64,000 bases of DNA from Pontibacillus sp. HMF3514 (GTDB lineage Bacteria; Bacillota; Bacilli; Bacillales; BH030062). The stretch is taken from contig NZ_CP047393.1 in assembly GCF_009858175.1 (NCBI RefSeq), forward strand, positions 2,666,001 to 2,730,000, given 5' to 3'. The notes under the pieces were generated by a model. The model did no database searches. It saw nothing but the letters and a program-made list of their open reading frames with translations, and was not told the origin of the DNA. Of the stretch, positions 1-64,000 are shown piece after piece. The position numbers and the translations under genes are program-made. The first letter of the stretch is position 1. Every line of letters starts with the position of its first letter.

Positions 1-1026
1 AATAAACCGACATCCAACATTTTCAGAATTTAGTGCATCATGAAATAGCTTAGCGTCATTAGGTTTTTCAAATTGAATACCAAATGCTATACCAACATGC
101 CCTTCATCATCAATACACTTCTGAAACTTTATATTAGGTAACTTTTCAGCTACCGCATCCATAATGTATTTACGACTTTTTTTAGTTGCATTGATTATAC
201 GATCAAGTTTCTTCCATTGTTCCACAAGGATTGCTCCTGTAATTTCACTCATACGATAATTTTGGCCAGCGAACGAACTTTGAATATCGCTTGACTCTAT
301 GTCAAACTTGTTTTTAATACCAGCTCGGAAACTTCCCTGATCATGGTAACGTACAATTCGTTCGAAGAGATTTTTATCCTTTGTTGCGATTGCGCCACCT
401 TCACCAGCAGTTAGTATTTTATTCATCTGGAAACTAAATACTCCAATATCCCCAATCGTGCCTTGGTGTCTTCCTTTATATTTAATTCCACACGACTGGG
501 CAACATCCTCAATCACATAAATGTTATGTTTTTTGGCAAATGCCATAATGGAATCCATGTCGTTTGGATTCCCTGATAAAGGTACTGCAATAATGGCTTT
601 CACCTCATCATCCATAACCCTCTCTAAATCATTCGGATCTAAATTCAAACTAGCATCAACATCTACAAATACCGGGACAGCATTAGCTGATATGACAGCC
701 CCAGCTGTAGCAATGAATGTAACACTCGGTACGATTACTTTATCTCCATAACCAACTCCTAATGCTTTAAGAGCGATGACGATGGCAGCAGTACATGAGG
801 ATACACCTAACACATAAGGTACTTCTAAATCTTTTGCCATCATTTCCTCAAGTTGATCGACAGTGTGCTGAACGTTCTCACCATAAAAACGAAAGGGGGA
901 TTGAGCCTTAATGACTTTATTAACCGCTTCTACTTCTTCTTCCCCCATCATCGTTGCCCCAGGGTAATCAGGTGGTAAAGGGTGATTGCGGACAGGGCAT
1001 CCACCTTCTATTGCTAACTTTCCCAT
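1..1026 (-). CDS. DegT/DnrJ/EryC1/StrS-family PLP aminotransferase (3' end outside window)
   Basis: The reading frame starts at ATG 1026 with an AAGGGG ribosome site and stays open to the window edge, so the C-terminus is missing. The N-terminus (MGKLAIEGGCPVR) and the order of motifs fit the DegT fold-type I sugar aminotransferases. An EDVAQSCG segment carries the Asp that binds the pyridine nitrogen of PLP. It is followed by SFQMNKILTAGEGG, whose Lys should form the Schiff base. The family transaminates keto-sugars or keto-cyclitols such as scyllo-inosose, usually with Glu or Gln as amino donor. It is the last visible gene of a leftward run containing four sugar dehydrogenases, which could supply its keto substrate. 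The exact substrate cannot be read from the sequence. Confidence 0.88.
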   Translation of the reverse strand, partial: MGKLAIEGGCPVRNHPLPPDYPGATMMGEEEVEAVNKVIKAQSPFRFYGENVQHTVDQLEEMMAKDLEVPYVLGVSSCTAAIVIALKALGVGYGDKVIVPSVTFIATAGAVISANAVPVFVDVDASLNLDPNDLERVMDDEVKAIIAVPLSGNPNDMDSIMAFAKKHNIYVIEDVAQSCGIKYKGRHQGTIGDIGVFSFQMNKILTAGEGGAIATKDKNLFERIVRYHDQGSFRAGIKNKFDIESSDIQSSFAGQNYRMSEITGAILVEQWKKLDRIINATKKSRKYIMDAVAEKLPNIKFQKCIDDEGHVGIAFGIQFEKPNDAKLFHDALNSENVGCRFI

Positions 1027-1207
1027 TGTTTCATCCCCTTAATGTTGATTAATATGGCTTTTACAAACCTATTTTATCTAGGATCTACACAACTAAAAGT
1101 ATATAACTCCTTCTCGACATTTCCACTCAATTCCTGCAATCAGCTAAATAGATTTTATTCTTTTATAGAATAGTTAATCCTACTAAGAATTCAATGGTGT
1201 AAGATAT

Positions 1208-3133
1208 TTAGATACCAGGCCAATATTCTAAAGAAGGCACATGCCATATACCACCTGGGTGCCCCAAGTGTTTATGAACATTTTCAGCAATACGATAACT
1301 ACTTGGTCGATCACCTACAAAAATTATTTGGGTTGGCCACAACATTCCCGCTAAATTTGGCAAGTCTGTATAACGTAAACTATTAATAATCTCTAAATGT
1401 TCAGTTGCTGGAACATCCTGAGATGCGGGTGGGTCTTTCAAAATAACTGCCGAAACGTTTGTGTCTAATAAAGCTGCATATAATACAGGTATGGTCATTT
1501 CACCTTCACCTGCAAGTATTATTTTATTCGAATCTACAGAATCCATAGACCTTAGCACTTCTATTCCTCGAAGTGTATCCCAAACTCTTATGGATGCAAT
1601 TGTTCTCCCTGTCAAAGCTGCAGAACGTCGAATATACCAATCTATGTCTGAACCCCACGATGATTTCCCTGTTCCTCTTGGATCGATCCTTGCTCTTAAG
1701 TAAGTAGCATTTAATCCGTCTAGCATTGAAGTAGTTTTGTTCAAATGATCTTTTGTACGTAGGTACATAACAGTAGGAGCTGGGGTGTTGCTATTCTTTT
1801 TATTTCCTTGTAGTTCCCCACAAATCCTAAAATCTTTTTCGGATTGGTAATCAAATTTCTGTACCCAATCCAAATTCCTTTCATAATATCTCTGTCTGAT
1901 ATTCATATCTAAATGAATACTTTCTTGAGGGAACGTTGCAAAACTCTCCTTTTGCAAATGATTAATTAGATTTAGTTTATTCATTTGATGTTCTTCACTA
2001 GATTGAATGTCTTCCTTTATCCGATTAGGAATAAACCAATCCTGTACCGTAGTTGATTCATCATTCGCTGGTGTCCTCTTGTTAAATACAAGTAAATCTT
2101 GTTCGTCTTCACGCCATTCGTCGACATCCGTTACTTTATCATCATGCTGTTCACCATTTCCCATCAAATGTTTTATAAACCAATGAAAAATTTCCTTTCG
2201 TGAATCAGAACTATAGGAGTGACGGCCTTCAAATTCAAAGAAGTGTAATAACTCTCCTTTACTTAATCTTTCATAAAAAGCCTTCAATCGTTTGCTTACA
2301 TATCTTACAGAGTTGATTTGAAAATGTTTATCCTCGTCTGGCGATACAATTAACACAGGACGTGGTGCCATCAGAGCAGATATCTCAATTAGGGATCTCC
2401 CATATGGGTTTGAAGGAAACACACAATCACAATGTGTATTAATTGTCTCTTCTCTTATATGTGATTCAATTGTTCCTGTACCGCAAGATGAAGCAATGAC
2501 CTTCACTCGATCATCTGCACAACCTGTCCACCAACTTATTGAACCTCCCCCCGATTGTCCAGTCATCCCAATTCTTTCAGAGTCTACTTGCTCCATTTCT
2601 GTTAATAAATCAATACCACGGATGGCATTCCAAACTTCAATTGCAGCTGGTGTATAGCCCTTACTAATCCAGTTATACATCCCGTGTGAATACGTGCCAT
2701 GATGAAGCCCCTTAACTTCTCCAAATTGAACCGTATCGATAATAAGTGTAATAAACCCAAGTTGGGCAAACTTTCTCCCATGTTCTTGATAATTTACTTT
2801 TTGTGTTCCAGAATGACCACATAAATAGACAATGGCAGGAACTGGACTATTTATACGATTAGGAATGTATAAGTTTGCAGCAACAAATAGATTCGGTAAG
2901 CTTTCAAAATATATCTTTTCTACACGGTATTCTTCCCGTTTTATTATCCCTGTTCTGTGCATATTTAGTGGCGTCCTCGGTTTATGTAAGTACGTATCTA
3001 TCCCAAGCATTTTGTGGTACTCTTTCTGCCTCTCTTTACGCCACTTAAACAAATCATCCTCTGTTTGAATATTTGGTAAGGGTTTTCTTGTAATCTCTTC
3101 TGCTTTTTGTATTAGATAATCAGAAATGTGCAT
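1208..3133 (-). CDS. Two-domain alpha/beta-hydrolase (acetyl-xylan-esterase/dienelactone-hydrolase-like), second domain degenerate
   Basis: A protein of about 641 aa with no signal peptide. The first hydrolase domain (roughly residues 80-325) has the nucleophile elbow GQSGGG (Ser about 195), an Asp in SPDED (about 267) and a His in EGRHS (about 306), so a complete Ser-Asp-His triad is visible. The second half repeats the same fold signature: VWNAIRGIDLL (169-179) recurs as VWDTLRGIEVL (518-528), but the elbow reads AGEGEM with Gly where Ser should be. The C-terminal copy is therefore probably not catalytic and may shape substrate binding. GTG 3136 and ATG 3133 are both possible starts after AGGTGGG; ATG is preferred. 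The gene lies 14 bp downstream of the dehydrogenase at 3151. A role in removing acyl or ester groups from a sugar is inference. Confidence 0.8.
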   Translation of the reverse strand: MHISDYLIQKAEEITRKPLPNIQTEDDLFKWRKERQKEYHKMLGIDTYLHKPRTPLNMHRTGIIKREEYRVEKIYFESLPNLFVAANLYIPNRINSPVPAIVYLCGHSGTQKVNYQEHGRKFAQLGFITLIIDTVQFGEVKGLHHGTYSHGMYNWISKGYTPAAIEVWNAIRGIDLLTEMEQVDSERIGMTGQSGGGSISWWTGCADDRVKVIASSCGTGTIESHIREETINTHCDCVFPSNPYGRSLIEISALMAPRPVLIVSPDEDKHFQINSVRYVSKRLKAFYERLSKGELLHFFEFEGRHSYSSDSRKEIFHWFIKHLMGNGEQHDDKVTDVDEWREDEQDLLVFNKRTPANDESTTVQDWFIPNRIKEDIQSSEEHQMNKLNLINHLQKESFATFPQESIHLDMNIRQRYYERNLDWVQKFDYQSEKDFRICGELQGNKKNSNTPAPTVMYLRTKDHLNKTTSMLDGLNATYLRARIDPRGTGKSSWGSDIDWYIRRSAALTGRTIASIRVWDTLRGIEVLRSMDSVDSNKIILAGEGEMTIPVLYAALLDTNVSAVILKDPPASQDVPATEHLEIINSLRYTDLPNLAGMLWPTQIIFVGDRPSSYRIAENVHKHLGHPGGIWHVPSLEYWPGI

Positions 3134-3150
3134 CACTTACACCCACCTAA

Positions 3151-4173
3151 CTAATTAAAATGGAGCTCCTTATTCTCCCTTGATGATTCGTAAGTTCCCA
3201 GAATAAGGTCGAGTGAATGCTTCCCGTCTTCCCCTGTGATCATTGGTTTTCGACCTTCTCTAACTGCTTGAGCCATATCTTGAATTTGAATTCGATGTCC
3301 ATCAGGAAAAACACTAAAGCTCTCAAATTCAGGAAGTTCGATATCTTGACCATTCATTTTCAAAGTCGTTATTTCATCATTTATGTAAATTAAGGTTCCA
3401 TTCTCCCCTAAAATCTCAATGCGCACGGTTTCATTAATATGGGCTGTTGTAGTCATTTCCATCACACCTATTGCACCATGCTCAAACTCTAGCAATGAAG
3501 CAGCAGTGTCTTCTACCTCTATGTCTCTTAAGAGTGTTCTCGATTTTCCGTATAAAGAAGAAACAGGTCCTGCCAACCACTGTAATAAATCAATGGTGTG
3601 AATCCCTTGATTCATCATTGCTCCTCCCCCATCATATTCCCAGGTTCCTCTCCAACCCGCACTATCGTAGTACTCCTGACTTCTGTAAATTTTCATATAA
3701 GCTGAACATAAACTTAATTTGCCTAATTTTCCTGACTGAATTAATTCACGAGCATAGTTCGCTTGTGGTGACATTCTTCTCGGGAAAACAGTAGCTAAAT
3801 GAACATGGTTTTCTTTACAAACTTGTATCATGTCTTCTACATCTTTAATTTGAATCGCCATTGGCTTTTCAACAAATACATGCTTTCCAGCCTTAGCAGC
3901 TAACTTTGTTTGTTCAGGATGGAGAGAGCTTGGTGTACATATATTGACGACATCTATGTTGTCTTGTTTTAATAATTCTTCTAAGCTACTATAAGCGTTA
4001 ACCCCATACAATTTCCCTTTTTCTTCTGCAAGTGTAGGTTTGATATCACATACTGCTACTAACTCTGCCTCGGGTACATGTTCAATTGATTTTAGGTGTG
4101 CTTCAGATATCGTTCCACAACCAACAACCGCAAATCTCGTTTTATTTTTCATATCCTGTTTCTTCCCTTCCAT
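3151..4173 (-). CDS. Gfo/Idh/MocA-family NAD(P)-dependent sugar dehydrogenase (A)
   Basis: A 340-aa oxidoreductase with an N-terminal Rossmann fold (VVGCGTIS, near residue 17) and a C-terminal Gfo/Idh alpha/beta domain. The diagnostic EKP motif (VFVEKPMAI) holds the catalytic Lys, and NQGIHTIDLLQWL carries the Asp/His pair of the active site. This is the most canonical of the four dehydrogenases in the cluster and resembles nucleotide-sugar or inositol dehydrogenases. ATG 4173 overlaps the stop of the upstream CapA-like gene (TAATG), suggesting coupled translation. An internal ATG at 4152 with nearby GGAAGGG and AGGA could be the true start. Members oxidise a ring hydroxyl to a ketone, which would feed the aminotransferase two genes downstream. 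Substrate unknown. Confidence 0.88.
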   Translation of the reverse strand: MEGKKQDMKNKTRFAVVGCGTISEAHLKSIEHVPEAELVAVCDIKPTLAEEKGKLYGVNAYSSLEELLKQDNIDVVNICTPSSLHPEQTKLAAKAGKHVFVEKPMAIQIKDVEDMIQVCKENHVHLATVFPRRMSPQANYARELIQSGKLGKLSLCSAYMKIYRSQEYYDSAGWRGTWEYDGGGAMMNQGIHTIDLLQWLAGPVSSLYGKSRTLLRDIEVEDTAASLLEFEHGAIGVMEMTTTAHINETVRIEILGENGTLIYINDEITTLKMNGQDIELPEFESFSVFPDGHRIQIQDMAQAVREGRKPMITGEDGKHSLDLILGTYESSRENKELHFN

Positions 4174-5384
4174 TAATAAATGATTGGCTTTTTCCAGTAT
4201 TGAACTAAATCCTTAGCCCAATTTGGTGCATTTCCCGTTTCACCTGTTGTTGCTCTCTTCAACGCACGTAAATAAAGTTCTCGATGTGCAGGCGTGAAAA
4301 ATATATTATGAAGCCAAGCCGCTCCTTTAATATCTTTGGTTTGCAAGAGATTTGCATTTTCTTTAAGTGCTTCAGCTATGGCATCTAATCCTACATCATC
4401 TACTACTGCATCCCAAACATTTGTTACTTTAGTATCGTCGCTTAAAATAGTAGACAGATATTGCAAATCTTTAAGAAACTGAGATTTTTCCTCACCTTTC
4501 ATTAATTCCAGTCCATACTGTTTAATTAAATATGGGGTTACGACCAATTGTTTAATTTTTCTATCTGATAGATCTAGATGTACCATGTATCCAGCATGAT
4601 GAAAATACTGTTCACTTTTCTGCCAAAACACGAAATTCCCTTGACTATATACAATTGGTACTCCATGATACATTTCTATTCCTTGTGGTACATGAGGGTG
4701 GTGACTGATCACAGCGTCGGCTCCTGCTTTAGCTAATTTTCTTAGATCCTTCGTTACATATAAGGGTGGAGAAGGAATATGCTCTCGACCTCCATGAAAA
4801 ATAACAAGAACAAGATCTGTCTTTTTCTTTAGTTCTCTTATTTGTTCAGTAGTTTTCTGTATATGTAAACCATGAACACCTGGTCCCCCATCTACAGAGC
4901 GGCATTCTTCTCCTTCTGCACAGTTTATAATGCCAACTGTTGTATCGTTAACATTCGTAATGAAAGGCTTTGCTGCCTCTTCACCTGATAATCCTGCCCC
5001 TGTAACTTGAATACCTGCGTTTTTTAATAAGTTGATCGTCTCGCTCAATCCTTCCCTTCCATAATCCATCGTATGATTATTGGCTAGGCACCCAATATGG
5101 AAAGGAACATGAGTTAAAGCTTGTATTGTTTTTTCACTACCTCTTAAATTTGGGCCACCTTTATGGATCGGCTCACCACGATTACCTAACGTAGTTTCAA
5201 CATTAACTATTGATAAATCACTAGTTTGAATAACAGGTAACAAATCACCGTATATACGAGTAGGATCATTTTCCATAATATATTCATATTGATCTCGTGG
5301 TGCCCAGTCTGAACATATCGTGATTCTAGTCGAGTCCTGTGACTCTACATTGTTTACTTTAATAATCCCTTTTTCCCATCTCAA
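4173..5384 (-). CDS. CapA-family (poly-gamma-glutamate capsule synthesis protein-like) metallophosphatase-fold protein
   Basis: A 403-aa protein with the CapA/PGA_cap signature: NVETTLG, LANNHTMD, FHGGREH, SHHPHVPQG and YSQGNFVF, the metal-binding motifs of the calcineurin-like fold. Classical CapA proteins in capsule operons have an N-terminal membrane segment. This one starts directly with MRWEKGIIKVNN and has neither a signal peptide nor a transmembrane helix, so it should be cytoplasmic. No capB or capC partners are present. The start is TTG 5384 with GAGGGG five bases upstream; no ATG is available before about residue 38. It sits inside a sugar dehydrogenase operon, so a phosphatase-like or ligase-accessory role on a sugar is more likely than capsule synthesis, but that is inference. 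Confidence 0.82.
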   Translation of the reverse strand: MRWEKGIIKVNNVESQDSTRITICSDWAPRDQYEYIMENDPTRIYGDLLPVIQTSDLSIVNVETTLGNRGEPIHKGGPNLRGSEKTIQALTHVPFHIGCLANNHTMDYGREGLSETINLLKNAGIQVTGAGLSGEEAAKPFITNVNDTTVGIINCAEGEECRSVDGGPGVHGLHIQKTTEQIRELKKKTDLVLVIFHGGREHIPSPPLYVTKDLRKLAKAGADAVISHHPHVPQGIEMYHGVPIVYSQGNFVFWQKSEQYFHHAGYMVHLDLSDRKIKQLVVTPYLIKQYGLELMKGEEKSQFLKDLQYLSTILSDDTKVTNVWDAVVDDVGLDAIAEALKENANLLQTKDIKGAAWLHNIFFTPAHRELYLRALKRATTGETGNAPNWAKDLVQYWKKPIIY

Positions 5385-5426
5385 TGTAACCCCTCATATT
5401 CCCAACAGTATTTACTAACTCCCCTG

Positions 5427-6425
5427 TTAATGGAACCGGTTCATGACTTTTACCTTTTCATCTGCCTCAATCGTGTGTTGAGTAGCCGTTAGAATATCAT
5501 CATGACTCAGTATAGATGACTCCCCTGCTAATCGATTTAAGAAATCCTCAGTAATGTTTAAGAAAGGTGAGTGTAGATTAACTTGTTTAAACTCCTCTTC
5601 ATTCGTCACTTTAAGCAGCAACTCTTCTTTACTAGCAAGAGGATCACCCTCTAGACGAAGTTCAACTATCCCCTTTGTTCCTGTTACAAATATCCGACAA
5701 TCTCCCCAGGTCCAACTTTTTTCTGGATTAAACCAATCCGCATATAAGTGGGCCAAAATGTTATCTTCCATTTGAATATGAAGAGATGAGGAATCATAAA
5801 AATCAGGATACTCTGGTAAAATATTTTTTGCCATATACCCATGAGCATCCAATACTTCTTTGCCTGTTAACCATCTCAATAAATCAAAATCGTGAATAAA
5901 TAAATCAATCACAATACCACCACATTGTTCTTTCGAAAAATGCCATAAAGGCCTTTTTTCAGGTGTTAATCGATGTGGCTTTCTCATTGAAATGTTAATA
6001 ACATCACCTAAATCTCCTTGATCTATCATTTCTTTTAACGTAAAGATAGAAGATCGAAATCTTTCAGTTAATAACATACCAACTTGAATATTTCCTCTTT
6101 TTATTACATCTTTTAACCTTTCTAACCCAACTCGATTTGTAGCAGCTGGTTTATCAAGCATCACATGCTTCCCATACTCTTCACACAATTCAATGACATC
6201 AATTTTTTTGTTGTTAATTTCAGCACAGCCAACAATTTCTATCGATTCTTCTAGTGCTTCTTCCATATCATTTAATAGCTTCACATCGTACTGTTGAGAT
6301 ACTGACTCGGCTAACTTTACGTTTTGTTTTTCATAAATGCCAACACATTCATGACCTAAATTAATCATTTCTTTTATGAAAATCCCTATATGTCCGTGTT
6401 GACATCCTATTATCGAAAATCTCAC
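5427..6425 (-). CDS. Gfo/Idh/MocA-family oxidoreductase (B)
   Basis: A 332-aa protein that starts at GTG 6425 with AAAGGAGTGA upstream. The dinucleotide-binding loop is atypical (IIGCQHGHIG rather than GxGxxG), but the later family motifs are present: VMLDKPAATN with the catalytic Lys and CGGIVIDLFIHDFDLLRWL with His and Asp. The Glu of the usual EKP motif is replaced by Asp, as in several subfamilies. It lies 42 bp upstream of the CapA-like gene and 94 bp downstream of dehydrogenase C, in the same orientation, so co-transcription is likely. It is a predicted sugar or cyclitol dehydrogenase; substrate unknown. Confidence 0.82.
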   Translation of the reverse strand: MRFSIIGCQHGHIGIFIKEMINLGHECVGIYEKQNVKLAESVSQQYDVKLLNDMEEALEESIEIVGCAEINNKKIDVIELCEEYGKHVMLDKPAATNRVGLERLKDVIKRGNIQVGMLLTERFRSSIFTLKEMIDQGDLGDVINISMRKPHRLTPEKRPLWHFSKEQCGGIVIDLFIHDFDLLRWLTGKEVLDAHGYMAKNILPEYPDFYDSSSLHIQMEDNILAHLYADWFNPEKSWTWGDCRIFVTGTKGIVELRLEGDPLASKEELLLKVTNEEEFKQVNLHSPFLNITEDFLNRLAGESSILSHDDILTATQHTIEADEKVKVMNRFH

Positions 6426-6519
6426 TTGGTCTCACTCCTTTTAAACGCATTCCTACAATCTCTTTAGTATTGAAAGCGGATTCAAAATTGTGTACAAAAT
6501 CCTCAAATTAGGTTCATCC

Positions 6520-7422
6520 TTATAACATAACGGTTTTTCCTGTTTCTCTACTTTCATTGGCCGCTTCAATAAAGCGGATAATTTCAATTGTTTCATTCGG
6601 AGAAATAGAAGCTTGCTTTTCTTTGAAAAACGTCATCACTTCCTCCATTAAACTAGCCGTGATAGGTTTTTCACATTCTCGAATATTGACAAAGTTTGAT
6701 GTCTTTTCACCATGAATGACTGCACCAAATTCTCGATTCCCTTTTCTGTTTCCTCTCACTGTTCCGATACGTCCATCCTTCCATACTCCAACTACATACT
6801 CATAATCCTCATTTGAGGTAGCTGTTACATGCTGACATCCTTGCCCCATGGTGAGATAAAGCATTTCAACAGAATGAATACCGTACCAATACAACCCAGC
6901 TTGCGTAGGTTCTAACGTTATTGGACCAAAACAATCAGCACCTATGATTGCTTCTCCTTGCTTTTCAGATAACATAACTTGTAAATTATCTAAATAACGT
7001 AAGGATGATGCGCTCATTAACGGAACTTCATACTCTTTCGCTAATTCAAACATTTTTTTTGCATGATCTGTACAAACAGCAAATGGTTTATCAATAAAAA
7101 CTGGCTTCTTATAAGAAACGATTTTCTCAAATTGCTCCAGATGAATTCTGCCATCTACTGTGGTAAGTAAGATAGCATCCGTTTGCTCAGCTACTTCTTC
7201 AATGGAATTTACAATTTTAATTCCATAGTTATTTTTTAGCGTTTCTGTAATCCCCTCAACCCTTCCATAGCTACGCTCAAAATCAGGAGATCCACCTGGA
7301 TACCCAATTACGACCTCTCCACCATGAACATAGTAATCTTGTTTAGAATCATTCAATAAGCTAACAAATCCCTCACAGTGAGATGTATCTAAACCGATCA
7401 TTCCAATTTTTAATTTTGACAT
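6520..7422 (-). CDS. Gfo/Idh/MocA-family oxidoreductase (C), short form
   Basis: At 300 aa it is shorter than typical Gfo/Idh proteins (330-400 aa). The N-terminal loop reads GMIGLDTSHCEGF, in which GLDTSH replaces the glycine-rich nucleotide-binding motif; I associate this variant with a poorly studied branch of the family. VFIDKPFAV supplies the catalytic Lys region and WYGIHSVEMLY a candidate His. The start ATG 7422 has an excellent AAGGAGGAG site. Given the altered loop it could be a dehydrogenase of altered cofactor preference or a non-redox relative. It belongs to the leftward cluster operon. Confidence 0.78.
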   Translation of the reverse strand: MSKLKIGMIGLDTSHCEGFVSLLNDSKQDYYVHGGEVVIGYPGGSPDFERSYGRVEGITETLKNNYGIKIVNSIEEVAEQTDAILLTTVDGRIHLEQFEKIVSYKKPVFIDKPFAVCTDHAKKMFELAKEYEVPLMSASSLRYLDNLQVMLSEKQGEAIIGADCFGPITLEPTQAGLYWYGIHSVEMLYLTMGQGCQHVTATSNEDYEYVVGVWKDGRIGTVRGNRKGNREFGAVIHGEKTSNFVNIRECEKPITASLMEEVMTFFKEKQASISPNETIEIIRFIEAANESRETGKTVML

Positions 7423-7557
7423 TTTCTTCTCCTCCTTTATTTTTGAATTACCCTGCTATATAAGTGGTTCTTTTAGGAATGCATGTTAAGATTCTAATAA
7501 ACAATTTTTCTATTCCTCCATAGTGGTATTAGCGGACAGAGGATATATATAAAGAAA

Positions 7558-7588
7558 GTAGGGCTAAAGGTAAAATACCACTCCCTAC
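7558..7588 (-). terminator. Weak hairpin downstream of dehydrogenase D
   Basis: Read on the minus strand, GTAGGG and CCCTAC pair around a long loop and are followed by TTTCTTT. It could partly end transcription of the 7620-8912 gene before the next gene. The stem is short and the U-tract imperfect, so this is only a candidate. Confidence 0.3.
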
Positions 7589-7619
7589 ACCTAAGCATCA
7601 CCTGATCTTTCCAATATAC

Positions 7620-8912
7620 TTATGAAAAAACACTCAGGGGTTCAATTGTTTTTGTTGATTGTTCTAACCTTGCTTGGTCAGCTCTGAAACCAATTAAATG
7701 GCCATAAATTGAATCTTCTAATGTTGTTGTGGATAAAGAAGGTTTTCTACCTTGCAAAACCTTCACAAAATCTTCAACCAATAATAAATCTCCCCCTCCA
7801 TGAGAATCCTTAACAACATCAACAACTATACGTTCTTCTATATATTCATGCCCCTTCTTTGCATTTGGACGTCTCAAGAGATAATACCCATCCTCCATGA
7901 CTCCATATATTTCACCTTTTGTCCCAATCAAATGGATTGTTCTACAAGGTTTAGAAGCACCGCCTACCATACTATGTGTCGCTGTAGAACCATCCTCGAA
8001 CTCTATTAATACGGATTGATGATCGACAACATCATTATCACAATGCCATACACATCTACCGTATGGATTATCTGTTCGTAAAGATTCTAACTTCTGTTCT
8101 ACGGTAGGGTTGGATATATGTTCAATAGATTTCCATGCATAAAAGGACCAAAGACCTTGCTCAATATAGTTTTTCTTTGATGAGTAAGGACAGGTTGATT
8201 CAATTTCACAGTCAACTAAACAACGCTTCCCCGCCCCATGAGGAGCCTTCTCTGGTCTGAAATGCATCAAGCTTCCAAAACTCGATACCTTTACTGGAGC
8301 TACTCCACCTTTCATCCAAGTTATAATGTCTAAATCATGACAGGATTTCGCCATTAACATCGTAGAATGACAATTCTTAAGACTATTCCATTTCCCACGA
8401 ACATAAGATACAGCCATATGGTGGTAACTAACATTTTCTTCAGTTTGAATGCTGATGATATCACCTATCTCATCATTAGCTACTCTCTTTTTAATGTTCG
8501 AATAAAAAGGTGAATGTCGTAACACATGACACACCATAACCTTACGACCATATTTTTTCGCTGTATTTAGAAGACGGTTTAACTGTTTCTCATTCGTACC
8601 AATTGGTTTTTCGAGTAGCAGGTCATAACCTGCTCTTAGGATAGGAAGAGAGGTTTTAATATGAATGTCATCCATTGTACCGTTAATGACTGCATCAGCT
8701 ATAGGATTTTCTTTTGCCAGTAACTCTTCTATACCCTTAAAACAATGTTCTTCTGGAATGTCATGCTCTGCTGCTGCATTAGACCTTCGTTTATCATCTG
8801 GCTCAACGACTCCAACAATTTTAAAATCCTGTGGATGCTGTAAGGCATATGATGCATAAATTAAACTCCTATGACCTGCCCCTACAATGATTGCTGTTAT
8901 CAGTTTGTTCAT
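7620..8912 (-). CDS. Gfo/Idh/MocA-family oxidoreductase (D) with cysteine-rich insertion
   Basis: A 430-aa protein, the largest dehydrogenase of the cluster and the first gene of the leftward run. It has IIVGAGHRSLIY in the Rossmann domain, LLLEKPIGTN with the catalytic Lys, and LMAKSCHDLDIITWM with Lys, Cys, His and Asp near the active site. It then carries an insertion with several Cys (CLVDCEIESTCPYS, later GRCVWHCDNDVVDHQ), which marks a Gfo subfamily I remember as common in Paenibacillus-type sugar clusters; those cysteines could bind a metal. ATG 8912 follows AAGGGGGG at about 11 bases. The 271-bp gap to the divergent SIS gene is the probable shared control region. Substrate unknown. 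Confidence 0.83.
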   Translation of the reverse strand: MNKLITAIIVGAGHRSLIYASYALQHPQDFKIVGVVEPDDKRRSNAAAEHDIPEEHCFKGIEELLAKENPIADAVINGTMDDIHIKTSLPILRAGYDLLLEKPIGTNEKQLNRLLNTAKKYGRKVMVCHVLRHSPFYSNIKKRVANDEIGDIISIQTEENVSYHHMAVSYVRGKWNSLKNCHSTMLMAKSCHDLDIITWMKGGVAPVKVSSFGSLMHFRPEKAPHGAGKRCLVDCEIESTCPYSSKKNYIEQGLWSFYAWKSIEHISNPTVEQKLESLRTDNPYGRCVWHCDNDVVDHQSVLIEFEDGSTATHSMVGGASKPCRTIHLIGTKGEIYGVMEDGYYLLRRPNAKKGHEYIEERIVVDVVKDSHGGGDLLLVEDFVKVLQGRKPSLSTTTLEDSIYGHLIGFRADQARLEQSTKTIEPLSVFS

Positions 8913-9122
8913 TTATGTTCATACCCCCCTTACAAGAAGTGGATAAACAGTAATTTAAGTTAAATATTATTCATTACTTAATTAAAGTTTATGAAAGGTG
9001 TTATATATAGACAACGTCCTTTTTGTGTCTTTAAATGCGGCGAAAGCAACCTTCCTCATTAGCTAGCGTATCAATGTCCGAAAAGGGTGATTATTTCGAA
9101 AATAGATTGATGTTTCTAATCA

Positions 9123-9151
9123 TTAAGTGATATCTTTTAAACAGTTATACT
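9123..9151 (+). promoter_or_regulatory. Candidate sigma-A promoter of the SIS-domain operon
   Basis: TTAAGT at 9123-9128 and TATACT at 9146-9151 are 17 bp apart, and a strong AGGAGG site at 9170-9175 leads to ATG 9184. The -10 box matches 5 of 6 consensus bases and the -35 only 3 of 6, so an activator may be needed. I found no convincing catabolite (cre) site in the 8913-9183 divergent region. Confidence 0.45.
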
Positions 9152-9183
9152 GACGCATTTTACAATATTAGGAGGTACTAAAA

Positions 9184-9942
9184 ATGAGTGAAACCGTAAT
9201 GACTCAATATTTCCATAAGATTGTGAAGCATTTAGAAAAACTCCATGAGGAAGAAGTAGAAAATGTTCAAAAAGCGGCACTGATGGTTGCTGAACAAGTG
9301 AAAGAAGACAAAATTGTATATGCCTACGGCCCAGGAGGTCATTCAAATTTAGGCTCCCAGGAAATCTTTTTTCGAGCGGGAGGTCTTATGCATTTAGGAG
9401 CTATTTTAGATGAAGGGACTCTATTAAGTAATGGCGCTCTTCGATCAATGGCAATAGAGAGAACCCCTGGTTATGGGAACATTGTCATTGAAGATAACCA
9501 ATTACAAAAAGGTGATTTATTAATCTTAATTAACTCCTATGGTATTAACACTGCACTTATTGATGCAGCATTAGAAGCAAAAAAACGAGGTGTTAAACTA
9601 ATTGGAGTTACTTCTGTCCAACACGCAGAACAAACACCACTTGATCATGTAGCTAGACATCCATCTAAGAAAAACCTTCATGACTTAGTTGATGTGGTAC
9701 TAGATTCTAAGGTTGAAGTTGGAGATGCTGTTGTGGAGATTGAGAATTTAGATCAAAAGGTATCTGCAGTTTCTACATTTGCAAATGCTTTCTTATTAAA
9801 TTCACTCGTAGCTGAAACAGTCCAACTATTAGTAAAGGAAGGAATAACACCACCTATTTGGATGAGCGGAAATGCTGCTGGAGGAGATGAACAGAATAAT
9901 CAATTCATTGACCGTTTTAAAGGGAGAATAAAGTCACTATGA
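9184..9942 (+). CDS. SIS-domain sugar isomerase-like protein (UPF0309 type)
   Basis: A 252-aa soluble protein with a sugar-isomerase (SIS) fold. After an N-terminal helix, IVYAYGPGGHSNLGSQEIFFRAGG forms the phosphosugar-binding start of the domain, DLLILINSYGINTALIDAA the second strand-turn-helix, and KLIGVTSVQH the third. The usual Ser-rich loop of the SIS second strand reads NSYGIN, as in the UPF0309 group. The start ATG 9184 has AGGAGG at 8 bases. It is the first gene of a rightward trio diverging from the dehydrogenase run. SIS proteins isomerise or bind phosphosugars, or regulate transcription when fused to an HTH domain; no HTH domain is present, so a catalytic or sensor role is likelier. 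Confidence 0.85.
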   Translation: MSETVMTQYFHKIVKHLEKLHEEEVENVQKAALMVAEQVKEDKIVYAYGPGGHSNLGSQEIFFRAGGLMHLGAILDEGTLLSNGALRSMAIERTPGYGNIVIEDNQLQKGDLLILINSYGINTALIDAALEAKKRGVKLIGVTSVQHAEQTPLDHVARHPSKKNLHDLVDVVLDSKVEVGDAVVEIENLDQKVSAVSTFANAFLLNSLVAETVQLLVKEGITPPIWMSGNAAGGDEQNNQFIDRFKGRIKSL

Positions 9943-9988
9943 TTCACCTTTTATCCATTTCTATAAATCTTAAAGAAGGTGAATGCTC

Positions 9989-11293
9989 ATGACATATGCG
10001 GGTACTTCAAAAACATGTATTAATCCCACATTTCATTGTGAAATGGCAGGATTTATTGCTAGAGAAGGTTATTATGAAGGAATTCATGATGATTTATGGA
10101 TGAAATCAGTAGTTCTCCAAGAGGATGACTCTAAACTAATATTACTTAGCTTAGATATAATTGGGCTTGAAGGTATAACAATTAATAAAATTAAAGATTC
10201 ATTGACACATCACTTCGGAGTAGATTCAGATTCTGTTATGATCTCTACAACACACACACATGCTGGCCCGGCCACACTAGAAAACGCAAACCTGGGTTAT
10301 GTTAGCCAAGAATATATAAACTATATTGTTAAAAAAGCTACTGAATGTGTGAATTTAGCACTACTGGATTTAGAAGAAGTTGAATTGAGGTATGGCAAAG
10401 GAATTTGTAGAGAAGTTGGTAAAAACCGAAGAGAAGTCACTGGAATGACAGATCCAGAGGTGTTAGTCCTTTCTGTTTATAAAGCGAATCATAATGAGTT
10501 AAAAACCGTGGTTGTAAATTATGCCTGTCATCCAACTGTGTTAGGACCAGATAACGTTCAGTTATCTGCGGACTTCCCTTATTACCTCTATCAAGCTATC
10601 GAACGAATTTATGAAGACCCTAATGTTCTATTTATAAATGGAGCAGCAGGGAATATTAATGTTGGCCATCATGCACATGATAGTATAAATGGGAAGTCAT
10701 TTAATAAACGAACATTTACCGAAGCTAAACGTCATGGATACACGTTAGCTGGTGAAGTAGTAAAAGTGATTGAACAGTCGGAAAGCATTCATGACTTTTC
10801 CATTTTATACAAACAAATGAAGATGAGCATAACATTTACTGTAAATGATATGGTACAATCCATAAACAATGAGTTAAAATCACTGAAACATATCGATAAA
10901 AACAAATTAAAACTAGGACAACAAAAAATGATTCAGTTAAAGGAGAAGTGGAGTTCCATTTGGTTAAACAACACAAATGAAGATCATCAAATCCATTACT
11001 CCCTCTCTGTAGGACGAATCGGTCCCATCCTTTTTGTAACTTTGCCTGGAGAATTCTTTGTGGAATTAGGCTTGTTGGTTAAACAAGCCTTCCCTCAACA
11101 CCCTGTTCTCATTTTTGGTTATACAAACGGTAGTTTAGGATACGTAGCAGATCAATCATCCTATATACACGGTGGTTATGAAATTGAGGAGGCATATCAA
11201 GCATACGGATTTCCACTCCCTATTCCTATTGGCACTGGTGAAGCTATAATAAAAAATGCTGTATCCGTACTTAAAACTATTATACGTGATTAA
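9989..11293 (+). CDS. Neutral/alkaline ceramidase N-terminal-domain-like amidohydrolase
   Basis: Matches the neutral ceramidase family (zinc amidases that cleave N-acyl bonds) over its catalytic domain. TTHTHAGP (about 87-94) and NYACHPTVLG (177-186) carry the zinc-ligand histidines. At about 435 aa it lacks the C-terminal immunoglobulin-like domain of true ceramidases (650 aa or more), and it has no signal peptide, so it should act in the cytoplasm. The nucleophile serine of ceramidases (AGNLSPN type) is replaced: the aligned text is AGNINVG, with Asn about 224. The substrate is probably not ceramide; an N-acyl sugar or polyol is plausible from context. ATG 9989 is preferred to ATG 9983 because AAAGAAGGTGA lies 9 bases upstream of it but only 3 from the other. 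Confidence 0.8.
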   Translation: MTYAGTSKTCINPTFHCEMAGFIAREGYYEGIHDDLWMKSVVLQEDDSKLILLSLDIIGLEGITINKIKDSLTHHFGVDSDSVMISTTHTHAGPATLENANLGYVSQEYINYIVKKATECVNLALLDLEEVELRYGKGICREVGKNRREVTGMTDPEVLVLSVYKANHNELKTVVVNYACHPTVLGPDNVQLSADFPYYLYQAIERIYEDPNVLFINGAAGNINVGHHAHDSINGKSFNKRTFTEAKRHGYTLAGEVVKVIEQSESIHDFSILYKQMKMSITFTVNDMVQSINNELKSLKHIDKNKLKLGQQKMIQLKEKWSSIWLNNTNEDHQIHYSLSVGRIGPILFVTLPGEFFVELGLLVKQAFPQHPVLIFGYTNGSLGYVADQSSYIHGGYEIEEAYQAYGFPLPIPIGTGEAIIKNAVSVLKTIIRD

Positions 11294-11322
11294 AAGGGCT
11301 TGAGGGATTAAGCTCTTTTTTT
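11292..11322 (+). terminator. Rho-independent terminator after the ceramidase-like gene
   Basis: AAAAGGGCTT and AAGCTCTTTT form a 10-bp stem (one G-U pair) with an 8-base loop, ending in a run of seven T. It lies between the ceramidase-like gene and the CBM9-like gene, so the latter may be partly attenuated or have its own promoter. Confidence 0.7.
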
Positions 11323-11342
11323 GATACAAGGAGGAGGATGTT

Positions 11343-11954
11343 TTGAAGAAAGAATATGCCTTGAAGTATGTTCATCATTATAATGAAAAGTTGTTAAACT
11401 CTTTAGAGAAATTAACTATAAACGATTTTCCTTGGAATGAACAAAGTGGGCCAGTAACAGAGGTAAGACTATGCTATACATGTTCTCACCTTCACATTCA
11501 CTTTACAACCTATGAAACAAAACCTAGATCCACATATACCCAGCACAATGATCCTGTATATAAAGATAGTTGTGTCGAATTCTTCATAAAACCAAAACCA
11601 TCTGAAGATGATCGTTATGTGAACATTGAGGTGAATTCGCTTGGAACTTGTTTGATCGGTATGGGGATAAGCAGAACACAGAGAACAAGGTTAAATCAAG
11701 AAATGTGTGAAAGTATTAGCATAACGCCTCAACTCGAACCTGAATGTTGGAAAATTGATATAACGATTCCATTCTCATTTTTTGAACAGTATTTTAGAGA
11801 TCTGAAAATAGAAAAGGGAGCACAAATGGAAGGGAATTTTTATAAGTGTGGTGATGAAACAAAGAATCCGCATTTTGGATGTTGGAATAGAATTGAAAAT
11901 AAAAATCCAGACTTTCATTTACCATCATACTTTGGAGTATTGCATTTCAATTAA
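11343..11954 (+). CDS. Carbohydrate-binding family 9-like protein
   Basis: A 203-aa protein with the beta-sandwich pattern of CBM9-like domains: an early FPWNEQSGPVTEVRL strand, then LHIHFTTYE, an acidic DSCVEFFIKP segment, YVNIEVNSLGT, WKIDITIPFSFF, a GNFYKCGDETKNPHFGCW stretch and a closing PSYFGVLHF. In related proteins this fold binds reducing ends of sugars. It lacks a signal peptide and any attached enzyme, so it would act in the cytoplasm as a sugar-binding or accessory protein. The start is TTG 11343, chosen because AAGGAGGAGG lies directly upstream; the nearby ATG 11338 runs into TGA after two codons. It follows a terminator and is the last gene of the accessory cluster. Confidence 0.78.
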   Translation: MKKEYALKYVHHYNEKLLNSLEKLTINDFPWNEQSGPVTEVRLCYTCSHLHIHFTTYETKPRSTYTQHNDPVYKDSCVEFFIKPKPSEDDRYVNIEVNSLGTCLIGMGISRTQRTRLNQEMCESISITPQLEPECWKIDITIPFSFFEQYFRDLKIEKGAQMEGNFYKCGDETKNPHFGCWNRIENKNPDFHLPSYFGVLHFN

Positions 11955-11957
11955 ATA

Positions 11958-12044
11958 AAGAGAACAAATGGAGAGGGAAAGTAAGAAAATAAATGCATCA
12001 TACATTTATCACCTTATCCTTCTAGCCTACCCTTTTGTTCTCTT
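11958..12044. terminator. Bidirectional terminator between the accessory cluster and prmA
   Basis: AAGAGAACAAA (11958-11968) and TTTGTTCTCTT (12034-12044) form an 11-bp stem enclosing a smaller AAATG/CATTT hairpin. The flanking genes converge here, so the structure can stop transcription from both sides and marks the boundary between accessory and core genes. Confidence 0.6.
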
Positions 12045-12058
12045 CGTTTTTACTTTTC

Positions 12059-12997
12059 TTAAGGTTTACGAGCAATGATTGCGGTCCAGTCTTCCATTTG
12101 GTTGGTTTCTACAATTTCAAAACCAGCCTCTTCTAAATTAGCCTTAACTTCATTTCGTTTATTCTGAATAATGCCTGATGTAATAAAATGTCCACCTGGT
12201 TTAAGTAAACGGAAAGCATCGTCTGTAAATTGAACAATTACCTCTGCTAGAATGTTGGACACAATTAGATCAGCTTCAATTTCAACGTTATTTAACAAAT
12301 TATTTTGCTTAGAGTGAATTTGTTGATCAGCTTTGTTTAGCTTGGCGTTAATGGTTGTACTTTTCACAGCAACGTCATCTAAATCATAGGCATATACTTC
12401 TTTTGCGCCTAGTAAGACAGAAGCTATACTTAGCACTCCTGAACCTGCACCAACATCGATCACTGTATCATTCTCTTGTAAAATTTGTTCAATCGCTTGA
12501 ATACTTAAAACAGTTGTTGGATGAGTACCCGTTCCAAATGCCATTCCTGGATCTAACTCAAGAATGATCTCGTCACTGGAGACAGGTTCGTACTCTTCCC
12601 ATGTTGGTGTAATTGTAATACGCTCAGAAATTTTGACTGGCTTATAATACTTTTTCCAAGCTGTTGCCCAATCTTCTTCATTAACCTCACTGATTGTGAT
12701 GTTATTGTGACCCAAGTCAATATCATGGATTAACAAGTTATTAATAGCTTGCTTAATTTCATCAACCGTTTCCCCTAAAAAACTATTAACAGGAAGGTAT
12801 GCTTTTACATACACACCTTCCGTTGGATAATCTTCGGGATTTAAATCGTACATCTCACCCATGAAGGTATCTCGTTCTTTTACAAGGTCTTGTGGGTCTT
12901 CAATTACCACTCCACTTGCACCAGCTTCATGAAGGATATTTGAAATGGGTTCAATCGCTTCATTCGTTGTATGAATACACATTTCAGACCATTTCAC
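12059..12997 (-). CDS. prmA: Ribosomal protein L11 methyltransferase
   Basis: About 312 aa. It transfers methyl groups from S-adenosylmethionine to ribosomal protein L11. The N-terminal L11-recognition domain (WSEMCIHTTNEAIEPISN) is followed by a Rossmann methyltransferase domain with the SAM motif VIDVGAGSGVLSIA, then LDPGMAFGTGTHPTT and LIVSNILAEV, all classic PrmA sequences. GTG 12997 is preferred because it gives the family's usual beginning (xKWSE); the frame extends to TTG 13006. It lies 28 bp downstream of dnaJ at the end of the heat-shock operon, as in B. subtilis. The genes that follow prmA there (rsmE, mtaB) are not here; a terminator and the accessory cluster come instead. Confidence 0.96.
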   Translation of the reverse strand: MKWSEMCIHTTNEAIEPISNILHEAGASGVVIEDPQDLVKERDTFMGEMYDLNPEDYPTEGVYVKAYLPVNSFLGETVDEIKQAINNLLIHDIDLGHNNITISEVNEEDWATAWKKYYKPVKISERITITPTWEEYEPVSSDEIILELDPGMAFGTGTHPTTVLSIQAIEQILQENDTVIDVGAGSGVLSIASVLLGAKEVYAYDLDDVAVKSTTINAKLNKADQQIHSKQNNLLNNVEIEADLIVSNILAEVIVQFTDDAFRLLKPGGHFITSGIIQNKRNEVKANLEEAGFEIVETNQMEDWTAIIARKP

Positions 12998-13025
12998 TAT
13001 GATCAACTCACTTTACTCTAATTTC

Positions 13026-14153
13026 TTATTCACCTTTGAAAGCACGCTTCATGCGTGAGAAAATCCCGTCACTTTGTTCTTCTGTAGGTTCATTCCCTTC
13101 GATCTCATGAAACTCTCTTAAAAGCTCTTTCTGACGATCGTTTAGGTTTGTTGGAGTAACGACGCGCATTTTGACGTGTTGATCTCCATGTCCAGTACCT
13201 CGAATACTTGGAGCACCTTTTTCTTTCAGACGGAATGTCTTACCAGCTTGTGTACCAGCAGGAACTTTAAGCTTCACTTTTCCATGAACAGTTGGTACTT
13301 CGACTTCATCACCTAGTGCTGCTTGTGCAAATGTGATAGGCATTTCACAGAAAATGTGGTTTCCTTCACGTTGGAAGAACTCGTGCGGACGAATTTGAAC
13401 GACAACATAAAGGTCGCCTGCAGGTCCGCCATTCTCACCAGGTTCCCCTTGGCCAGATACACGGATTTGCTGTCCTTCGTCAATACCAGCAGGGATGGAA
13501 ATGTGAATGGTTTTACGTGTCTTCACCTTACCATTTCCGCCACAAGTATTACACTTATCTTTGATAATCTTACCTGTACCTTGACAGTAATGACATACGC
13601 GACGGTTTACAACACGACCAAATGGTGTGTCCTGCTCTTGGTTAAGCTGGCCAGCACCCTTACAGTGTGAACAAGTTTCTGGTTCAGTACCTGGCTTAGC
13701 ACCTGATCCGTCACAAGTATCACATGTTTCTTCTTTCGGAATTTGAATGTCGGTCTCTTTTCCGAAGATCGCTTCTTCAAAACCTAATGTCATCGTGTAC
13801 TGAAGGTCTGCACCTTTACGTGGAGCGTTCGGATCGCGTCTACGACCTCCTCCACCGAAGAACATATCAAAAATGTCACCAAAGCCACCGAAGTCTTCTG
13901 CACCACCGAAACCTCCGAAGCCTTGACCGGCATTTTGACCAGCGTGACCGAATTGGTCATACTGTGCTCTCTTTTGTTGGTCACCTAGAACATCCCAAGC
14001 TTCTTGGGCTTCCTTGAACTTTTCAGATGCATTTTCTTCTTCACTGACATCTGGGTGATATTTTTTCGCTAATTTACGATACGCTTTTTTGATTTCGTCT
14101 TTAGATGCGTCTTTCGATACGCCTAAGACTTCATAATAGTCGCGTTTACTCAC
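13026..14153 (-). CDS. dnaJ: Chaperone DnaJ (Hsp40)
   Basis: 375 aa, normal length. It stimulates DnaK ATPase and delivers unfolded proteins. Order of parts: J domain (1-70) with HPD in [10 protein letters not shown], a Gly/Phe-rich linker (about 75-105), a zinc-binding domain with four CxxCxGxG repeats ([32 protein letters not shown]), and the C-terminal substrate-binding domain. The start is GTG 14153 with GGAGAGTGA upstream. It is separated from dnaK by a 366-bp gap that holds a strong terminator and extra hairpins, so its expression is probably reduced relative to dnaK. Confidence 0.98.
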
Positions 14154-14340
14154 TGAAGATCACTCTCCCGAATCTCTACTCACATAAAGTTTATCTTAAC
14201 ATTGTTCAGTATTGATCTCAATATGGAATGTCATCCATCAGAGATTTTTGCATCGTTATTATTTAAAAGGTTGGTGAAAAGCATTCATCTACTAAATAAT
14301 TAGAAGCTGATACCTTACCTTCATATAACTTTGGTAGGCA

Positions 14341-14440
14341 GTGATTCCAGCAGAAGTTGTTAATCTTCTACTGAAGGAATCACGCCTAAGACCGCCACGT
14401 CCTGTGGCAACGGCCTGGTGACCCACGTCGTGTGGGCCTA
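14341..14440. repeat. Cluster of three hairpins in the dnaK-dnaJ gap
   Basis: In the 14154-14519 gap I see GTGATTCC...GGAATCAC (14341-14383, with an inner AGAAG/CTTCT stem), GCCAC-GTCCT-GTGGC (14394-14408) and CCCAC-GTCGT-GTGGG (14422-14436). The two small GC-rich hairpins look alike and resemble short interspersed repeats I associate with Bacillaceae genomes. They lie just downstream of the dnaK terminator in transcription order. Confidence 0.5.
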
Positions 14441-14479
14441 AAAAAGTCAAAGCCAAGATAATCCTGACTTTGACTTTTT
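14441..14479 (-). terminator. Terminator downstream of dnaK
   Basis: A 12-bp perfect stem (AAAAAGTCAAAG / CTTTGACTTTTT) with a 15-base loop. On the minus strand it is followed by a T-run, so it should end or attenuate transcripts between dnaK and dnaJ. Confidence 0.8.
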
Positions 14480-14519
14480 GTTTTAGCTTATTCCCACATC
14501 AGCTAATACGTTCTGTGGT

Positions 14520-16373
<1,854 letters not shown>

Positions 16374-16384
16374 TCAATATGTAG

Positions 16385-16960
16385 TTATTGATTCACTTTC
16401 ACCATAGCAGGTCGAATAACTCGATCTTTGAGTTTATACCCTTTTTGAAGCTCTTCAACCACTACATTTGAATCATAATTTTCATCTTCTACTTGCATAA
16501 CAGCTTGGTGCATATGAGGATCGAATGGCTCTCCCTGTGCTGGGATCTCTTCTACGCCTTCTTTTGTTAATGCATCCTTAAGCTGACGATAAACCATGTT
16601 CATACCTTCTACAAAGTTCTGTGCAGAATCTTCTTTCACTTCAACCTGTAGAGCACGTTCAAAGTTATCTAAAACAGGTAACAATTCATTAATTAAATCT
16701 TGCGATCTATATTTCTTATCGTTTTCGCGCTCTTTTTGAGTGCGACGACGGAAGTTATCATAGTCAGCCTGTAAGCGAATTAAACGCTGTTGAATTTCGT
16801 CTTTTTCCTGTTGAAGTTGTGCTTTTTCAGCATCTTCCTGATTATCTTGGCTTTCTTCTTGCTCTTCCTCCAGGATTTCTACTTCAGGATTTTCAACGAC
16901 TTCTTCTTGCTGATCTTCTGTTTGATTCATTTCTTCAGATTGTTGCTTGTTCTCGTCCAT
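16385..16960 (-). CDS. grpE: Nucleotide exchange factor GrpE
   Basis: About 191 aa. GrpE releases ADP from DnaK. An acidic, disordered N-terminus rich in Glu and Gln is followed by a long coiled-coil helix ([20 protein letters not shown]) and a C-terminal beta domain ending in [17 protein letters not shown] 16960 was chosen because AGGAGGTGA lies 6 bases upstream; the frame is open 12 codons further but without a ribosome site. It is in the usual hrcA-grpE-dnaK-dnaJ order. Confidence 0.98.
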
Positions 16961-17089
16961 GTATGTCACCTCCTCGAATTTCCGAGTCTTAAACACCGAT
17001 TACGAATATATCAGAAAACGCGATTCACATAAACCAATAAACATCAATAAGAGGGGAGGGATATTCAGATGGCCTCCCAACTCTATCAT

Positions 17090-18133
17090 TTATTCCCCGT
17101 CTGAACCATCCTGATACCATGAATGAAACGTTTTTGTCATTCGGTTAGAAAGCAGGTTCAGTAAGGAAATCACTTTGGAATACTCCATCCGCGTTGGCCC
17201 TAATAACGCAATCGTTCCCATTTGTTCATCACCTAATGAGTAAGAAGCAGTAATAATACTTAAATCCTGCATCGCTTCAATTTCATTCTCTTGTCCAATC
17301 GAAACTTTTATATCCTGTGAGTCATGACGAAGAAGATGAGCAATTTCATTTTCTTCCTCAATCATGGAATATAAGGAACGAATTTTATCGATATCCTTAA
17401 ATTCTGGTTGCATAAGGATGTTTGTCTTTCCACCCACATACAACTTAACGGGTTGCTCTTCAAAAAGAGCTGCTTGTAGATATTCATAAGCTTTGTCCGA
17501 TTCATGTGTATGCTTACGAAGAAGGGAAGCAATTTCTGTTCTCAATTTTCGATTAAGGTGGATGATCGGGACACCCTGCAAACGCTCATTTAGGATATTA
17601 ACCATTTTCTCAAGATCATGAGGTTCAATCCGAACAGGGATTGTGAAGGAACGATGCTCCACGTGACCTGTATTGGTAACAAGTATGGCAACAGCTGTGT
17701 GATCAGAAAGAGATATGATCTGCAGTTGCTTTAACTTTGTCTCATAAACCTCAGGTCCAAGAATAATGGATGTATAGTTTGTTAGGTCTGATAACACTCG
17801 AGCAGATTGCTGCACCACTTTTTCAAACTCTAACAATTGATTGGCAAAAGCCTGTTGAATAAACGATTTCTCATTCTTAGGCAGATCAAATGGTGACATG
17901 AGATGGTCTACGTAGAAACGGTAGCCTTTCTCAGAAGGTACCCGCCCTGAAGAAGAGTGGGTTTTCTCCAAGAAACCAAGCTCTTCAAGATCAGCCATTT
18001 CATTGCGAATTGTTGCCGAACTAAAAGACACTTCATCCTTTTTGGAAATCGCCCTGGATCCTACAGGTTGCGCAGATTGGATGAAATCATCAATAATCAC
18101 TTGTAATATGAGCAATTGTCTTTCTGTTAACAT
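17090..18133 (-). CDS. hrcA: Heat-inducible transcription repressor HrcA
   Basis: About 347 aa. It represses the heat-shock operon by binding CIRCE and is kept active by GroEL. An N-terminal winged helix (MLTERQLLILQVIIDDFI, then SATIRNEMADLEELGFLEKTHSSSGR split by a short gap) is followed by the GAF-like dimerisation domain. ATG 18133 has AGAGGTGA upstream and matches the family start; the seven-codon upstream extension would overlap the CIRCE operator and is rejected. First gene of the operon hrcA-grpE-dnaK-dnaJ-prmA, so it autoregulates. Confidence 0.98.
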   Translation of the reverse strand: MLTERQLLILQVIIDDFIQSAQPVGSRAISKKDEVSFSSATIRNEMADLEELGFLEKTHSSSGRVPSEKGYRFYVDHLMSPFDLPKNEKSFIQQAFANQLLEFEKVVQQSARVLSDLTNYTSIILGPEVYETKLKQLQIISLSDHTAVAILVTNTGHVEHRSFTIPVRIEPHDLEKMVNILNERLQGVPIIHLNRKLRTEIASLLRKHTHESDKAYEYLQAALFEEQPVKLYVGGKTNILMQPEFKDIDKIRSLYSMIEEENEIAHLLRHDSQDIKVSIGQENEIEAMQDLSIITASYSLGDEQMGTIALLGPTRMEYSKVISLLNLLSNRMTKTFHSWYQDGSDGE

Positions 18134-18147
18134 GATGATCACCTCTG

Positions 18148-18174
18148 TTAGCACTCGAATAATGTGAGTGCTAA
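18148..18174 (-). promoter_or_regulatory. CIRCE operator (HrcA binding site)
   Basis: A perfect inverted repeat TTAGCACTC - 9 bases - GAGTGCTAA, identical to the CIRCE consensus. It lies between the hrcA promoter and the hrcA start codon, so HrcA binding blocks the whole dnaK operon. Confidence 0.98.
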
Positions 18175-18184
18175 ATCTAATAAT

Positions 18185-18213
18185 AAGTTATCAAATGCGA
18201 TTCACCTTGTCAA
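18185..18213 (-). promoter_or_regulatory. Sigma-A promoter of the hrcA-dnaK operon
   Basis: Read on the minus strand, TTGACA (18213-18208) is separated by 17 bases from TAACTT (18190-18185), placing the transcription start just before or inside the CIRCE element. The -35 box is perfect and the -10 weaker. Confidence 0.65.
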
Positions 18214-18223
18214 CGATATTTAA

Positions 18224-19369
18224 TTACAGTATTTCATCCTCTAATAAAAATTCTTGAAAGACTACGTTTCCGAACAGCTGACCTTGCTTTGTAAGGCGAA
18301 TCGTTTCCTCATTCTCCTCTATCCATTCTTTCCTTTTTAGATAATCTAATTCCTTACTATATAAAGAATTTATAGTTAATCCAAAACGATTTTCGAAGGC
18401 TTCTTTAGACACACCTGCTGTTTTACGTAAACCTAAGAACATTTGCTCCTCAATTGCATCTCGTTTCTCAACAGTCTCTTCATGCAATCTTGGCAGTCCA
18501 TCTTCTAAAGCTTTCTTATTGTAATGATTCAATGGCTTCATGTTAACCGTACGCTTCCCTGGTAAATAACCGTGAGCGCCAGCACCGAAACCAAAATAAA
18601 AATCATTGTTCCAATACGTTAAGTTATGCTGACTTTCAAAACCCGGTTTCGCAAAGTTACTAATTTCATATTGATATATGCCATTTGACTCCATCTTATT
18701 AAGAAGTAACTCATACATTGCTGCTTCTTCCTCTTCCACAGGCTTCGTAATCTTCCCTTTTTTATTTCGCATATAAAAGACGGTTTTAGGTTCAATCTGT
18801 AGCGAATAGGAAGAGTAATGCGGTAACCCTAACCCTATCGCTTCATTTATTGATGATTCAAAGTCTTTATAGGTCTGCCCTGGCAACCCATACATCAAAT
18901 CAACAGATACATTTTGAAAATCTTGTTTTTCAAAATGACGTAAATTTTCATAAACATCTGCAACTGTATGATTTCGACCAAGTTTTTGAAGCATCTGATC
19001 ATCAAACACCTGTACTCCGAATGATATACGATTTACTCCATATTGCTTTAAGAGAGCTAACTTTCGTTCATCAAACTCACCTGGATTTGCCTCAAATGTG
19101 TATTCAGGACAAGACATTACATCAAATGAATCTGCTATCACGTTCAATAATACCTCAAGCTGTTCATAAGAGAGGGCTGTAGGAGTACCTCCTCCTACAT
19201 AGATCGTGTTTACAGTTTGCTGATTCTTCCCTACTACTGTAACCATCTCATTTTCTAAAGCTTTTAGATATTGGTCAGCTAGCTCTTTGTTATAAAAGAA
19301 CTTGGTAAAATCACAGTAATGACATATATAATTACAAAACGGTATATGAATATACGCTGAAGATATCAT
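18224..19369 (-). CDS. hemW: Radical SAM heme chaperone HemW (coproporphyrinogen III oxidase-like)
   Basis: About 381 aa. IPFCNYICHYCDF contains the CxxxCxxC motif binding the radical-SAM 4Fe-4S cluster; YVGGGTPTAL and FEANPGEF are SAM-contact motifs and the C-terminal HemN domain follows. Proteins of this class next to lepA bind heme and deliver it to acceptors rather than oxidising coproporphyrinogen, though they are often named HemN. ATG 19369 is preferred over GTG 19378, which sits directly on the AAAGGAA site. It lies between lepA and hrcA, the conserved Bacillus order. Confidence 0.95.
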   Translation of the reverse strand: MISSAYIHIPFCNYICHYCDFTKFFYNKELADQYLKALENEMVTVVGKNQQTVNTIYVGGGTPTALSYEQLEVLLNVIADSFDVMSCPEYTFEANPGEFDERKLALLKQYGVNRISFGVQVFDDQMLQKLGRNHTVADVYENLRHFEKQDFQNVSVDLMYGLPGQTYKDFESSINEAIGLGLPHYSSYSLQIEPKTVFYMRNKKGKITKPVEEEEAAMYELLLNKMESNGIYQYEISNFAKPGFESQHNLTYWNNDFYFGFGAGAHGYLPGKRTVNMKPLNHYNKKALEDGLPRLHEETVEKRDAIEEQMFLGLRKTAGVSKEAFENRFGLTINSLYSKELDYLKRKEWIEENEETIRLTKQGQLFGNVVFQEFLLEDEIL

Positions 19370-19396
19370 ACTTGTCACGTTCCTTTTAAAAAGTTT

Positions 19397-19428
19397 AAAA
19401 ACCGCAAGAATAACATCCTGCGGTTTTT
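19397..19428 (-). terminator. Terminator between lepA and hemW
   Basis: AAAAACCGCA and TGCGGTTTTT form a 10-bp stem with a 12-base loop and T-run in the minus direction. It should end lepA transcripts before hemW. Confidence 0.85.
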
Positions 19429-19495
19429 GTATAGATATTTAATATTGTTCATTAATCATAAATCATCTAATTGCTGGTAAGCTCGATATTGACTT

Positions 19496-21319
19496 TTAAT
19501 CGTTGTCAGAATCCATTTCAAGAACGGCCATGAATGCCTCTTGAGGAACTTCAACAGAACCAACCATTTTCATACGCTTTTTACCTTCTTTTTGCTTTTC
19601 AAGAAGTTTACGTTTACGTGAAATGTCACCGCCGTAACATTTTGAAAGAACGTTTTTACGCATAGCTTTAATGGTTGAACGAGCCACGATCTTATTCCCA
19701 ATCGCTGCCTGAACTGGTACCTCGAACTGTTGTCTTGGAATAAGATCCTTCAACTTATTTGCAATGGCTTTTCCTCGCTCATAAGCGAAGTCACGGTGAA
19801 CAATAAAGGATAAAGCATCGATCGTATCATTGTTTAACAAGATATCCATTTTGACTAGGTTTGATGGACGGTAACCGACCAGATCATAGTCAAAGGATGC
19901 GTACCCTTTCGTTTGAGATTTTAGTTGATCGAAGAAGTCGTACACGATCTCTGAAAGTGGAATCTCATACGTAATATTCACACGGTTATCATCAAGGTAT
20001 TGCATATCCTGAAAGGCGCCACGCTTTGCCTGACAAATCTCCATAACAGAACCAACATACTCGTTAGGAACCATTATTGTTGCTTTCACAAATGGTTCAC
20101 GCACTTCTGATACAGATTGTGTATCTGGCATCATAGATGGATTATCCACGGTAATCGTTTCGCCATCTGTTAGCTCTACTTCGTAAATAACACTTGGCGC
20201 TGTTGTAATAAGGTCAATGCCAAATTCACGCTCAATACGCTCTTGAATAATCTCCATGTGTAGTAAACCAAGGAATCCGCAACGGAAACCAAAGCCTAGT
20301 GCCTGAGATGTTTCTGCTTCGTACTGTAGAGAAGAGTCATTTAACTCTAATCGCTCAAGCGCTTCTCTAAGGTCATTATAGTTTGAAGCATCAACTGGGA
20401 AGATTCCACAGAACACCATTGGATTCATTTTCTTATAACCCGGTAACGGTTTAGCAGCTGGTCGCTCAGCAGATGTAATCGTATCACCCACACGAGAATC
20501 ACTCACATTTTTAATAGAAGCCGTTAAATATCCAACATCCCCTACTGTCAGGGAATCTTTAGGGGTTGGTTTAGGATTAAATACACCAATTTCAGTGACT
20601 TCGAACTCTTTCTCCGTCTGCATCATACGAATACGTTGACCAACGCGAACTGTACCTTCCTTAATACTGATCGAAGCGATAACGCCTCGGTAAGGGTCAT
20701 ACAATGAGTCAAAGATAAGTGCTTTCAATGGATCCTCTGGCTCACCTTCTGGAGCTGGAACGCGTTCTACGATCGCTTCTAGAATATCGTCGATTCCAAT
20801 TCCAGATTTTCCTGAAGCGTGAATGACTTCATCTTTCGTTACACCTAATAAATCTTCTAATTCTTTTGTTACACGTTCTGGATCTGCTGCTGGTAAATCA
20901 ATTTTATTAATAACAGGTATGATTTCAAGATCATTATCAAGCGCTAAGTATAAGTTCGCTAGCGTCTGAGCTTCAATTCCTTGCGCAGCATCCACCACTA
21001 AAAGAACTCCGTCACAAGCAGCTAAACTACGAGATACCTCATACGTAAAGTCTACGTGACCCGGTGTATCGATTAAGTGGAACAAATAATCTTCACCATT
21101 TGCTGCTCCGTAACGCAACTGAACCGCATTTAGCTTAATTGTAATACCACGTTCACGTTCTAAGTCCATAGCATCAAGAAATTGCTCTTTCATTTCTCGT
21201 TGAGTTAAAGCTTTTGTTCTTTCTAAAATTCTATCGGCTAAAGTTGATTTGCCGTGGTCTATATGAGCGATAATCGAAAAATTACGCACATTTTCTTGTT
21301 TAATTGGGTTGTTACTCAC
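19496..21319 (-). CDS. lepA: Elongation factor 4 (LepA)
   Basis: About 607 aa. A ribosome-associated GTPase that back-translocates or remodels stalled ribosomes. G1 is [10 protein letters not shown]3 DTPGHVDF, G4 NKIDLP; EF-G-like domains II, III and V follow, then the LepA-specific C-terminal domain ([20 protein letters not shown] region, AIRMKN-like [19 protein letters not shown]). GTG 21319 fits the AGGAGTG site at 8 bases; ATG 21325 is closer than usual, and the longer frame start at 21349 has no ribosome site. Conserved neighbours yqxA-spoIIP-gpr lie upstream. Confidence 0.97.
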
Positions 21320-21480
21320 ATTCATCACTCCTACTTTATACCGCAACAATCGCTAGCTTAGATTATAGCAATGGAATAGGGATACTTCAACGAAAAGTCC
21401 ATGATCCTATTATAAATGGGCCCTTGTATAAGAAATTTTTACAAGCTTAAACTCGGTTTAAGATAATGATAATCGGCATT

Positions 21481-21520
21481 AATAAGGCGCTTGTCTTAGT
21501 ATGTAGACAAGCGCCTTATT
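21481..21520 (-). terminator. Strong hairpin after yqxA, probable terminator
   Basis: AATAAGGCGCTTGTC and GACAAGCGCCTTATT form a perfect 15-bp stem with a 10-base loop. The following T-tract is short (TTATTAA), so it may also act as an RNA-stability structure. It separates the yqxA/spoIIP transcript from lepA. Confidence 0.65.
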
Positions 21521-21535
21521 TTACAATCAATCGTA

Positions 21536-21883
21536 TTAAAAGAATACTTGTACAAATTGATAAACGACCATGATCATTTGATTGTACAACCATTGTACTG
21601 ACTTTTCGAGCGTAACCGCTACCTTTTGGATTCCATGGCTAGATTGTAACTCTTCATACTTTTTTTGCTTCTCGTCCATTGACACTTGTTGAAAATCTTG
21701 ACCTAGTACTTTAACTTCTACTTTCCCAGTATCGACATGACGAGTTTGAACTGCTTCTTGAAATGTTTCACTTTCGAACCCACGCATTTTTATCATTCCT
21801 TGGCTAGCTTGGTTCATTCCAACCAGCACACCACCTAAAAATAAGATCACCATCACAAGAAATGTCATTGTCATTCGTACCAT
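21536..21883 (-). CDS. yqxA: YqxA family protein (DUF3679), single-pass membrane
   Basis: 115 aa. One N-terminal membrane helix (MTFLVMVILFLGGVLVGMNQ) and an extracytoplasmic tail that ends in another hydrophobic stretch. Identified by length, the N-terminal pattern and its fixed place between spoIIP and lepA. The function of the family is unknown; the location suggests a sporulation link. It lies 14 bp after spoIIP and is probably co-transcribed with it. Confidence 0.8.
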   Translation of the reverse strand: MVRMTMTFLVMVILFLGGVLVGMNQASQGMIKMRGFESETFQEAVQTRHVDTGKVEVKVLGQDFQQVSMDEKQKKYEELQSSHGIQKVAVTLEKSVQWLYNQMIMVVYQFVQVFF

Positions 21884-21897
21884 TTAGGCTCAGCTCC

Positions 21898-23070
21898 TTA
21901 ATTACCGTTCACTTTTTCAGCCTGCCAGTAGTAGTCGCTAAAGACTTCTGCAAATGCATCAGCTGTTCGATATAGTTCCTCTAAATTACTGCTTACTCCA
22001 CCGAACTCAATTACGATTGAATTACTTGAAAGATCTTGGTTAAATACACCATTTGTTCCTTGACCTTTTTTCTCTGTCACACCTCGACTGATCCCTGGAT
22101 ATTTCTTTTCGAGCAGTTTGTGTAAATCCCAAGCTAATTTGGCATTCTTTTCATAATTCGGATTATCCCCACCAACTACAAAGAACAAGCGAGCGTAAGA
22201 TTTACCATTTATCTCTTTAGATGTGAAGGACTTGTCCGAATGCCAATCTCTATGAAGGTCAAAAAAGAATTGGAGGTTATCATTTTGCTTTATAGCTTGT
22301 GCAACGACCGGTCTAGACATTTCATAGGATTCGTAATATTTCATCCCATTATTTAATAACTTTCCAGTTATATCCGATTTATCAATATTTGTACCTATCC
22401 CATTATTCTCCAAACTTTTCTTAAGCCTATCACCAACCATGGTTATATTCGCCTTTGAATGATAGGCATCATCGGCGACTGTCCCTGGTGGAAGTAGAGG
22501 TAAGAAGGACTCGCGGTTATGAGAATGATATATAAATACAACATCACGTTCGCCAGTTGTCTGAACTGGCTCTTTTTCTTCAGCTTTAGGTGGATCAGGA
22601 GTTTCATCATCGGTTATGACAGCTTCTTTTTCTTCCTCAAACACTTCCATTGGGGGTGAAGACTCAATCGGCATATTCGTATAATCTGTTCCCTCACCTG
22701 CCACTATGATCTTCCCATCATAAGCTGCAAACCCAGGTAGTTCTCTCCCTAGTAAAGACCTTGGATCATCGGGTTTAATAGAGGTAGCACTTTGGAAAAC
22801 GAGCTGAGTAACATCAATTTCCTCTTGATCTTCAGGGTATGCTTCTTTATAAAGACGATTTTCCATTCCCATCAAGTGAAGAAAAGACCTTCCTGAAATT
22901 TGACCTGTCAAATGGTGAACAGAAGAAGAAGATAATCTATAAGCAGGTTGAATTGACGTTAACAACCCAATTAACAAAAACAAGGCTATGACAGAAAACA
23001 GAAATACACCGCTTCGTTTGTACCAACTCTTTAACTCTTTATGAATAAAAGAAAAATTCTTCTTAGACAC
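21898..23070 (-). CDS. spoIIP: Stage II sporulation protein P (peptidoglycan amidase/endopeptidase)
   Basis: About 390 aa. SpoIIP with SpoIID and SpoIIM degrades septal peptidoglycan so that the mother cell can engulf the forespore. It has an N-terminal cytoplasmic stretch, one membrane helix (VFLFSVIALFLLIGLLTS), a long linker and the amidase domain with the zinc-ligand motifs VVFIYHSHNRESF, FFDLHRDWHSDK and SIVIEFGG followed by Glu. GTG 23070 sits 8 bases from GAGGGAG; the frame is open to GTG 23079. It lies downstream of gpr, as in B. subtilis. Confidence 0.96.
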   Translation of the reverse strand: MSKKNFSFIHKELKSWYKRSGVFLFSVIALFLLIGLLTSIQPAYRLSSSSVHHLTGQISGRSFLHLMGMENRLYKEAYPEDQEEIDVTQLVFQSATSIKPDDPRSLLGRELPGFAAYDGKIIVAGEGTDYTNMPIESSPPMEVFEEEKEAVITDDETPDPPKAEEKEPVQTTGERDVVFIYHSHNRESFLPLLPPGTVADDAYHSKANITMVGDRLKKSLENNGIGTNIDKSDITGKLLNNGMKYYESYEMSRPVVAQAIKQNDNLQFFFDLHRDWHSDKSFTSKEINGKSYARLFFVVGGDNPNYEKNAKLAWDLHKLLEKKYPGISRGVTEKKGQGTNGVFNQDLSSNSIVIEFGGVSSNLEELYRTADAFAEVFSDYYWQAEKVNGN

Positions 23071-23160
23071 GAGTTCCACTCCCTCTGCTCATTTCTAGCA
23101 ACTCTAGTAAATCTATATGAGCATAAAAGAGAGAGTAGAACCTTTCTTCTAATTTTTATA

Positions 23161-24264
23161 TTATCTTGTAAACGCGTCCTCTGTATCCGTATCTACATCC
23201 TCATGTAAGGCTGCGTTCATTCCAGAAGCAATGACATGAGCCATGTCTTTCATGAATCCATCAACTTCTTTTGGTGTAACCATTAAATTATGACCGATTG
23301 GTGTTAATACCTCTTGAATAAGCTTTCTTTTTTCTTGATCTGATAGACCACCTATCATTCCCAGAATTGCCTCTCGTTGCTTATCACTTGGCAAATCCTC
23401 TTCAGTTAATTTCTTTCTTTCTCCAAAATCCATTCCGGCTGGTGTGAGGGCTTTTGATGGATCATCTTTTGTATTCCATTCACGTCCGAAGTGTTTCAAT
23501 ACATAGTCAATCGTATCGCTCGTAATGGTGACCGCATCTACAACCGTCGGAACTCCTACTGCAATCACCGGAATTCCAAGCGTGTCTACACTTAATTCTT
23601 TTCGTTTATTCCCAACCCCTGATCCTGGATGGATACCTGTATCAGAGATTTGAATCGTTGCATTCACCCGATCAATAGACCTTGCTGCCAATGCATCAAC
23701 AGCAATGACGAAGTCCGGCTTCACTTTTTCAATAACCCCAAAAATAATGTCACTTGTCTCAATCCCTGTAACCCCCATAACTCCAGGTGTTACTGATGAT
23801 ACTGGACGAAAGCCCTTATCAACTCTCTCAGGTTGTAGCTCAAATAAGTGACTGGTTACTAGAAGTTTTTCAGCCACCATTGGCCCTAGCGCATCTGGTG
23901 TGACATTGTCATTTCCTAATCCTACGACTAAACAAGAAGCATCTTTAGGAAGGTTCGCTTTTCCTATAATACCTTCTAGTTCTCTTGCAAAAATGGATGC
24001 TGTGTGGTGCTCTAGTTCCGTATCATGGTTTCGAATAGCTTGTGATTCAATCGTGATATAGGTGCCTGGCTTTTTTCCCATTCGTTCCGCACCTGACTCA
24101 TCAATATCAACATATGTGACTTTAACTTCGCCTTCCTCTTGTTCCTTAACTGTGACACCTTGTTGGCCTGTTTTATTTTTCTTTTCTTCCTTTTCAGCTA
24201 GCATTTCGTTAGCTTCTAAAGCAAGGTCTGTTCGAATTTGGAAACGCTCCAGATCGAGTGACAT
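23161..24264 (-). CDS. gpr: Germination protease (GPR endopeptidase)
   Basis: 367 aa. An aspartic-type peptidase that starts degradation of small acid-soluble spore proteins at germination. The N-terminal propeptide ([12 protein letters not shown]) matches the family's self-cleaved zymogen region. [16 protein letters not shown] and [12 protein letters not shown] contain the catalytic aspartates typical of family A25, and [15 protein letters not shown] is conserved. ATG 24264 has GGAGG at 7 bases. A sigma-F/G-like promoter lies upstream, which fits forespore expression. Confidence 0.97.
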
Positions 24265-24288
24265 ATGAAAACCTCCACTTTTTTTTAT

Positions 24289-24318
24289 TAGGATTGCCGC
24301 CAGCTTATTCTTTCATAC
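24289..24318 (-). promoter_or_regulatory. Candidate sigma-G/F promoter of gpr
   Basis: On the minus strand GTATG (24318-24314) fits the forespore -35 GHATR, and AATCCTA (24295-24289) matches 6 of 7 positions of CATNHTA, with the expected 18-base spacer. gpr is known as a forespore gene. Confidence 0.45.
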
Positions 24319-24352
24319 AAGATAATTTACTTGTCACACTTTGATAATTCTA

Positions 24353-24381
24353 TTGAAAACTTGCCCGGGCTTTGGTAAAAT
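24353..24381 (+). promoter_or_regulatory. Sigma-A promoter of rpsT
   Basis: TTGAAA and TAAAAT are separated by 17 bases and lie 54 bp upstream of the rpsT start, each with one mismatch to consensus. Confidence 0.7.
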
Positions 24382-24434
24382 GTCTCTTGTTCCAAGTTAA
24401 AGTAGGCTTGAATCTCTTTAGGAGGTGAAAATAG

Positions 24435-24701
24435 ATGCCAAACATTAAATCTGCGAAAAAACGTGTTGTTACACAAAACGCTAGCCGTGCTCAAAACCAG
24501 TCTTTCAAAGCAGACATGCGTTCTGCTGTGAAGCGTGTTGAGAACCTAGTAAGTGAGAACAAAAAACAAGAAGCGGAAGAAGCGTTGAAATCAGCTGCTC
24601 AAAAAATTGACAAAGCTGTAGGTAAAGGCCTTATCCACAAAAACAACGGTAACCGTCAAAAAGCTCGTCTTTCTAAGAAAGTACAAGAGCTTACTTCTTA
24701 A
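24435..24701 (+). CDS. rpsT: 30S ribosomal protein S20
   Basis: 88 aa, normal length, very basic. MPNIKSAKKRV, SFKADMRSAVKRVE and GLIHKNNGNRQKARLSKKV are diagnostic for S20, which binds 16S rRNA. TTAGGAGGTGA lies 7 bases before ATG 24435. It is transcribed alone, divergent from gpr, with its own promoter and terminator. Confidence 0.99.
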   Translation: MPNIKSAKKRVVTQNASRAQNQSFKADMRSAVKRVENLVSENKKQEAEEALKSAAQKIDKAVGKGLIHKNNGNRQKARLSKKVQELTS

Positions 24702-24751
24702 TAACGATTCCTTTATTATGACCAACAACCACGGCCCTTGCCTTGGGTCGT

Positions 24752-24797
24752 AAAAACATCTGCTTTTGGCTTTATGTCGAAGGTAGATGTTTTTTTA
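24752..24797 (+). terminator. Terminator of rpsT
   Basis: AAAAACATCT pairs with AGATGTTTTT and a run of T follows. A smaller ACGGCCC/GGGTCGT hairpin lies directly upstream at 24731-24751. Confidence 0.75.
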
Positions 24798-24830
24798 TTT
24801 TGATCTGTTTTATAAGAAAATTGCTAATGG

Positions 24831-25491
24831 ATTTATTCAGTAATATGGCAGTTATCTGGAATAAGCTGGTGAGGGGTGGTTCCGTTGCGTTTATGCAGTG
24901 CGGCGGGCTGTGGAACGGGTTGCTTTCCCCGGAAGACCGATCGAGCTTCCTCGTCACTACGTTCCTGCGGGATCTCGCTCGCCCTTTCTACCGGAGGAGT
25001 CAACCCGTTCCACAGCCCACCTTAGCCGAATCGTGATGAACGGAACCGCAGTGATATGGAGAGGTGATGCTTAAGGACATCTGTTCCGTTATTTGATCTT
25101 AATATGACTTTTATGAAGAGCTTCCGGACATTTATTCCGTTATTTGCATCAAATCACCTTGAAAAACCCAATTTGTCACAAATAAGGTACCATATGTCCG
25201 TAACGACTCTCGAAATGCCTTAAAAGTTCAAAATAACGGAACAGATGTCCGTAACGTTTATTGCTCAAGAAACTAGGGTCCGTTAATCTCCATAAAAGCA
25301 AAGGGGTGAGGGAAACGGCAAACTCCCGCGGTAGAAAGGGCAGATGAGACCCCGCAAGGAGCGTAGCGTATGAGGAGGCTCAGCTGGTCTTCCGCAGGAG
25401 TATTGCCGTTTCACTGAACCCCTTTTTCTTTTTCCAGCAACGGACATCCACTGCACATTATCTCGATTCCAAGTCTTCCAGGTAAGGGGAC
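24831..25491 (-). repeat. Composite intergenic repeat, copy A
   Basis: About 660 bp without a gene between rpsT and holA. It is the reverse complement of copies B (48.4 kb) and C (57.9 kb). It contains two long hairpins: one around 24911-25020 with CGGGCTGTGGAACGGGTTG against its complement, and one around 25310-25415 with GAAACGGCAAACTCC against GGAGTATTGCCGTTTC. Between them are repeated ACGGAACA/TCCGTTA words. Both hairpin loops share the core GAG.CCCCGCA..A.CGTAGCG.ATGAGGAGGCTC. Short open frames here are not convincing genes. Confidence 0.85.
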
Positions 25492-25529
25492 TAAAACGGA
25501 ACAAGTAATTAAAAAATCCACCAGCGCTC

Positions 25530-26570
25530 TTAAGCACTAGTGGATCGTTTTAAATTTATTAGTTCGTACAGAAGCATTTCAAAGGCTAATGTTTTATCCA
25601 TCTTTCCTTGTTTGATCGCTGCATCTGCTTCGGTCAAATGTTGCATAATCAAGGAGAGTTCTTTATCAGTAAAGCCTCTTTCACGTTTCAAAGCCATTTT
25701 TACAGCAAATGGAGCTACTTTTGCTTGTTGAGCAATTTGGTTTTGAGAATAACCTTTTTGCTTCAATAGTTTGGATTGGAAGATCAACCTGAACTGAGAC
25801 GCAAGCAATGCAAGTAAGCCTATTGGCTCTTCATTTTGTTTTTCCAAATCTTTATAGATCAACATAGCCCGTTGAATATTTTGATTCATGACAGCATCAA
25901 CTAATTTAAAGGCTGATGCTTGAGGGTTGTGTGAAGCAAGCAGTTCTGCCACTTCCTTTGTTACCGTCCCCCCTTCTCCTACATATAAAGCCATCTTCTC
26001 AAGTTCATTACGAATAGACATTAAATTGGTCCCGTTTTCCTGAATAAAGATTTCTAATGCAGGGGACTCTAAGTTTATATGTAGTTCCTTAGCCATGGAT
26101 TGAATCCAATCGTTCATTTCATATTCTTTAAAAGATTGGCACGGAATAACCTGTCCAACTTCTTTGATTTGTTTTATAATTTTCTTACGCTCATCTACCT
26201 TCTCGTATGGAGCAATGAACACAATCACAGAATAATCCACGGGTTGCTCGAGATAGGATTGGAGAACATTTAAATCGTGTTCAACCTGAACTTTATCGGG
26301 TTTAGCTTTAAAGAAGCTCGGGTTTTTACAAAGTAATAATTTTCGGTCTCCAAAAAACGGAAATGTTTCAGCATCCATAATGACCTCTTGTATTGGCATT
26401 TCTTCAAGGTCATAAACCGATAAATTCACATCGTGCTCGTCCTCTGATAATGCGTTTTGCACGAGTGCTTGTTGAAGGTCTTGGATCAAATAAGACTCCG
26501 TTCCATATATCAAATAAACAGGATCAAACTGTTTTTTCTTGATTTTCTTTAATGCATCAAAATAAACCAT
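25530..26570 (-). CDS. holA: DNA polymerase III subunit delta
   Basis: 346 aa. The clamp-loader delta subunit opens the beta sliding clamp. The AAA+-like N-terminus starts FDPVYLIYGTESYLIQDL, then FPFFGDRKLLLCKNPSFF and the C-terminal collar domain. It corresponds to B. subtilis yqeN and sits between rpsT and comEC as there. It converges on repeat copy A and is divergent from yqzM. Confidence 0.95.
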   Translation of the reverse strand: MVYFDALKKIKKKQFDPVYLIYGTESYLIQDLQQALVQNALSEDEHDVNLSVYDLEEMPIQEVIMDAETFPFFGDRKLLLCKNPSFFKAKPDKVQVEHDLNVLQSYLEQPVDYSVIVFIAPYEKVDERKKIIKQIKEVGQVIPCQSFKEYEMNDWIQSMAKELHINLESPALEIFIQENGTNLMSIRNELEKMALYVGEGGTVTKEVAELLASHNPQASAFKLVDAVMNQNIQRAMLIYKDLEKQNEEPIGLLALLASQFRLIFQSKLLKQKGYSQNQIAQQAKVAPFAVKMALKRERGFTDKELSLIMQHLTEADAAIKQGKMDKTLAFEMLLYELINLKRSTSA

Positions 26571-26685
26571 ACGGTCGTTCCTCCATTTCTACTCATAAGA
26601 GTATGGTATACGGAATTTGCATGGCTTTCAAGAGTGAATTGAAGAGGGAAATGGACTTTCCATTCCCCCCTGGCATCTATATAAA

Positions 26686-26723
26686 CGTTTACAAAACAGC
26701 CCTAGGCAACTGTTTTATAAACG
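26686..26723. repeat. Long hairpin between holA and yqzM
   Basis: CGTTTACAAAACAG and CTGTTTTATAAACG form a stem with 13 of 14 pairs and a 10-base loop. It lies in the 26571-26882 divergent gap with no gene of its own. Function unknown; an operator or RNA structure is possible. Confidence 0.5.
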
Positions 26724-26821
26724 ATATTTTTAGCTTACTTATAGAGTAGCCAAATCCGTAAAAACTATGGGTGTTAACTCTTGTCAACAAAGGGAATACG
26801 AAAGGTACATGAAATTTTCTA

Positions 26822-26860
26822 CCTAGTATAGATTTTTTTCGTGTAATCGCTTATACTAGG
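26822..26860 (+). promoter_or_regulatory. Inverted repeat in the yqzM promoter region
   Basis: CCTAGTATA and TATACTAGG are perfect inverted 9-mers separated by 21 bases, ending 9 bases before the yqzM ribosome site. The right arm includes TATACT, which could serve as a -10 box, so the repeat may be an operator or a leader hairpin. Confidence 0.4.
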
Positions 26861-26882
26861 AAATGGTATAGGAGGGGTAAAA

Positions 26883-27017
26883 GTGAACGAATTTAAAAAA
26901 GAAGTACAATCACCAACTAACGATGTTATTGATTCAGGTTTAGGGTTTGTTTTCTCATTCTTGTTCTTCTTTATCATCTTCGCTATTGGTGCAGGTGTAC
27001 GATTACTTGGTAACTAA
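26883..27017 (+). CDS. yqzM: YqzM family small membrane protein
   Basis: 44 aa from GTG 26883 with AGGAGGGG upstream. MNEFKKEVQSPTND is followed by a single membrane helix (GLGFVFSFLFFFIIFAIGAG) and RLLGN. Matches the B. subtilis YqzM protein in length, pattern and position between holA and comEC. The function is unknown. Confidence 0.85.
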   Translation: MNEFKKEVQSPTNDVIDSGLGFVFSFLFFFIIFAIGAGVRLLGN

Positions 27018-27030
27018 TGTATGATGAGAC

Positions 27031-27064
27031 AAAAGAGGCTGCTCTCGAGACAGTCTCTTTTTTT
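27031..27064 (+). terminator. Terminator after yqzM
   Basis: AAAAGAGGCTG and CAGTCTCTTTT pair (one G-U) and end in seven T. comEC converges from the other side. Confidence 0.75.
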
Positions 27065-27086
27065 ATGGTTTTCGTTATACGTTATC

Positions 27087-29297
27087 CTATGGTTCATGCC
27101 TATAAAACGTACCTGTCCCACCTGAAAATTCAAAGTAGACCGCTCCATACTGATCTGTTCTCATGATTCGTACATTTTCTTGTTCTAATCGATCAATTAC
27201 CTCTTGAGATGGATGTCCATGAGAATTGTTCCTTCCAACCGAAATCCAAGCTACTTCAGGGGACATTTTACGCAAGAACGTTTCATTTGTTGAAAAACGA
27301 CTACCGTGATGAGCTACTTTTAAAACATCCACTGGATCTGAATTCAGCATTTTTTCATTGTCACCACTTATATCCCCTGTGAACAACCATGATTTCCCTC
27401 CAATATGAGAACGAATCACAAGTGAATTTTCATTGGTGCTCTCCATGTCTCGGTCAGGATGTAAGACATGAAATGAAGTTTCTCCCACTTGAAAGACATC
27501 CCCTTTACGAACTGTAACCTGATTTTTAAATTGGTTATCCTCTTCAAAATAAGGGCTAGTTATGACCGTATTAACGTTAAATCGAGAAATCACTTTAGCT
27601 GCGCTCCCCATATGATCCACGTCATGGTGAGTTAACAACAATACATCAACACCCCCAATACCTCTTGACAATAAATAGGGTTCAATCACTTTTGAAAATA
27701 CATCTTCGTTTGATTTAACAGCCCCTGCTGCATCAATTATCATCACATATTCTCGGTTGGGCCACTCAATGACAAATGTATCCCCTTGACCAATATCTAA
27801 CATGGTCACCCGACCTACTTTGGAAAAGTAAGGTACACATGCATCAAACAATAATACGAATACAAGCAGAACCGCCCAAAGAAAGGTCTTCTTCTCGTTC
27901 CATATAGTCCACTGACGCATCATCAAAATCAATACAATGTAATACATGATGATTACACCAAATAATAGCTCTCCTGTAACCAATTCCAGGTACCCTATCC
28001 GATCTAGGAAAAATAATAAATCCATGCAAAGCTTAAGAAGTTTTTGAAATAACAAATCGCCCCAATTCGTTAGGACACCTTGAAAAAAAGAAAACAAAAC
28101 TAAAAAGAGACATAATGGTAATATAAGAAACGAAAAAATAGGAATGTACAACAAGTTCATAATTAAGGAAAGAGGATTATAGGAATAAAACGTATCCAAT
28201 TGAATGGGGAGAATCGCAAGTTGACTAATAAAACTTACACGAAGAAGCGAAAATATGAAGGAATTGTATTGAGTGAAGATTGGTTTGGAGAGTAAAAGCG
28301 AGAATGTAACAACAAATGAGAATTGAAACCCTAACTGAAATAAAAGTGAAGGATTAAACCATAAGGTGAAGAGAACAATAATGCTCAATACATCTGTAAT
28401 CCGCCATCGTTGGTTTAGAAACGTCATAAGAATAACCGCTTCAGCCATTAAAGTGGCCCTCAGCACAGAAGGAGCCCCTCCCGCTAAAACAGAATATACC
28501 GGTAAAAAGAGCATAATCATTACTTTCACCTTTCCCTTGGTTAAGATACCAAAACGGATCCCTGTATAAGAAAAGAAGGCAATGAAAAGACCAACGTGTA
28601 ATCCTGAAATCGCAAGTAAATGAGATAAATTCCATCGTTGAAAAGATTCAACTTCTTCATTTAAAAGATACTGGTCATCACCAAATACGAGAGCATTGAT
28701 CCAAGATGCTGTTTTTTTACTATATGCCTCTTGGGTATGAGCAATAATGGTTTGTCTCCACTGAAATATTTTTGAGAAGAGTGTCCCTTTACTACAAACG
28801 ACTTTGTCATCATTAATCACGATAAGTCCTTGAAGACCTTTAGAATAGATATATTCCCGATAATCAAATACTCCAGGGTTACGAGCTTGTTCTGGTTTTT
28901 TAGGAGTACCTGTAAATGCACATGTGGCACCGTATTGAAAGGCAGAGGATAAATGTGAGAGGTCAAAGGAGTAAACTAGCCACTTTCTTTCTGTTTCTTT
29001 TTCTATAGCTTCAAAACGAATATAATCCGATTTAATTTCTGGAGCTCTCGTAACGGTTACTGACCAATATTGTTTATCAGAGGGGAAAGGCTTGATAGAT
29101 GGTGAAGTGTAATGATTCATTAATAACGGAAGAACCATAGAGACCACACAAATGAATAGAGGGAGCTTAGGGAGGGTGTACCAACGTAACAATCCTAGAC
29201 ATAAGATGGTTGCAATAAAAAAACCCAAATGGCTTTGAATGGATAGAGCAAATCCAAGGAGTCCTGATATGGCAACATAATGCCAATACCCATTCAT
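27087..29297 (-). CDS. comEC: DNA internalization competence protein ComEC/Rec2
   Basis: About 736 aa. A polytopic inner-membrane channel for single-stranded DNA during transformation. Hydrophobic segments fill the first two thirds, including the Competence domain (RWNLSHLLAISGLHVGLF). A C-terminal metallo-beta-lactamase-like domain (about 510 onwards) has LLTHHDVDHMGSA and VAHHGSRFSTNE, the metal ligands thought to serve as nuclease. ATG 29297 is chosen because GGAGGAGGTGA precedes it; the frame extends to 29399 but that would overlap comEB. Last gene of comEA-comEB-comEC. Confidence 0.96.
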   Translation of the reverse strand: MNGYWHYVAISGLLGFALSIQSHLGFFIATILCLGLLRWYTLPKLPLFICVVSMVLPLLMNHYTSPSIKPFPSDKQYWSVTVTRAPEIKSDYIRFEAIEKETERKWLVYSFDLSHLSSAFQYGATCAFTGTPKKPEQARNPGVFDYREYIYSKGLQGLIVINDDKVVCSKGTLFSKIFQWRQTIIAHTQEAYSKKTASWINALVFGDDQYLLNEEVESFQRWNLSHLLAISGLHVGLFIAFFSYTGIRFGILTKGKVKVMIMLFLPVYSVLAGGAPSVLRATLMAEAVILMTFLNQRWRITDVLSIIVLFTLWFNPSLLFQLGFQFSFVVTFSLLLSKPIFTQYNSFIFSLLRVSFISQLAILPIQLDTFYSYNPLSLIMNLLYIPIFSFLILPLCLFLVLFSFFQGVLTNWGDLLFQKLLKLCMDLLFFLDRIGYLELVTGELLFGVIIMYYIVLILMMRQWTIWNEKKTFLWAVLLVFVLLFDACVPYFSKVGRVTMLDIGQGDTFVIEWPNREYVMIIDAAGAVKSNEDVFSKVIEPYLLSRGIGGVDVLLLTHHDVDHMGSAAKVISRFNVNTVITSPYFEEDNQFKNQVTVRKGDVFQVGETSFHVLHPDRDMESTNENSLVIRSHIGGKSWLFTGDISGDNEKMLNSDPVDVLKVAHHGSRFSTNETFLRKMSPEVAWISVGRNNSHGHPSQEVIDRLEQENVRIMRTDQYGAVYFEFSGGTGTFYRHEP

Positions 29298-29328
29298 CCC
29301 TTCACCTCCTCCCTCTATACAACAAGTA

Positions 29329-29901
29329 TTAACCTTTACGTGGCGCAAATAATGATGCAGCTTCCTGACGTAAAGTGTGAATTTTATCTGAGGAAACATT
29401 ACTTTCTTCTAAATGGTCAATTAAATCATTTATGTATTGTAGCTTTTCTTGTGATTTTGTATCTACAACAAGATCTTCTAGTTCCACTTTTTCCACATGG
29501 ACACCTGCGTCTTTAAATAATTCTTCAGCATATGGATGGTTTTTATAATCCTTCGCATAATACACACTCTTAATTCCAGCTTGTATAAGAGCTTTACAAC
29601 AGTGAATACATGGGAAATGAGTTACATATACCTCTGATCCCTCTGTTGGTACGCCGAATTTCGCACATTGTAATAAGGCGTTCATCTCTGCGTGAATGGT
29701 ACGAACACAGTGACCATCAATGACATAGCAGCCTTCATCAATACAATGAACACTTCCTGAGACACTCCCGTTATATCCACCCGCAATAATACGTTTATCC
29801 CGTACAATCGTTGCTCCTACAGCTAAACGTTCACATGTACTACGTAAAGCTAACAAATGACTTTGTGCCATAAAATATTGATCCCAGGAAATCCGTTTCA
29901 T
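29329..29901 (-). CDS. comEB: ComE operon protein 2, dCMP deaminase
   Basis: 190 aa. HAEMNALLQCA contains the zinc ligand His and catalytic Glu, and FPCIHCCKALI the two zinc Cys of the cytidine/deoxycytidylate deaminase fold. It converts dCMP to dUMP. As in B. subtilis it lies between comEA and comEC; it is not known to be needed for DNA uptake itself. The C-terminal tail is about 40 aa beyond the deaminase core. Confidence 0.95.
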   Translation of the reverse strand: MKRISWDQYFMAQSHLLALRSTCERLAVGATIVRDKRIIAGGYNGSVSGSVHCIDEGCYVIDGHCVRTIHAEMNALLQCAKFGVPTEGSEVYVTHFPCIHCCKALIQAGIKSVYYAKDYKNHPYAEELFKDAGVHVEKVELEDLVVDTKSQEKLQYINDLIDHLEESNVSSDKIHTLRQEAASLFAPRKG

Positions 29902-29968
29902 CTACAAAACCACCTTTTCGGAATTTTCTCATTAAGTGTACTGCCTTCCAATAGGCTCGTCAATAAGC

Positions 29969-30547
29969 TCAAGGAACACGAACATCCTCGCGAAACCCTT
30001 CTAACGTTTTACTACCTATCCCTCTAATCTCTAAGAGGTCGTCCACAGATTTAAAAGGGCCATATTGATCTCTATAAGCAATTATTTTTTTAGCTTTTAC
30101 TTCTCCGATGCCAGATAAATTCATCAATTCTTCAAGTGAGGCTCGATTTATGGATAACTTATCAGCGTAAGAGCCATTCACCACTTCCACTAAGGTTTCA
30201 GCAGAAACATACACAACCATTTCATCCATTAATTTTTGAGCCAGATTAACCGAAAGAGGATCAGCTTGGTCAGTCATCCCTCCAGCTCTCATTATGGCAT
30301 CCTGAACCCTTCTCCCCTCTTCAAGCTCATAAACTCCTGGTTGATTCACTTCACCTTTCACATCAACAACAATTGAAAATTTTGTTTTCCGTTCACTTTT
30401 CGAATCAGCAACATCATATTCACTCTGATTCTTTTGTTCCATTTTCAGCACTTTTTGATCTGAAGGCATATCTTGCTGCCAGAAGAATAAACCTATAAAG
30501 CTGAACAAAACCAAGAGCGTTAAGACGTAGTTTGGAATTCTTTTCAT
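29969..30547 (-). CDS. comEA: Competence protein ComEA, DNA receptor
   Basis: About 192 aa. A bitopic membrane protein that binds double-stranded DNA outside the membrane. One N-terminal helix (YVLTLLVLFSFIGLFFW), a SLBB/oligomerisation region (VVDVKGEVNQPGVYEL) and a C-terminal pair of helix-hairpin-helix motifs (INRASLEELMNLSGIGEVKAKKI split across 130-165, then LLEIRGIGSKTLE). ATG 30547 has AGGTGG at 8 bases. First gene of the late competence operon, divergent from comER. Confidence 0.96.
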   Translation of the reverse strand: MKRIPNYVLTLLVLFSFIGLFFWQQDMPSDQKVLKMEQKNQSEYDVADSKSERKTKFSIVVDVKGEVNQPGVYELEEGRRVQDAIMRAGGMTDQADPLSVNLAQKLMDEMVVYVSAETLVEVVNGSYADKLSINRASLEELMNLSGIGEVKAKKIIAYRDQYGPFKSVDDLLEIRGIGSKTLEGFREDVRVP

Positions 30548-30627
30548 AAACGTACCACCTACTTTCATATATTTGTTAAGGGAACATAGAATGTAAAAAG
30601 ACCGTGTTGTAAAGGAGGGGATGTAGG

Positions 30628-31449
30628 ATGAAATGGGGAATCATCGGAACGGGAAACATGGGGACGATCTTAGCAGAAGCTTGGCTAGAATCTGGTATGA
30701 TCGATCAAGAAGACTTATATATCACCAATAGAACACTTGAAAAGGCTTATGCCATTCAAAAAAACTATCCTGCTATACATGTTTGCGAAAATGCTGCCTC
30801 TATCGCAGAAAAAACAGATTTAGTATTCATATGTGTTAAGCCCTTAGATATTCACCCCCTTTTAATCAAATTGGAGCCTACATTATCTAAGCAGCAGTGC
30901 TTAGTTTCAATTACGAGTCCATATGCTGTTGAGGATTTGGAGAAGCTTGTTCCATGCCAAGTTGCTCGTTTAGTACCAAGTATCACGAACCGAGCACTTT
31001 CAGGTGTGGCCCTATTAACTTTTGGAGATTCTGTAGAGCCAGTTATGAAGGGATACTTAACACAAAGTTGTAAGGTGTTTTCTAGACCTGTAGAAATTAA
31101 GGATTCAATAACGAGGGTCTCATCAGACATTGTTTCTTGTGGTCCTGCCTTTTTTAGCTATTTAATACAAAGGTTCATACAAGCAGCGTGTGAAGAGACA
31201 GAGATTACCGAAGAAGAAGCTACAATTATGATGACAGAAATGATGATTGGGTTCGGAAAGTTAATTGAGGATGGTCATTACTCTCTCAGAACATTACAAG
31301 AGAAAGTATGTGTTAAGGGTGGTGTGACAGGAGAAGGTATTGCAGTATTAGAACGAGAAATTGGTAACATGTTTAATTTGCTATTCCATCGCACTCATCA
31401 TAAATATGCTAAAGATAAGCGCGAAATTCGAGAGCAGGAAATGGGATAA
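30628..31449 (+). CDS. comER: Late competence protein ComER (pyrroline-5-carboxylate reductase family)
   Basis: 273 aa with an NAD(P) Rossmann start WGIIGTGNMGTILAEAW and the ProC-like C-terminal dimerisation domain (VCVKGGVTGEGIAVLE). It is transcribed divergently from comEA, the arrangement that defines ComER. Catalytic activity is unproven; in Bacillus the homologue has been linked to sporulation and biofilm entry rather than uptake. AAAGGAGGGGATGTAGG precedes ATG 30628. Confidence 0.93.
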   Translation: MKWGIIGTGNMGTILAEAWLESGMIDQEDLYITNRTLEKAYAIQKNYPAIHVCENAASIAEKTDLVFICVKPLDIHPLLIKLEPTLSKQQCLVSITSPYAVEDLEKLVPCQVARLVPSITNRALSGVALLTFGDSVEPVMKGYLTQSCKVFSRPVEIKDSITRVSSDIVSCGPAFFSYLIQRFIQAACEETEITEEEATIMMTEMMIGFGKLIEDGHYSLRTLQEKVCVKGGVTGEGIAVLEREIGNMFNLLFHRTHHKYAKDKREIREQEMG

Positions 31450-31525
31450 GATATTAATTCCACATTTCAGTAGATTTTCCTGCTTCATTCATAAAAAAAT
31501 AGAGAACCCAGTACATCGGAGAGTT

Positions 31526-31564
31526 GAGTATTAAATTGCCAAAGCAATTTGATGCTCTTTTTTT
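31526..31564 (+). terminator. Terminator of comER
   Basis: GAGTATTAAATTG and CAATTTGATGCTC form a 13-bp stem with two G-U pairs and a 6-base loop, then a run of seven T. Confidence 0.8.
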
Positions 31565-31583
31565 ACATTTATAGAGATATTTT

Positions 31584-31640
31584 CTACACAAAAAAATAGT
31601 TCAATTAAGGTTACAAATGCCATAACTGAACTACTTATTT
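31584..31640 (-). terminator. Terminator of the yqeG-yqeM operon
   Basis: On the minus strand AGTTCAGTTA pairs with TTAATTGAACT and is followed by ATTTTTTTG. Its sequence is closely related to the terminator after greA (49044-49112). Confidence 0.7.
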
Positions 31641-31657
31641 ATATAGTCTTTTTTATT

Positions 31658-32410
31658 TTAATTTGGTTTCTGACAAACAAAAAATATACGATCATTCTCT
31701 AGTTCATCATAACCCGCTTCATCTGCAAAGTCAGCATGTATTCCTTGAATTGTAAAACCTATCTCTTTTAACCATTGCGAGTAATCCTCGACACTATATG
31801 TGCGTTGCGTATGGTACTCATCAAAGCGCTCATAATTTTGATCGTTCTTGACAAAAAAGGTTAAATCATGATGAACGGTATGAGGCGTTTCTCCTTCATC
31901 ACAAAACCAAATATAGGATACCTCGTCATACACTACGCCAAAGGTTTGATTTTTAAGAACATGTTCCACATATCCTATCGAGTGAACATCAAACATGAAA
32001 AGTCCTGCAGGTTCTAATGAATCATAGACACTCTGAAAGACTTTCTGTACGTCTTGATCATCCGTAATATAATTCAATACATCACAGTAACTAACTATGA
32101 TATCATACATTCCGGGAACCTCTAGATTCGTTATATCTTGTTTAAGCCATTGGATCGATTGGTTATGAAGATTACTCTTACGTTCAGCAATCGAAAGCAT
32201 CTCTTCAGACAGGTCAACACCTGATACATGATAACCTTGCGCACTTAATTGTATCGTGATTTCACCTGTGCCTGCACCTAAATCAAGAATTGAACCCGCA
32301 TTCGAGCAATAAGTTTTGATTCTTCTATTTGTAAACTGAACCCATTGCTCATAAGGGACATCCTTCATTAAAGTGTCATACACTTCTGCAAAACGACCAT
32401 AGCTCATCAT
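31658..32410 (-). CDS. yqeM: Class I SAM-dependent methyltransferase (YqeM)
   Basis: About 250 aa. SAM motif I is SILDLGAGTGEITIQL, followed by SGVDLSEEMLSIA and DIIVSYCDVLNYI. Start ATG 32410 overlaps the rsfS stop (TAATGATG), giving the family N-terminus MMSYGRFAEVYDTLM and coupled translation; the longer upstream frame lies inside rsfS. Its methyl acceptor is unknown. Last gene of the yqeG-yqeM operon. Confidence 0.9.
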   Translation of the reverse strand: MMSYGRFAEVYDTLMKDVPYEQWVQFTNRRIKTYCSNAGSILDLGAGTGEITIQLSAQGYHVSGVDLSEEMLSIAERKSNLHNQSIQWLKQDITNLEVPGMYDIIVSYCDVLNYITDDQDVQKVFQSVYDSLEPAGLFMFDVHSIGYVEHVLKNQTFGVVYDEVSYIWFCDEGETPHTVHHDLTFFVKNDQNYERFDEYHTQRTYSVEDYSQWLKEIGFTIQGIHADFADEAGYDELENDRIFFVCQKPN

Positions 32411-32772
32411 TAAGCTTGATCTGGTGCGATGTCTTGGAACGTATAAGTTGGTGCATCGCCCCAAAGGCGTTCAAGGTTATAATAACCACGTTCATCCTCA
32501 TGGAAAACATGACAAACGACATCGTCTAAATCAATAAGGATCCAACGTGCATGTTCAAAACCTTCGAACCTTTTTACTTCGATCCCTTTTTCTTCTGCTT
32601 CTTGTTTGATGCCACGTGCAATAGCTTGTACTTGTCTTTCACTTGTACCATGACAGATTAAGAAGTAATCCGAAATAAGGGACACATGTTTCATGTCCAT
32701 CACGACAATATCTTCTCCACGCTTATCTTCACATGCTTGTGCGGCAAGCTGCATTAGTTCCTTACTTTCCAT
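32410..32772 (-). CDS. rsfS: Ribosomal silencing factor RsfS
   Basis: 120 aa. RsfS (YbeB/Iojap family) binds L14 on the 50S subunit and prevents subunit joining in poor conditions. DIVVMDMKHVSLISDYFLICHGTS and VKRFEGFEHARWILIDLDDVVCHVF, each given here in part, are the core of the family fold. It lies between yqeK and yqeM as in B. subtilis. Confidence 0.96.
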   Translation of the reverse strand: MESKELMQLAAQACEDKRGEDIVVMDMKHVSLISDYFLICHGTSERQVQAIARGIKQEAEEKGIEVKRFEGFEHARWILIDLDDVVCHVFHEDERGYYNLERLWGDAPTYTFQDIAPDQA

Positions 32773-32792
32773 TTAACCATTCCTTCCATAGG

Positions 32793-33359
32793 TTACGCTT
32801 TAATTTTATTCGTCAATGCATTATAGGCATGAAATGTTTCCGGATAAATTGGTTGGCTCTTACTCATTAAAAAGGCAATCGTATTTTTAGAAGCCATCCA
32901 ACACCCATAATCTAAATCTTCCCAAGAACTTTTGCGGACTTCTTCTAACCCTGGAAATTTTCGTCCAGGTTCAATATAGTCAGCTAAGAAAATGACTTTA
33001 TCAAGCTTGGTCATATGAGCTCGACCTGTTGTATGATAATGAATTGCTTCAAGAACTTCTTTATCTTTAAGACCGATCTCTCGTTCCACCAAAAGAGCCC
33101 CTACAGGACCATGCCATAGTTCATGGTGGTAATGAAGTAAGTCTTTTGGTAAGTACGTTGATTCAATCCAACGCTTCATTTCTGTAATCGGTCGATATTT
33201 AGCATAATCATGAAAGATTGCAGCAATCTCAGCTTTTTCCTCATCTACCCCATACGTTTGAGCAAGTTGAATGGCTGTTTCCATAACGCGGACCGTATGA
33301 TCATATCGTTCTTGCTTTAAATGAGGCTTAACAAGAGCTAAAGCTTCTTCTCTATTCAT
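32793..33359 (-). CDS. yqeK: HD-domain bis(5'-nucleosyl)-tetraphosphatase (symmetrical) YqeK
   Basis: 188 aa HD hydrolase: YDHTVRVMETAIQLA, then AAIFHDYAKYRP with the HD pair and a further IHYHTTGRAHM and VIFLADYIEPGR giving the remaining metal ligands. YqeK proteins hydrolyse Ap4A to two ADP using iron or manganese. Its start overlaps the nadD stop by 8 bp, so the two are translated together. Confidence 0.94.
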   Translation of the reverse strand: MNREEALALVKPHLKQERYDHTVRVMETAIQLAQTYGVDEEKAEIAAIFHDYAKYRPITEMKRWIESTYLPKDLLHYHHELWHGPVGALLVEREIGLKDKEVLEAIHYHTTGRAHMTKLDKVIFLADYIEPGRKFPGLEEVRKSSWEDLDYGCWMASKNTIAFLMSKSQPIYPETFHAYNALTNKIKA

Positions 33360-33915
33360 ATAAATTATGCTCCTTTATATAAGATTCCACACCTTCTGGC
33401 AGTAAGTACTTCGTTGAGCCTCCGAATTTAATCCTATCTCGCACTAATGTTGACGATACCTCGAACATCGGAATATCCACTTTTTCAATAGGATAAGGAC
33501 TTTTCAATTCGTGACCTCTTCTTTTAACCCCTACAAATGTGACCAGTTCAACTAATTCATCAATTCGATGCCATTTTGGTAAATACTCTACTTGATCTCC
33601 ACCAATAATAAAGTAGAATATTGTATCTTCAAATTGACGAATCAATTCGTTAACTGTGTCATAAGTGTAAGAAATGCCAGAACGCTCCATTTCAATCGTG
33701 CTCACATTAAAATGCGGATTCGATTTGATCGCTAGTTGGGTCATTTCCACTCGATGTTCCACATTTGTATTTGAAGCTTCTTTGTGTGGTGGGTCATGAG
33801 ACGGCACAAACCATACCTCATCAAGCCCAAGTGCTTGAAACACTTCTTCAGCTACGAGCAAATGCCCGATATGAGGAGGGTCAAATGTCCCCCCCAGTAA
33901 ACCTACTTTTCTCAT
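33352..33915 (-). CDS. nadD: Nicotinate-nucleotide adenylyltransferase
   Basis: 187 aa, normal length. It joins ATP and nicotinate mononucleotide to deamido-NAD in the NAD pathway. GGTFDPPHIGHLLVAEEVF carries the TxxH nucleotidyltransferase motif, PSHDPPHKE is typical of NadD, and FEVSSTLVRDRI holds the SSTxxR signature. It is in the conserved order yhbY-nadD-yqeK. Confidence 0.97.
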   Translation of the reverse strand: MRKVGLLGGTFDPPHIGHLLVAEEVFQALGLDEVWFVPSHDPPHKEASNTNVEHRVEMTQLAIKSNPHFNVSTIEMERSGISYTYDTVNELIRQFEDTIFYFIIGGDQVEYLPKWHRIDELVELVTFVGVKRRGHELKSPYPIEKVDIPMFEVSSTLVRDRIKFGGSTKYLLPEGVESYIKEHNLYE

Positions 33916-33926
33916 GCTTAACTCCT

Positions 33927-34217
33927 TTAAGGTAAAACAATTTGTTTATGCTCAATTGATTCTTTATATAAGACAATGACATTTCCAATGACTTGTACGA
34001 CATGTGCATTTGTACCTTCTGCCAATTCACGTGCCACTTCATTTTTATCGTCAAAATTATTTTGTAAAATACTAACTTTAATTAGTTCGCGCTTTTCTAG
34101 CACATCGTTAATTTGTTGAATCATATTGTCATTTACACCTGTTTTTCCTACTTGGAATATTGGGTTTAAATGATGTGCTTTCGAGCGCAAAAATCGTTTT
34201 TGTTTTCCTGTTAACAT
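33927..34217 (-). CDS. yhbY: Ribosome assembly RNA-binding protein YhbY
   Basis: 96 aa, a single CRM domain: MLTGKQKRFLRSKAHHL, FQVGKTGVNDNMI (with the conserved GxxG-like loop) and ELIKVSILQNN. Binds precursor ribosomal RNA in 50S assembly. It overlaps the end of aroE by 7 bp. Confidence 0.95.
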   Translation of the reverse strand: MLTGKQKRFLRSKAHHLNPIFQVGKTGVNDNMIQQINDVLEKRELIKVSILQNNFDDKNEVARELAEGTNAHVVQVIGNVIVLYKESIEHKQIVLP

Positions 34218-35059
34218 GGTTCCTCACCTTTCAATTGTTGTTCGAATTTCTCTAGAAGTAATTCAGCCTTTAAAACAGAGGATGTCCAAATTTCATAAGA
34301 CAACGCTGCTTGGTATAACAACATTCCATGACCATATAAAACATGCGCACCACGCTCTCTAGCTTCTTTTAAGAAAGCCGTTTCCATGGGTCGATATACA
34401 ATATCGCATACAACCGTATCCGGATGAACATGAGTTAAAGATAGAATGCTTTGCTTTTCATTTGGTGTCATTCCAACAGATGTGGTTTGAACAATCATAT
34501 CATACTCAGGCAATTTTTCTTCAGCTTCTTCTAAGGTCAAAATCGATGTGTTTGTTTCAGAAGATTTTAGATCTAACATTTCTTCCGCACGTTGTTGAGA
34601 CCTGTTTGCGATATCGACACTAGATGTATCTTCTTCTACTAAAGCTCGATAGATCCCTTTCGCTGCCCCTCCTGCCCCTATACAGAGCACTTTCATTTCT
34701 GGGAATGAATGTCTAGGGTAGGATTCTTTAAACGATCTGATAAACCCTTTTCCATCTGTATTATATCCGATCCATTTACCATTTTCTAAATGAACTGTAT
34801 TAACTGCCCCAATCATTTTAGCATAAGGGTCAACCTCATCTAAAAAAGATAAAATTCTCTCCTTGTAGGGTACAGTTACATTAAAACCGTCTATTTTTAA
34901 TGTTCTCATTGCTTCCAGTGTAGATGCGAACTCATCTGGGGGTGTCTCAAATACTCTGTAGATTCCTTGCTTCTGTTGCTGATTAAGAAATTGATTATGA
35001 ATCCACGGCGACCGAGAATGAGCTGCAGGATACCCCACGAGTCCAAAGAAATAACTCAT
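34211..35059 (-). CDS. aroE: Shikimate dehydrogenase (NADP+)
   Basis: About 282 aa. It reduces 3-dehydroshikimate in aromatic amino acid synthesis. Substrate site: GYPAAHSRSPWIHN and FNVTVPYKE with the catalytic Lys; NADP site: CIGAGGAAKGIYRAL followed by DIANRSQQRAEE. ATG 35059 follows GGAGGTGA at 8 bases, better than the GTG 12 bases upstream. In the yqe operon between yqeH and yhbY. Confidence 0.97.
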   Translation of the reverse strand: MSYFFGLVGYPAAHSRSPWIHNQFLNQQQKQGIYRVFETPPDEFASTLEAMRTLKIDGFNVTVPYKERILSFLDEVDPYAKMIGAVNTVHLENGKWIGYNTDGKGFIRSFKESYPRHSFPEMKVLCIGAGGAAKGIYRALVEEDTSSVDIANRSQQRAEEMLDLKSSETNTSILTLEEAEEKLPEYDMIVQTTSVGMTPNEKQSILSLTHVHPDTVVCDIVYRPMETAFLKEARERGAHVLYGHGMLLYQAALSYEIWTSSVLKAELLLEKFEQQLKGEEPC

Positions 35060-35081
35060 CGCTAAATTCACCTCCGCACTA

Positions 35082-36182
35082 TTAAATTAAGGAAGGACGT
35101 AATGATACACGTACACCTTCAGGAATGTGAGCTGTAATGGTGACACCACCCTCAGGTACGGTTACCCATCCCAGGCCAGAAAAGACAATATCCGTTTTTC
35201 CTTCTTCTACATGAAACGTTTTTGGTTGAAGAGTAGGCAACTGTTCAACAGCTTCCGGACTAGGTGGTGTAAGCATTTCGCCTACATGGTTTTTATATAA
35301 TTCATCTGCTTTTTCTAATTTCGTTCTGTGTATCATTAGATCATTTGAGAAGTAACACACAAATGAGCTTTTTTCACCTTTTTCAAAATCAAAACGGGCT
35401 AAACCACCAAAATATAGCGTTTGTCCTTCATTTAGCTGGTACACTTTTGGCTTAATTTCTTTTTGTGGCGTGATGACTTTTAAATCTTTTTCAGATACAT
35501 AATGTGCCATCTGGTGATGATTAATAATTCCTGGTGTATCGAATAAAGAAGACTTCTCATCTAAAGGAATGTCGATAAATCCTAGTGTAGTGCCAGGGAA
35601 ATAAGAAGTTGTAATAGCTTCTTTTTCTCCCGTCGTTTCATGAATTAGATGGTTAATAAATGTAGATTTCCCTACATTCGTACACCCAACTACATAAACG
35701 TCTTTATTTCTTCTTAATGATTCGATACCTTCAGCAACTTCCTTCATCCCAGTACCAGATTTTGCGGATACTAAGAAAACATCACTAACCTTTAGACCTA
35801 ATTCTTTAGCAGAACGACGCATCCATTGTTTTACTTTGTTTGGGTTAATGGACTTCGGTAATAAATCGACTTTATTCCCTACAAGGATGATTGGCTTTTC
35901 ACCTGTAAATCGGGGCAGTCCATTTATAAAGCTCCCGTTGAAATCGAAAATATCAATTACTTTAACAATGATTCCATTCATTGCTCCTATATCATTTAGC
36001 ATACGTAGGAAATCATCATCAGTCAGATCAACATCTTGAACTTCATTGTAATGTTTTAAGCGAAAGCACCGCTTACATATGATGTCTTCTCTTTCTAGAG
36101 CTGATGCAGGAGCATATCCTACCGCATTCGGATCTTCAGTCTGAATTTCAGCACCGCACCCCTGACAAATTATTTTTTCCAT
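35082..36182 (-). CDS. yqeH: Ribosome biogenesis GTPase YqeH
   Basis: About 366 aa, a circularly permuted GTPase. An N-terminal zinc finger (CQGCG and CKRC) precedes the motifs in permuted order: G4 NKVDLLPKS, G5 SAKSGTG, G1 GCTNVGKSTF, G3 DTPGI. It is needed for 30S subunit assembly. ATG 36182 has GGGAGGAAG upstream and overlaps the yqeG end by 13 bp. Confidence 0.97.
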   Translation of the reverse strand: MEKIICQGCGAEIQTEDPNAVGYAPASALEREDIICKRCFRLKHYNEVQDVDLTDDDFLRMLNDIGAMNGIIVKVIDIFDFNGSFINGLPRFTGEKPIILVGNKVDLLPKSINPNKVKQWMRRSAKELGLKVSDVFLVSAKSGTGMKEVAEGIESLRRNKDVYVVGCTNVGKSTFINHLIHETTGEKEAITTSYFPGTTLGFIDIPLDEKSSLFDTPGIINHHQMAHYVSEKDLKVITPQKEIKPKVYQLNEGQTLYFGGLARFDFEKGEKSSFVCYFSNDLMIHRTKLEKADELYKNHVGEMLTPPSPEAVEQLPTLQPKTFHVEEGKTDIVFSGLGWVTVPEGGVTITAHIPEGVRVSLRPSLI

Positions 36183-36709
36183 CTTTCTTCCTCCCATGAG
36201 ATGTACCCTTTTCGTTGAAACCAACTAAGTAAACGGCGTTCAACTTTACGATTAATACGCGTCAAAACGCCATCTGTTTGAACAATTGGTACAACTAAGA
36301 TGGTATAGAGATTAGCTCGATTCCCTCCGAGTACATCTGTTAATAATTGATCTCCAACAACCACTATTTCCTTCTTTTCTAGCTTCATTACATTACGTGC
36401 TTGACGAAAAGCTTGTCCCAAAGGTTTCCGAGCACTATAAATAAACGGAATATTTAAAGGTTCCGAAAAACTTGTAACACGCTCTTCATTATTATTAGAC
36501 ATAATCGTAACTTGAATATCGTTTTCTTTCATTAATTTGAACCACTGCTCTACTTCTTTCGTGGCATCCTTCTGATCCCACGCCACGAGAGTGTTATCCA
36601 AGTCTGTTATGATTCCTTTTATCCCTTTTTCTTTTAAATCATCTGGACGAATTTCAAAAATAGAATGAACATGCTCATCCGGCAAGAACATTTTTAACAC
36701 AACGTTCAC
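36170..36709 (-). CDS. yqeG: HAD-superfamily phosphatase, class IIIA (YqeG)
   Basis: 179 aa. ITDLDNTLVAWD is HAD motif I with the nucleophile Asp, VTIMSNNNEERV motif II and VVGDQLLTDVLGGNRAN motif IV. Related enzymes include phosphatidylglycerophosphate phosphatases, so that is a possible activity. First gene of the yqeG-yqeH-aroE-yhbY-nadD-yqeK-rsfS-yqeM operon. Confidence 0.93.
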   Translation of the reverse strand: MNVVLKMFLPDEHVHSIFEIRPDDLKEKGIKGIITDLDNTLVAWDQKDATKEVEQWFKLMKENDIQVTIMSNNNEERVTSFSEPLNIPFIYSARKPLGQAFRQARNVMKLEKKEIVVVGDQLLTDVLGGNRANLYTILVVPIVQTDGVLTRINRKVERRLLSWFQRKGYISWEEERWKK

Positions 36710-36899
36710 CTCAATTTACAATCTGTAGCCTCTTAATGGACCACTTCCTCATGATATACAATTTAGTATTCCCTTTCAAAAGAAACTTTGTATTTCTTAT
36801 TCATTTTTAAGTGTTATTTGAAATATAGACATGTAACATATGCAAAAAAACGTTCATTGTTTCTAAAAACCGTTCGACAAATTCTTGCATTTTTCTCCT

Positions 36900-36998
36900 T
36901 GTGGATAAGTTCATACACAAAACCCACAGTGACATACGTGGGACCGTTTATTTTTCCCACAAGTTATTCACAAGTTATATACAAGTTTATGTGGATAT
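36900..36998 (+). promoter_or_regulatory. DnaA-box cluster upstream of sda
   Basis: Four DnaA-box-like 9-mers: TGTGGATAA at 36900-36908 (a perfect TTATCCACA on the other strand), TTATTCACA at 36964-36972 (one mismatch), TTATATACA at 36975-36983 (two mismatches) and TGTGGATAT at 36990-36998 (one mismatch). In B. subtilis DnaA bound upstream of sda activates it when replication starts are perturbed. The 36710-37177 gap holds no other gene; a CCCAC/GTGGG inverted repeat lies at 36924-36942. Confidence 0.8.
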
Positions 36999-37141
36999 CT
37001 AGGCAGTTGTAGGGGGCACTCTTTCATGATAAATTATACATACGCTAAATACTTACAGATGTTTGACACAAATAATTGATATAAAAATAGACAGATAATC
37101 ATAACGGCTTTTTAAATGCATTTCCAATTTCATTCTTGTGC

Positions 37142-37177
37142 GGGAGGTGAGAAGCCTGGATCGAACAGGCCATCACT
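37142..37177 (+). promoter_or_regulatory. sda translation-initiation leader with hairpin
   Basis: The only good Shine-Dalgarno sequence is GGGAGGTGA (37142-37150), 30 bases before ATG 37178. Between them GCCTG-GATCGAA-CAGGC (37154-37170) can fold into a perfect 5-bp hairpin that would shorten the effective spacing to roughly 10-13 bases. No in-frame ATG, GTG or TTG lies between the TGA at 37148 and ATG 37178. Confidence 0.55.
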
Positions 37178-37318
37178 ATGGAACATTTATCAGACGAACT
37201 GTTAATTGAATCCTACTACAAAGCGAATGATTTAAAATTAAGTGCGGAATTTATTAAAATGATTGAAGAAGAACTGCAACGCCGATCATTAAGTCATTTA
37301 ATTAAATACTCTAGTTAG
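37178..37318 (+). CDS. sda: Sporulation histidine kinase inhibitor Sda
   Basis: 46 aa, the normal length. LSDELLIESYYKAND is followed by FIKMIEEELQRRSLSHLIKYSS, forming the two-helix hairpin of Sda. In B. subtilis Sda binds the sporulation kinase KinA and blocks phosphorelay flow when DNA replication is not in order. It lies next to yqeG as in that species, with DnaA boxes upstream and its own terminator. Confidence 0.95.
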   Translation: MEHLSDELLIESYYKANDLKLSAEFIKMIEEELQRRSLSHLIKYSS

Positions 37319-37324
37319 TTCCTT

Positions 37325-37359
37325 AAAACCCTACTATATCAAGCATAGTAGGGTTTTTT
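37325..37359 (+). terminator. Terminator of sda
   Basis: AAAACCCTACTA and TAGTAGGGTTTT form a 12-bp stem with a 9-base loop and a T-run. Confidence 0.88.
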
Positions 37360-37451
37360 ATTGATTGTCACCCCCCTATACCCTCAATACCTTACTTCCC
37401 ACATCATCACATAACAATATTGTCCGAATATTAGTTATAAGATGAATTTAG

Positions 37452-37481
37452 TTGAATCCTACCTCTCATTTTGATTACAAT
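37452..37481 (+). promoter_or_regulatory. Candidate promoter of the mrp operon
   Basis: TTGAAT and TACAAT with an 18-base spacer, 80 bp before mrpA. Matches are 4 of 6 and 5 of 6, so this is a guess among several AT-rich options. Confidence 0.35.
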
Positions 37482-37561
37482 GGAATGGATATATACGCAT
37501 CATGATATCGTATGGTAAAAGTTGCCTGCTTTTATACATAACGAGGGAGGATTTATACTGA

Positions 37562-39898
37562 ATGTTAACCGCAATATTTTTACCACTCATTCTAGCTTGT
37601 TTTATTCCTTTAATAAGTAAGTGGAAATATTCCATTCACACAGGATGGTTTGTCTTAATCATCCCTTTTAGTATATTTGTATACCTTATTCAGCAAGTCG
37701 GTACTCGTTTTTCTCCTTTTGAAAAAACATACCCTTGGATACCTTCCATGGATATTCATTTTGACTTGTATTTGGACGGTTTAAGTTTACTATTTGGATT
37801 ATTAATTAGTGGAATTGGTACGCTCGTTGTACTTTACTCAATTTATTATTTACATAAGAGCGAGAAGTTAGGCCATTTCTACTTATACTTATTGATGTTT
37901 ATGTCCGCGATGTTTGGTGTTGTCTTCTCTGATAATGTGTACGTACTATACACCTTCTGGGAGCTAACATCCCTTTCATCCTTCTTACTAATCGGCTATT
38001 GGAACCACCGAAAGGGTTCTCGATACGGTGCATTAAAATCCATGTTGATTACCGTATTTGGTGGCCTTAGTATGTTAGGTGGATTATTACTATTAACCAT
38101 CGTCACGGATACAACAAGTATTCAAGAAATGATCTCACAAAAAGAGACGATTATGAACAGTCCCCAATTTGGTTGGATCTTAGCATTCTTATTCTTGGGC
38201 GCATTCACAAAATCCGCTCAGTTCCCATTCCATATCTGGCTACCCGACGCAATGGAAGCTCCAACACCTGTAAGTGCCTACTTACACTCGGCTACAATGG
38301 TTAAGGCGGGTATTTTCCTAATTGCACGATTTTCACCAATTCTTGCACAGAGTGATTGGTTCTTTATTATTGTAAGTGGATTTGGAATTCTTACGCTTTG
38401 TTGGGGATCTTTTATGGCTGTTCGTCAAACAGACCTCAAAGGAATCCTTGCATACTCAACCATTAGTCAACTGGGTATGATCATGGCTATGCTTGGTTTT
38501 GGAACGAAAATAGCGGTTTTTGCTGCTGTATTCCATATTTTAAACCACGCAACATTTAAAGGAAGCTTGTTCATGGTAGCAGGTATTGTTGACCATGAAA
38601 CAGGTACTCGAGACATTCGCAAGTTAGGCGGGCTTATGACGTTTATGCCGATTACAGCAACCCTTGCATTCTTTGGTACGTTCTCAATGGCAGGCTTTCC
38701 ACTACCATTTTTAAATGGTTTCTATAGTAAGGAATTGTTCTTTGATGCCGCTCTTCTACATCATTTCTCTGTAGAAGGTTTTGCACAACTATTAAAAGTG
38801 ATTATTCCTTACCTTGCTGTCTTTGGAAGTATCTTTACGTTCGTTTACTCCATGTATCTGGTGTTCGGTACATTTAGAGGCGAGTACAAGGAGAGAGAAC
38901 TAAAAACGAAGCCACATGAAGCGCCGATTGGTATGTTGATCTCTCCAATCATTTTAGTTGTGGGAGTTATTATTATTGGGTTGTTCCCTAACTTATTTAA
39001 CGAATCGTTTTTAGCACATGCTGCGAAGTCAATTAAAGGTGTAGAGATTCATAAGCACATTAAATTCTGGCATGGCTTTAATAGTGTTCCTTTATATATG
39101 TCACTAGCTGTAGTCGTTCTAGGTTCGATCCTTGCCTACACTAGAAAACGCTGGTCTTCAGTGTACAATGTAATTCCTGGTACATTAAGCTTTAACCGTG
39201 TGTACGACTGGCTTGTAGACAAAACAACTGCCTACTCAGAAGTTATTACAAAAGGTTATATGTCAGGTTCATTAAAGCACTATGTTCGATACATTTTAAT
39301 TGCGATTCTTGTCGTTACATTCGGAACACTCTGGTTGACCACAGATTTAACCATTTCTAACCCTGATCTTGCATCAATCGGAATTCCCGATATGCTTGTC
39401 GTTGGAATGATGGTTATTGCGTCTGTAGCTACCATTTTTACCAACAATCGGATTGCAGCTATCTTAATACTCGGTGTTGTAGGGTATGGACTATCAATCT
39501 TATTTGTTATCTACCGCGCACCAGACTTAGCTTTAACACAGTTAATTATTGAAACCGTAACAGTTGCCTTATTCTTACTCGTCTTTATGCACCTTCCAAA
39601 GCTCGAGAAGCGAAATGAATCTAAAGGCACGATTTTCTTTAACGCAACAGTCTCCATTCTTTTTGGAGCTATGATGACATTTGTAGCGATTTTCTCCTAT
39701 TCCAGTAAGTGGTTCGAACCGATATCAGATTATTTCCTTGAGACATCTGTTTCTTTAGGCGGAGGACATAATGTCGTGAACGTTATTCTTGTGGATATGC
39801 GTGGACTGGATACTTTATTTGAGATCACCGTATTAGGTATCGCTGCACTAGGTATTTATGGAATGATCAAACTTCGCCGTAATAAGGGGGAGAAATAG
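37562..39898 (+). CDS. mrpA: Mrp Na+/H+ antiporter subunit A
   Basis: 778 aa, polytopic. The first 500 residues are a complex-I NuoL-like proton channel (FYLYLLMFMSAMFGVVFSDN, then PFHIWLPDAMEAPTPVSAYLHSA in shorter pieces). The C-terminal part has the MrpA-specific DUF4040/MbhE-like region (YRAPDLALTQLIIETV, VNVILVDMRGLDTLFEI). The protein ends there: it does not continue into an MnhB domain, so it is not an A-B fusion. It exports Na+ in exchange for H+ with the other subunits. ATG 37562 follows GGGAGG at 11 bases. Confidence 0.96.
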   Translation: MLTAIFLPLILACFIPLISKWKYSIHTGWFVLIIPFSIFVYLIQQVGTRFSPFEKTYPWIPSMDIHFDLYLDGLSLLFGLLISGIGTLVVLYSIYYLHKSEKLGHFYLYLLMFMSAMFGVVFSDNVYVLYTFWELTSLSSFLLIGYWNHRKGSRYGALKSMLITVFGGLSMLGGLLLLTIVTDTTSIQEMISQKETIMNSPQFGWILAFLFLGAFTKSAQFPFHIWLPDAMEAPTPVSAYLHSATMVKAGIFLIARFSPILAQSDWFFIIVSGFGILTLCWGSFMAVRQTDLKGILAYSTISQLGMIMAMLGFGTKIAVFAAVFHILNHATFKGSLFMVAGIVDHETGTRDIRKLGGLMTFMPITATLAFFGTFSMAGFPLPFLNGFYSKELFFDAALLHHFSVEGFAQLLKVIIPYLAVFGSIFTFVYSMYLVFGTFRGEYKERELKTKPHEAPIGMLISPIILVVGVIIIGLFPNLFNESFLAHAAKSIKGVEIHKHIKFWHGFNSVPLYMSLAVVVLGSILAYTRKRWSSVYNVIPGTLSFNRVYDWLVDKTTAYSEVITKGYMSGSLKHYVRYILIAILVVTFGTLWLTTDLTISNPDLASIGIPDMLVVGMMVIASVATIFTNNRIAAILILGVVGYGLSILFVIYRAPDLALTQLIIETVTVALFLLVFMHLPKLEKRNESKGTIFFNATVSILFGAMMTFVAIFSYSSKWFEPISDYFLETSVSLGGGHNVVNVILVDMRGLDTLFEITVLGIAALGIYGMIKLRRNKGEK

Positions 39899-39899
39899 A

Positions 39900-40238
39900 T
39901 TGGAAATCGTCACGTCAATTCTATCAGGAATTCTTTTTGCAACAGGAATCTATAACTTACTCCAGAGGCAATTGTTACGAATCATCATCGGAACAGCTCT
40001 TATGTCTCATGGAGCTCACCTATTCATTTTAACGATGGGAAAACTAAAAAGAGGGAAACCTCCAATTATTGTTGAAGGTGTCGAAAATTATGTTGATCCC
40101 CTCCCACAAGCGCTAATCTTAACATCTATTGTCATCAGCTTTGGTGTAACTAGCTTTCTTTTAGTGTTAGCATACAGAGCTGCTCGTTTAAATGGCACAG
40201 ATAATATGGAAGAATTAAGGGGTAACGAAAATGAGTAA
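39900..40238 (+). CDS. mrpC: Mrp Na+/H+ antiporter subunit C
   Basis: 112 aa, NuoK-like, three membrane helices (IVTSILSGILFATGIYNLL; IIIGTALMSHGAHLFIL; QALILTSIVISFGVTSFLLVL given in part). The start is TTG 39900, one base after the mrpA stop, with GGGGGAG upstream. Its position directly after mrpA shows that mrpB, which normally lies between them, is absent. It overlaps mrpD by 8 bp. Confidence 0.93.
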   Translation: MEIVTSILSGILFATGIYNLLQRQLLRIIIGTALMSHGAHLFILTMGKLKRGKPPIIVEGVENYVDPLPQALILTSIVISFGVTSFLLVLAYRAARLNGTDNMEELRGNENE

Positions 40239-41712
40239 CTTAGCTGTATTACCAATTTTAATACCATTGTTATCGGGCATAATTGCGGCTCTAATGAACC
40301 GTAAACAAAGAGCCGTACGCGTGTTTTCAACCATTATGATGCTTGTGAACTTAGGTGTGACAGCATACATCGGATGGTATGTTTATCAAAATGGCCCAGT
40401 CATTCTTGAAACAGGAGGATGGAAAGCTCCTTATGGAATCATTCTCGTAGGGGATATGCTTGCCATTCTACTCGTTATTACAACAAACATTATTGGGCTT
40501 GCCTGTGTAATCTTTGCACCAAAATCATTGAGTGAGAAACAAGAATCCTTTTACTTTTATACGTTCTTCTTCATGCTCATTTCAGGCGTGTCTGGAGCCT
40601 TTTTAACAGGTGACTTATTCAACCTCTTCGTATTCTTCGAAGTGCTGTTAATGGCTTCTTATGGATTGATTACGTTAGGTGGAGAAAAAGTACAATTTAA
40701 AGAATCCATTAAATATGTCTTAATTAACCTATTCTCTTCTATCCTTTTTGTAACTGTTGTTTCCTTTCTTTATTCAGTAGTTGGAACAGTTAACATGGCT
40801 CAAATTGCTGAGCGTGTCCAAGATGTTGAACAAAAAGGGATTTTAACAACTATCGGAATTCTTTTATTCTTTGTATTTGCTACGAAGGCAGCGGTATTTC
40901 CGCTTTATTACTGGTTGCCAAAATCGTATGTGGTTCCAAACCCAGTTGTTTCTGCATTGTTTGGCGCCCTATTAACGAAAGTAGGTATTTATTCTATTCT
41001 TAGAATGTTTACAATCATCTTCGTTCATGAAGTGGATCTAACTCACCAACTGTTCCTATGGCTAGCTGCTCTTACGATGGTCTTTGGTGTTGTAGGTGCT
41101 TTATCTACAAATAACATCAAATTAATTGTGACTTATAATATTATCCCAGCAGTTGGATTCATGCTTATGGGAATTGGAATATTTACAGAGGTTTCAATTG
41201 CAGGAACTGTTTATTACCTTCTTCACGATATGGTCGTAAAGGGTGCTCTATTCTTACTTGTTGGTGCAATTGCATATTTAGCAGGAACAAGTGACTTAAG
41301 AAAGATGCACGGTTTAATTCACCACTACCCTGTTATTGGCTGGCTATTCTTTATCGCGTGTATTACATTAGCAGGAATACCACCATTCAGCGGTTTTATT
41401 GGAAAGATTTTATTATTAAAAGGTGGCTTGGCACAGGACCAAATTTTCATTGTCATCATTGGTCTTATAACGAGTCTCCTTATTCTATTCTCTATGATTC
41501 GCATATTCATCCAAGGATTCTGGGGAGAGAAAGATGAATCGTTCCAGCCAGATAAACCTAAAGCACGAGCATTTGCTTGGCCAATAGGTTTTCTAGTGTT
41601 TTTCTCCGTGTTCCTTGGCGTAGGAGCTGAATTCGTTTATCCGATTGTAGACGAGATTTCAAACACCTTACTAGACCCGTCCATCTATATTGAATCCGTT
41701 CTAAAGGAGTAA
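40231..41712 (+). CDS. mrpD: Mrp Na+/H+ antiporter subunit D
   Basis: 493 aa, the second NuoL/M/N-like subunit, with about 14 membrane helices. GDLFNLFVFFEVLLMASYGL carries the conserved Glu of the proton path, and FATKAAVFPLYYWLPKSY the key Lys. GGGGTAACGAAA precedes ATG 40231. Same length as its B. subtilis counterpart. Confidence 0.96.
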   Translation: MSNLAVLPILIPLLSGIIAALMNRKQRAVRVFSTIMMLVNLGVTAYIGWYVYQNGPVILETGGWKAPYGIILVGDMLAILLVITTNIIGLACVIFAPKSLSEKQESFYFYTFFFMLISGVSGAFLTGDLFNLFVFFEVLLMASYGLITLGGEKVQFKESIKYVLINLFSSILFVTVVSFLYSVVGTVNMAQIAERVQDVEQKGILTTIGILLFFVFATKAAVFPLYYWLPKSYVVPNPVVSALFGALLTKVGIYSILRMFTIIFVHEVDLTHQLFLWLAALTMVFGVVGALSTNNIKLIVTYNIIPAVGFMLMGIGIFTEVSIAGTVYYLLHDMVVKGALFLLVGAIAYLAGTSDLRKMHGLIHHYPVIGWLFFIACITLAGIPPFSGFIGKILLLKGGLAQDQIFIVIIGLITSLLILFSMIRIFIQGFWGEKDESFQPDKPKARAFAWPIGFLVFFSVFLGVGAEFVYPIVDEISNTLLDPSIYIESVLKE

Positions 41713-41718
41713 ACCATT

Positions 41719-42195
41719 ATGCCTTTTCAAATTGTATTGAATATTACAATTGCATTCATGTGGATGTTCTTAAATGAAACTTATTCATTTAGTACATTCT
41801 TTGTTGGCTATGTTATTGGGATCATATTGCTGTTTTTATTACAGCGATTTATCCCAGATGAATTTTACATGAAACGAATTGGAAATATCATCTATTTAAT
41901 TTTACTTTTCATTAAGGAATTGCTTCTATCCAATATTTCAATCGTAAAATGGGTATATAAACCAAAGTTAGACATGGAACCTGGAATATTTGCAGTTCCG
42001 ATCGATTTAAAAAGTAACTGGGAAATTACGTTACTCGCAAACTTGATCACCCTAACTCCTGGTACTCTATCCATCGCCATTTCTAACGATTATTCTTATA
42101 TTTATGTTCATGCAATGGATATTGGGGATGTTGAAGAAGAAATTAACTCCATTAAAGAATCCTTTGAACGAGCTATCAAGGAGGTTACGAGATAA
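41719..42195 (+). CDS. mrpE: Mrp Na+/H+ antiporter subunit E
   Basis: 158 aa, identical in length to B. subtilis MrpE. Two or three N-terminal helices, then a cytoplasmic part with LITLTPGTLSIAISNDYS, the family signature. Its stop overlaps the mrpF start (TAATG). Confidence 0.95.
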   Translation: MPFQIVLNITIAFMWMFLNETYSFSTFFVGYVIGIILLFLLQRFIPDEFYMKRIGNIIYLILLFIKELLLSNISIVKWVYKPKLDMEPGIFAVPIDLKSNWEITLLANLITLTPGTLSIAISNDYSYIYVHAMDIGDVEEEINSIKESFERAIKEVTR

Positions 42196-42506
42196 TGCTT
42201 GATACACTTCATATGGCACAAAACATATTACAATATGTAACAACAGCTTGTATCGTTGCGATCTCGATCTCGATTATTCTCCTTTTATATCGAGCGCTTG
42301 TTGGGCCTACTAATCCTGATCGTGCTGTAGCCTTAGATACGATCGGCATCAACTTAATGGCTTTAGCAGGACTGTTAGCCATTGGCCTTGTTACAACGCA
42401 ACTAAATGATGTTATATTACTGATTGGAATTCTGCTGTTTATTGGTACAGTAGCCATTGCAAAATTCTTAGAAAAGGGTGTTATCATTGACCGCGACATG
42501 GATTGA
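42195..42506 (+). CDS. mrpF: Mrp Na+/H+ antiporter subunit F
   Basis: 103 aa with three membrane helices and the signature YRALVGPTNPDRAVALDTIG. AAGGAGGTTACGAGATA precedes ATG 42195. Slightly longer than usual at the N-terminus. Confidence 0.94.
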   Translation: MLDTLHMAQNILQYVTTACIVAISISIILLLYRALVGPTNPDRAVALDTIGINLMALAGLLAIGLVTTQLNDVILLIGILLFIGTVAIAKFLEKGVIIDRDMD

Positions 42507-42861
42507 GATCGTTTGGGACATCATCATCATACTGTTGTTGATATCAGGTACGTTTTTCATCGTTTCAAGTTCGATAGGTATTATTCGATTTCCTGATGTT
42601 TATACACGCCTTCATGCTGCAACAAAAAGTGCAACATTAGGTGTAGCGGGTATCATGATTGGCGCCTTTTTGTTTATGTACATTGAACACGGAATCGTAA
42701 GTGGTAAACTGATTTTAGGTATTATCTTTGTACTAATCACCGCCCCTGTATCTGGACACATGATTTCCCGTGCAGCTTATAGAAGTGGTGTTCAATTGTG
42801 GGATCGAAGTATTAAAGATGACTATAATAAGGTAGCTAAACCAGAGCATGAACAATCATAA
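42487..42861 (+). CDS. mrpG: Mrp Na+/H+ antiporter subunit G
   Basis: About 124 aa. IGIIRFPDVYTRLHAATKSA is the signature of the family, and three membrane helices are visible. The start is ambiguous: GTG 42478 abuts the AGAAAAGGG site, so TTG 42487 at 8 bases is preferred. It overlaps mrpF by about 20 bp. Last gene of the operon, followed by a terminator. Confidence 0.93.
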   Translation: MTATWIEIVWDIIIILLLISGTFFIVSSSIGIIRFPDVYTRLHAATKSATLGVAGIMIGAFLFMYIEHGIVSGKLILGIIFVLITAPVSGHMISRAAYRSGVQLWDRSIKDDYNKVAKPEHEQS

Positions 42862-42863
42862 TC

Positions 42864-42897
42864 AAAGCCTCTACTCGAATTGAGTAGAGGCTTTTTT
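42864..42897 (+). terminator. Terminator of the mrp operon
   Basis: AAAGCCTCTACTC and GAGTAGAGGCTTT form a 13-bp perfect stem with a 5-base loop and T-run. Confidence 0.92.
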
Positions 42898-42926
42898 CTT
42901 CTTTGATGCTGATGTTATTTCTGCTC

Positions 42927-43484
42927 TTATTCCATTAAAGCCCCCTTATGTTGAAGACTTGGATTCGAGATAATACGAGCTTTTCATCGGCTACCCAAGC
43001 GATTCCATCGCCTACCCGAGCGATTCCTTCGCTTACCCGAGCGATTCCGTCGCTTACCCAAGCGATTCCGTCGCCTACCCAAGCGATTCCGTCGCCTACC
43101 CGAGCGATTCCGTCACTTACCCGAGCGATTCCGTCACCTACCCGAGCGATTCCGTCACTTACCCGAGCGATTCCGTCGCCTACCCGAGCGATTCCGTCAC
43201 TTACCCGAGCGATTCCGTCACCTACCCGAGCGATTCCGTCACTTACCCGAGCGATTCCTTCGCTTACCCGAGCGATTCCGTCGCTTACCCAAGCGATTCC
43301 GTCGCCTACCCAAGCGATTCCGTCGCCTACCCGAGCGATTCCGTCACTTACCCGAGCGATTCCGTCGCCTACCCGAGGGATTACTGTCACTTCCCAAGAG
43401 ACCACAGCCCGCCGATCTGCATAGACATAACGGAACCATCCCGCACCTACTTATTCAAGATAACTGCCATATAACTGAATAAAT
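42927..43484 (+). repeat. Composite intergenic repeat, copy D (ends kept, interior replaced)
   Basis: The left end (TTATTCCATTAAAGCCCCC, then TTATGTTGAAGACTTGG) matches copy B. The right end (CCACAGCCCGCCG, AACGGAACCA, then ATAACTGCCATATAACTG) matches copies A and C. The hairpin-bearing middle present in A, B and C is missing and a 21-bp tandem array lies there instead. No gene is credible between mrpG and sigK. Confidence 0.8.
42999..43376 (+). repeat. Tandem array, 18 units of 21 bp
   Basis: The unit is close to GCGATTCCGTCGCCTACCCGA, alternating TCGCCT and TCACTT versions. Unit length is a multiple of three, so both strands show long open frames (AIPSPTR/AIPSLTR on plus, ARVSDGI/ARVGDGI on minus); neither looks like a real protein. 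Units 2-7 recur as units 13-18, including the rare CCTTCGCTT variant, showing internal segmental duplication. Confidence 0.95.
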
Positions 43485-43610
43485 GTTAAGTACATAACTT
43501 CCCTACAATGATTATATTGTTATAGTTTTCTGACTTGGACAGACACAATCCCCCTTTTTCGAGCATAAAGTGACTATATAGGCAAAAGCCTAAAGCTCTC
43601 GTGGAGGTGC

Positions 43611-44339
43611 ATGTCATTGTCCAGTTTACTGTCAGCACTCGTGTATTTTGTTAAAGAAACGATCTTTTTTGTATCATATGTGAAGAACCATGCCTTCCCA
43701 CAACCATTATCGCCTCAAGAAGAAGCAAAATGTCTTGAAAAGATGCGCGAAGGTGATGAGGAAGCGCGGAACCGGCTTATCGAGCACAATCTTCGTTTAG
43801 TTGCACACATAGTCAAAAAGTTTGAAAATACAGGCGAAGATAATGAAGACTTAATCTCTATCGGGACTATTGGTTTAATCAAGGGAATTGAAAGCTTTTC
43901 TCCAGGTAAGGGGACAAAACTTGCAACCTATGCTGCTAGATGTATAGAAAATGAAATCCTTATGCATTTAAGGGCTCTTAAAAAGACCAAGAAGGATGTT
44001 TCTTTACAAGATCCAATCGGTCAGGATAAGGAAGGTAATGAAATTAGTTTAATTGATATTCTAAAAGCAGATAATGCGGATGTTGTGGAATTAATCCAAC
44101 TGAATATGGAAGTGGAAAAAATCCGAGAATACTTAGGAATACTCGACAAAAGAGAGAAAGAAGTCATTATTGGAAGATATGGATTAGGAATGAAGGAAGA
44201 AATGACACAAAGAGAAATTGCTAAGACCTTGAACATATCAAGAAGTTATGTATCACGTATTGAAAAACGAGCGTTGATGAAGATCTTTCATGAGTTTTAT
44301 CGAAAAGAAAAAAGCACCAAGAAGAAAAAAGATAATTAA
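43611..44339 (+). CDS. sigK: RNA polymerase sporulation sigma factor SigK (precursor)
   Basis: 242 aa. The late mother-cell sigma factor that drives coat and cortex genes. A hydrophobic pro-sequence ([20 protein letters not shown]) is removed on activation; region 2 follows ([36 protein letters not shown]) and region 4 ends with the [22 protein letters not shown]-like sequence. The coding region is continuous, without the skin-type interruption of B. subtilis. ATG 43611 lies 3 bases from GGAGG; TTG 43617 at 9 bases is an alternative. Confidence 0.97.
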
Positions 44340-44391
44340 ATACACAAATAAAGCAATCCCTTATGCATCATATTCAGGGATTGCTTTTTAT

Positions 44392-44631
44392 TTACTGTTC
44401 ATTTTGAGCTAATGTTTGTTTGAGTTTTTTCCACTTTAGTACAAAGTAAAATGAAGCTACAATACTTACAGTCGTTAGCATCATTAGAGTAATAGATCCC
44501 TCTGATGAAGGCTTTAAATAGACCGTAATCAAGGACCCCATATAAAAGTAGAAACTAACGATTAGTAAGGTGATGACAAAACGGCTATAGTCCTCTACTT
44601 TTGCTTGAAGCTGTTTTGATACATTATCCAT
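44392..44631 (-). CDS. yrhC: YrhC family small membrane protein
   Basis: 79 aa from ATG 44631 with GAGGTGA at 8 bases. Two membrane helices (FVITLLIVSFYFYMGSLITV and a second around residues 47-65) and a basic end. Recognised by length and position near mtnN as in B. subtilis. The function is unknown. Confidence 0.75.
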   Translation of the reverse strand: MDNVSKQLQAKVEDYSRFVITLLIVSFYFYMGSLITVYLKPSSEGSITLMMLTTVSIVASFYFVLKWKKLKQTLAQNEQ

Positions 44632-44701
44632 CAATATCACCTCTCCCTATAAGCATATTAACATGGTTCTAAGGAGAGCGATTCTAGTAAATAATGGTAG
44701 A

Positions 44702-45394
44702 TTATAAAGAACGAATCATTTTCTGTATAAGTGTCGCTGCATTTTTACCCGCTGTTTCTAGATATTGTTCAAAGGATACATTTGATTCCTGACCGGCAAT
44801 ATCAGATAGTGAGCGAATAATCACAAATGGAGTTCCATAGTGATGACAAACTTGTGCGATTGCTGCTGCTTCCATTTCTGCTGCTTTCATTGCTGGAAAA
44901 TGACCGCGAACAAAATCAACTCGTGCTGCATCTTGCATAAAGGCATCTCCAGTTGCAATAAGACCTCTTACAGTTTGGATATCTGTAATTTCTTCAGCTG
45001 CTTTTTCAGCAACCTCTACAAGCTTCTCATCAGGGATATAGGAAGCTGGCATATTAGGAACCTGTCCATACTCATATTGGAAAGCTGTTACGTCCACATC
45101 ATGGTGACGTACTTCTGAGGATATGACAAGATCTCCTACGTTAAGATCAACAGCGAAGCCACCAGCTGAACCAGTATTGATAACATGAGTAGGCTGATAA
45201 CGTTCATGTAAAATACTCGTTGCTAAGGCTGCATTCACTTTTCCAATGCCCGATTTCAATAGTACGACATCATGTCCTTCTAGTTGACCTTTATAAAATG
45301 TACAGCTTGCTATGGTTTCTGAATGTTCTACTGCCATCCATGTCTTTAATAATTCTACTTCTTCATCCATTGCTCCGATTATTCCGATTAACAT
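44702..45394 (-). CDS. mtnN: 5'-methylthioadenosine/S-adenosylhomocysteine nucleosidase
   Basis: 230 aa, normal length. It cleaves methylthioadenosine and S-adenosylhomocysteine to adenine and the ribosyl thioether in methionine recycling. [16 protein letters not shown] begins the phosphorylase fold, [11 protein letters not shown] binds ribose, [11 protein letters not shown] holds the Met-Glu of the active site and [10 protein letters not shown] the catalytic Asp. It lies 15 bp after yrrS. Confidence 0.97.
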
Positions 45395-45409
45395 ATATAA
45401 CGCTCCTTA

Positions 45410-46132
45410 CTATTCTTCATCATCTTGTTGTTCATTTTCATCATTGTCCTGATAGAGTTTCTTTTTATCATTTTCCTTCAAGACTTCAACCTTGGTTGGT
45501 TTCCACCCTTTATCTTCTACCCACTGAATGTAAACACGATAGGTTTCCGTTTGTGCTTTATTCGTTATGGTTCCAATTGCTTTTTGAGGGCTACCGCCAT
45601 TTCCAATATGCCAAATAATAGAATTCCCCTCTTGCAAATCAGCTCCGAGGCGAACAGCTTTCTCCATCTCTGCCCAGTCTTGGGAGTCCATATCATAGGT
45701 TGCAACATGATTTCCTTCCTGTTTTGTGCCTACAGGATCCCAATCTTTTTGTATAATCTCAATTACATTTTCATCATCGGATTCTTGAGTCGTCGTTTCA
45801 TCTGATTCAGCATCATCAGACTTGTCGGATGCTTCTTTATCAGTTTCATTGTTTGACTCTGAGGACTCTTCATCAGAATTCTCTGAAGCACGATCGTCAT
45901 TCGATGTTGAATCTTGTTCGCCTTGATCTGCAGCTGAGTCATCCCCATTTTCAGAAACGGGAGGTTGTTCACCATCTGCTGGTTGTTGGGCATTATTATC
46001 ACCAAAAGGCAAAATTATAATGGCAAGCAAAATAATCGCCAAAAGCCCTCCTGCAATACCTAATACGGTCATTAATTTAGTGTTTTTACGTCGTTTTTCA
46101 TAACGGTCATATCTTGAATTGCGATCGTACAT
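45410..46132 (-). CDS. yrrS: YrrS family protein (DUF1510), single-pass membrane
   Basis: 240 aa. A basic cytoplasmic start (RNSRYDRYEKRRKNTK), one membrane helix (LMTVLGIAGGLLAIILLAII), an acidic Ser/Asp/Glu-rich linker of about 100 residues and a C-terminal DUF1510 domain (WHIGNGGSPQKAIGTI, YRVYIQWVEDKGW). The pair yrrS-pbpI next to mtnN and greA is conserved. The linker composition fits a salt-adapted extracellular protein. Function unknown. Confidence 0.85.
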   Translation of the reverse strand: MYDRNSRYDRYEKRRKNTKLMTVLGIAGGLLAIILLAIIILPFGDNNAQQPADGEQPPVSENGDDSAADQGEQDSTSNDDRASENSDEESSESNNETDKEASDKSDDAESDETTTQESDDENVIEIIQKDWDPVGTKQEGNHVATYDMDSQDWAEMEKAVRLGADLQEGNSIIWHIGNGGSPQKAIGTITNKAQTETYRVYIQWVEDKGWKPTKVEVLKENDKKKLYQDNDENEQQDDEE

Positions 46133-46281
46133 GATTCCTTCCTCCTTTGCTCTATTATACTATGGGCAAAAAAGAGAATAAAGAACAACTCCTACGACAA
46201 TTAAGAAGGGTTTTTCATCCATTTAATCTAACTTTGTCGAAAAAGAACTAGTTTTGCTAATAGAAAGGATTTAGGAAGTTA

Positions 46282-46584
46282 TTGTCAAAAATAGTCTATA
46301 TCAAAAATACAAATGTCAAAAGGCGGTGGACTTTGGTGCAAACTACTCTATTTGACCAAAGAAAGTGGAATTTAAAAACGTTTGATAAAATTGGCTACGA
46401 CCATGATGAGAAACGTTTATATATTTTTTACTTAAACGGATTTATCGTGGAGTTTTCATATATTGAAGAAGGAATCGTATTCCAATTCATTGTATCTCTG
46501 AAAAAAGAGAGTTTTGTAAAAGATACATTATATCGATATTTCCCTAACCGTGTTATCTATAAAGAGGCTTCTCTTTCAAGTTAA
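46282..46584 (+). CDS. Small KTSC-domain-like protein
   Basis: Up to 100 aa on the plus strand between two minus-strand genes. FDKIGYDHDEKRLYIFYLNG and FSYIEEGIVFQFIVSLKKESFV resemble the KTSC domain (IGYD...L.v.F..G..Y.Y..V...). It could start at TTG 46282 after AGGAAG, or at GTG 46336 after AAAGGCGGTGG, which would leave an 83-aa protein with the whole domain. It overlaps the pbpI stop by 4 bp in convergent orientation. KTSC domains may bind nucleic acid, but no function is established here. Confidence 0.6.
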   Translation: MSKIVYIKNTNVKRRWTLVQTTLFDQRKWNLKTFDKIGYDHDEKRLYIFYLNGFIVEFSYIEEGIVFQFIVSLKKESFVKDTLYRYFPNRVIYKEASLSS

Positions 46585-48275
46585 GATGAAGCCTTTTCAT
46601 AGTTATATATTTCGTTCACCATATGCTTATAAACATCATATGTCGGTTGTGATGATAATGCATTTAAATTAACGACCACCATGGCATATCGAGGTGTTTC
46701 GTGCGGAAAATACCCTGCAAACCAACGATGCGGATCTACATCTTCACTAATTTCAGCAGTACCTGATTTTCCAGCCACTTCTAGCCCTTTTAACCTGCCT
46801 CCTGTGCCATTTGGATCTTCAACGACCTTCGAGAGAAGCTCTTGTAATCGAAGTGTGTTGTAAGAAGATAAAATGTTCTCATCATCCTTATGTTCTGCAA
46901 AAGTGGTCATTGTAGCGTCGTTTTGATACAGAATGCGTGTAACACCCCTAACTTCTTTCTTCACGCCTTTTTGAGCTATGGTAGCCATCATATTAGCTAT
47001 TGATAATGGAGTAACTTGTACATTTAACTGCCCTATAGCTGTTTGTGAAATGGCTAATGGAACACGTTTATCTGTATCATTTCCCCAAATTGTCGAAGGG
47101 TTCTCATTTGGGAACTGTTCAAAATCGCTAAAATGAAATACATCACCATTCCACCCTACCTTTTCTGTGATTCCCAGTTTCTTCGCATAGTTTTCAATCA
47201 CATCAGGATCTTCAGCCATCATATCATTTGCTAGTTCTGCAAAGGTACGATTACAACTTTGGGCAAAGCTATCTTCAAAAGAGAGCATACCGAGTTCTCT
47301 TTCAGGCTTTTTCCCCTCGTTAATGCTCTTATTACAATTGAAAAGGCGATGTGTATTTACATTCGGGTGTTCAATAGCCGCTGCTGCTATAACGGTTTTA
47401 AAAATCGACCCAGGGGCATAGGCCGTAAGCATATGATTCACACTTATTGGGTCTTTCGGGTCCATGTCTGGTTTACTAACCATCGCGAGAACATCTCTCG
47501 TTTTTGTATCAAGTAAAACAAGACCACCTTTTTTTATTCCGAACTTCTCTACAATCTCCTCTGCTTTTTTCTGTAGATGAACATCTAGGGTTGTTTTTAA
47601 TTTCACTGGATAATATGGAGCCTGTTGTCCAACATAACGTACATTCAAGCCAAATATAGGCGATCCTACTGCATCTACATGATAGAGTAGCTTCTCCTCT
47701 TCAGTAGATTGTAAAAAAGGGTCAAAACTGTTCTCTAAGCCTAAGACACCTATTTGTTCTTTATAAGCTTCAGGATCTTCTCTCACGACGCCTAGAAAAT
47801 GCTTTGCGAACGTTGGATCCCCTTCAATCGAACGTTCTACAGGAATGATCCCTGGCATACTTAAATCTTTTAATTCTTGATACTCTGTTTCGGTTAACGG
47901 CTTTTCTCTTTTATCTGTTAAATAAAATGGTTCTTCAGCGTCTTCAATCCACTTTTGTATTTTATATGTACTTTCATCAAGTATTGAGGCAAGTTCTGTA
48001 GCTGGGTAAGAGATTGATTTAATAAAAGGAAAAAAGACAATATCCTGAACCTTCTGGTGTGTAAGAGGGACATGATTACGATCTATAAATTGACCTCTCC
48101 CATTATTCAAAAGCATTTTTTGTGCTCGTTGCTCTACACTTTCCTCTAGCAAATTGACGTTTTCAGGTCCGAATTGTTCTGTTGTTAGCAACTGGATATG
48201 TGCTAGTCGATAAATAAGTAACCCAAATGAGAGAACTAGTATAATGCTGATAAACTTAGCTCGTCTTGTTTTCAT
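46581..48275 (-). CDS. pbpI: Class B penicillin-binding protein (PbpI/YrrR-like transpeptidase)
   Basis: 564 aa. An N-terminal membrane anchor (FISIILVLSFGLLIYRLAHI), a PBP dimer domain and a transpeptidase domain with all three active-site motifs: SxxK in APGSIFKTV, SxN in SCNRTFAEL and KSGTAEI. It cross-links peptidoglycan; in B. subtilis the homologue is a minor, possibly sporulation-related enzyme. It lies upstream of yrrS, separated by the KTSC-like gene on the other strand. Confidence 0.93.
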   Translation of the reverse strand: MKTRRAKFISIILVLSFGLLIYRLAHIQLLTTEQFGPENVNLLEESVEQRAQKMLLNNGRGQFIDRNHVPLTHQKVQDIVFFPFIKSISYPATELASILDESTYKIQKWIEDAEEPFYLTDKREKPLTETEYQELKDLSMPGIIPVERSIEGDPTFAKHFLGVVREDPEAYKEQIGVLGLENSFDPFLQSTEEEKLLYHVDAVGSPIFGLNVRYVGQQAPYYPVKLKTTLDVHLQKKAEEIVEKFGIKKGGLVLLDTKTRDVLAMVSKPDMDPKDPISVNHMLTAYAPGSIFKTVIAAAAIEHPNVNTHRLFNCNKSINEGKKPERELGMLSFEDSFAQSCNRTFAELANDMMAEDPDVIENYAKKLGITEKVGWNGDVFHFSDFEQFPNENPSTIWGNDTDKRVPLAISQTAIGQLNVQVTPLSIANMMATIAQKGVKKEVRGVTRILYQNDATMTTFAEHKDDENILSSYNTLRLQELLSKVVEDPNGTGGRLKGLEVAGKSGTAEISEDVDPHRWFAGYFPHETPRYAMVVVNLNALSSQPTYDVYKHMVNEIYNYEKASS

Positions 48276-48356
48276 ATACCCTCACCTCATTCTCATTATC
48301 ACCATGGAGTGAGGTGGTTAAACTTTCATTAGTCTTTAATTGTTTGAACGAACGAT

Positions 48357-49024
48357 TTATTCCATAAAAGCCCCCCTTATGTTGAAGACTTGGAATCGAG
48401 ATAAGTTGAGAGCAGTCCGTTGCTTTTATGAGAGGTAGGGGTTCAGTGAAACGGCAATACTCCTGCGGAAGACCAGCTGAGCCTCCTCGTTCACTACGTT
48501 CTCTGTGGGGTCTCATCTGCCCTTTCTACCGCGGGAGTTTGCCGTTTCCCTCACCCCTTTGCTTTTATGGAGATTAACGGACCCTAGTTACTTGAGATCT
48601 AAACGTTACGGACATCGGTTCCGTTATATTGAACTTTTAAGGCATTTCGAGAGTCGTTACGGACATATGGTACCTTATTTATTACAAATTGGGATTTTTC
48701 AATGTGATTTGATGCAAATAACGGAATAAATGTCCGTAAGAAAGTCATTTTAAGGTCAAATAACGGAACAATTGTCCGCAAGCATTTCCTCACATTATCG
48801 CTGCGGTTCCGTTCATCACCATTCGGCTAAGGTGGGATTGGGAACGGGTTGACTCCTCCGGAATAACGGGCGAGCGAGACCCCGCAAGAAGCGTAGCGGA
48901 TGAGGAGGCTCGATCGTTCGTCCGGGGAAAGCAGCCCGTTCCCAAGCCCACCGTACTCCACAATAGCAACGGAACCGCCTCTCTCACTAAAACAGTTATT
49001 CCACATAACTGCCAGATTGTTGAA
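48357..49024 (+). repeat. Composite intergenic repeat, copy B
   Basis: About 665 bp without a gene, between pbpI and greA. First hairpin at about 48448-48548 (GAAACGGCAATACTCC against GGGAGTTTGCCGTTTC), second at about 48826-48960 (GGTGGGATTGGGAACGGG against CCCGTTCCCAAGCCCACC). Between them lie several ACGGAC and TCCGTTA words. Same orientation as copies C and D, opposite to A. Confidence 0.85.
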
Positions 49025-49043
49025 CAACTAACCAACTATTTTT

Positions 49044-49112
49044 CCCCACAAAAAAATAGTCCAGTTAAGGAGTACAAATTACTTTATACTCCAAAACTGA
49101 ACTACTTACTGA
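49044..49112 (-). terminator. Terminator of greA
   Basis: On the minus strand AGTTCAGTTTTGGAGTA pairs with TACTCCTTAACTGGACT, followed by ATTTTTTTG. Sequence-related to the terminator at 31584-31640. Confidence 0.75.
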
Positions 49113-49132
49113 CAGTGAATGAAATTTTAAGA

Positions 49133-49609
49133 CTACTCTACTTTCATAATCTTAACGTCGATGTCTCCACCTGGAGTGGCTACAGTTACTTCTTCACCGA
49201 CTTCGCGACCCATCAGGCTTTTCGCCATTGGGGATTCATTTGAAATTTTACCTTCAAATGGATCAGCCTCAGCGCTTCCTACGATTGTGTAAGTTTCTTC
49301 GTCCCCATCAGGAATCTCCTGGAACGTAACAGATTTACCAAGTTGAACTTCATTTTTATTACCAGTATCATTTTCAATAATTACAGCGTTACGTATCATA
49401 TTTTCCACATGAGAGATACGGGATTCTACAAAGGCTTGTTCATCCTTCGCAGCATCATATTCAGAGTTCTCAGATAAATCTCCGAATCCACGTGCAATTT
49501 TGATGCGCTCTACAACTTCCTGGCGCTTTTCTGTTTTCAAATAATGCAGTTCTTCTTCTAACTTCTCTTTTCCTTCTTGAGTCATATAATAGCTTTTGTC
49601 TTCAGCCAT
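49133..49609 (-). CDS. greA: Transcription elongation factor GreA
   Basis: 158 aa. It rescues backtracked RNA polymerase by stimulating transcript cleavage. The N-terminal coiled coil ends with [20 protein letters not shown], which carries the catalytic acidic tip; the C-terminal FKBP-like domain contains [20 protein letters not shown] 49609 gives the usual family start and follows AAGGAG at 11 bases; the GTG 12 bases upstream is too close to it. Confidence 0.97.
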
Positions 49610-49659
49610 ACCAAAATTCACTCCTTAATCGCATCAAAAGAAATCTCCAATTCCTATAT

Positions 49660-49688
49660 AAAAATGAGCGGCACATGGATGTGCGCTC
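49660..49688 (-). terminator. Terminator of udk
   Basis: On the minus strand GAGCGCACA and TGTGCCGCTC pair (one bulge) around a short loop, then ATTTTTA. The rest of 49622-49795 shows nothing else. Confidence 0.6.
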
Positions 49689-49795
49689 AGGTGATAAACT
49701 TGTTCTATTCTATAAAGGAATTTGATGTTCTAGAACTACTACCACATATAATGGCAGATTTTCATGTTGTTTTCAACATTTTTTTCTAAATGTTA

Positions 49796-50428
49796 CTAAT
49801 TTGCACGCTCATCTAATATCGTTTTGATCTTCGTTGTCATAAGATCAATAGCTACATGGTTTTGTCCGCCTTCAGGAATAATAATGTCTGCATAACGCTT
49901 CGTTGGCTCTACGAATTGTAAATGCATCGGGCGAACGACGTTAATATATTGATCAATGACAGAGTCAATAGTTCTACCTCTCTCATTAATATCTCGCAAT
50001 AGACGACGAATAATACGTACATCTGCATCTGTATCTACGAAAACCTTAATATCCATTAGGTCTCGTAAACGCTCGTCTTCAAGAACCATGATACCTTCTA
50101 GAATAATAACATCCTTTGATTCTGTAGGGATAACCTCATCAGATCTAGTATGAAGTTTATAATCATATACAGGTTTTTCAATGGATTCACGATTTAAAAG
50201 TCTTTGAATATGTTCCATTAATAAATCATTGTCAAAGGCTAAAGGATGATCATAATTTGTTTTTAGTCGTTCTTCAAATGGAAGGTGGCTTTGGTCTTTA
50301 TAGTAATAATCTTGTTCCATCATTAAAATCGTTTTATCTGTAAATTGTTGAAAAATAGAGCGTGTTACAGTGGTTTTACCAGAACCAGTTCCTCCTGCGA
50401 CACCAATGACTACTGGTTTCTCACTCAT
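49796..50428 (-). CDS. udk: Uridine kinase
   Basis: 210 aa, normal length. It phosphorylates uridine and cytidine in pyrimidine salvage. Walker A is [33 protein letters not shown] and [13 protein letters not shown] bind the nucleoside, and [17 protein letters not shown] forms the lid. Next to greA and yrrM as in B. subtilis. Confidence 0.97.
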
Positions 50429-50520
50429 GGTACATGCTTCTCCTTTCGGGGGTTAAGACACCCTTTGCTGATTAATTCTATGAAGTATAGTCTTATGGGT
50501 GTGGATTACGTTTTACAATG

Positions 50521-51159
50521 TTATCGTTTTGTACTTATAGCCACTCCGTCACCAATAGGTACAATATTGGTTTTAAAATCAGGGTGTTGGATAAGCCACT
50601 CATTATAAGCTTCTATTTTACGAGCTATTTTAGCTTTGTTAGAACCATCATTGGGATTATCAGCAACATACCCTTTAAAAAGGACATTATCCGAGATAAT
50701 TACGCCATCTTTAGCCAGTGAAGGGGTAAACAGTTCAAAAAATCGTTGATACTGTCCCTTTGCTGCATCGATGAAAAGTACATCATAAGGCCCCTGAGAT
50801 AAAAGGTCGTCTGAAACTTCAAGAGCATCACCGAAAACGACTTTAATACGATTCTCTAGTTGAGCATCTTGAATATTTTGCACCGCTTCATGGTAGCGTT
50901 GTTCCTCTCGTTCAACCGTTACGATTTCACTATGAGGGTAGCACTGAGCCATACGTATAGCAGAATAACCGATAGCTGCGCCTATTTCCAAAATTCTTTT
51001 GGGCTGTTTCATACGGATCAGTTGTTCTAAAAACTCTATGCCTAACGGTTCCATGATTGGCACACGATGATCTTGAGCATATGTTTGCAACTGTTGAATG
51101 TGTTCATCTGGTTCATCCAACGTTTTCATTAAATACGTTTCTTGCTTAGGATCAATCAT
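50521..51159 (-). CDS. trmR: O-methyltransferase family 3 (YrrM; putative TrmR tRNA 5-hydroxyuridine methyltransferase)
   Basis: 212 aa. SAM motif I is ILEIGAAIGYSAIRMA, with the acidic DVLFIDAAKGQYQRF metal/SAM segment and ISDNVLFKGYVAD. The B. subtilis homologue YrrM/TrmR methylates 5-hydroxyuridine at tRNA position 34; that function is inferred by family and position. GGGAGGGCAAGG precedes ATG 51159. The U32/U34 peptidase genes often found beside it are not here. Confidence 0.88.
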   Translation of the reverse strand: MIDPKQETYLMKTLDEPDEHIQQLQTYAQDHRVPIMEPLGIEFLEQLIRMKQPKRILEIGAAIGYSAIRMAQCYPHSEIVTVEREEQRYHEAVQNIQDAQLENRIKVVFGDALEVSDDLLSQGPYDVLFIDAAKGQYQRFFELFTPSLAKDGVIISDNVLFKGYVADNPNDGSNKAKIARKIEAYNEWLIQHPDFKTNIVPIGDGVAISTKR

Positions 51160-51229
51160 TCCTTGCCCTCCCGCAAGTTTTTTCGTGCATCATTTTAACA
51201 CAACCTTTGTATTTTAACATAGTACAAAA

Positions 51230-51262
51230 GAAAATGCATTCACCTTTTAAGGCAAATGCATT
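51230..51262 (-). terminator. Terminator of mltG
   Basis: On the minus strand ATGCATTTGCC and GGTGAATGCAT form an 11-bp stem (with G-U), a 6-base loop and TTTCTTTT. Confidence 0.75.
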
Positions 51263-51282
51263 GATGTGTTGGTTTTTATAGA

Positions 51283-52401
51283 TTATGGTAAATATTTATT
51301 TTTTAATCTTAGGTGTTCATCATAATCTTCTGCATAGTAAACCTCACCACTTGGTGCAGCTACGAAATAGAAGTTTTCTGAGTTGACAGGATTCACAACA
51401 GCATCTAAAGAATTCTGAGCAAAGTTCGAAATCGGACCTACTGGAATACCTGGGTACTTATAGGTGTTATAAGGAGAATCTACTTCTAAATCCTTGTGCA
51501 AGACTCTATCCTTATGTTTACCTAATGCATATAGTACCGTAGGGTCCGTTTGAAGAGCCATGTCAATTTCTAAACGGTTATAAAAGACACCTGCGATTTT
51601 TTTACGATCCTCTACAGTCCGTGCTTCTTTCTCAAGTAAGGATGCAAATGTAACAGCTTCATGAACCGTTAAATCTTTTTCGTTAATACCATCTAGGTAT
51701 GGGGTAACCACTTCTTCTGTTTTTTGCAGCATCTTTTCAATAACCTCTTCTACTGAAGGGTCTTCTTTATAAAATTGATAGGTAGCTGCAAATAAGTAAC
51801 CTTCTAGTGGATTGCGAATCTCTGGCTCTAGAATGACATCAGATAAAATACTAGGATGTTTCTCTATTAATGATTCAACATATTGAACATCTTTAGTTTT
51901 TTCTACGAATTCCTCTTTATCAAAACTCATCTTATTAGAGTAGATATCAGCAATTTGTTGGATGGTCTTTCCTTCTGGAATCGTAACTGTAGCTACAGCT
52001 TCTTCAACAATCTTACCTGTTTTTAATGTTTCCGTAATTTCATCAAGAGTCATAGATGGTGAAAATTTATACTCACCAGCTTGGAAACCTGATTTATTTC
52101 GGAATTTAATATAAAATCGAAAAATTCGACTATCTTCAATAATACCTTTGTTCTCTAGGATCGAGCCTATCTTTGAAACGGAAGAACCGATCGGGATCTC
52201 AACCGTTTTCCTTGTCGTATCATTTGGGTCTACTGGTTCTAAACCTGATTTTACATATAAGTATCCTGATATACCAACCGCAGCGATGGCAATGACGATA
52301 ACACTTAATACGATAGCTACAATTCTACGTACAGTTCTCGCCTCATCACTACTTTTTTTCTTATTTTCATTTGTATGATCATCATGGTTTGAGGTCGACA
52401 T
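51283..52401 (-). CDS. mltG: Endolytic murein transglycosylase MltG (YceG-like)
   Basis: About 372 aa. It cleaves nascent glycan strands at the membrane and so sets strand length. A hydrophilic N-terminus, one membrane helix (IVAIVLSVIVIAIAAVGISG), a LysM-like subdomain, then the catalytic domain with FASLLEKEARTVEDRKKIAG (catalytic Glu), LQTDPTVLYALG and YNTYKYPGIPVGPISN. ATG 52401 follows AAAGGGGGA; the frame extends 15 codons upstream without a site. Confidence 0.95.
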   Translation of the reverse strand: MSTSNHDDHTNENKKKSSDEARTVRRIVAIVLSVIVIAIAAVGISGYLYVKSGLEPVDPNDTTRKTVEIPIGSSVSKIGSILENKGIIEDSRIFRFYIKFRNKSGFQAGEYKFSPSMTLDEITETLKTGKIVEEAVATVTIPEGKTIQQIADIYSNKMSFDKEEFVEKTKDVQYVESLIEKHPSILSDVILEPEIRNPLEGYLFAATYQFYKEDPSVEEVIEKMLQKTEEVVTPYLDGINEKDLTVHEAVTFASLLEKEARTVEDRKKIAGVFYNRLEIDMALQTDPTVLYALGKHKDRVLHKDLEVDSPYNTYKYPGIPVGPISNFAQNSLDAVVNPVNSENFYFVAAPSGEVYYAEDYDEHLRLKNKYLP

Positions 52402-52610
52402 GACAATTCCCCCTTTCATCCGATATATTATACTACAATTCTCCATTATTTTTCTATTGAAACGTGAAAATTGATTCGAAAAACTGAAGACACTTAGATA
52501 CCGTTAAAAAATAAGGCTAAATTCATCAGATAACATAGCCCTATACCACCTCAAATGTGATCACAAACTAATGGTTAACCATAAAACCTTTATATAGTTA
52601 CTCACTAAAG

Positions 52611-52638
52611 AAAAGAGCCTGACTAAGCAGGCTCTTTT
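52611..52638 (-). terminator. Terminator of the alaS-yrzB gene group
   Basis: AAAAGAGCCTG and CAGGCTCTTTT form a perfect 11-bp stem with a 6-base loop and T-run, 3 bp past the yrzB stop. Confidence 0.88.
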
Positions 52639-52640
52639 CT

Positions 52641-52922
52641 TTATTCTTCCTCATCTGTAAGCGTATTGAGGACTTCTTCAACCATTTCCCATTCTTCATC
52701 AGTCTCAATCTGATAAAGAGCTAGGTCGTCTTGCTCGTCATCTTTTTCCTCATAACGGAAAGCAAATACTTCAACTTCTTCAGATTCTTGTTGTTCTACA
52801 GGTACTACAGCGATGTAAGAATGACCTGTTTGATCAACATCGAACTTGAACAGTACTTCAAATAAATGTTCTTCACCGTTTTCATCTGGAATAATAATTC
52901 GCTCTTTTTCTTCTAATGCCAT
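52641..52922 (-). CDS. yrzB: DUF1292 family protein YrzB
   Basis: 93 aa, strongly acidic. EKERIIIPDENGEEHLFEVLF and the VEVFAFRYEE strand match DUF1292 proteins that follow yrrK (ruvX) in Firmicutes. ATG 52922 is 9 bases from GAGG, better than ATG 52928. No function is known. Confidence 0.88.
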   Translation of the reverse strand: MALEEKERIIIPDENGEEHLFEVLFKFDVDQTGHSYIAVVPVEQQESEEVEVFAFRYEEKDDEQDDLALYQIETDEEWEMVEEVLNTLTDEEE

Positions 52923-52933
52923 TTTCATTCACC

Positions 52934-53353
52934 TCATCTACTTTTTGCATCTAAATAACTTTGCAAAATCATAACAGCCGCCATTTTATCAATGACTTGT
53001 TTGCGTTTTTTTCTACTCATATCCGCATCCAAAAGAACACGTTCCGCGGCCATTGTTGTTAAACGTTCGTCCCATAGCTCAACTTCTAACTGAAATTGTT
53101 CGCCTACATGCTTCGCAAACGTTTGACTCGCTTCACCGCGTTCACCAATCGTACCATTCATATTCTTCGGAAGTCCAACAACAATTTGGCTGACTTCGTG
53201 TTCCTGGATATAAGGGGTTAGCTTCTGTACAGCATCATCGTAATTCCCTTCTTCCCAACGAAGTGTGGTAATTCCTTGTGCTGTCCAACCAAATGCATCA
53301 CTGATTGCTACCCCTATCGTTTTTTCTCCAACATCTAATCCAATTATTTTCAT
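52934..53353 (-). CDS. ruvX: RuvX/YqgF-family pre-16S rRNA nuclease (YrrK)
   Basis: 139 aa, an RNase H-fold protein: [20 protein letters not shown] contains the first catalytic Asp and [16 protein letters not shown] the substrate loop; [16 protein letters not shown] and [19 protein letters not shown] complete the site. Once called a Holliday junction resolvase, it is now thought to process 16S rRNA ends. It lies between the IreB-family gene and yrzB. Confidence 0.95.
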
Positions 53354-53354
53354 G

Positions 53355-53627
53355 TTAGCCCTCTTGTTTTTGTTGTTCCTCTATATAGAATTTCACTAAC
53401 TCCTCAATTAATTCGTCTCTTTCCATTTTACGAATTAAATTTCGTGCATCTTTGTGTCTTGGGATATAGGCAGGATCACCAGATAATAAGTAGCCGACAA
53501 TCTGGTTAATCGGGTTATACCCTTTTTCTTGCAATGTTTCATGAACGGACAATAATACTTCCTTCACATTTTTCTCAAATGGTTCTTCAGAAAAATTGAA
53601 CTTCATGGTCTTATCCATGGAACTCAT
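53355..53627 (-). CDS. yrzL: IreB-family regulatory phosphoprotein (YrzL, UPF0297)
   Basis: 90 aa. [13 protein letters not shown] and [40 protein letters not shown] are diagnostic. In Enterococcus the homologue IreB is phosphorylated by the Ser/Thr kinase IreK and affects cephalosporin resistance. AGAGGTGA precedes ATG 53627. It is co-oriented with alaS upstream, but a 16-bp hairpin sits between them. Confidence 0.93.
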
Positions 53628-53651
53628 TGAATCACCTCTTTATAGATGTAC

Positions 53652-53693
53652 CCGCATATTCCATATCTTAAAAGCATGATATGGAGTATGCGG
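53652..53693 (-). other. Strong hairpin between alaS and the IreB-family gene
   Basis: CCGCATATTCCATATC and GATATGGAGTATGCGG form a 16-bp stem with one G-U pair and a 10-base loop. No T-run follows in the minus direction, so it is not a standard terminator and may be an RNA processing or stability element. Confidence 0.55.
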
Positions 53694-53719
53694 ACAAGCT
53701 TTCTTCATTATATACCTTT

Positions 53720-56365
53720 TTAGCCTTGAGAAGAAACGGATTGCACATAAGTTTTTGCATATTCTAGTGCTTCGTCTACTTGTTCAGGATTTTTGCCGCC
53801 AGCTTGAGCCATGTCTGGACGGCCTCCACCGCCGCCACCACAACGAGTAGCAACTTCTTTAATTAAGTTTCCTGCATGGTAGCCTTGGTCCATTAAGTCT
53901 TTAGAAACTCCAGCAGCAAGCTGTACTTTACCATTGTTAACAGAAGCCAAGAGGATAATCCCTGAAGAAACTTTTTGTTTTAATTCATCAACCATATTTC
54001 GTAGTGCGTTCATATCAGATACATCTACTTTTTTAGCTAATAATGGTACCCCTTCGACTTCTTCAACCTGGTCAAGGATAGAAGATGCTTCTAAATTGGA
54101 CAACTTCGTGGATAGAGATTCCTTTTCACGTTGTAGGTCTCTCATCTCTTGGAATAATCCTTCAATTCGCTCAGGTACACCTTCAGGCTTTGTTTTCAGC
54201 AGGCTGGCTGCTTCATTTAATAAAGCTTGCTTCCCACTCATATACTCGTATGCGCCTTTTGCTGTTACAGCTTCAATGCGTCGTGTTCCAGCTCCAATGC
54301 CTGATTCTGAAATAATCTTAAATAGACCAACTTCAGCTGTGTTGGTTACGTGACAACCTCCACATAGCTCAATTGAATAGTCACCCATTTTCACAACGCG
54401 TACTTCATCTCCATACTTTTCACCAAACAGAGCCATTGCACCCATGTTTTTCGCTTCCTCTAAGGAATGGTAGTCTATAGCGACAGGGATTGAATTCCAA
54501 ACTTTTTCGTTAACGACTTGTTCAATTTGCTGCAGCTCTTCATTTGATACAGAACCAAAATGAGAGAAGTCAAACCGTAAGCGATCTGCAGTTACTAAAG
54601 AACCTGCCTGGTTAACATGATCGCCTAATACGTCCTTTAAAGCTTGATGTAATAGGTGCGTTGCCGTGTGGTTTTTCACAATGTGTGATCGTGAACCACG
54701 TTCAACTCGTGCTTTAACTTGCTCCCCTTTACGAATGGTTCCTTCTTGTACCATTGCATGGTGTAAGTTTTGACCATTCGGAGCGCTCTGAACATCAAGT
54801 ACTTCTAGCGTTGCTTCCTCCGTTTGAATCCAACCTTTGTCTCCAACTTGTCCTCCACTTTCTGCATAGAAAGGTGTTTTCTCTAAGAACAAGTACACTT
54901 CGTCGCCTTCACTCGCTTCACTTGCAAAATCTTTGTTTTTTATAAGTTCAACGATGTTTGTGTATGTTTCAAGGTCTTCATAACCCACAAACTCACTATG
55001 AGCAGTTACTTCACCTAAGACGCCTGATTGAATCTGCATAGAATCCACTTTCTGACGAGCATTACGTGCGCGCTCACGTTGACGTTCCATTTCTTGTTGG
55101 AACCCTTCCTCATCTAATGTGAATCCTGCTTCATGAACATACTCTTCTGTAAGTTCTTTCGGAAATCCATAAGTGTCATACAAACGGAATACTTCAGTAC
55201 CTGGGAATACGTTTTTTCCTTTCTCTGATTCTTCTTTAATGATTTTCGTTAAAATGTCTAACCCATCATTTAATGTTTCGTGGAAACGTTCTTCTTCTGT
55301 TTTAATAACATTTTGAATGAAATCTTGTTTCTTTTGAACTTCTGGATAGAAATCTTCCATAATATCCGCAACATCTGGCACGAGCTTATACATAAATGGC
55401 TCATGAATGCCAATCTGTTTCGCAAAACGGACAGCTCTTCTTAATAAACGACGTAGAACATATCCACGACCTTCGTTGGATGGTAGTGCTCCATCACCAA
55501 TTGCGAAAGAAACAGTACGCATGTGATCAGCAATTACTTTAAATGCAACGTCTTTTTCTTCAGAAGCATTATATTCTGTATCAGCAAGCTGTTCTGTGCG
55601 CTTGATTATAGGCATAAATAGATCTGTTTCAAAGTTTGTTGGTGTATCTTGCATAACAGAAAGAATACGCTCTAAGCCCATTCCCGTATCGATGTTCTTC
55701 TTCGGTAATGGTGTATAAGTGTCATCTGGGTTGTGGTTGAATTGTGAAAATACTAGGTTCCAGATTTCTAAATAACGTTCATTCTCTCCACCAGGATAAA
55801 GCTCCGGGTCATTCAAATCGTTACCATAAGACTCACCACGATCATAGAAGATCTCAGTATTCGGGCCACTTGGTCCTTCACCAATGTCCCAGAAGTTCTC
55901 TTCTAAACGAATAATACGCTCTTCCGGAACGCCTACCTGATCACGCCAGATTTTCAGTGCTTCATCATCTTCTGGGTGTACCGTTACGCTTAAACGCTCT
56001 TCATCTAAGTCTAACCAGTCCGAGCTTGTTAAGAATTCCCAACCCCATTTAATGGATTCTTCTTTGAAGTAATCACCAATGGAGAAGTTTCCTAGCATTT
56101 CGAAAAACGTATGGTGACGTGCTGTCTTTCCAACGTTTTCAATGTCATTGGTACGGATCGATTTTTGAGCATTAACGATTCTTGGATTATCTGGAATCAC
56201 ACGACCGTCAAAATACTTTTTCAGTGTTGCTACACCACTGTTAATCCAAAGAAGTGTTGGGTCCTCATGAGGAACGAGTGAGGCACTAGGCTCTACACTG
56301 TGTCCTTTTTCTTTAAAGAAATCGAGAAACATTTGTCGTACTTGCGCTGAGTTAAGTGATTTCAT
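53720..56365 (-). CDS. alaS: Alanine--tRNA ligase
   Basis: 881 aa, normal length. It charges tRNA-Ala. Class II catalytic core: [31 protein letters not shown] and GMGLERI; then the editing domain with [11 protein letters not shown] and CGGCHVTNT (zinc ligands), and the C-terminal DHHA1 domain ending with [20 protein letters not shown] 56365 is preceded by an AGGAGGATC site. Expression is controlled by a T-box leader. Confidence 0.99.
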
Positions 56366-56415
56366 GATTGATCCTCCTATATTTAGAAAATAGTAAGTAA
56401 TTAAAATTGACCATT

Positions 56416-56706
56416 AAAAAAACTCCCGTCCTGCATTATCTGCAGGGACGAGAGTTGGAATCCGCGGTACCACCCTGATTATGAACCTTAAAATAAAAGT
56501 TCATCACTTCATGAAGAGAGTTCTCTTCGTTTCGCTATAACGGTGCGAACCCCGGCGATGTTTTAAAAACGCACTCCGGACTAGCGTTCTGTGACCCTTC
56601 ACCTAGAATTCTTTCCAGCCTTCGAGAATTCCTCTCTGTACAGATGGTCTGTCACATACTCGATCCTTCTTTGTATTACCGTATTCGTTTAAAAGCGTTA
56701 GGATAT
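56416..56706 (-). ncRNA. T-box riboswitch (tRNA-Ala sensing) in the alaS leader
   Basis: The minus-strand leader contains the T-box sequence GGTGGTACCGCGG (56474-56462) of the antiterminator. Its UGGU bulge can pair with the ACCA end of tRNA-Ala. It is followed by a strong terminator, AACTCTCGTCCCTGCA against TGCAGGACGGGAGTT with a T-run (56456-56416). Upstream stem I has the ACAGAGAGG motif, and a candidate specifier codon GCT (Ala) lies at 56585-56583 within GAACGCTAG. Uncharged tRNA-Ala should favour read-through into alaS. Confidence 0.93.
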
Positions 56707-56712
56707 GCCAAA

Positions 56713-56741
56713 ATTATAGTCAACTCCACACCAAATGTCAA
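56713..56741 (-). promoter_or_regulatory. Consensus sigma-A promoter of alaS
   Basis: Minus-strand TTGACA (56741-56736), 17 bases, TATAAT (56718-56713): both boxes perfect. The -35 box overlaps the last codons of the upstream transporter gene. The start should fall near 56706. Confidence 0.9.
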
Positions 56742-57811
56742 CGCTCTCGTTGTAATGGTTTGATATGATGAATCAATACACGAGCAATCGTTAATACCGG
56801 AACAGCAATTATCATACCAATCACCCCTGCAATTTCTCCCCCCAATAGTAATGCAAAAATAATTAAAATCGGATGGATATGCAGGCTCTTACCAACGATG
56901 AAAGGTGATAATAGATTACTTTCGATCAGCTGTACCACAAATACTGTTATAATCACAAATAGCACCATTTTGGTCGACATGGTAAAAGCTAATATCACAG
57001 CAGGCACTGCTCCAATGATCGGACCAAAATAAGGAATAATATTTGTAACTCCCATGATTCCACCTAAAAGCAATGGATATTTCATACCGATTACCCAAAG
57101 GAGAAGCATCGAAATCACACCAACAAAGAGGCAGACAAGTAACTGCCCACGTATGTATCCACCTAAACTTTCATCTATTTCAGTTAAGACCTCTTTTCCT
57201 TCCTTTCGATACTTAGAAGGCGTAAGATTCCAGAGAACATTTTTCATAACAGGGAAATCTTTTAACATATAGAAAACGAGTACAGGGATTACTGCAACAA
57301 TAATAAAAATATCAAATAATCCTGTAAGTCTTGTACCAAGAGAAGTTATAAAATCTTCCCCTAACTTTTCCACGTTTTCTAGAATGTGATCCATGCGATC
57401 ATGTACACGCTCAGGCAAGAAGGATGTGCGTTCATATAAACTATATATCCACTCTCGATACGTATCCACAAAACCTGGCAAGTTTTCACTGAAGTCTTTG
57501 AGTTGGCTTAAGAAGACTGGGTAAGCACGATACAGCCCATAACCTACTCCTCCAAAAAATAAAATATAAATAATTAAGATAGCTGCCCATCGTGGAACAT
57601 GTTTCTCATGTAACGCTTCAACAACTGGGTGTAATAGGTACGCTATAAATAGTGCTATGACAAACGGGATCATTAATTGAAATAAGATTCGAAGAAATGA
57701 GCGATAAAACGGAAATAACTTCATGAGTAAAAATATAATCAATAATACCAGGAGAACAAGGACACCCCGATATATCCAACGCTTCGTTGTCTCTAGGTTG
57801 TTCAAAATCAC
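56738..57811 (-). CDS. yrrI: AI-2E family transporter (PF01594-type membrane protein)
   Basis: 357 aa with about 8 membrane helices in the typical arrangement: two at the N-terminus, a soluble section (DFSENLPGFVDTYREWI and a coiled stretch), then the C-terminal bundle containing GVTNIIPYFGPIIGAVPAVI and VGKSLHIHPILIIFALLLGG. Members export autoinducer-like compounds or act as Na+/H+ antiporters; the substrate here is unknown. Position before alaS matches B. subtilis YrrI. Its 3' end overlaps the alaS promoter. Confidence 0.88.
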   Translation of the reverse strand: MILNNLETTKRWIYRGVLVLLVLLIIFLLMKLFPFYRSFLRILFQLMIPFVIALFIAYLLHPVVEALHEKHVPRWAAILIIYILFFGGVGYGLYRAYPVFLSQLKDFSENLPGFVDTYREWIYSLYERTSFLPERVHDRMDHILENVEKLGEDFITSLGTRLTGLFDIFIIVAVIPVLVFYMLKDFPVMKNVLWNLTPSKYRKEGKEVLTEIDESLGGYIRGQLLVCLFVGVISMLLLWVIGMKYPLLLGGIMGVTNIIPYFGPIIGAVPAVILAFTMSTKMVLFVIITVFVVQLIESNLLSPFIVGKSLHIHPILIIFALLLGGEIAGVIGMIIAVPVLTIARVLIHHIKPLQRER

Positions 57812-57918
57812 TCCGCCCTCTTCTGGTGGATTTTGTTTTTATTTTGAACAGAATCGCTTTATTTATGTGAAAGAGGTGTTAAATCTTATTGTGGAGAGGA
57901 AGCTACTTGTTCAATTAA

Positions 57919-58534
57919 CCCCCCTTATCTGGAAGACTTGGTTTCGAGATAAAGTAAAAGAAGTCCGTTGCTTTCGCGAGAGTAAGGGGTTCATTGAAAC
58001 GGCGATACTCCTGTGGAAGACCGTCCGAGCCTCCTCACTCACTTCGTTCCCTGCGGGGTCTCGGCCGCCCTTTCTACCACTGGAGTTCGCCGTTTCCTTC
58101 ACCCCTTGCTTGTATGGAGGTTAACGGACCCTAGTTGTGTGAGCTCTAACCCTTACGGACATCTGTTCCTTTATTTTTAACCTTAAAGGTATTTCGAGGT
58201 TCGTTAAGGACATATGGTAGCTTATTTGTGACAGATTGCTCTTTATTAAGGTGATTTACAGCAATTAGCGGAATGAATGTCCGTAAGCATTACCTCCTCA
58301 TATCGCTGCGGTTCCGTTAATCACCATTCGGCTAAGGTGGGCTTGGGAACGAATTGACTCCTCCGGAAAAACGGGCGAGCGAGACCCCGCAAGAAGCGTA
58401 GCGGATGAGGAGGCTCGATCGTTCGTCCGGGGAAAGCAACCCGTTCCCAAGCCCACCGCACTCCACAATAGCAACGGAACCTCCTCTCTCACTAAAACAG
58501 TTATTCAAGATAACTGCCATATAACGGAATAAAA
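57919..58534 (+). repeat. Composite intergenic repeat, copy C
   Basis: About 615 bp without a gene between the AI-2E transporter gene and yrzQ. Same order of parts as copy B: left palindrome, a hairpin with GAAACGGCGATACTCC against GGAGTTCGCCGTTTCC (about 57997-58100), TCCGTTA-type spacer, a hairpin with GGTGGGCTTGGGAACG against CGTTCCCAAGCCCACC (about 58337-58459), and the right palindrome ending in ATAACTGCCATATAACGG. Confidence 0.85.
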
Positions 58535-58540
58535 TGAAAA

Positions 58541-58580
58541 ACAAAAAACGCATGCAGTTCAGTAATCTGAACCACATGCG
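58541..58580 (-). terminator. Terminator after yrzQ
   Basis: CGCATGCAGTTCAG and CTGAACCACATGCG pair (two mismatches, 4-base loop), followed on the minus strand by TTTTTTGTTTTT. Confidence 0.85.
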
Positions 58581-58596
58581 CATATACAACCATTAC

Positions 58597-58752
58597 TTAA
58601 CGAAAAGCTTTGTTTACTCTCTTACGGATTCGTTTCATCGATTTTTGAGAAAACAAATCGGAGAATCCTCTACGTCCTCTTCTTCTTCTACCTCTTGAAA
58701 GGAATGCAGCTCCTGCTCCAATTGCTGCAAGAGATGTTAGTGTACGATTCAT
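58597..58752 (-). CDS. yrzQ: DUF3918 family small protein YrzQ
   Basis: 51 aa from ATG 58752. MNRTLTSLAAIGAGAAFLSRG gives a short hydrophobic helix, then an Arg-rich stretch (GRRRRGRRG) and MKRIRKRVNKAF, the conserved C-terminal signature of DUF3918. The B. subtilis counterpart occupies the same place between yrrI and recD2. The Arg run is longer than in the family pattern I recall. Function unknown. Confidence 0.8.
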   Translation of the reverse strand: MNRTLTSLAAIGAGAAFLSRGRRRRGRRGFSDLFSQKSMKRIRKRVNKAFR

Positions 58753-58776
58753 CCGCTTCACCACCCATAAATGGAT

Positions 58777-58965
58777 TTACCATTGGGCTGTTTGCTCATG
58801 TTCTCCAAACAGATCATCCAGAGAGCTCAGGGAACCATCCTCTTCCACCTGGTGTACATGTACCTTCCCCTCTGTAACAGAGAGTTCAATGAAACATGTC
58901 CAGCAATAATATTGGTTGTTTCCAATCTTTCCAATATCTTTTCTTTTACAATTTGGGCAATGCAT
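58777..58965 (-). CDS. yrzR: Small zinc-ribbon protein (YrzR-like)
   Basis: 62 aa. MHCPNCKRKDIGKIGNNQYYCWTCF has two CxxC knuckles of a zinc ribbon; the rest is an acidic tail. AAGGAGTGTCAGATGT precedes ATG 58965. It lies 24 bp upstream of yrzQ and likely shares its transcript. Name by position and pattern; function unknown. Confidence 0.72.
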   Translation of the reverse strand: MHCPNCKRKDIGKIGNNQYYCWTCFIELSVTEGKVHVHQVEEDGSLSSLDDLFGEHEQTAQW

Positions 58966-59112
58966 ACATCTGACACTCCTTATCGGTTTATTTCCGATCG
59001 CTTTTGAATGTCATTATTGCCAAATTTTTGCTAGTTCATACACCTTGAGTGAAAGGATGGCACCCAATGGTAGGTTCACATGTACGATGTGAACACCATT
59101 AGTATGTGTCCA

Positions 59113-61443
59113 TTACATAAAGTCATAAGGGGAAAGTTCTTCCTCATCATCCTGTTCATCATCTTCAGGTCGATCCAGTAGTTCCTGCAATCTTTCTTGG
59201 AGAGTTGTGTAGCGCTGGTTTGTATCCACCGTATTCACACCACGTATAAATGCCTCTTCATCACCACAAATGATTAACGACTGCTTACTTCTTGTAACAG
59301 CAGTGTACAATAAGTTTCGACGAAGCATACGAGAAAACCCACGAACTACAGGTAAAATCACAATCTGGAATTCACTACCTTGAGATTTGTGGATCGACGT
59401 GCAGTATGCATGGGTGATTTGGGTTAAATCTTTTTTTAGATATTCAACCTCTTTCCCTTCAAATGAAACGGTCAGCTTTTCCTTCTGCTCCTGTGTTTCA
59501 TCTTCTTTGTAAATGGCTACAATTTCACCGATATCTCCATTATAAACCCCAGATTCAGGCTGATTTATGAGCTGAATCACTTTATCCCCAGTTCGATAGG
59601 TTAAATCCTTTAACTGAATTTCTCTTTTTTGTCTCGAAGGTGGGTTCGCCAATTGCTGAATATCATGATTTAGCGAATGGATCCCAATCTTGGAACGATA
59701 CATAGGAGCTAAAATTTGAATATCTTTAAGGTTATGCCCTTTCTCCATTGCTTTAGCGTACACTTTTTCAATCACGGGCAAAACTTGTGGTTCTGGACAT
59801 GAAATGAAATTAAAGTCATTCGCCTTCGTTAAGGATTGACGATCACAAGTCCCTCGTTTCATATCATGGGCTAGTTGAATAATCTTAGAGCCTTCTTTTT
59901 GGCGATACACTTCCTGTAACTGAACTGCAGGTATCTTCTCTGAAGAGATTAAATCCGATAAGACTTGACCTGGACCTACAGAAGGAAGCTGATCATCGTC
60001 CCCTACTAAGAGCACTTGCATGCCTTCAGGGATAGCTCGAAACAATTGATTAGCAAGCCATATATCTACCATTGAAAACTCATCAATAATAAGTATTTTT
60101 CCCGTCAGAGGATTGTTGTGGTCTCGTTCAAAGGCTTCACCACCAGTCCAACCTAAAAGCCTATGAATGGTTACCGCAGGGATACCAGTAGATTCATTCA
60201 TGCGTTTTGCTGCCCGACCTGTTGGAGCTGTAAGTAAGAAAGGGTAGGGCTCATCTTGATCATAATCTGCAGGCTTTAACGACTTTCGATTCATTTTAGC
60301 GTAGGCGGTAATAATCCCTTTAATAACGGTAGTTTTCCCAGTACCAGGACCACCTGTCAAAATCATAATATTTGAATTGAGCGCTTTTTCTATAGCTTCA
60401 AATTGCTCTTTACCATAACTAAGATCTTCTTCGTCTTCAATCTCACCTACAATTTTCATCAGTTCTGCTTGGGTATATTCTTCCTCTACTTCATTTAACA
60501 TCACTCGATGAAGCTGTTGAACAAAGCCTGATTCTGCATAGTATAAAGATGGCAAGTAAATATTGCCGTTCTCCAATATGACTTTCTCTTCATCAGCCAG
60601 CTGTTTCATTTCTCGGGAAATAATATCATTGGATATCATACCCTCTTCATCATTTAAAACTGCTAATACTTCTTCTGCAAACCGTTCAGAAGGCGCATAA
60701 ACATGACCTTGTTGGACCCACTGATTTATGGCATAAAGACAAGCAGCCTGAATACGAGTGGGATGGTCCATGCTTATTTGGTGTTTAGATGCGATTTCAT
60801 CTGCCCTTTTAAACCCAAATCCATCGATATCAAAAACAAACTGATAAGGATTGTCCTGAAGAACCTCTAATGCTTTATCTTGATAAGCCTCATATATCTT
60901 TTGTGCCATTTGCAACCCAAACCCATACTCCGATAACGCAATAACAACATGTTCAAACCCTTGATGTTTGCGTAGGTCTGCTACAAGTTGATCCGCTTTA
61001 TCACGTTTTAAGTATGGAACATCATCGAGAACAGAAGGATTTTGTAATATATGTTGGATAGCACGGTCGCCTAGCGTTGCAACAATCCGCTCAGCTGTTG
61101 TTTTTCCAATTCCATAAAATAAGTCACTAGATAAGTATAGGACAATCCCCTCTTTAGATGTCGGGATATCCTTTTGATAATGATTAACCTGGTATTGCTC
61201 ACCAAATTTAGGGTGATCCTTTAAATCTCCATAAAAAATGTACATTTCCCCTTTATCTAAAGGAGAAAAATGACCTTTTACCACGACTTCACTATCTTCA
61301 ATCGACTCATTCGTTTCCTCGATACGAATAAGTGCAATGGAAAAGTGCTCTTCATCATTATGGTAAATCATACGAACGGATTCACCTTTGATAAAGCCAC
61401 GTTCTGTATCCAATTGTCCTTCTAATTGCTCTTCCATTGCCAT
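59113..61443 (-). CDS. recD2: ATP-dependent RecD2-like DNA helicase (YrrC)
   Basis: 776 aa. RecD2 is a 5'-3' SF1B helicase that works without RecBC and affects mismatch repair and fork progress. N-terminal OB-like region (to about 100), helix-hairpin-helix region (FYGIGKTTAERIV, YLKRDKADQLV), then Walker A ILTGGPGTGKTTVIKG, Walker B ILIIDEFSMVD, GDDDQLPSVGPG and the C-terminal SH3-containing motor ending with THAYCTSIHKSQGSEFQIV and LLYTAVTRSKQ. ATG 61443 follows GGGAGTTACGGATC. Confidence 0.96.
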   Translation of the reverse strand: MAMEEQLEGQLDTERGFIKGESVRMIYHNDEEHFSIALIRIEETNESIEDSEVVVKGHFSPLDKGEMYIFYGDLKDHPKFGEQYQVNHYQKDIPTSKEGIVLYLSSDLFYGIGKTTAERIVATLGDRAIQHILQNPSVLDDVPYLKRDKADQLVADLRKHQGFEHVVIALSEYGFGLQMAQKIYEAYQDKALEVLQDNPYQFVFDIDGFGFKRADEIASKHQISMDHPTRIQAACLYAINQWVQQGHVYAPSERFAEEVLAVLNDEEGMISNDIISREMKQLADEEKVILENGNIYLPSLYYAESGFVQQLHRVMLNEVEEEYTQAELMKIVGEIEDEEDLSYGKEQFEAIEKALNSNIMILTGGPGTGKTTVIKGIITAYAKMNRKSLKPADYDQDEPYPFLLTAPTGRAAKRMNESTGIPAVTIHRLLGWTGGEAFERDHNNPLTGKILIIDEFSMVDIWLANQLFRAIPEGMQVLLVGDDDQLPSVGPGQVLSDLISSEKIPAVQLQEVYRQKEGSKIIQLAHDMKRGTCDRQSLTKANDFNFISCPEPQVLPVIEKVYAKAMEKGHNLKDIQILAPMYRSKIGIHSLNHDIQQLANPPSRQKREIQLKDLTYRTGDKVIQLINQPESGVYNGDIGEIVAIYKEDETQEQKEKLTVSFEGKEVEYLKKDLTQITHAYCTSIHKSQGSEFQIVILPVVRGFSRMLRRNLLYTAVTRSKQSLIICGDEEAFIRGVNTVDTNQRYTTLQERLQELLDRPEDDEQDDEEELSPYDFM

Positions 61444-61495
61444 GATCCGTAACTCCCTTTATATCTTTGTTCAAAATCAACTAACCTGGAACAAA

Positions 61496-62173
61496 TTACT
61501 CATTCTCTTTATTAGAATTCAACATTTCTTCTACTTGTCCTTTTGCATGCATGGCTAACATGTGATCAGACTGAATTTCAATTGCTTTATCAAAATGCTC
61601 TAATGCCTTATAAGGCTCCTCTTTAAAGAGGTGAGAAACCCCTAAGTTGTAATGAGCATCACTATGCTGGTCATTTAATTCTAGCACATGATGGAAAGTT
61701 TGCGTTGCCTCATCCAATAAACCAACTTGAGCTAGGCAAAGACCGTACTGGAAGTGAACATCTGCATCTTCTGGAGATAATTCAGCTGCACGTTGTAAGT
61801 AAGGCATAGCTAATTTAAATTGCTCTTGATATAAAAAGCTCAACCCAAGCATGTAGTAAGCATCACTTTCTTCTAACCCTTGCTTAATGGCTTGTTGAAA
61901 AGGTTCTTGAGCTTGTTCATATTTTTGCTGCTCATAATAAACATTACCTAGACCGTAATGAGCTGTAGCTGTTTCTGGATCTTTTTCAATCGCTTTTTGA
62001 AAGAAGCGCTCTGCACGTTCTAAGTCGTTCATGTGTAAAAGTAAATTACCAAAATTCACGTACCCCAAAGGATCTTCTGGATTTTCTTCAATAGCTTGTG
62101 TAAAAGATTGTGCCGCTTCTTCATATTTTTGTTCTTGCATGTATTGAATTCCTTGATTTAATGCGTCCATCAT
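61496..62173 (-). CDS. yrrB: TPR-repeat protein (YrrB-like)
   Basis: About 225 aa, made almost wholly of tetratricopeptide repeats, about six: for example YEEAAQSFTQAIEENPEDPL, AERFFQKAIEKDPETATAHY and KALEHFDKAIEIQSDHMLAM. It probably serves as a protein-protein scaffold in the cytoplasm. ATG 62173 is 5 bases from AGGAGG (ATG 62170 is 8 bases away); the GTG nine codons upstream has no site. Conserved between mnmA and recD2. Confidence 0.92.
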   Translation of the reverse strand: MMDALNQGIQYMQEQKYEEAAQSFTQAIEENPEDPLGYVNFGNLLLHMNDLERAERFFQKAIEKDPETATAHYGLGNVYYEQQKYEQAQEPFQQAIKQGLEESDAYYMLGLSFLYQEQFKLAMPYLQRAAELSPEDADVHFQYGLCLAQVGLLDEATQTFHHVLELNDQHSDAHYNLGVSHLFKEEPYKALEHFDKAIEIQSDHMLAMHAKGQVEEMLNSNKENE

Positions 62174-62248
62174 CGATTCCTCCTCGTAACTATTGTCCAC
62201 GATTTATTGTAAATTGAAAGAATCCCCAACTCAATGGAGTTAGGGATC

Positions 62249-64000
<1,752 letters not shown>

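What the first reader, a model, noticed from the sequence alone, without database searches (positions are those of the whole stretch)
1..11954. Unrecognised amino-sugar/cyclitol gene cluster
Seven leftward genes (DegT aminotransferase, two-domain hydrolase, CapA-like protein, four distinct Gfo/Idh/MocA dehydrogenases) face three rightward genes (SIS protein, ceramidase-like amidase, CBM9-like protein). Oxidation then transamination is known logic from NtdC/NtdA kanosamine synthesis and inosamine pathways (established). Four dehydrogenases with different active-site variants suggest several ring positions or epimerisation by oxidation and reduction (inference). No transporter, kinase or regulator is visible, and no protein of the set has a signal peptide, so the substrate is probably handled inside the cell.
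Basis: partly seen in the sequence, partly recalled or inferred. Interest (0 to 1): 0.75.

Follow-up and report, generated by a model that had tools for sequence, protein, structure and literature searches.

The report
Predicted amino-uronic-acid catabolism island
The ten genes are the right-hand end of a 33 kb inserted block that most likely lets this bacterium eat acidic amino sugars such as those of bacterial surface polysaccharides, by removing the amino group without phosphorylating the sugar and feeding the rest into the ordinary uronic-acid pathway.

Summary
The ten genes are real, but the window edge cut the system: it is a 26-gene block between rsmE and prmA, which are adjacent in 7 of 7 congeners. 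Left of the window lie an importer, a regulator, a sugar kinase, and a tight operon: NagB-like, NagA-like, UxuA, UxuB, KDG kinase, KDPG aldolase. Best reading: NagA-like deacetylates and NagB-like deaminates an unphosphorylated 2-amino-2-deoxyuronate to fructuronate, which UxuB/UxuA/kinase/aldolase degrade. Support: no UxaC in the genome; UxuA only in the island; NagB-like and SIS lack phosphate-site residues kept by the genome's separate canonical copies; hexuronate genes in 11 of 58 NagB-like neighbourhoods against 0 of 104 controls; the 3151 dehydrogenase is nearest to 3q2k (recalled as WlbA). Against: weak genome-wide UxuA enrichment (8 of 31 vs 48 of 366), 47 of 58 NagB-like loci without hexuronate genes, several downstream enzymes under model cut-offs. 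Roles of SIS, ceramidase-like, DegT and the dehydrogenases are inferred, perhaps removal of a 3-acetamido group. No activity is shown. The cyclitol/kanosamine reading has little support, though one cyclitol aminotransferase is DegT's second-best solved relative.

The parts
1..1026 (-). DegT/DnrJ/EryC1 aminotransferase, 3' part cut by window edge (full gene 429 aa, genome C1:2665737-2667026)
   Evidence: PF01041 250.6 bits; full frame
1208..3136 (-). 642-aa alpha/beta hydrolase; first half AXE1-like with GQSGGGS nucleophile motif (read by eye)
   Evidence: PF05448 43.8 bits
3151..4173 (-). GFO3151: Gfo/Idh/MocA dehydrogenase; best solved relatives 3q2k/3q2i (recalled: WlbA, UDP-GlcNAcA 3-dehydrogenase)
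   Evidence: 6e-64 and 3.8e-61, next 7.5e-34
4173..5384 (-). CapA/PGA_cap family protein, function unknown
   Evidence: PF09587 199.4 bits; weak MslH match
5427..6425 (-). GFO5427: Gfo/Idh/MocA dehydrogenase
6520..7422 (-). GFO6520: divergent 300-aa Gfo/Idh/MocA protein; relatives near NagB-like/NagA-like in L180, L182 (55-58%) and L199 (40%)
7620..8912 (-). GFO7620: 430-aa Gfo/Idh/MocA dehydrogenase of the second module (with epimerase-like + DHDPS-family pair in Streptomyces)
9184..9942 (+). SIS (UPF0309/PRK02947) protein with NSYGIN in place of the SxSG phosphate-binding motif
9983..11293 (+). Ceramidase-like predicted zinc amidase; H91, H93, H183, E357, Y399 invariant in two alignments
11343..11954 (+). 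CBM9_2 protein
   Evidence: PF16011 148.2 bits
11955..12058 (.). right junction of the inserted block with prmA (12059-13006); left junction lies outside the window at genome C1:2645174
   Evidence: prmA directly beside rsmE in 7 of 7 congeners

Best explanation
The block is an imported catabolic island for N-acetylated amino-uronic acids (2-acetamido-2-deoxy-gluco- or mannuronate residues, probably with a further 3-substituent) taken up as small glycans by the ABC importer. Core, best supported: (1) NagA-like removes the 2-N-acetyl group from the unphosphorylated sugar acid; (2) NagB-like deaminates and isomerises 2-amino-2-deoxyuronate to D-fructuronate + ammonia; (3) UxuB (SDR type) reduces this to D-mannonate; (4) UxuA dehydrates it to KDG; (5) a KDG kinase and KDPG aldolase give pyruvate + glyceraldehyde-3-P. 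Shown: genes, operon, residues, neighbourhoods. Inferred: every reaction of this island. Periphery, weaker: the ceramidase-like zinc amidase, DegT and GFO3151 (WlbA-like) undo a 3-acetamido group by de-N-acylation, transamination to a 3-keto sugar and reduction, i.e. Wbp/Wlb chemistry backwards; or GFO3151 makes a 3-keto glycoside for cleavage by elimination, as its more distant relative 8tdi (glucuronide-3-dehydrogenase) suggests. SIS, a relative of NagS without phosphate serines, opens or eliminates at C2/C3; the hydrolase, CapA, CBM9 and MGH1-like proteins strip and cut the incoming glycan. The 7620 dehydrogenase with the epimerase-like/DHDPS-family pair is a second module of unknown substrate.
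For: Operon NagB-NagA-UxuA-UxuB-KdgK-KDPG aldolase with gaps of -44 to +30 bp. UxuA 521.6 bits, UxuB 439.3 vs cut-off 281, KDPG aldolase 288.8 vs 238. UxaC absent from the genome and UxuA only in the island, so fructuronate has no usual source. The genome has a separate canonical nagA-nagB-regulator-SIS operon (nagB 304.7 vs 236.9, nagA 369.1 vs 225.65), while the island copies miss those cut-offs (136.7; 222.4). None of 58 NagB-like proteins has the TG[GS][TS] loop or the Arg of xNxR[FY]F; 20 of 20 canonical NagB examined have a TG[GSD][TS] loop and that Arg. 24 of 24 SIS matches in NagB-like loci read NAYGIN, whereas SIS in the four loci with PTS genes reads SNSG[RI]N. Hexuronate genes lie in 11 of 58 NagB-like neighbourhoods vs 0 of 104 controls; counting the island there are three non-orthologous routes: SDR UxuB + UxuA (island), mannitol-DH-family reductase + UxuA, and UxaE/UxaB with a galactarate/altronate dehydratase. 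The label needs 9 changes on the NagB tree. UxaC absent in 4 of 4 chosen genomes with such local genes, present in 4 of 4 chosen without. Two loci have TRAP transporter genes (L198 by eye; L192). GFO3151 is nearest to 3q2k.
Against: 47 of 58 NagB-like neighbourhoods show no hexuronate gene. Genome-wide UxuA: 8 of 31 NagB-like genomes vs 48 of 366 others, p = 0.06 (0.17 without two partial hits), so the family as a whole need not make fructuronate. Against canonical NagB neighbourhoods alone: 11/58 vs 0/20, p = 0.057. The mannitol-DH-type reductases match fructuronate reductase best but all four scored lie under its cut-off of 603 (122 to 488 bits), one nearly equal with arabinitol dehydrogenase; the island KDG kinase is under its cut-off (205 vs 400) and also resembles fructokinase (145). 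L064 and L181 have only the SDR without UxuA. Spirosoma and Paenibacillus-like loci pair NagB-like with GH20-like hydrolases, suggesting neutral amino sugars. NagA-like keeps the Arg aligned with the canonical anion-binding Arg. Many NagB-like loci have a NagA nearer to the canonical one. L121 has an ABC importer and a SIS with SNSGRN, against the PTS/ABC split. DegT is nearer to 5k8b (194.7) and to 2-deoxy-scyllo-inosose aminotransferase (176.5) than to WbpE (110.0). The UxaA/UxaE queries were added after L179 and L207 were read.
Confidence: 0.6

Rival explanations
1. Two separate arms: the glycan contains HexNAc and a plain uronic acid; NagA/NagB-like process the hexosamine (perhaps phosphorylated by the PfkB-type kinase or by one elsewhere) and UxuB/UxuA/aldolase process the uronate.
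For: Both gene sets are present; GlcA-HexNAc repeats are common (general knowledge); 47 of 58 NagB-like loci lack hexuronate genes.
Against: No UxaC in the genome, so glucuronate could not reach fructuronate by the usual route; NagB-like and SIS lack phosphate-site residues; canonical NagB loci show no such pairing (0 of 20).
Confidence: 0.2
2. NagA/NagB-like act on unphosphorylated neutral GlcNAc/GlcN, giving fructose; the uronate genes serve another substrate.
For: GH20-like neighbours in Spirosoma and Paenibacillus-like loci; loss of phosphate-site residues; the island PfkB kinase also resembles fructokinase (144.8 bits).
Against: Recurrent hexuronate genes and two TRAP loci; the kinase scores higher as KDG kinase (205.3 bits).
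Confidence: 0.1
3. One reading: amino-sugar/cyclitol (kanosamine- or inosamine-like) oxidation-transamination pathway.
For: DegT and four Gfo/Idh/MocA proteins are present; the second-best solved DegT relative is 2-deoxy-scyllo-inosose aminotransferase, 176.5 bits; inositol 2-dehydrogenase is the best NCBIfam model for GFO3151, though far under cut-off.
Against: NtdA only 97.6 bits vs 194.7 for the best DegT relative; GFO3151 nearer 3q2k than inositol dehydrogenases (219.7 vs 120.8 bits); importer plus Uxu and aldolase genes show catabolism.
Confidence: 0.06
4. Polysaccharide biosynthesis cluster making 3-amino-uronates.
For: DegT + WlbA-like dehydrogenase, CapA-like protein.
Against: No glycosyltransferase, flippase or UDP-sugar 6-dehydrogenase among the island proteins scanned with Pfam or NCBIfam (24 of 26; the two permeases were not scanned); importer and degradation enzymes instead.
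Confidence: 0.03

Closest known systems
N-acetylglucosamine catabolism NagA/NagB (B. subtilis/E. coli type)
   Same: deacetylase then deaminating isomerase, homologous proteins, motifs FHMDEY and GIGENGHIAFN kept
   Different: phosphate loop and Arg missing in NagB-like, scores under the NCBIfam cut-offs, downstream genes are hexuronate genes
Uxu/Uxa hexuronate pathway (fructuronate/mannonate/KDG)
   Same: UxuB, UxuA, KDPG aldolase over cut-off and a KDG-kinase-like protein under it
   Different: no UxaC in the genome; entry point would be a deaminase
Wbp/Wlb synthesis of UDP-ManNAc3NAcA (P. aeruginosa, B. pertussis; PMC10622841, passages read)
   Same: C3-dehydrogenase relative (3q2k) and a DegT-family aminotransferase
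   Different: DegT is not nearest to WbpE (110.0 vs 194.7 bits); no nucleotide-sugar context; ceramidase-like amidase in place of an acetyltransferase; importer present
NagS GlcNAc-6-P dehydratase of Streptomyces (PMC12680351: abstract, passages and section 10 read)
   Same: SIS UPF0309 family, 9eol best solved relative at 5.1e-37
   Different: phosphate serines (S119, S121 in the paper) replaced by NSYGIN; the paper reports that three tested homologues outside the Streptomycetaceae (25.7-35.7% identity) had negligible or no such activity
Neutral ceramidase (2zws)
   Same: fold (Foldseek E 1e-25, TMq 0.72, rmsd 7.7, 19% identity), zinc-ligand-like residues
   Different: 436 vs 646 residues, no signal peptide seen by eye, 22 bits vs cut-off 1200

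Membership tests
GlcN-6-P deaminase NagB | NCBIfam TIGR00502 cut-off 236.9 | tested here: not met
   136.7 bits; own canonical copy 304.7
GlcN-6-P deaminase NagB | TGxTP loop and Arg of xNxRFF (phosphate site, recalled) | tested here: not met
   absent in island and in 58 of 58 relatives; one relative (L074) has Lys at the Arg position, 8 keep TG as TGASQ
GlcN-6-P deaminase NagB | catalytic DEY and GHIAFN motifs (roles recalled) | tested here: met
GlcNAc-6-P deacetylase NagA | NCBIfam TIGR00221 cut-off 225.65 | tested here: not met
   222.4 bits, just under
GlcNAc-6-P deacetylase NagA | anion-binding Arg (GREPG in canonical enzymes, role recalled) | tested here: met
   PRHPN aligns with GREPG/HREPG
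Uxu mannonate branch | UxuA and UxuB over cut-off | tested here: met
Uxu/Uxa hexuronate pathway | UxaC isomerase in the genome | tested here: not met
   0 matches; the control rings in 7 of 14 named genomes
KDG kinase | NCBIfam equivalog cut-off 400 (NF040938) | tested here: not met
   205.3 bits, best of several sugar kinases
KDPG aldolase | NCBIfam cut-off 238 (PRK06552) | tested here: met
   288.8 bits
PRK02947 SIS subfamily | NCBIfam cut-off 135 | tested here: met
   254.7 bits
NagS GlcNAc-6-P dehydratase | phosphate serines SxSG | tested here: not met
   NSYGIN
NagS GlcNAc-6-P dehydratase | dehydratase activity on GlcNAc-6-P | not testable with these tools
   needs an assay
Neutral ceramidase | fold and zinc site | tested here: met
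   the zinc-ligand assignment itself is recalled
Neutral ceramidase | NCBIfam NF041649 cut-off 1200 | tested here: not met
   22 bits
NtdA/NtdB/NtdC kanosamine pathway | NtdA as closest DegT relative | tested here: not met
   97.6 vs 194.7 bits
WlbA/WbpB UDP-GlcNAcA 3-dehydrogenase | closest solved relative | tested here: met
   3q2k at 219.7 bits, next kind 120.8; that 3q2k is WlbA is recalled
WlbA/WbpB UDP-GlcNAcA 3-dehydrogenase | acts on a UDP-sugar | not testable with these tools
   needs an assay
Wbp 3-aminotransferase WbpE | WbpE as closest DegT relative | tested here: not met
   110.0 vs 194.7 bits

The most novel reading that the evidence does not exclude
A widespread, kinase-free pathway for 2-amino- and 2,3-diamino-uronic acids of bacterial surface glycans: ceramidase-like amidase, DegT and a WlbA-like dehydrogenase run Wbp/Wlb biosynthesis backwards to remove the 3-acetamido group, NagA-like and NagB-like remove the 2-acetyl and 2-amino groups from the free sugar acid to give fructuronate or tagaturonate, and interchangeable Uxu/Uxa branches finish it. 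'Glucosamine-6-phosphate deaminases' of the AAAPSQ type would then be amino-uronate deaminases.
Probability: 0.25. Interest if true: 0.78.

Novelty: new variant of a known kind. Interest (0 to 1): 0.6.

Why it matters
Amino-uronic acids are common in O-antigens, capsules and teichuronic acids (general knowledge), yet the papers listed by my searches (one search listed 20 of 8,133 and 25 of 66) showed no route by which bacteria degrade them. The island gives a concrete gene set and a predicted entry enzyme, NagB-like, found at E <= 1e-45 in 32 of 398 sampled same-phylum genomes (phylum Bacillota is inferred) and also in Pseudomonadota, Bacteroidota and Chloroflexota loci, where plasmid records annotate it as glucosamine-6-phosphate deaminase or 6-phosphogluconolactonase. 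It also gives a one-tube test.

Tried and rejected
NagA lost its phosphate Arg: first guess in my idea note, rejected because PRHPN aligns with GREPG. NagS-type GlcNAc-6-P dehydration by SIS: rejected for lost phosphate serines and because the NagS paper tested distant homologues without activity. Universal pairing of NagB-like with UxuA: not supported genome-wide. A strict rule 'PTS import keeps, ABC import loses the SIS phosphate serines': broken by L121. Triple of 7620 dehydrogenase + SIS + ceramidase-like as a conserved unit: not found. An oxidative uronate route for the epimerase-like/DHDPS-family pair was considered; EPI338 has no NCBIfam match and none in Pfam at 0.001, so it stays open. 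Literature searches gave nothing decisive; two gave the NagS and Wbp papers.

Full report
1. Observation. The window is C1:2666001-2730000 of a 3.98 Mb single-contig genome. Reading left shows 22 consecutive leftward genes from GFO7620 to a KDPG aldolase, then three rightward genes (SIS, ceramidase-like, CBM9) at the right end and one rightward MGH1-like hydrolase gene at the left end: 26 genes, C1:2645497-2677954. In all 7 other genomes of the genus that are held, prmA lies next to rsmE; here the block separates them. At E <= 1e-20 only one of the 7 congeners has a relative of the ceramidase-like protein, at 27% identity. The block is therefore an insertion here or a loss in all the others; insertion is simpler.

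2. What the left part adds. An AraC-type regulator with membrane-like segments (HTH, segments by eye), a 445-aa protein without Pfam match at 0.001 that I guess to be a second regulator, SBP, two permeases (by eye and by tblastn to annotated permeases), DUF624, a 569-aa protein and an epimerase-like protein without family matches at 0.001, a DHDPS-family protein, then NagB-like, NagA-like, UxuA, UxuB, a KDG-kinase-like PfkB protein and KDPG aldolase with gaps of -44 to +30 bp.

3. Two sets of nag genes. The genome has a canonical nagA-nagB operon with a GntR-like gene (by eye) and a SIS gene at about C1:3.709 Mb, whose NagA and NagB pass the NCBIfam cut-offs. The island copies do not (NagB-like 136.7 vs 236.9; NagA-like 222.4 vs 225.65, just under). 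The island NagB-like protein has AAAPSQ where canonical enzymes have TG[GS][TS]P and no Arg where they have xNxR[FY]F. I compared 58 NagB-like relatives: the 14 of 80 ceramidase-like loci that hold one, 31 of the 32 non-own places (G310, with an internal stop, left out), and 13 of the 17 plasmid records. 49 read (A/G)(A/S)A(P/V)S(Q/A), 8 read TGASQ, 1 reads LGAAQ; none has the Arg (L074 has Lys). 20 canonical NagB, taken from the 49 places, all have TG[GSD][TS] and the Arg. That these residues bind phosphate is recalled; one search found no paper to check it.

4. SIS. The nearest solved proteins are 9eol (SCO4393 = NagS) and 3cvj. In NagS the phosphate is held by Ser54, Ser119 and Ser121 (PMC12680351, passage in section 13). 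The island SIS reads NSYGIN at the SxSG site; the own canonical-operon SIS reads STSGRN. In NagB-like loci 24 of 24 SIS matches read NAYGIN (two in L193; L063/L185 and L202/L271 are near-copies). Among 17 SIS matches in ceramidase-like loci without NagB-like, 5 read NAYGIN, 11 read SxSG and 1 is partial. The matches in L092, L094, L107 and L130, which hold mannose-family PTS genes (Pfam in L092 and L107; clustering for the others), all read SNSG. Most of the NAYGIN loci have ABC, SSF or TRAP genes or none in view. One exception: L121 has an ABC importer and SNSGRN. The trend says that the NagB-like pathway runs on unphosphorylated sugars.

5. Source of fructuronate. UxaC is absent from the genome and UxuA occurs only in the island. 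UxuA/UxuB thus need another supplier; the adjacent NagB-like enzyme would give exactly fructuronate if its substrate is a 2-amino-2-deoxyuronate.

6. Test in other genomes. A Nitratireductor plasmid has NagB-like, SIS, NagA-like, ceramidase-like, SBP, two permeases, an AGE-like gene (tblastn), UgpC, a mannitol-DH-family reductase and UxuA in a row; a second Nitratireductor is alike with UxuA. Agrobacterium and Ancylobacter plasmids have NagB-like with UxuA and a mannitol-DH-family reductase. A same-phylum genome (L198) has NagB-like with TRAP-like genes (by eye), such a reductase and UxuA. The four UxuA proteins scored pass their cut-off of 191 (493 to 537 bits); the four reductases match fructuronate reductase best but all below its cut-off of 603 (383.8, 122.0, 487.7 and 296.6 bits; in Agrobacterium arabinitol dehydrogenase is almost equal at 291.9). 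L179 has a galactarate/altronate dehydratase family gene, tagaturonate reductase UxaB (652 vs 359 bits), KduI, SIS (76% to the island), NagA-like (55%), NagB-like (62%), ceramidase-like, AGE-like, SSF, UxaE tagaturonate epimerase, a KDPG-aldolase homologue (43%) and a PfkB kinase. L192 (TRAP DctP, KduI, UxaB 688 vs 359, altronate-dehydratase-type) and L193 (SSF, UxaE, altronate-dehydratase-type) are similar. Ancylobacter also has such a dehydratase.

7. Counting. With fixed tblastn thresholds, UxuA, UxuB of either type, UxaA, UxaB or UxaE occur in 11 of 58 NagB-like neighbourhoods (L064, L074, L179, L181, L192, L193, L198, L202, L203, L207, L271; island left out) and 0 of 104 controls (20 canonical NagB, 66 ceramidase-like without NagB-like, 18 loci of 7620 homologues): p = 6e-6; 10 of 57 with one Nitratireductor dropped, p = 1.8e-5; against the 20 canonical loci alone p = 0.057. 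The UxaA/UxaB/UxaE queries came from L179 and L207, seen first; both were fetched for NagB-like alone. Contigs differ in length. L064 and L181 have only the SDR. On a tree of 60 NagB rows the label needs 9 changes (shuffled mean 11.2, 22 of 500 shuffles as low), so the link has arisen or been lost repeatedly.

8. Results against. Genome-wide, UxuA is in 8 of 31 NagB-like genomes and 48 of 366 others (p = 0.06; 7 of 31 vs 47 of 366, p = 0.17, without two partial hits; I take the two 398-genome samples to be the same, as their handles agree). UxaA/UxaB could not be searched genome-wide (cap). UxaC was looked for in eight genomes that I chose: absent in the four with local hexuronate genes, present in the four without; with the own genome 5 vs 4, p = 0.008. 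Two of the four without (G305, G425) have no UxuA either. Spirosoma and two Paenibacillus-like loci (same class) have NagB-like with GH20-like hydrolases and no hexuronate gene nearby. The family may thus include deaminases of neutral amino sugars.

9. Periphery. GFO3151 is far closer to 3q2k/3q2i than to any other solved dehydrogenase (219.7 and 210.5 vs 120.8 bits; a glucuronide-3-dehydrogenase, 8tdi, follows at 107.3). I recall 3q2k/3q2i as WlbA of B. pertussis and C. violaceum, which oxidise C3 of UDP-GlcNAcA; that pathway is described in PMC10622841 (passages). DegT, however, is nearer to 5k8b (194.7 bits) and to 2-deoxy-scyllo-inosose aminotransferase (176.5) than to WbpE (110.0) or NtdA (97.6). 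DegT and GFO3151 relatives stand next to each other in seven loci, in six of them directly beside the ceramidase-like gene (L059, L060, L062, L067, L068, L070) and in L064 a few genes away; in L067, L068 and L070 a GFO5427 relative follows. The ceramidase-like protein folds like neutral ceramidase (pLDDT 83.7; 2zws E 1e-25) with H91, H93, H183, E357 and Y399 invariant. A 3-N-deacylase, 3-aminotransferase and 3-ketoreductase acting on a 2,3-diamino-uronate fits this trio; it is inference. GFO6520 relatives sit near NagB-like/NagA-like in L180, L182 and, at 40%, Spirosoma. GFO7620 instead goes with the epimerase-like/DHDPS-family pair in Streptomyces, so the island joins at least two modules.

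10. Literature. The papers listed by searches (20 of 8,133; 25 of 66; 2; 3; 4) showed no degradation pathway for amino-uronic acids and no deaminase making fructuronate; I saw listings only. The library holds open-access papers, so this is no proof of absence.

11. Verdict. Ordinary enzyme families in a combination that predicts a new entry into uronate catabolism. Core reading 0.6. Novelty: new variant of a known kind.

Noticed in passing
L274:3289-10011 (Streptomyces plasmid), L276:8938-14739, L275:15384-20381; island genome C1:2654524-2656631: A conserved pair, epimerase-like protein without NCBIfam match (51% and 65% in two comparisons) + DHDPS-family protein (54-71%), recurs with an ABC importer and GFO7620-type or GFO6520-type dehydrogenases; function unknown.
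   Followed up: partly
own genome C1:about 3707950-3711340 (L139): The canonical nagA-nagB operon also carries a UPF0309-type SIS gene with phosphate serines kept.
   Followed up: partly
L092, L094, L107, L130: Mannose-family PTS genes in loci with ceramidase-like + SIS genes (NagA in three of them): a phosphorylated sister pathway with unknown substrate.
   Followed up: partly
window 4173-5384: CapA-family protein whose only NCBIfam match is the lasso peptide tryptophan epimerase MslH (77 bits, cut-off 700).
   Followed up: no
L010:4787-6496: 569-aa protein with no Pfam or NCBIfam match at 0.001 and no plasmid relative at 1e-20.
   Followed up: no
L064:11520-16650 and L181:4536-6970: SDR UxuB-like gene near a 6PGD-family gene without UxuA, beside NagB-like: possibly a fourth downstream route (6PGD in L064 read by eye).
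   Followed up: no
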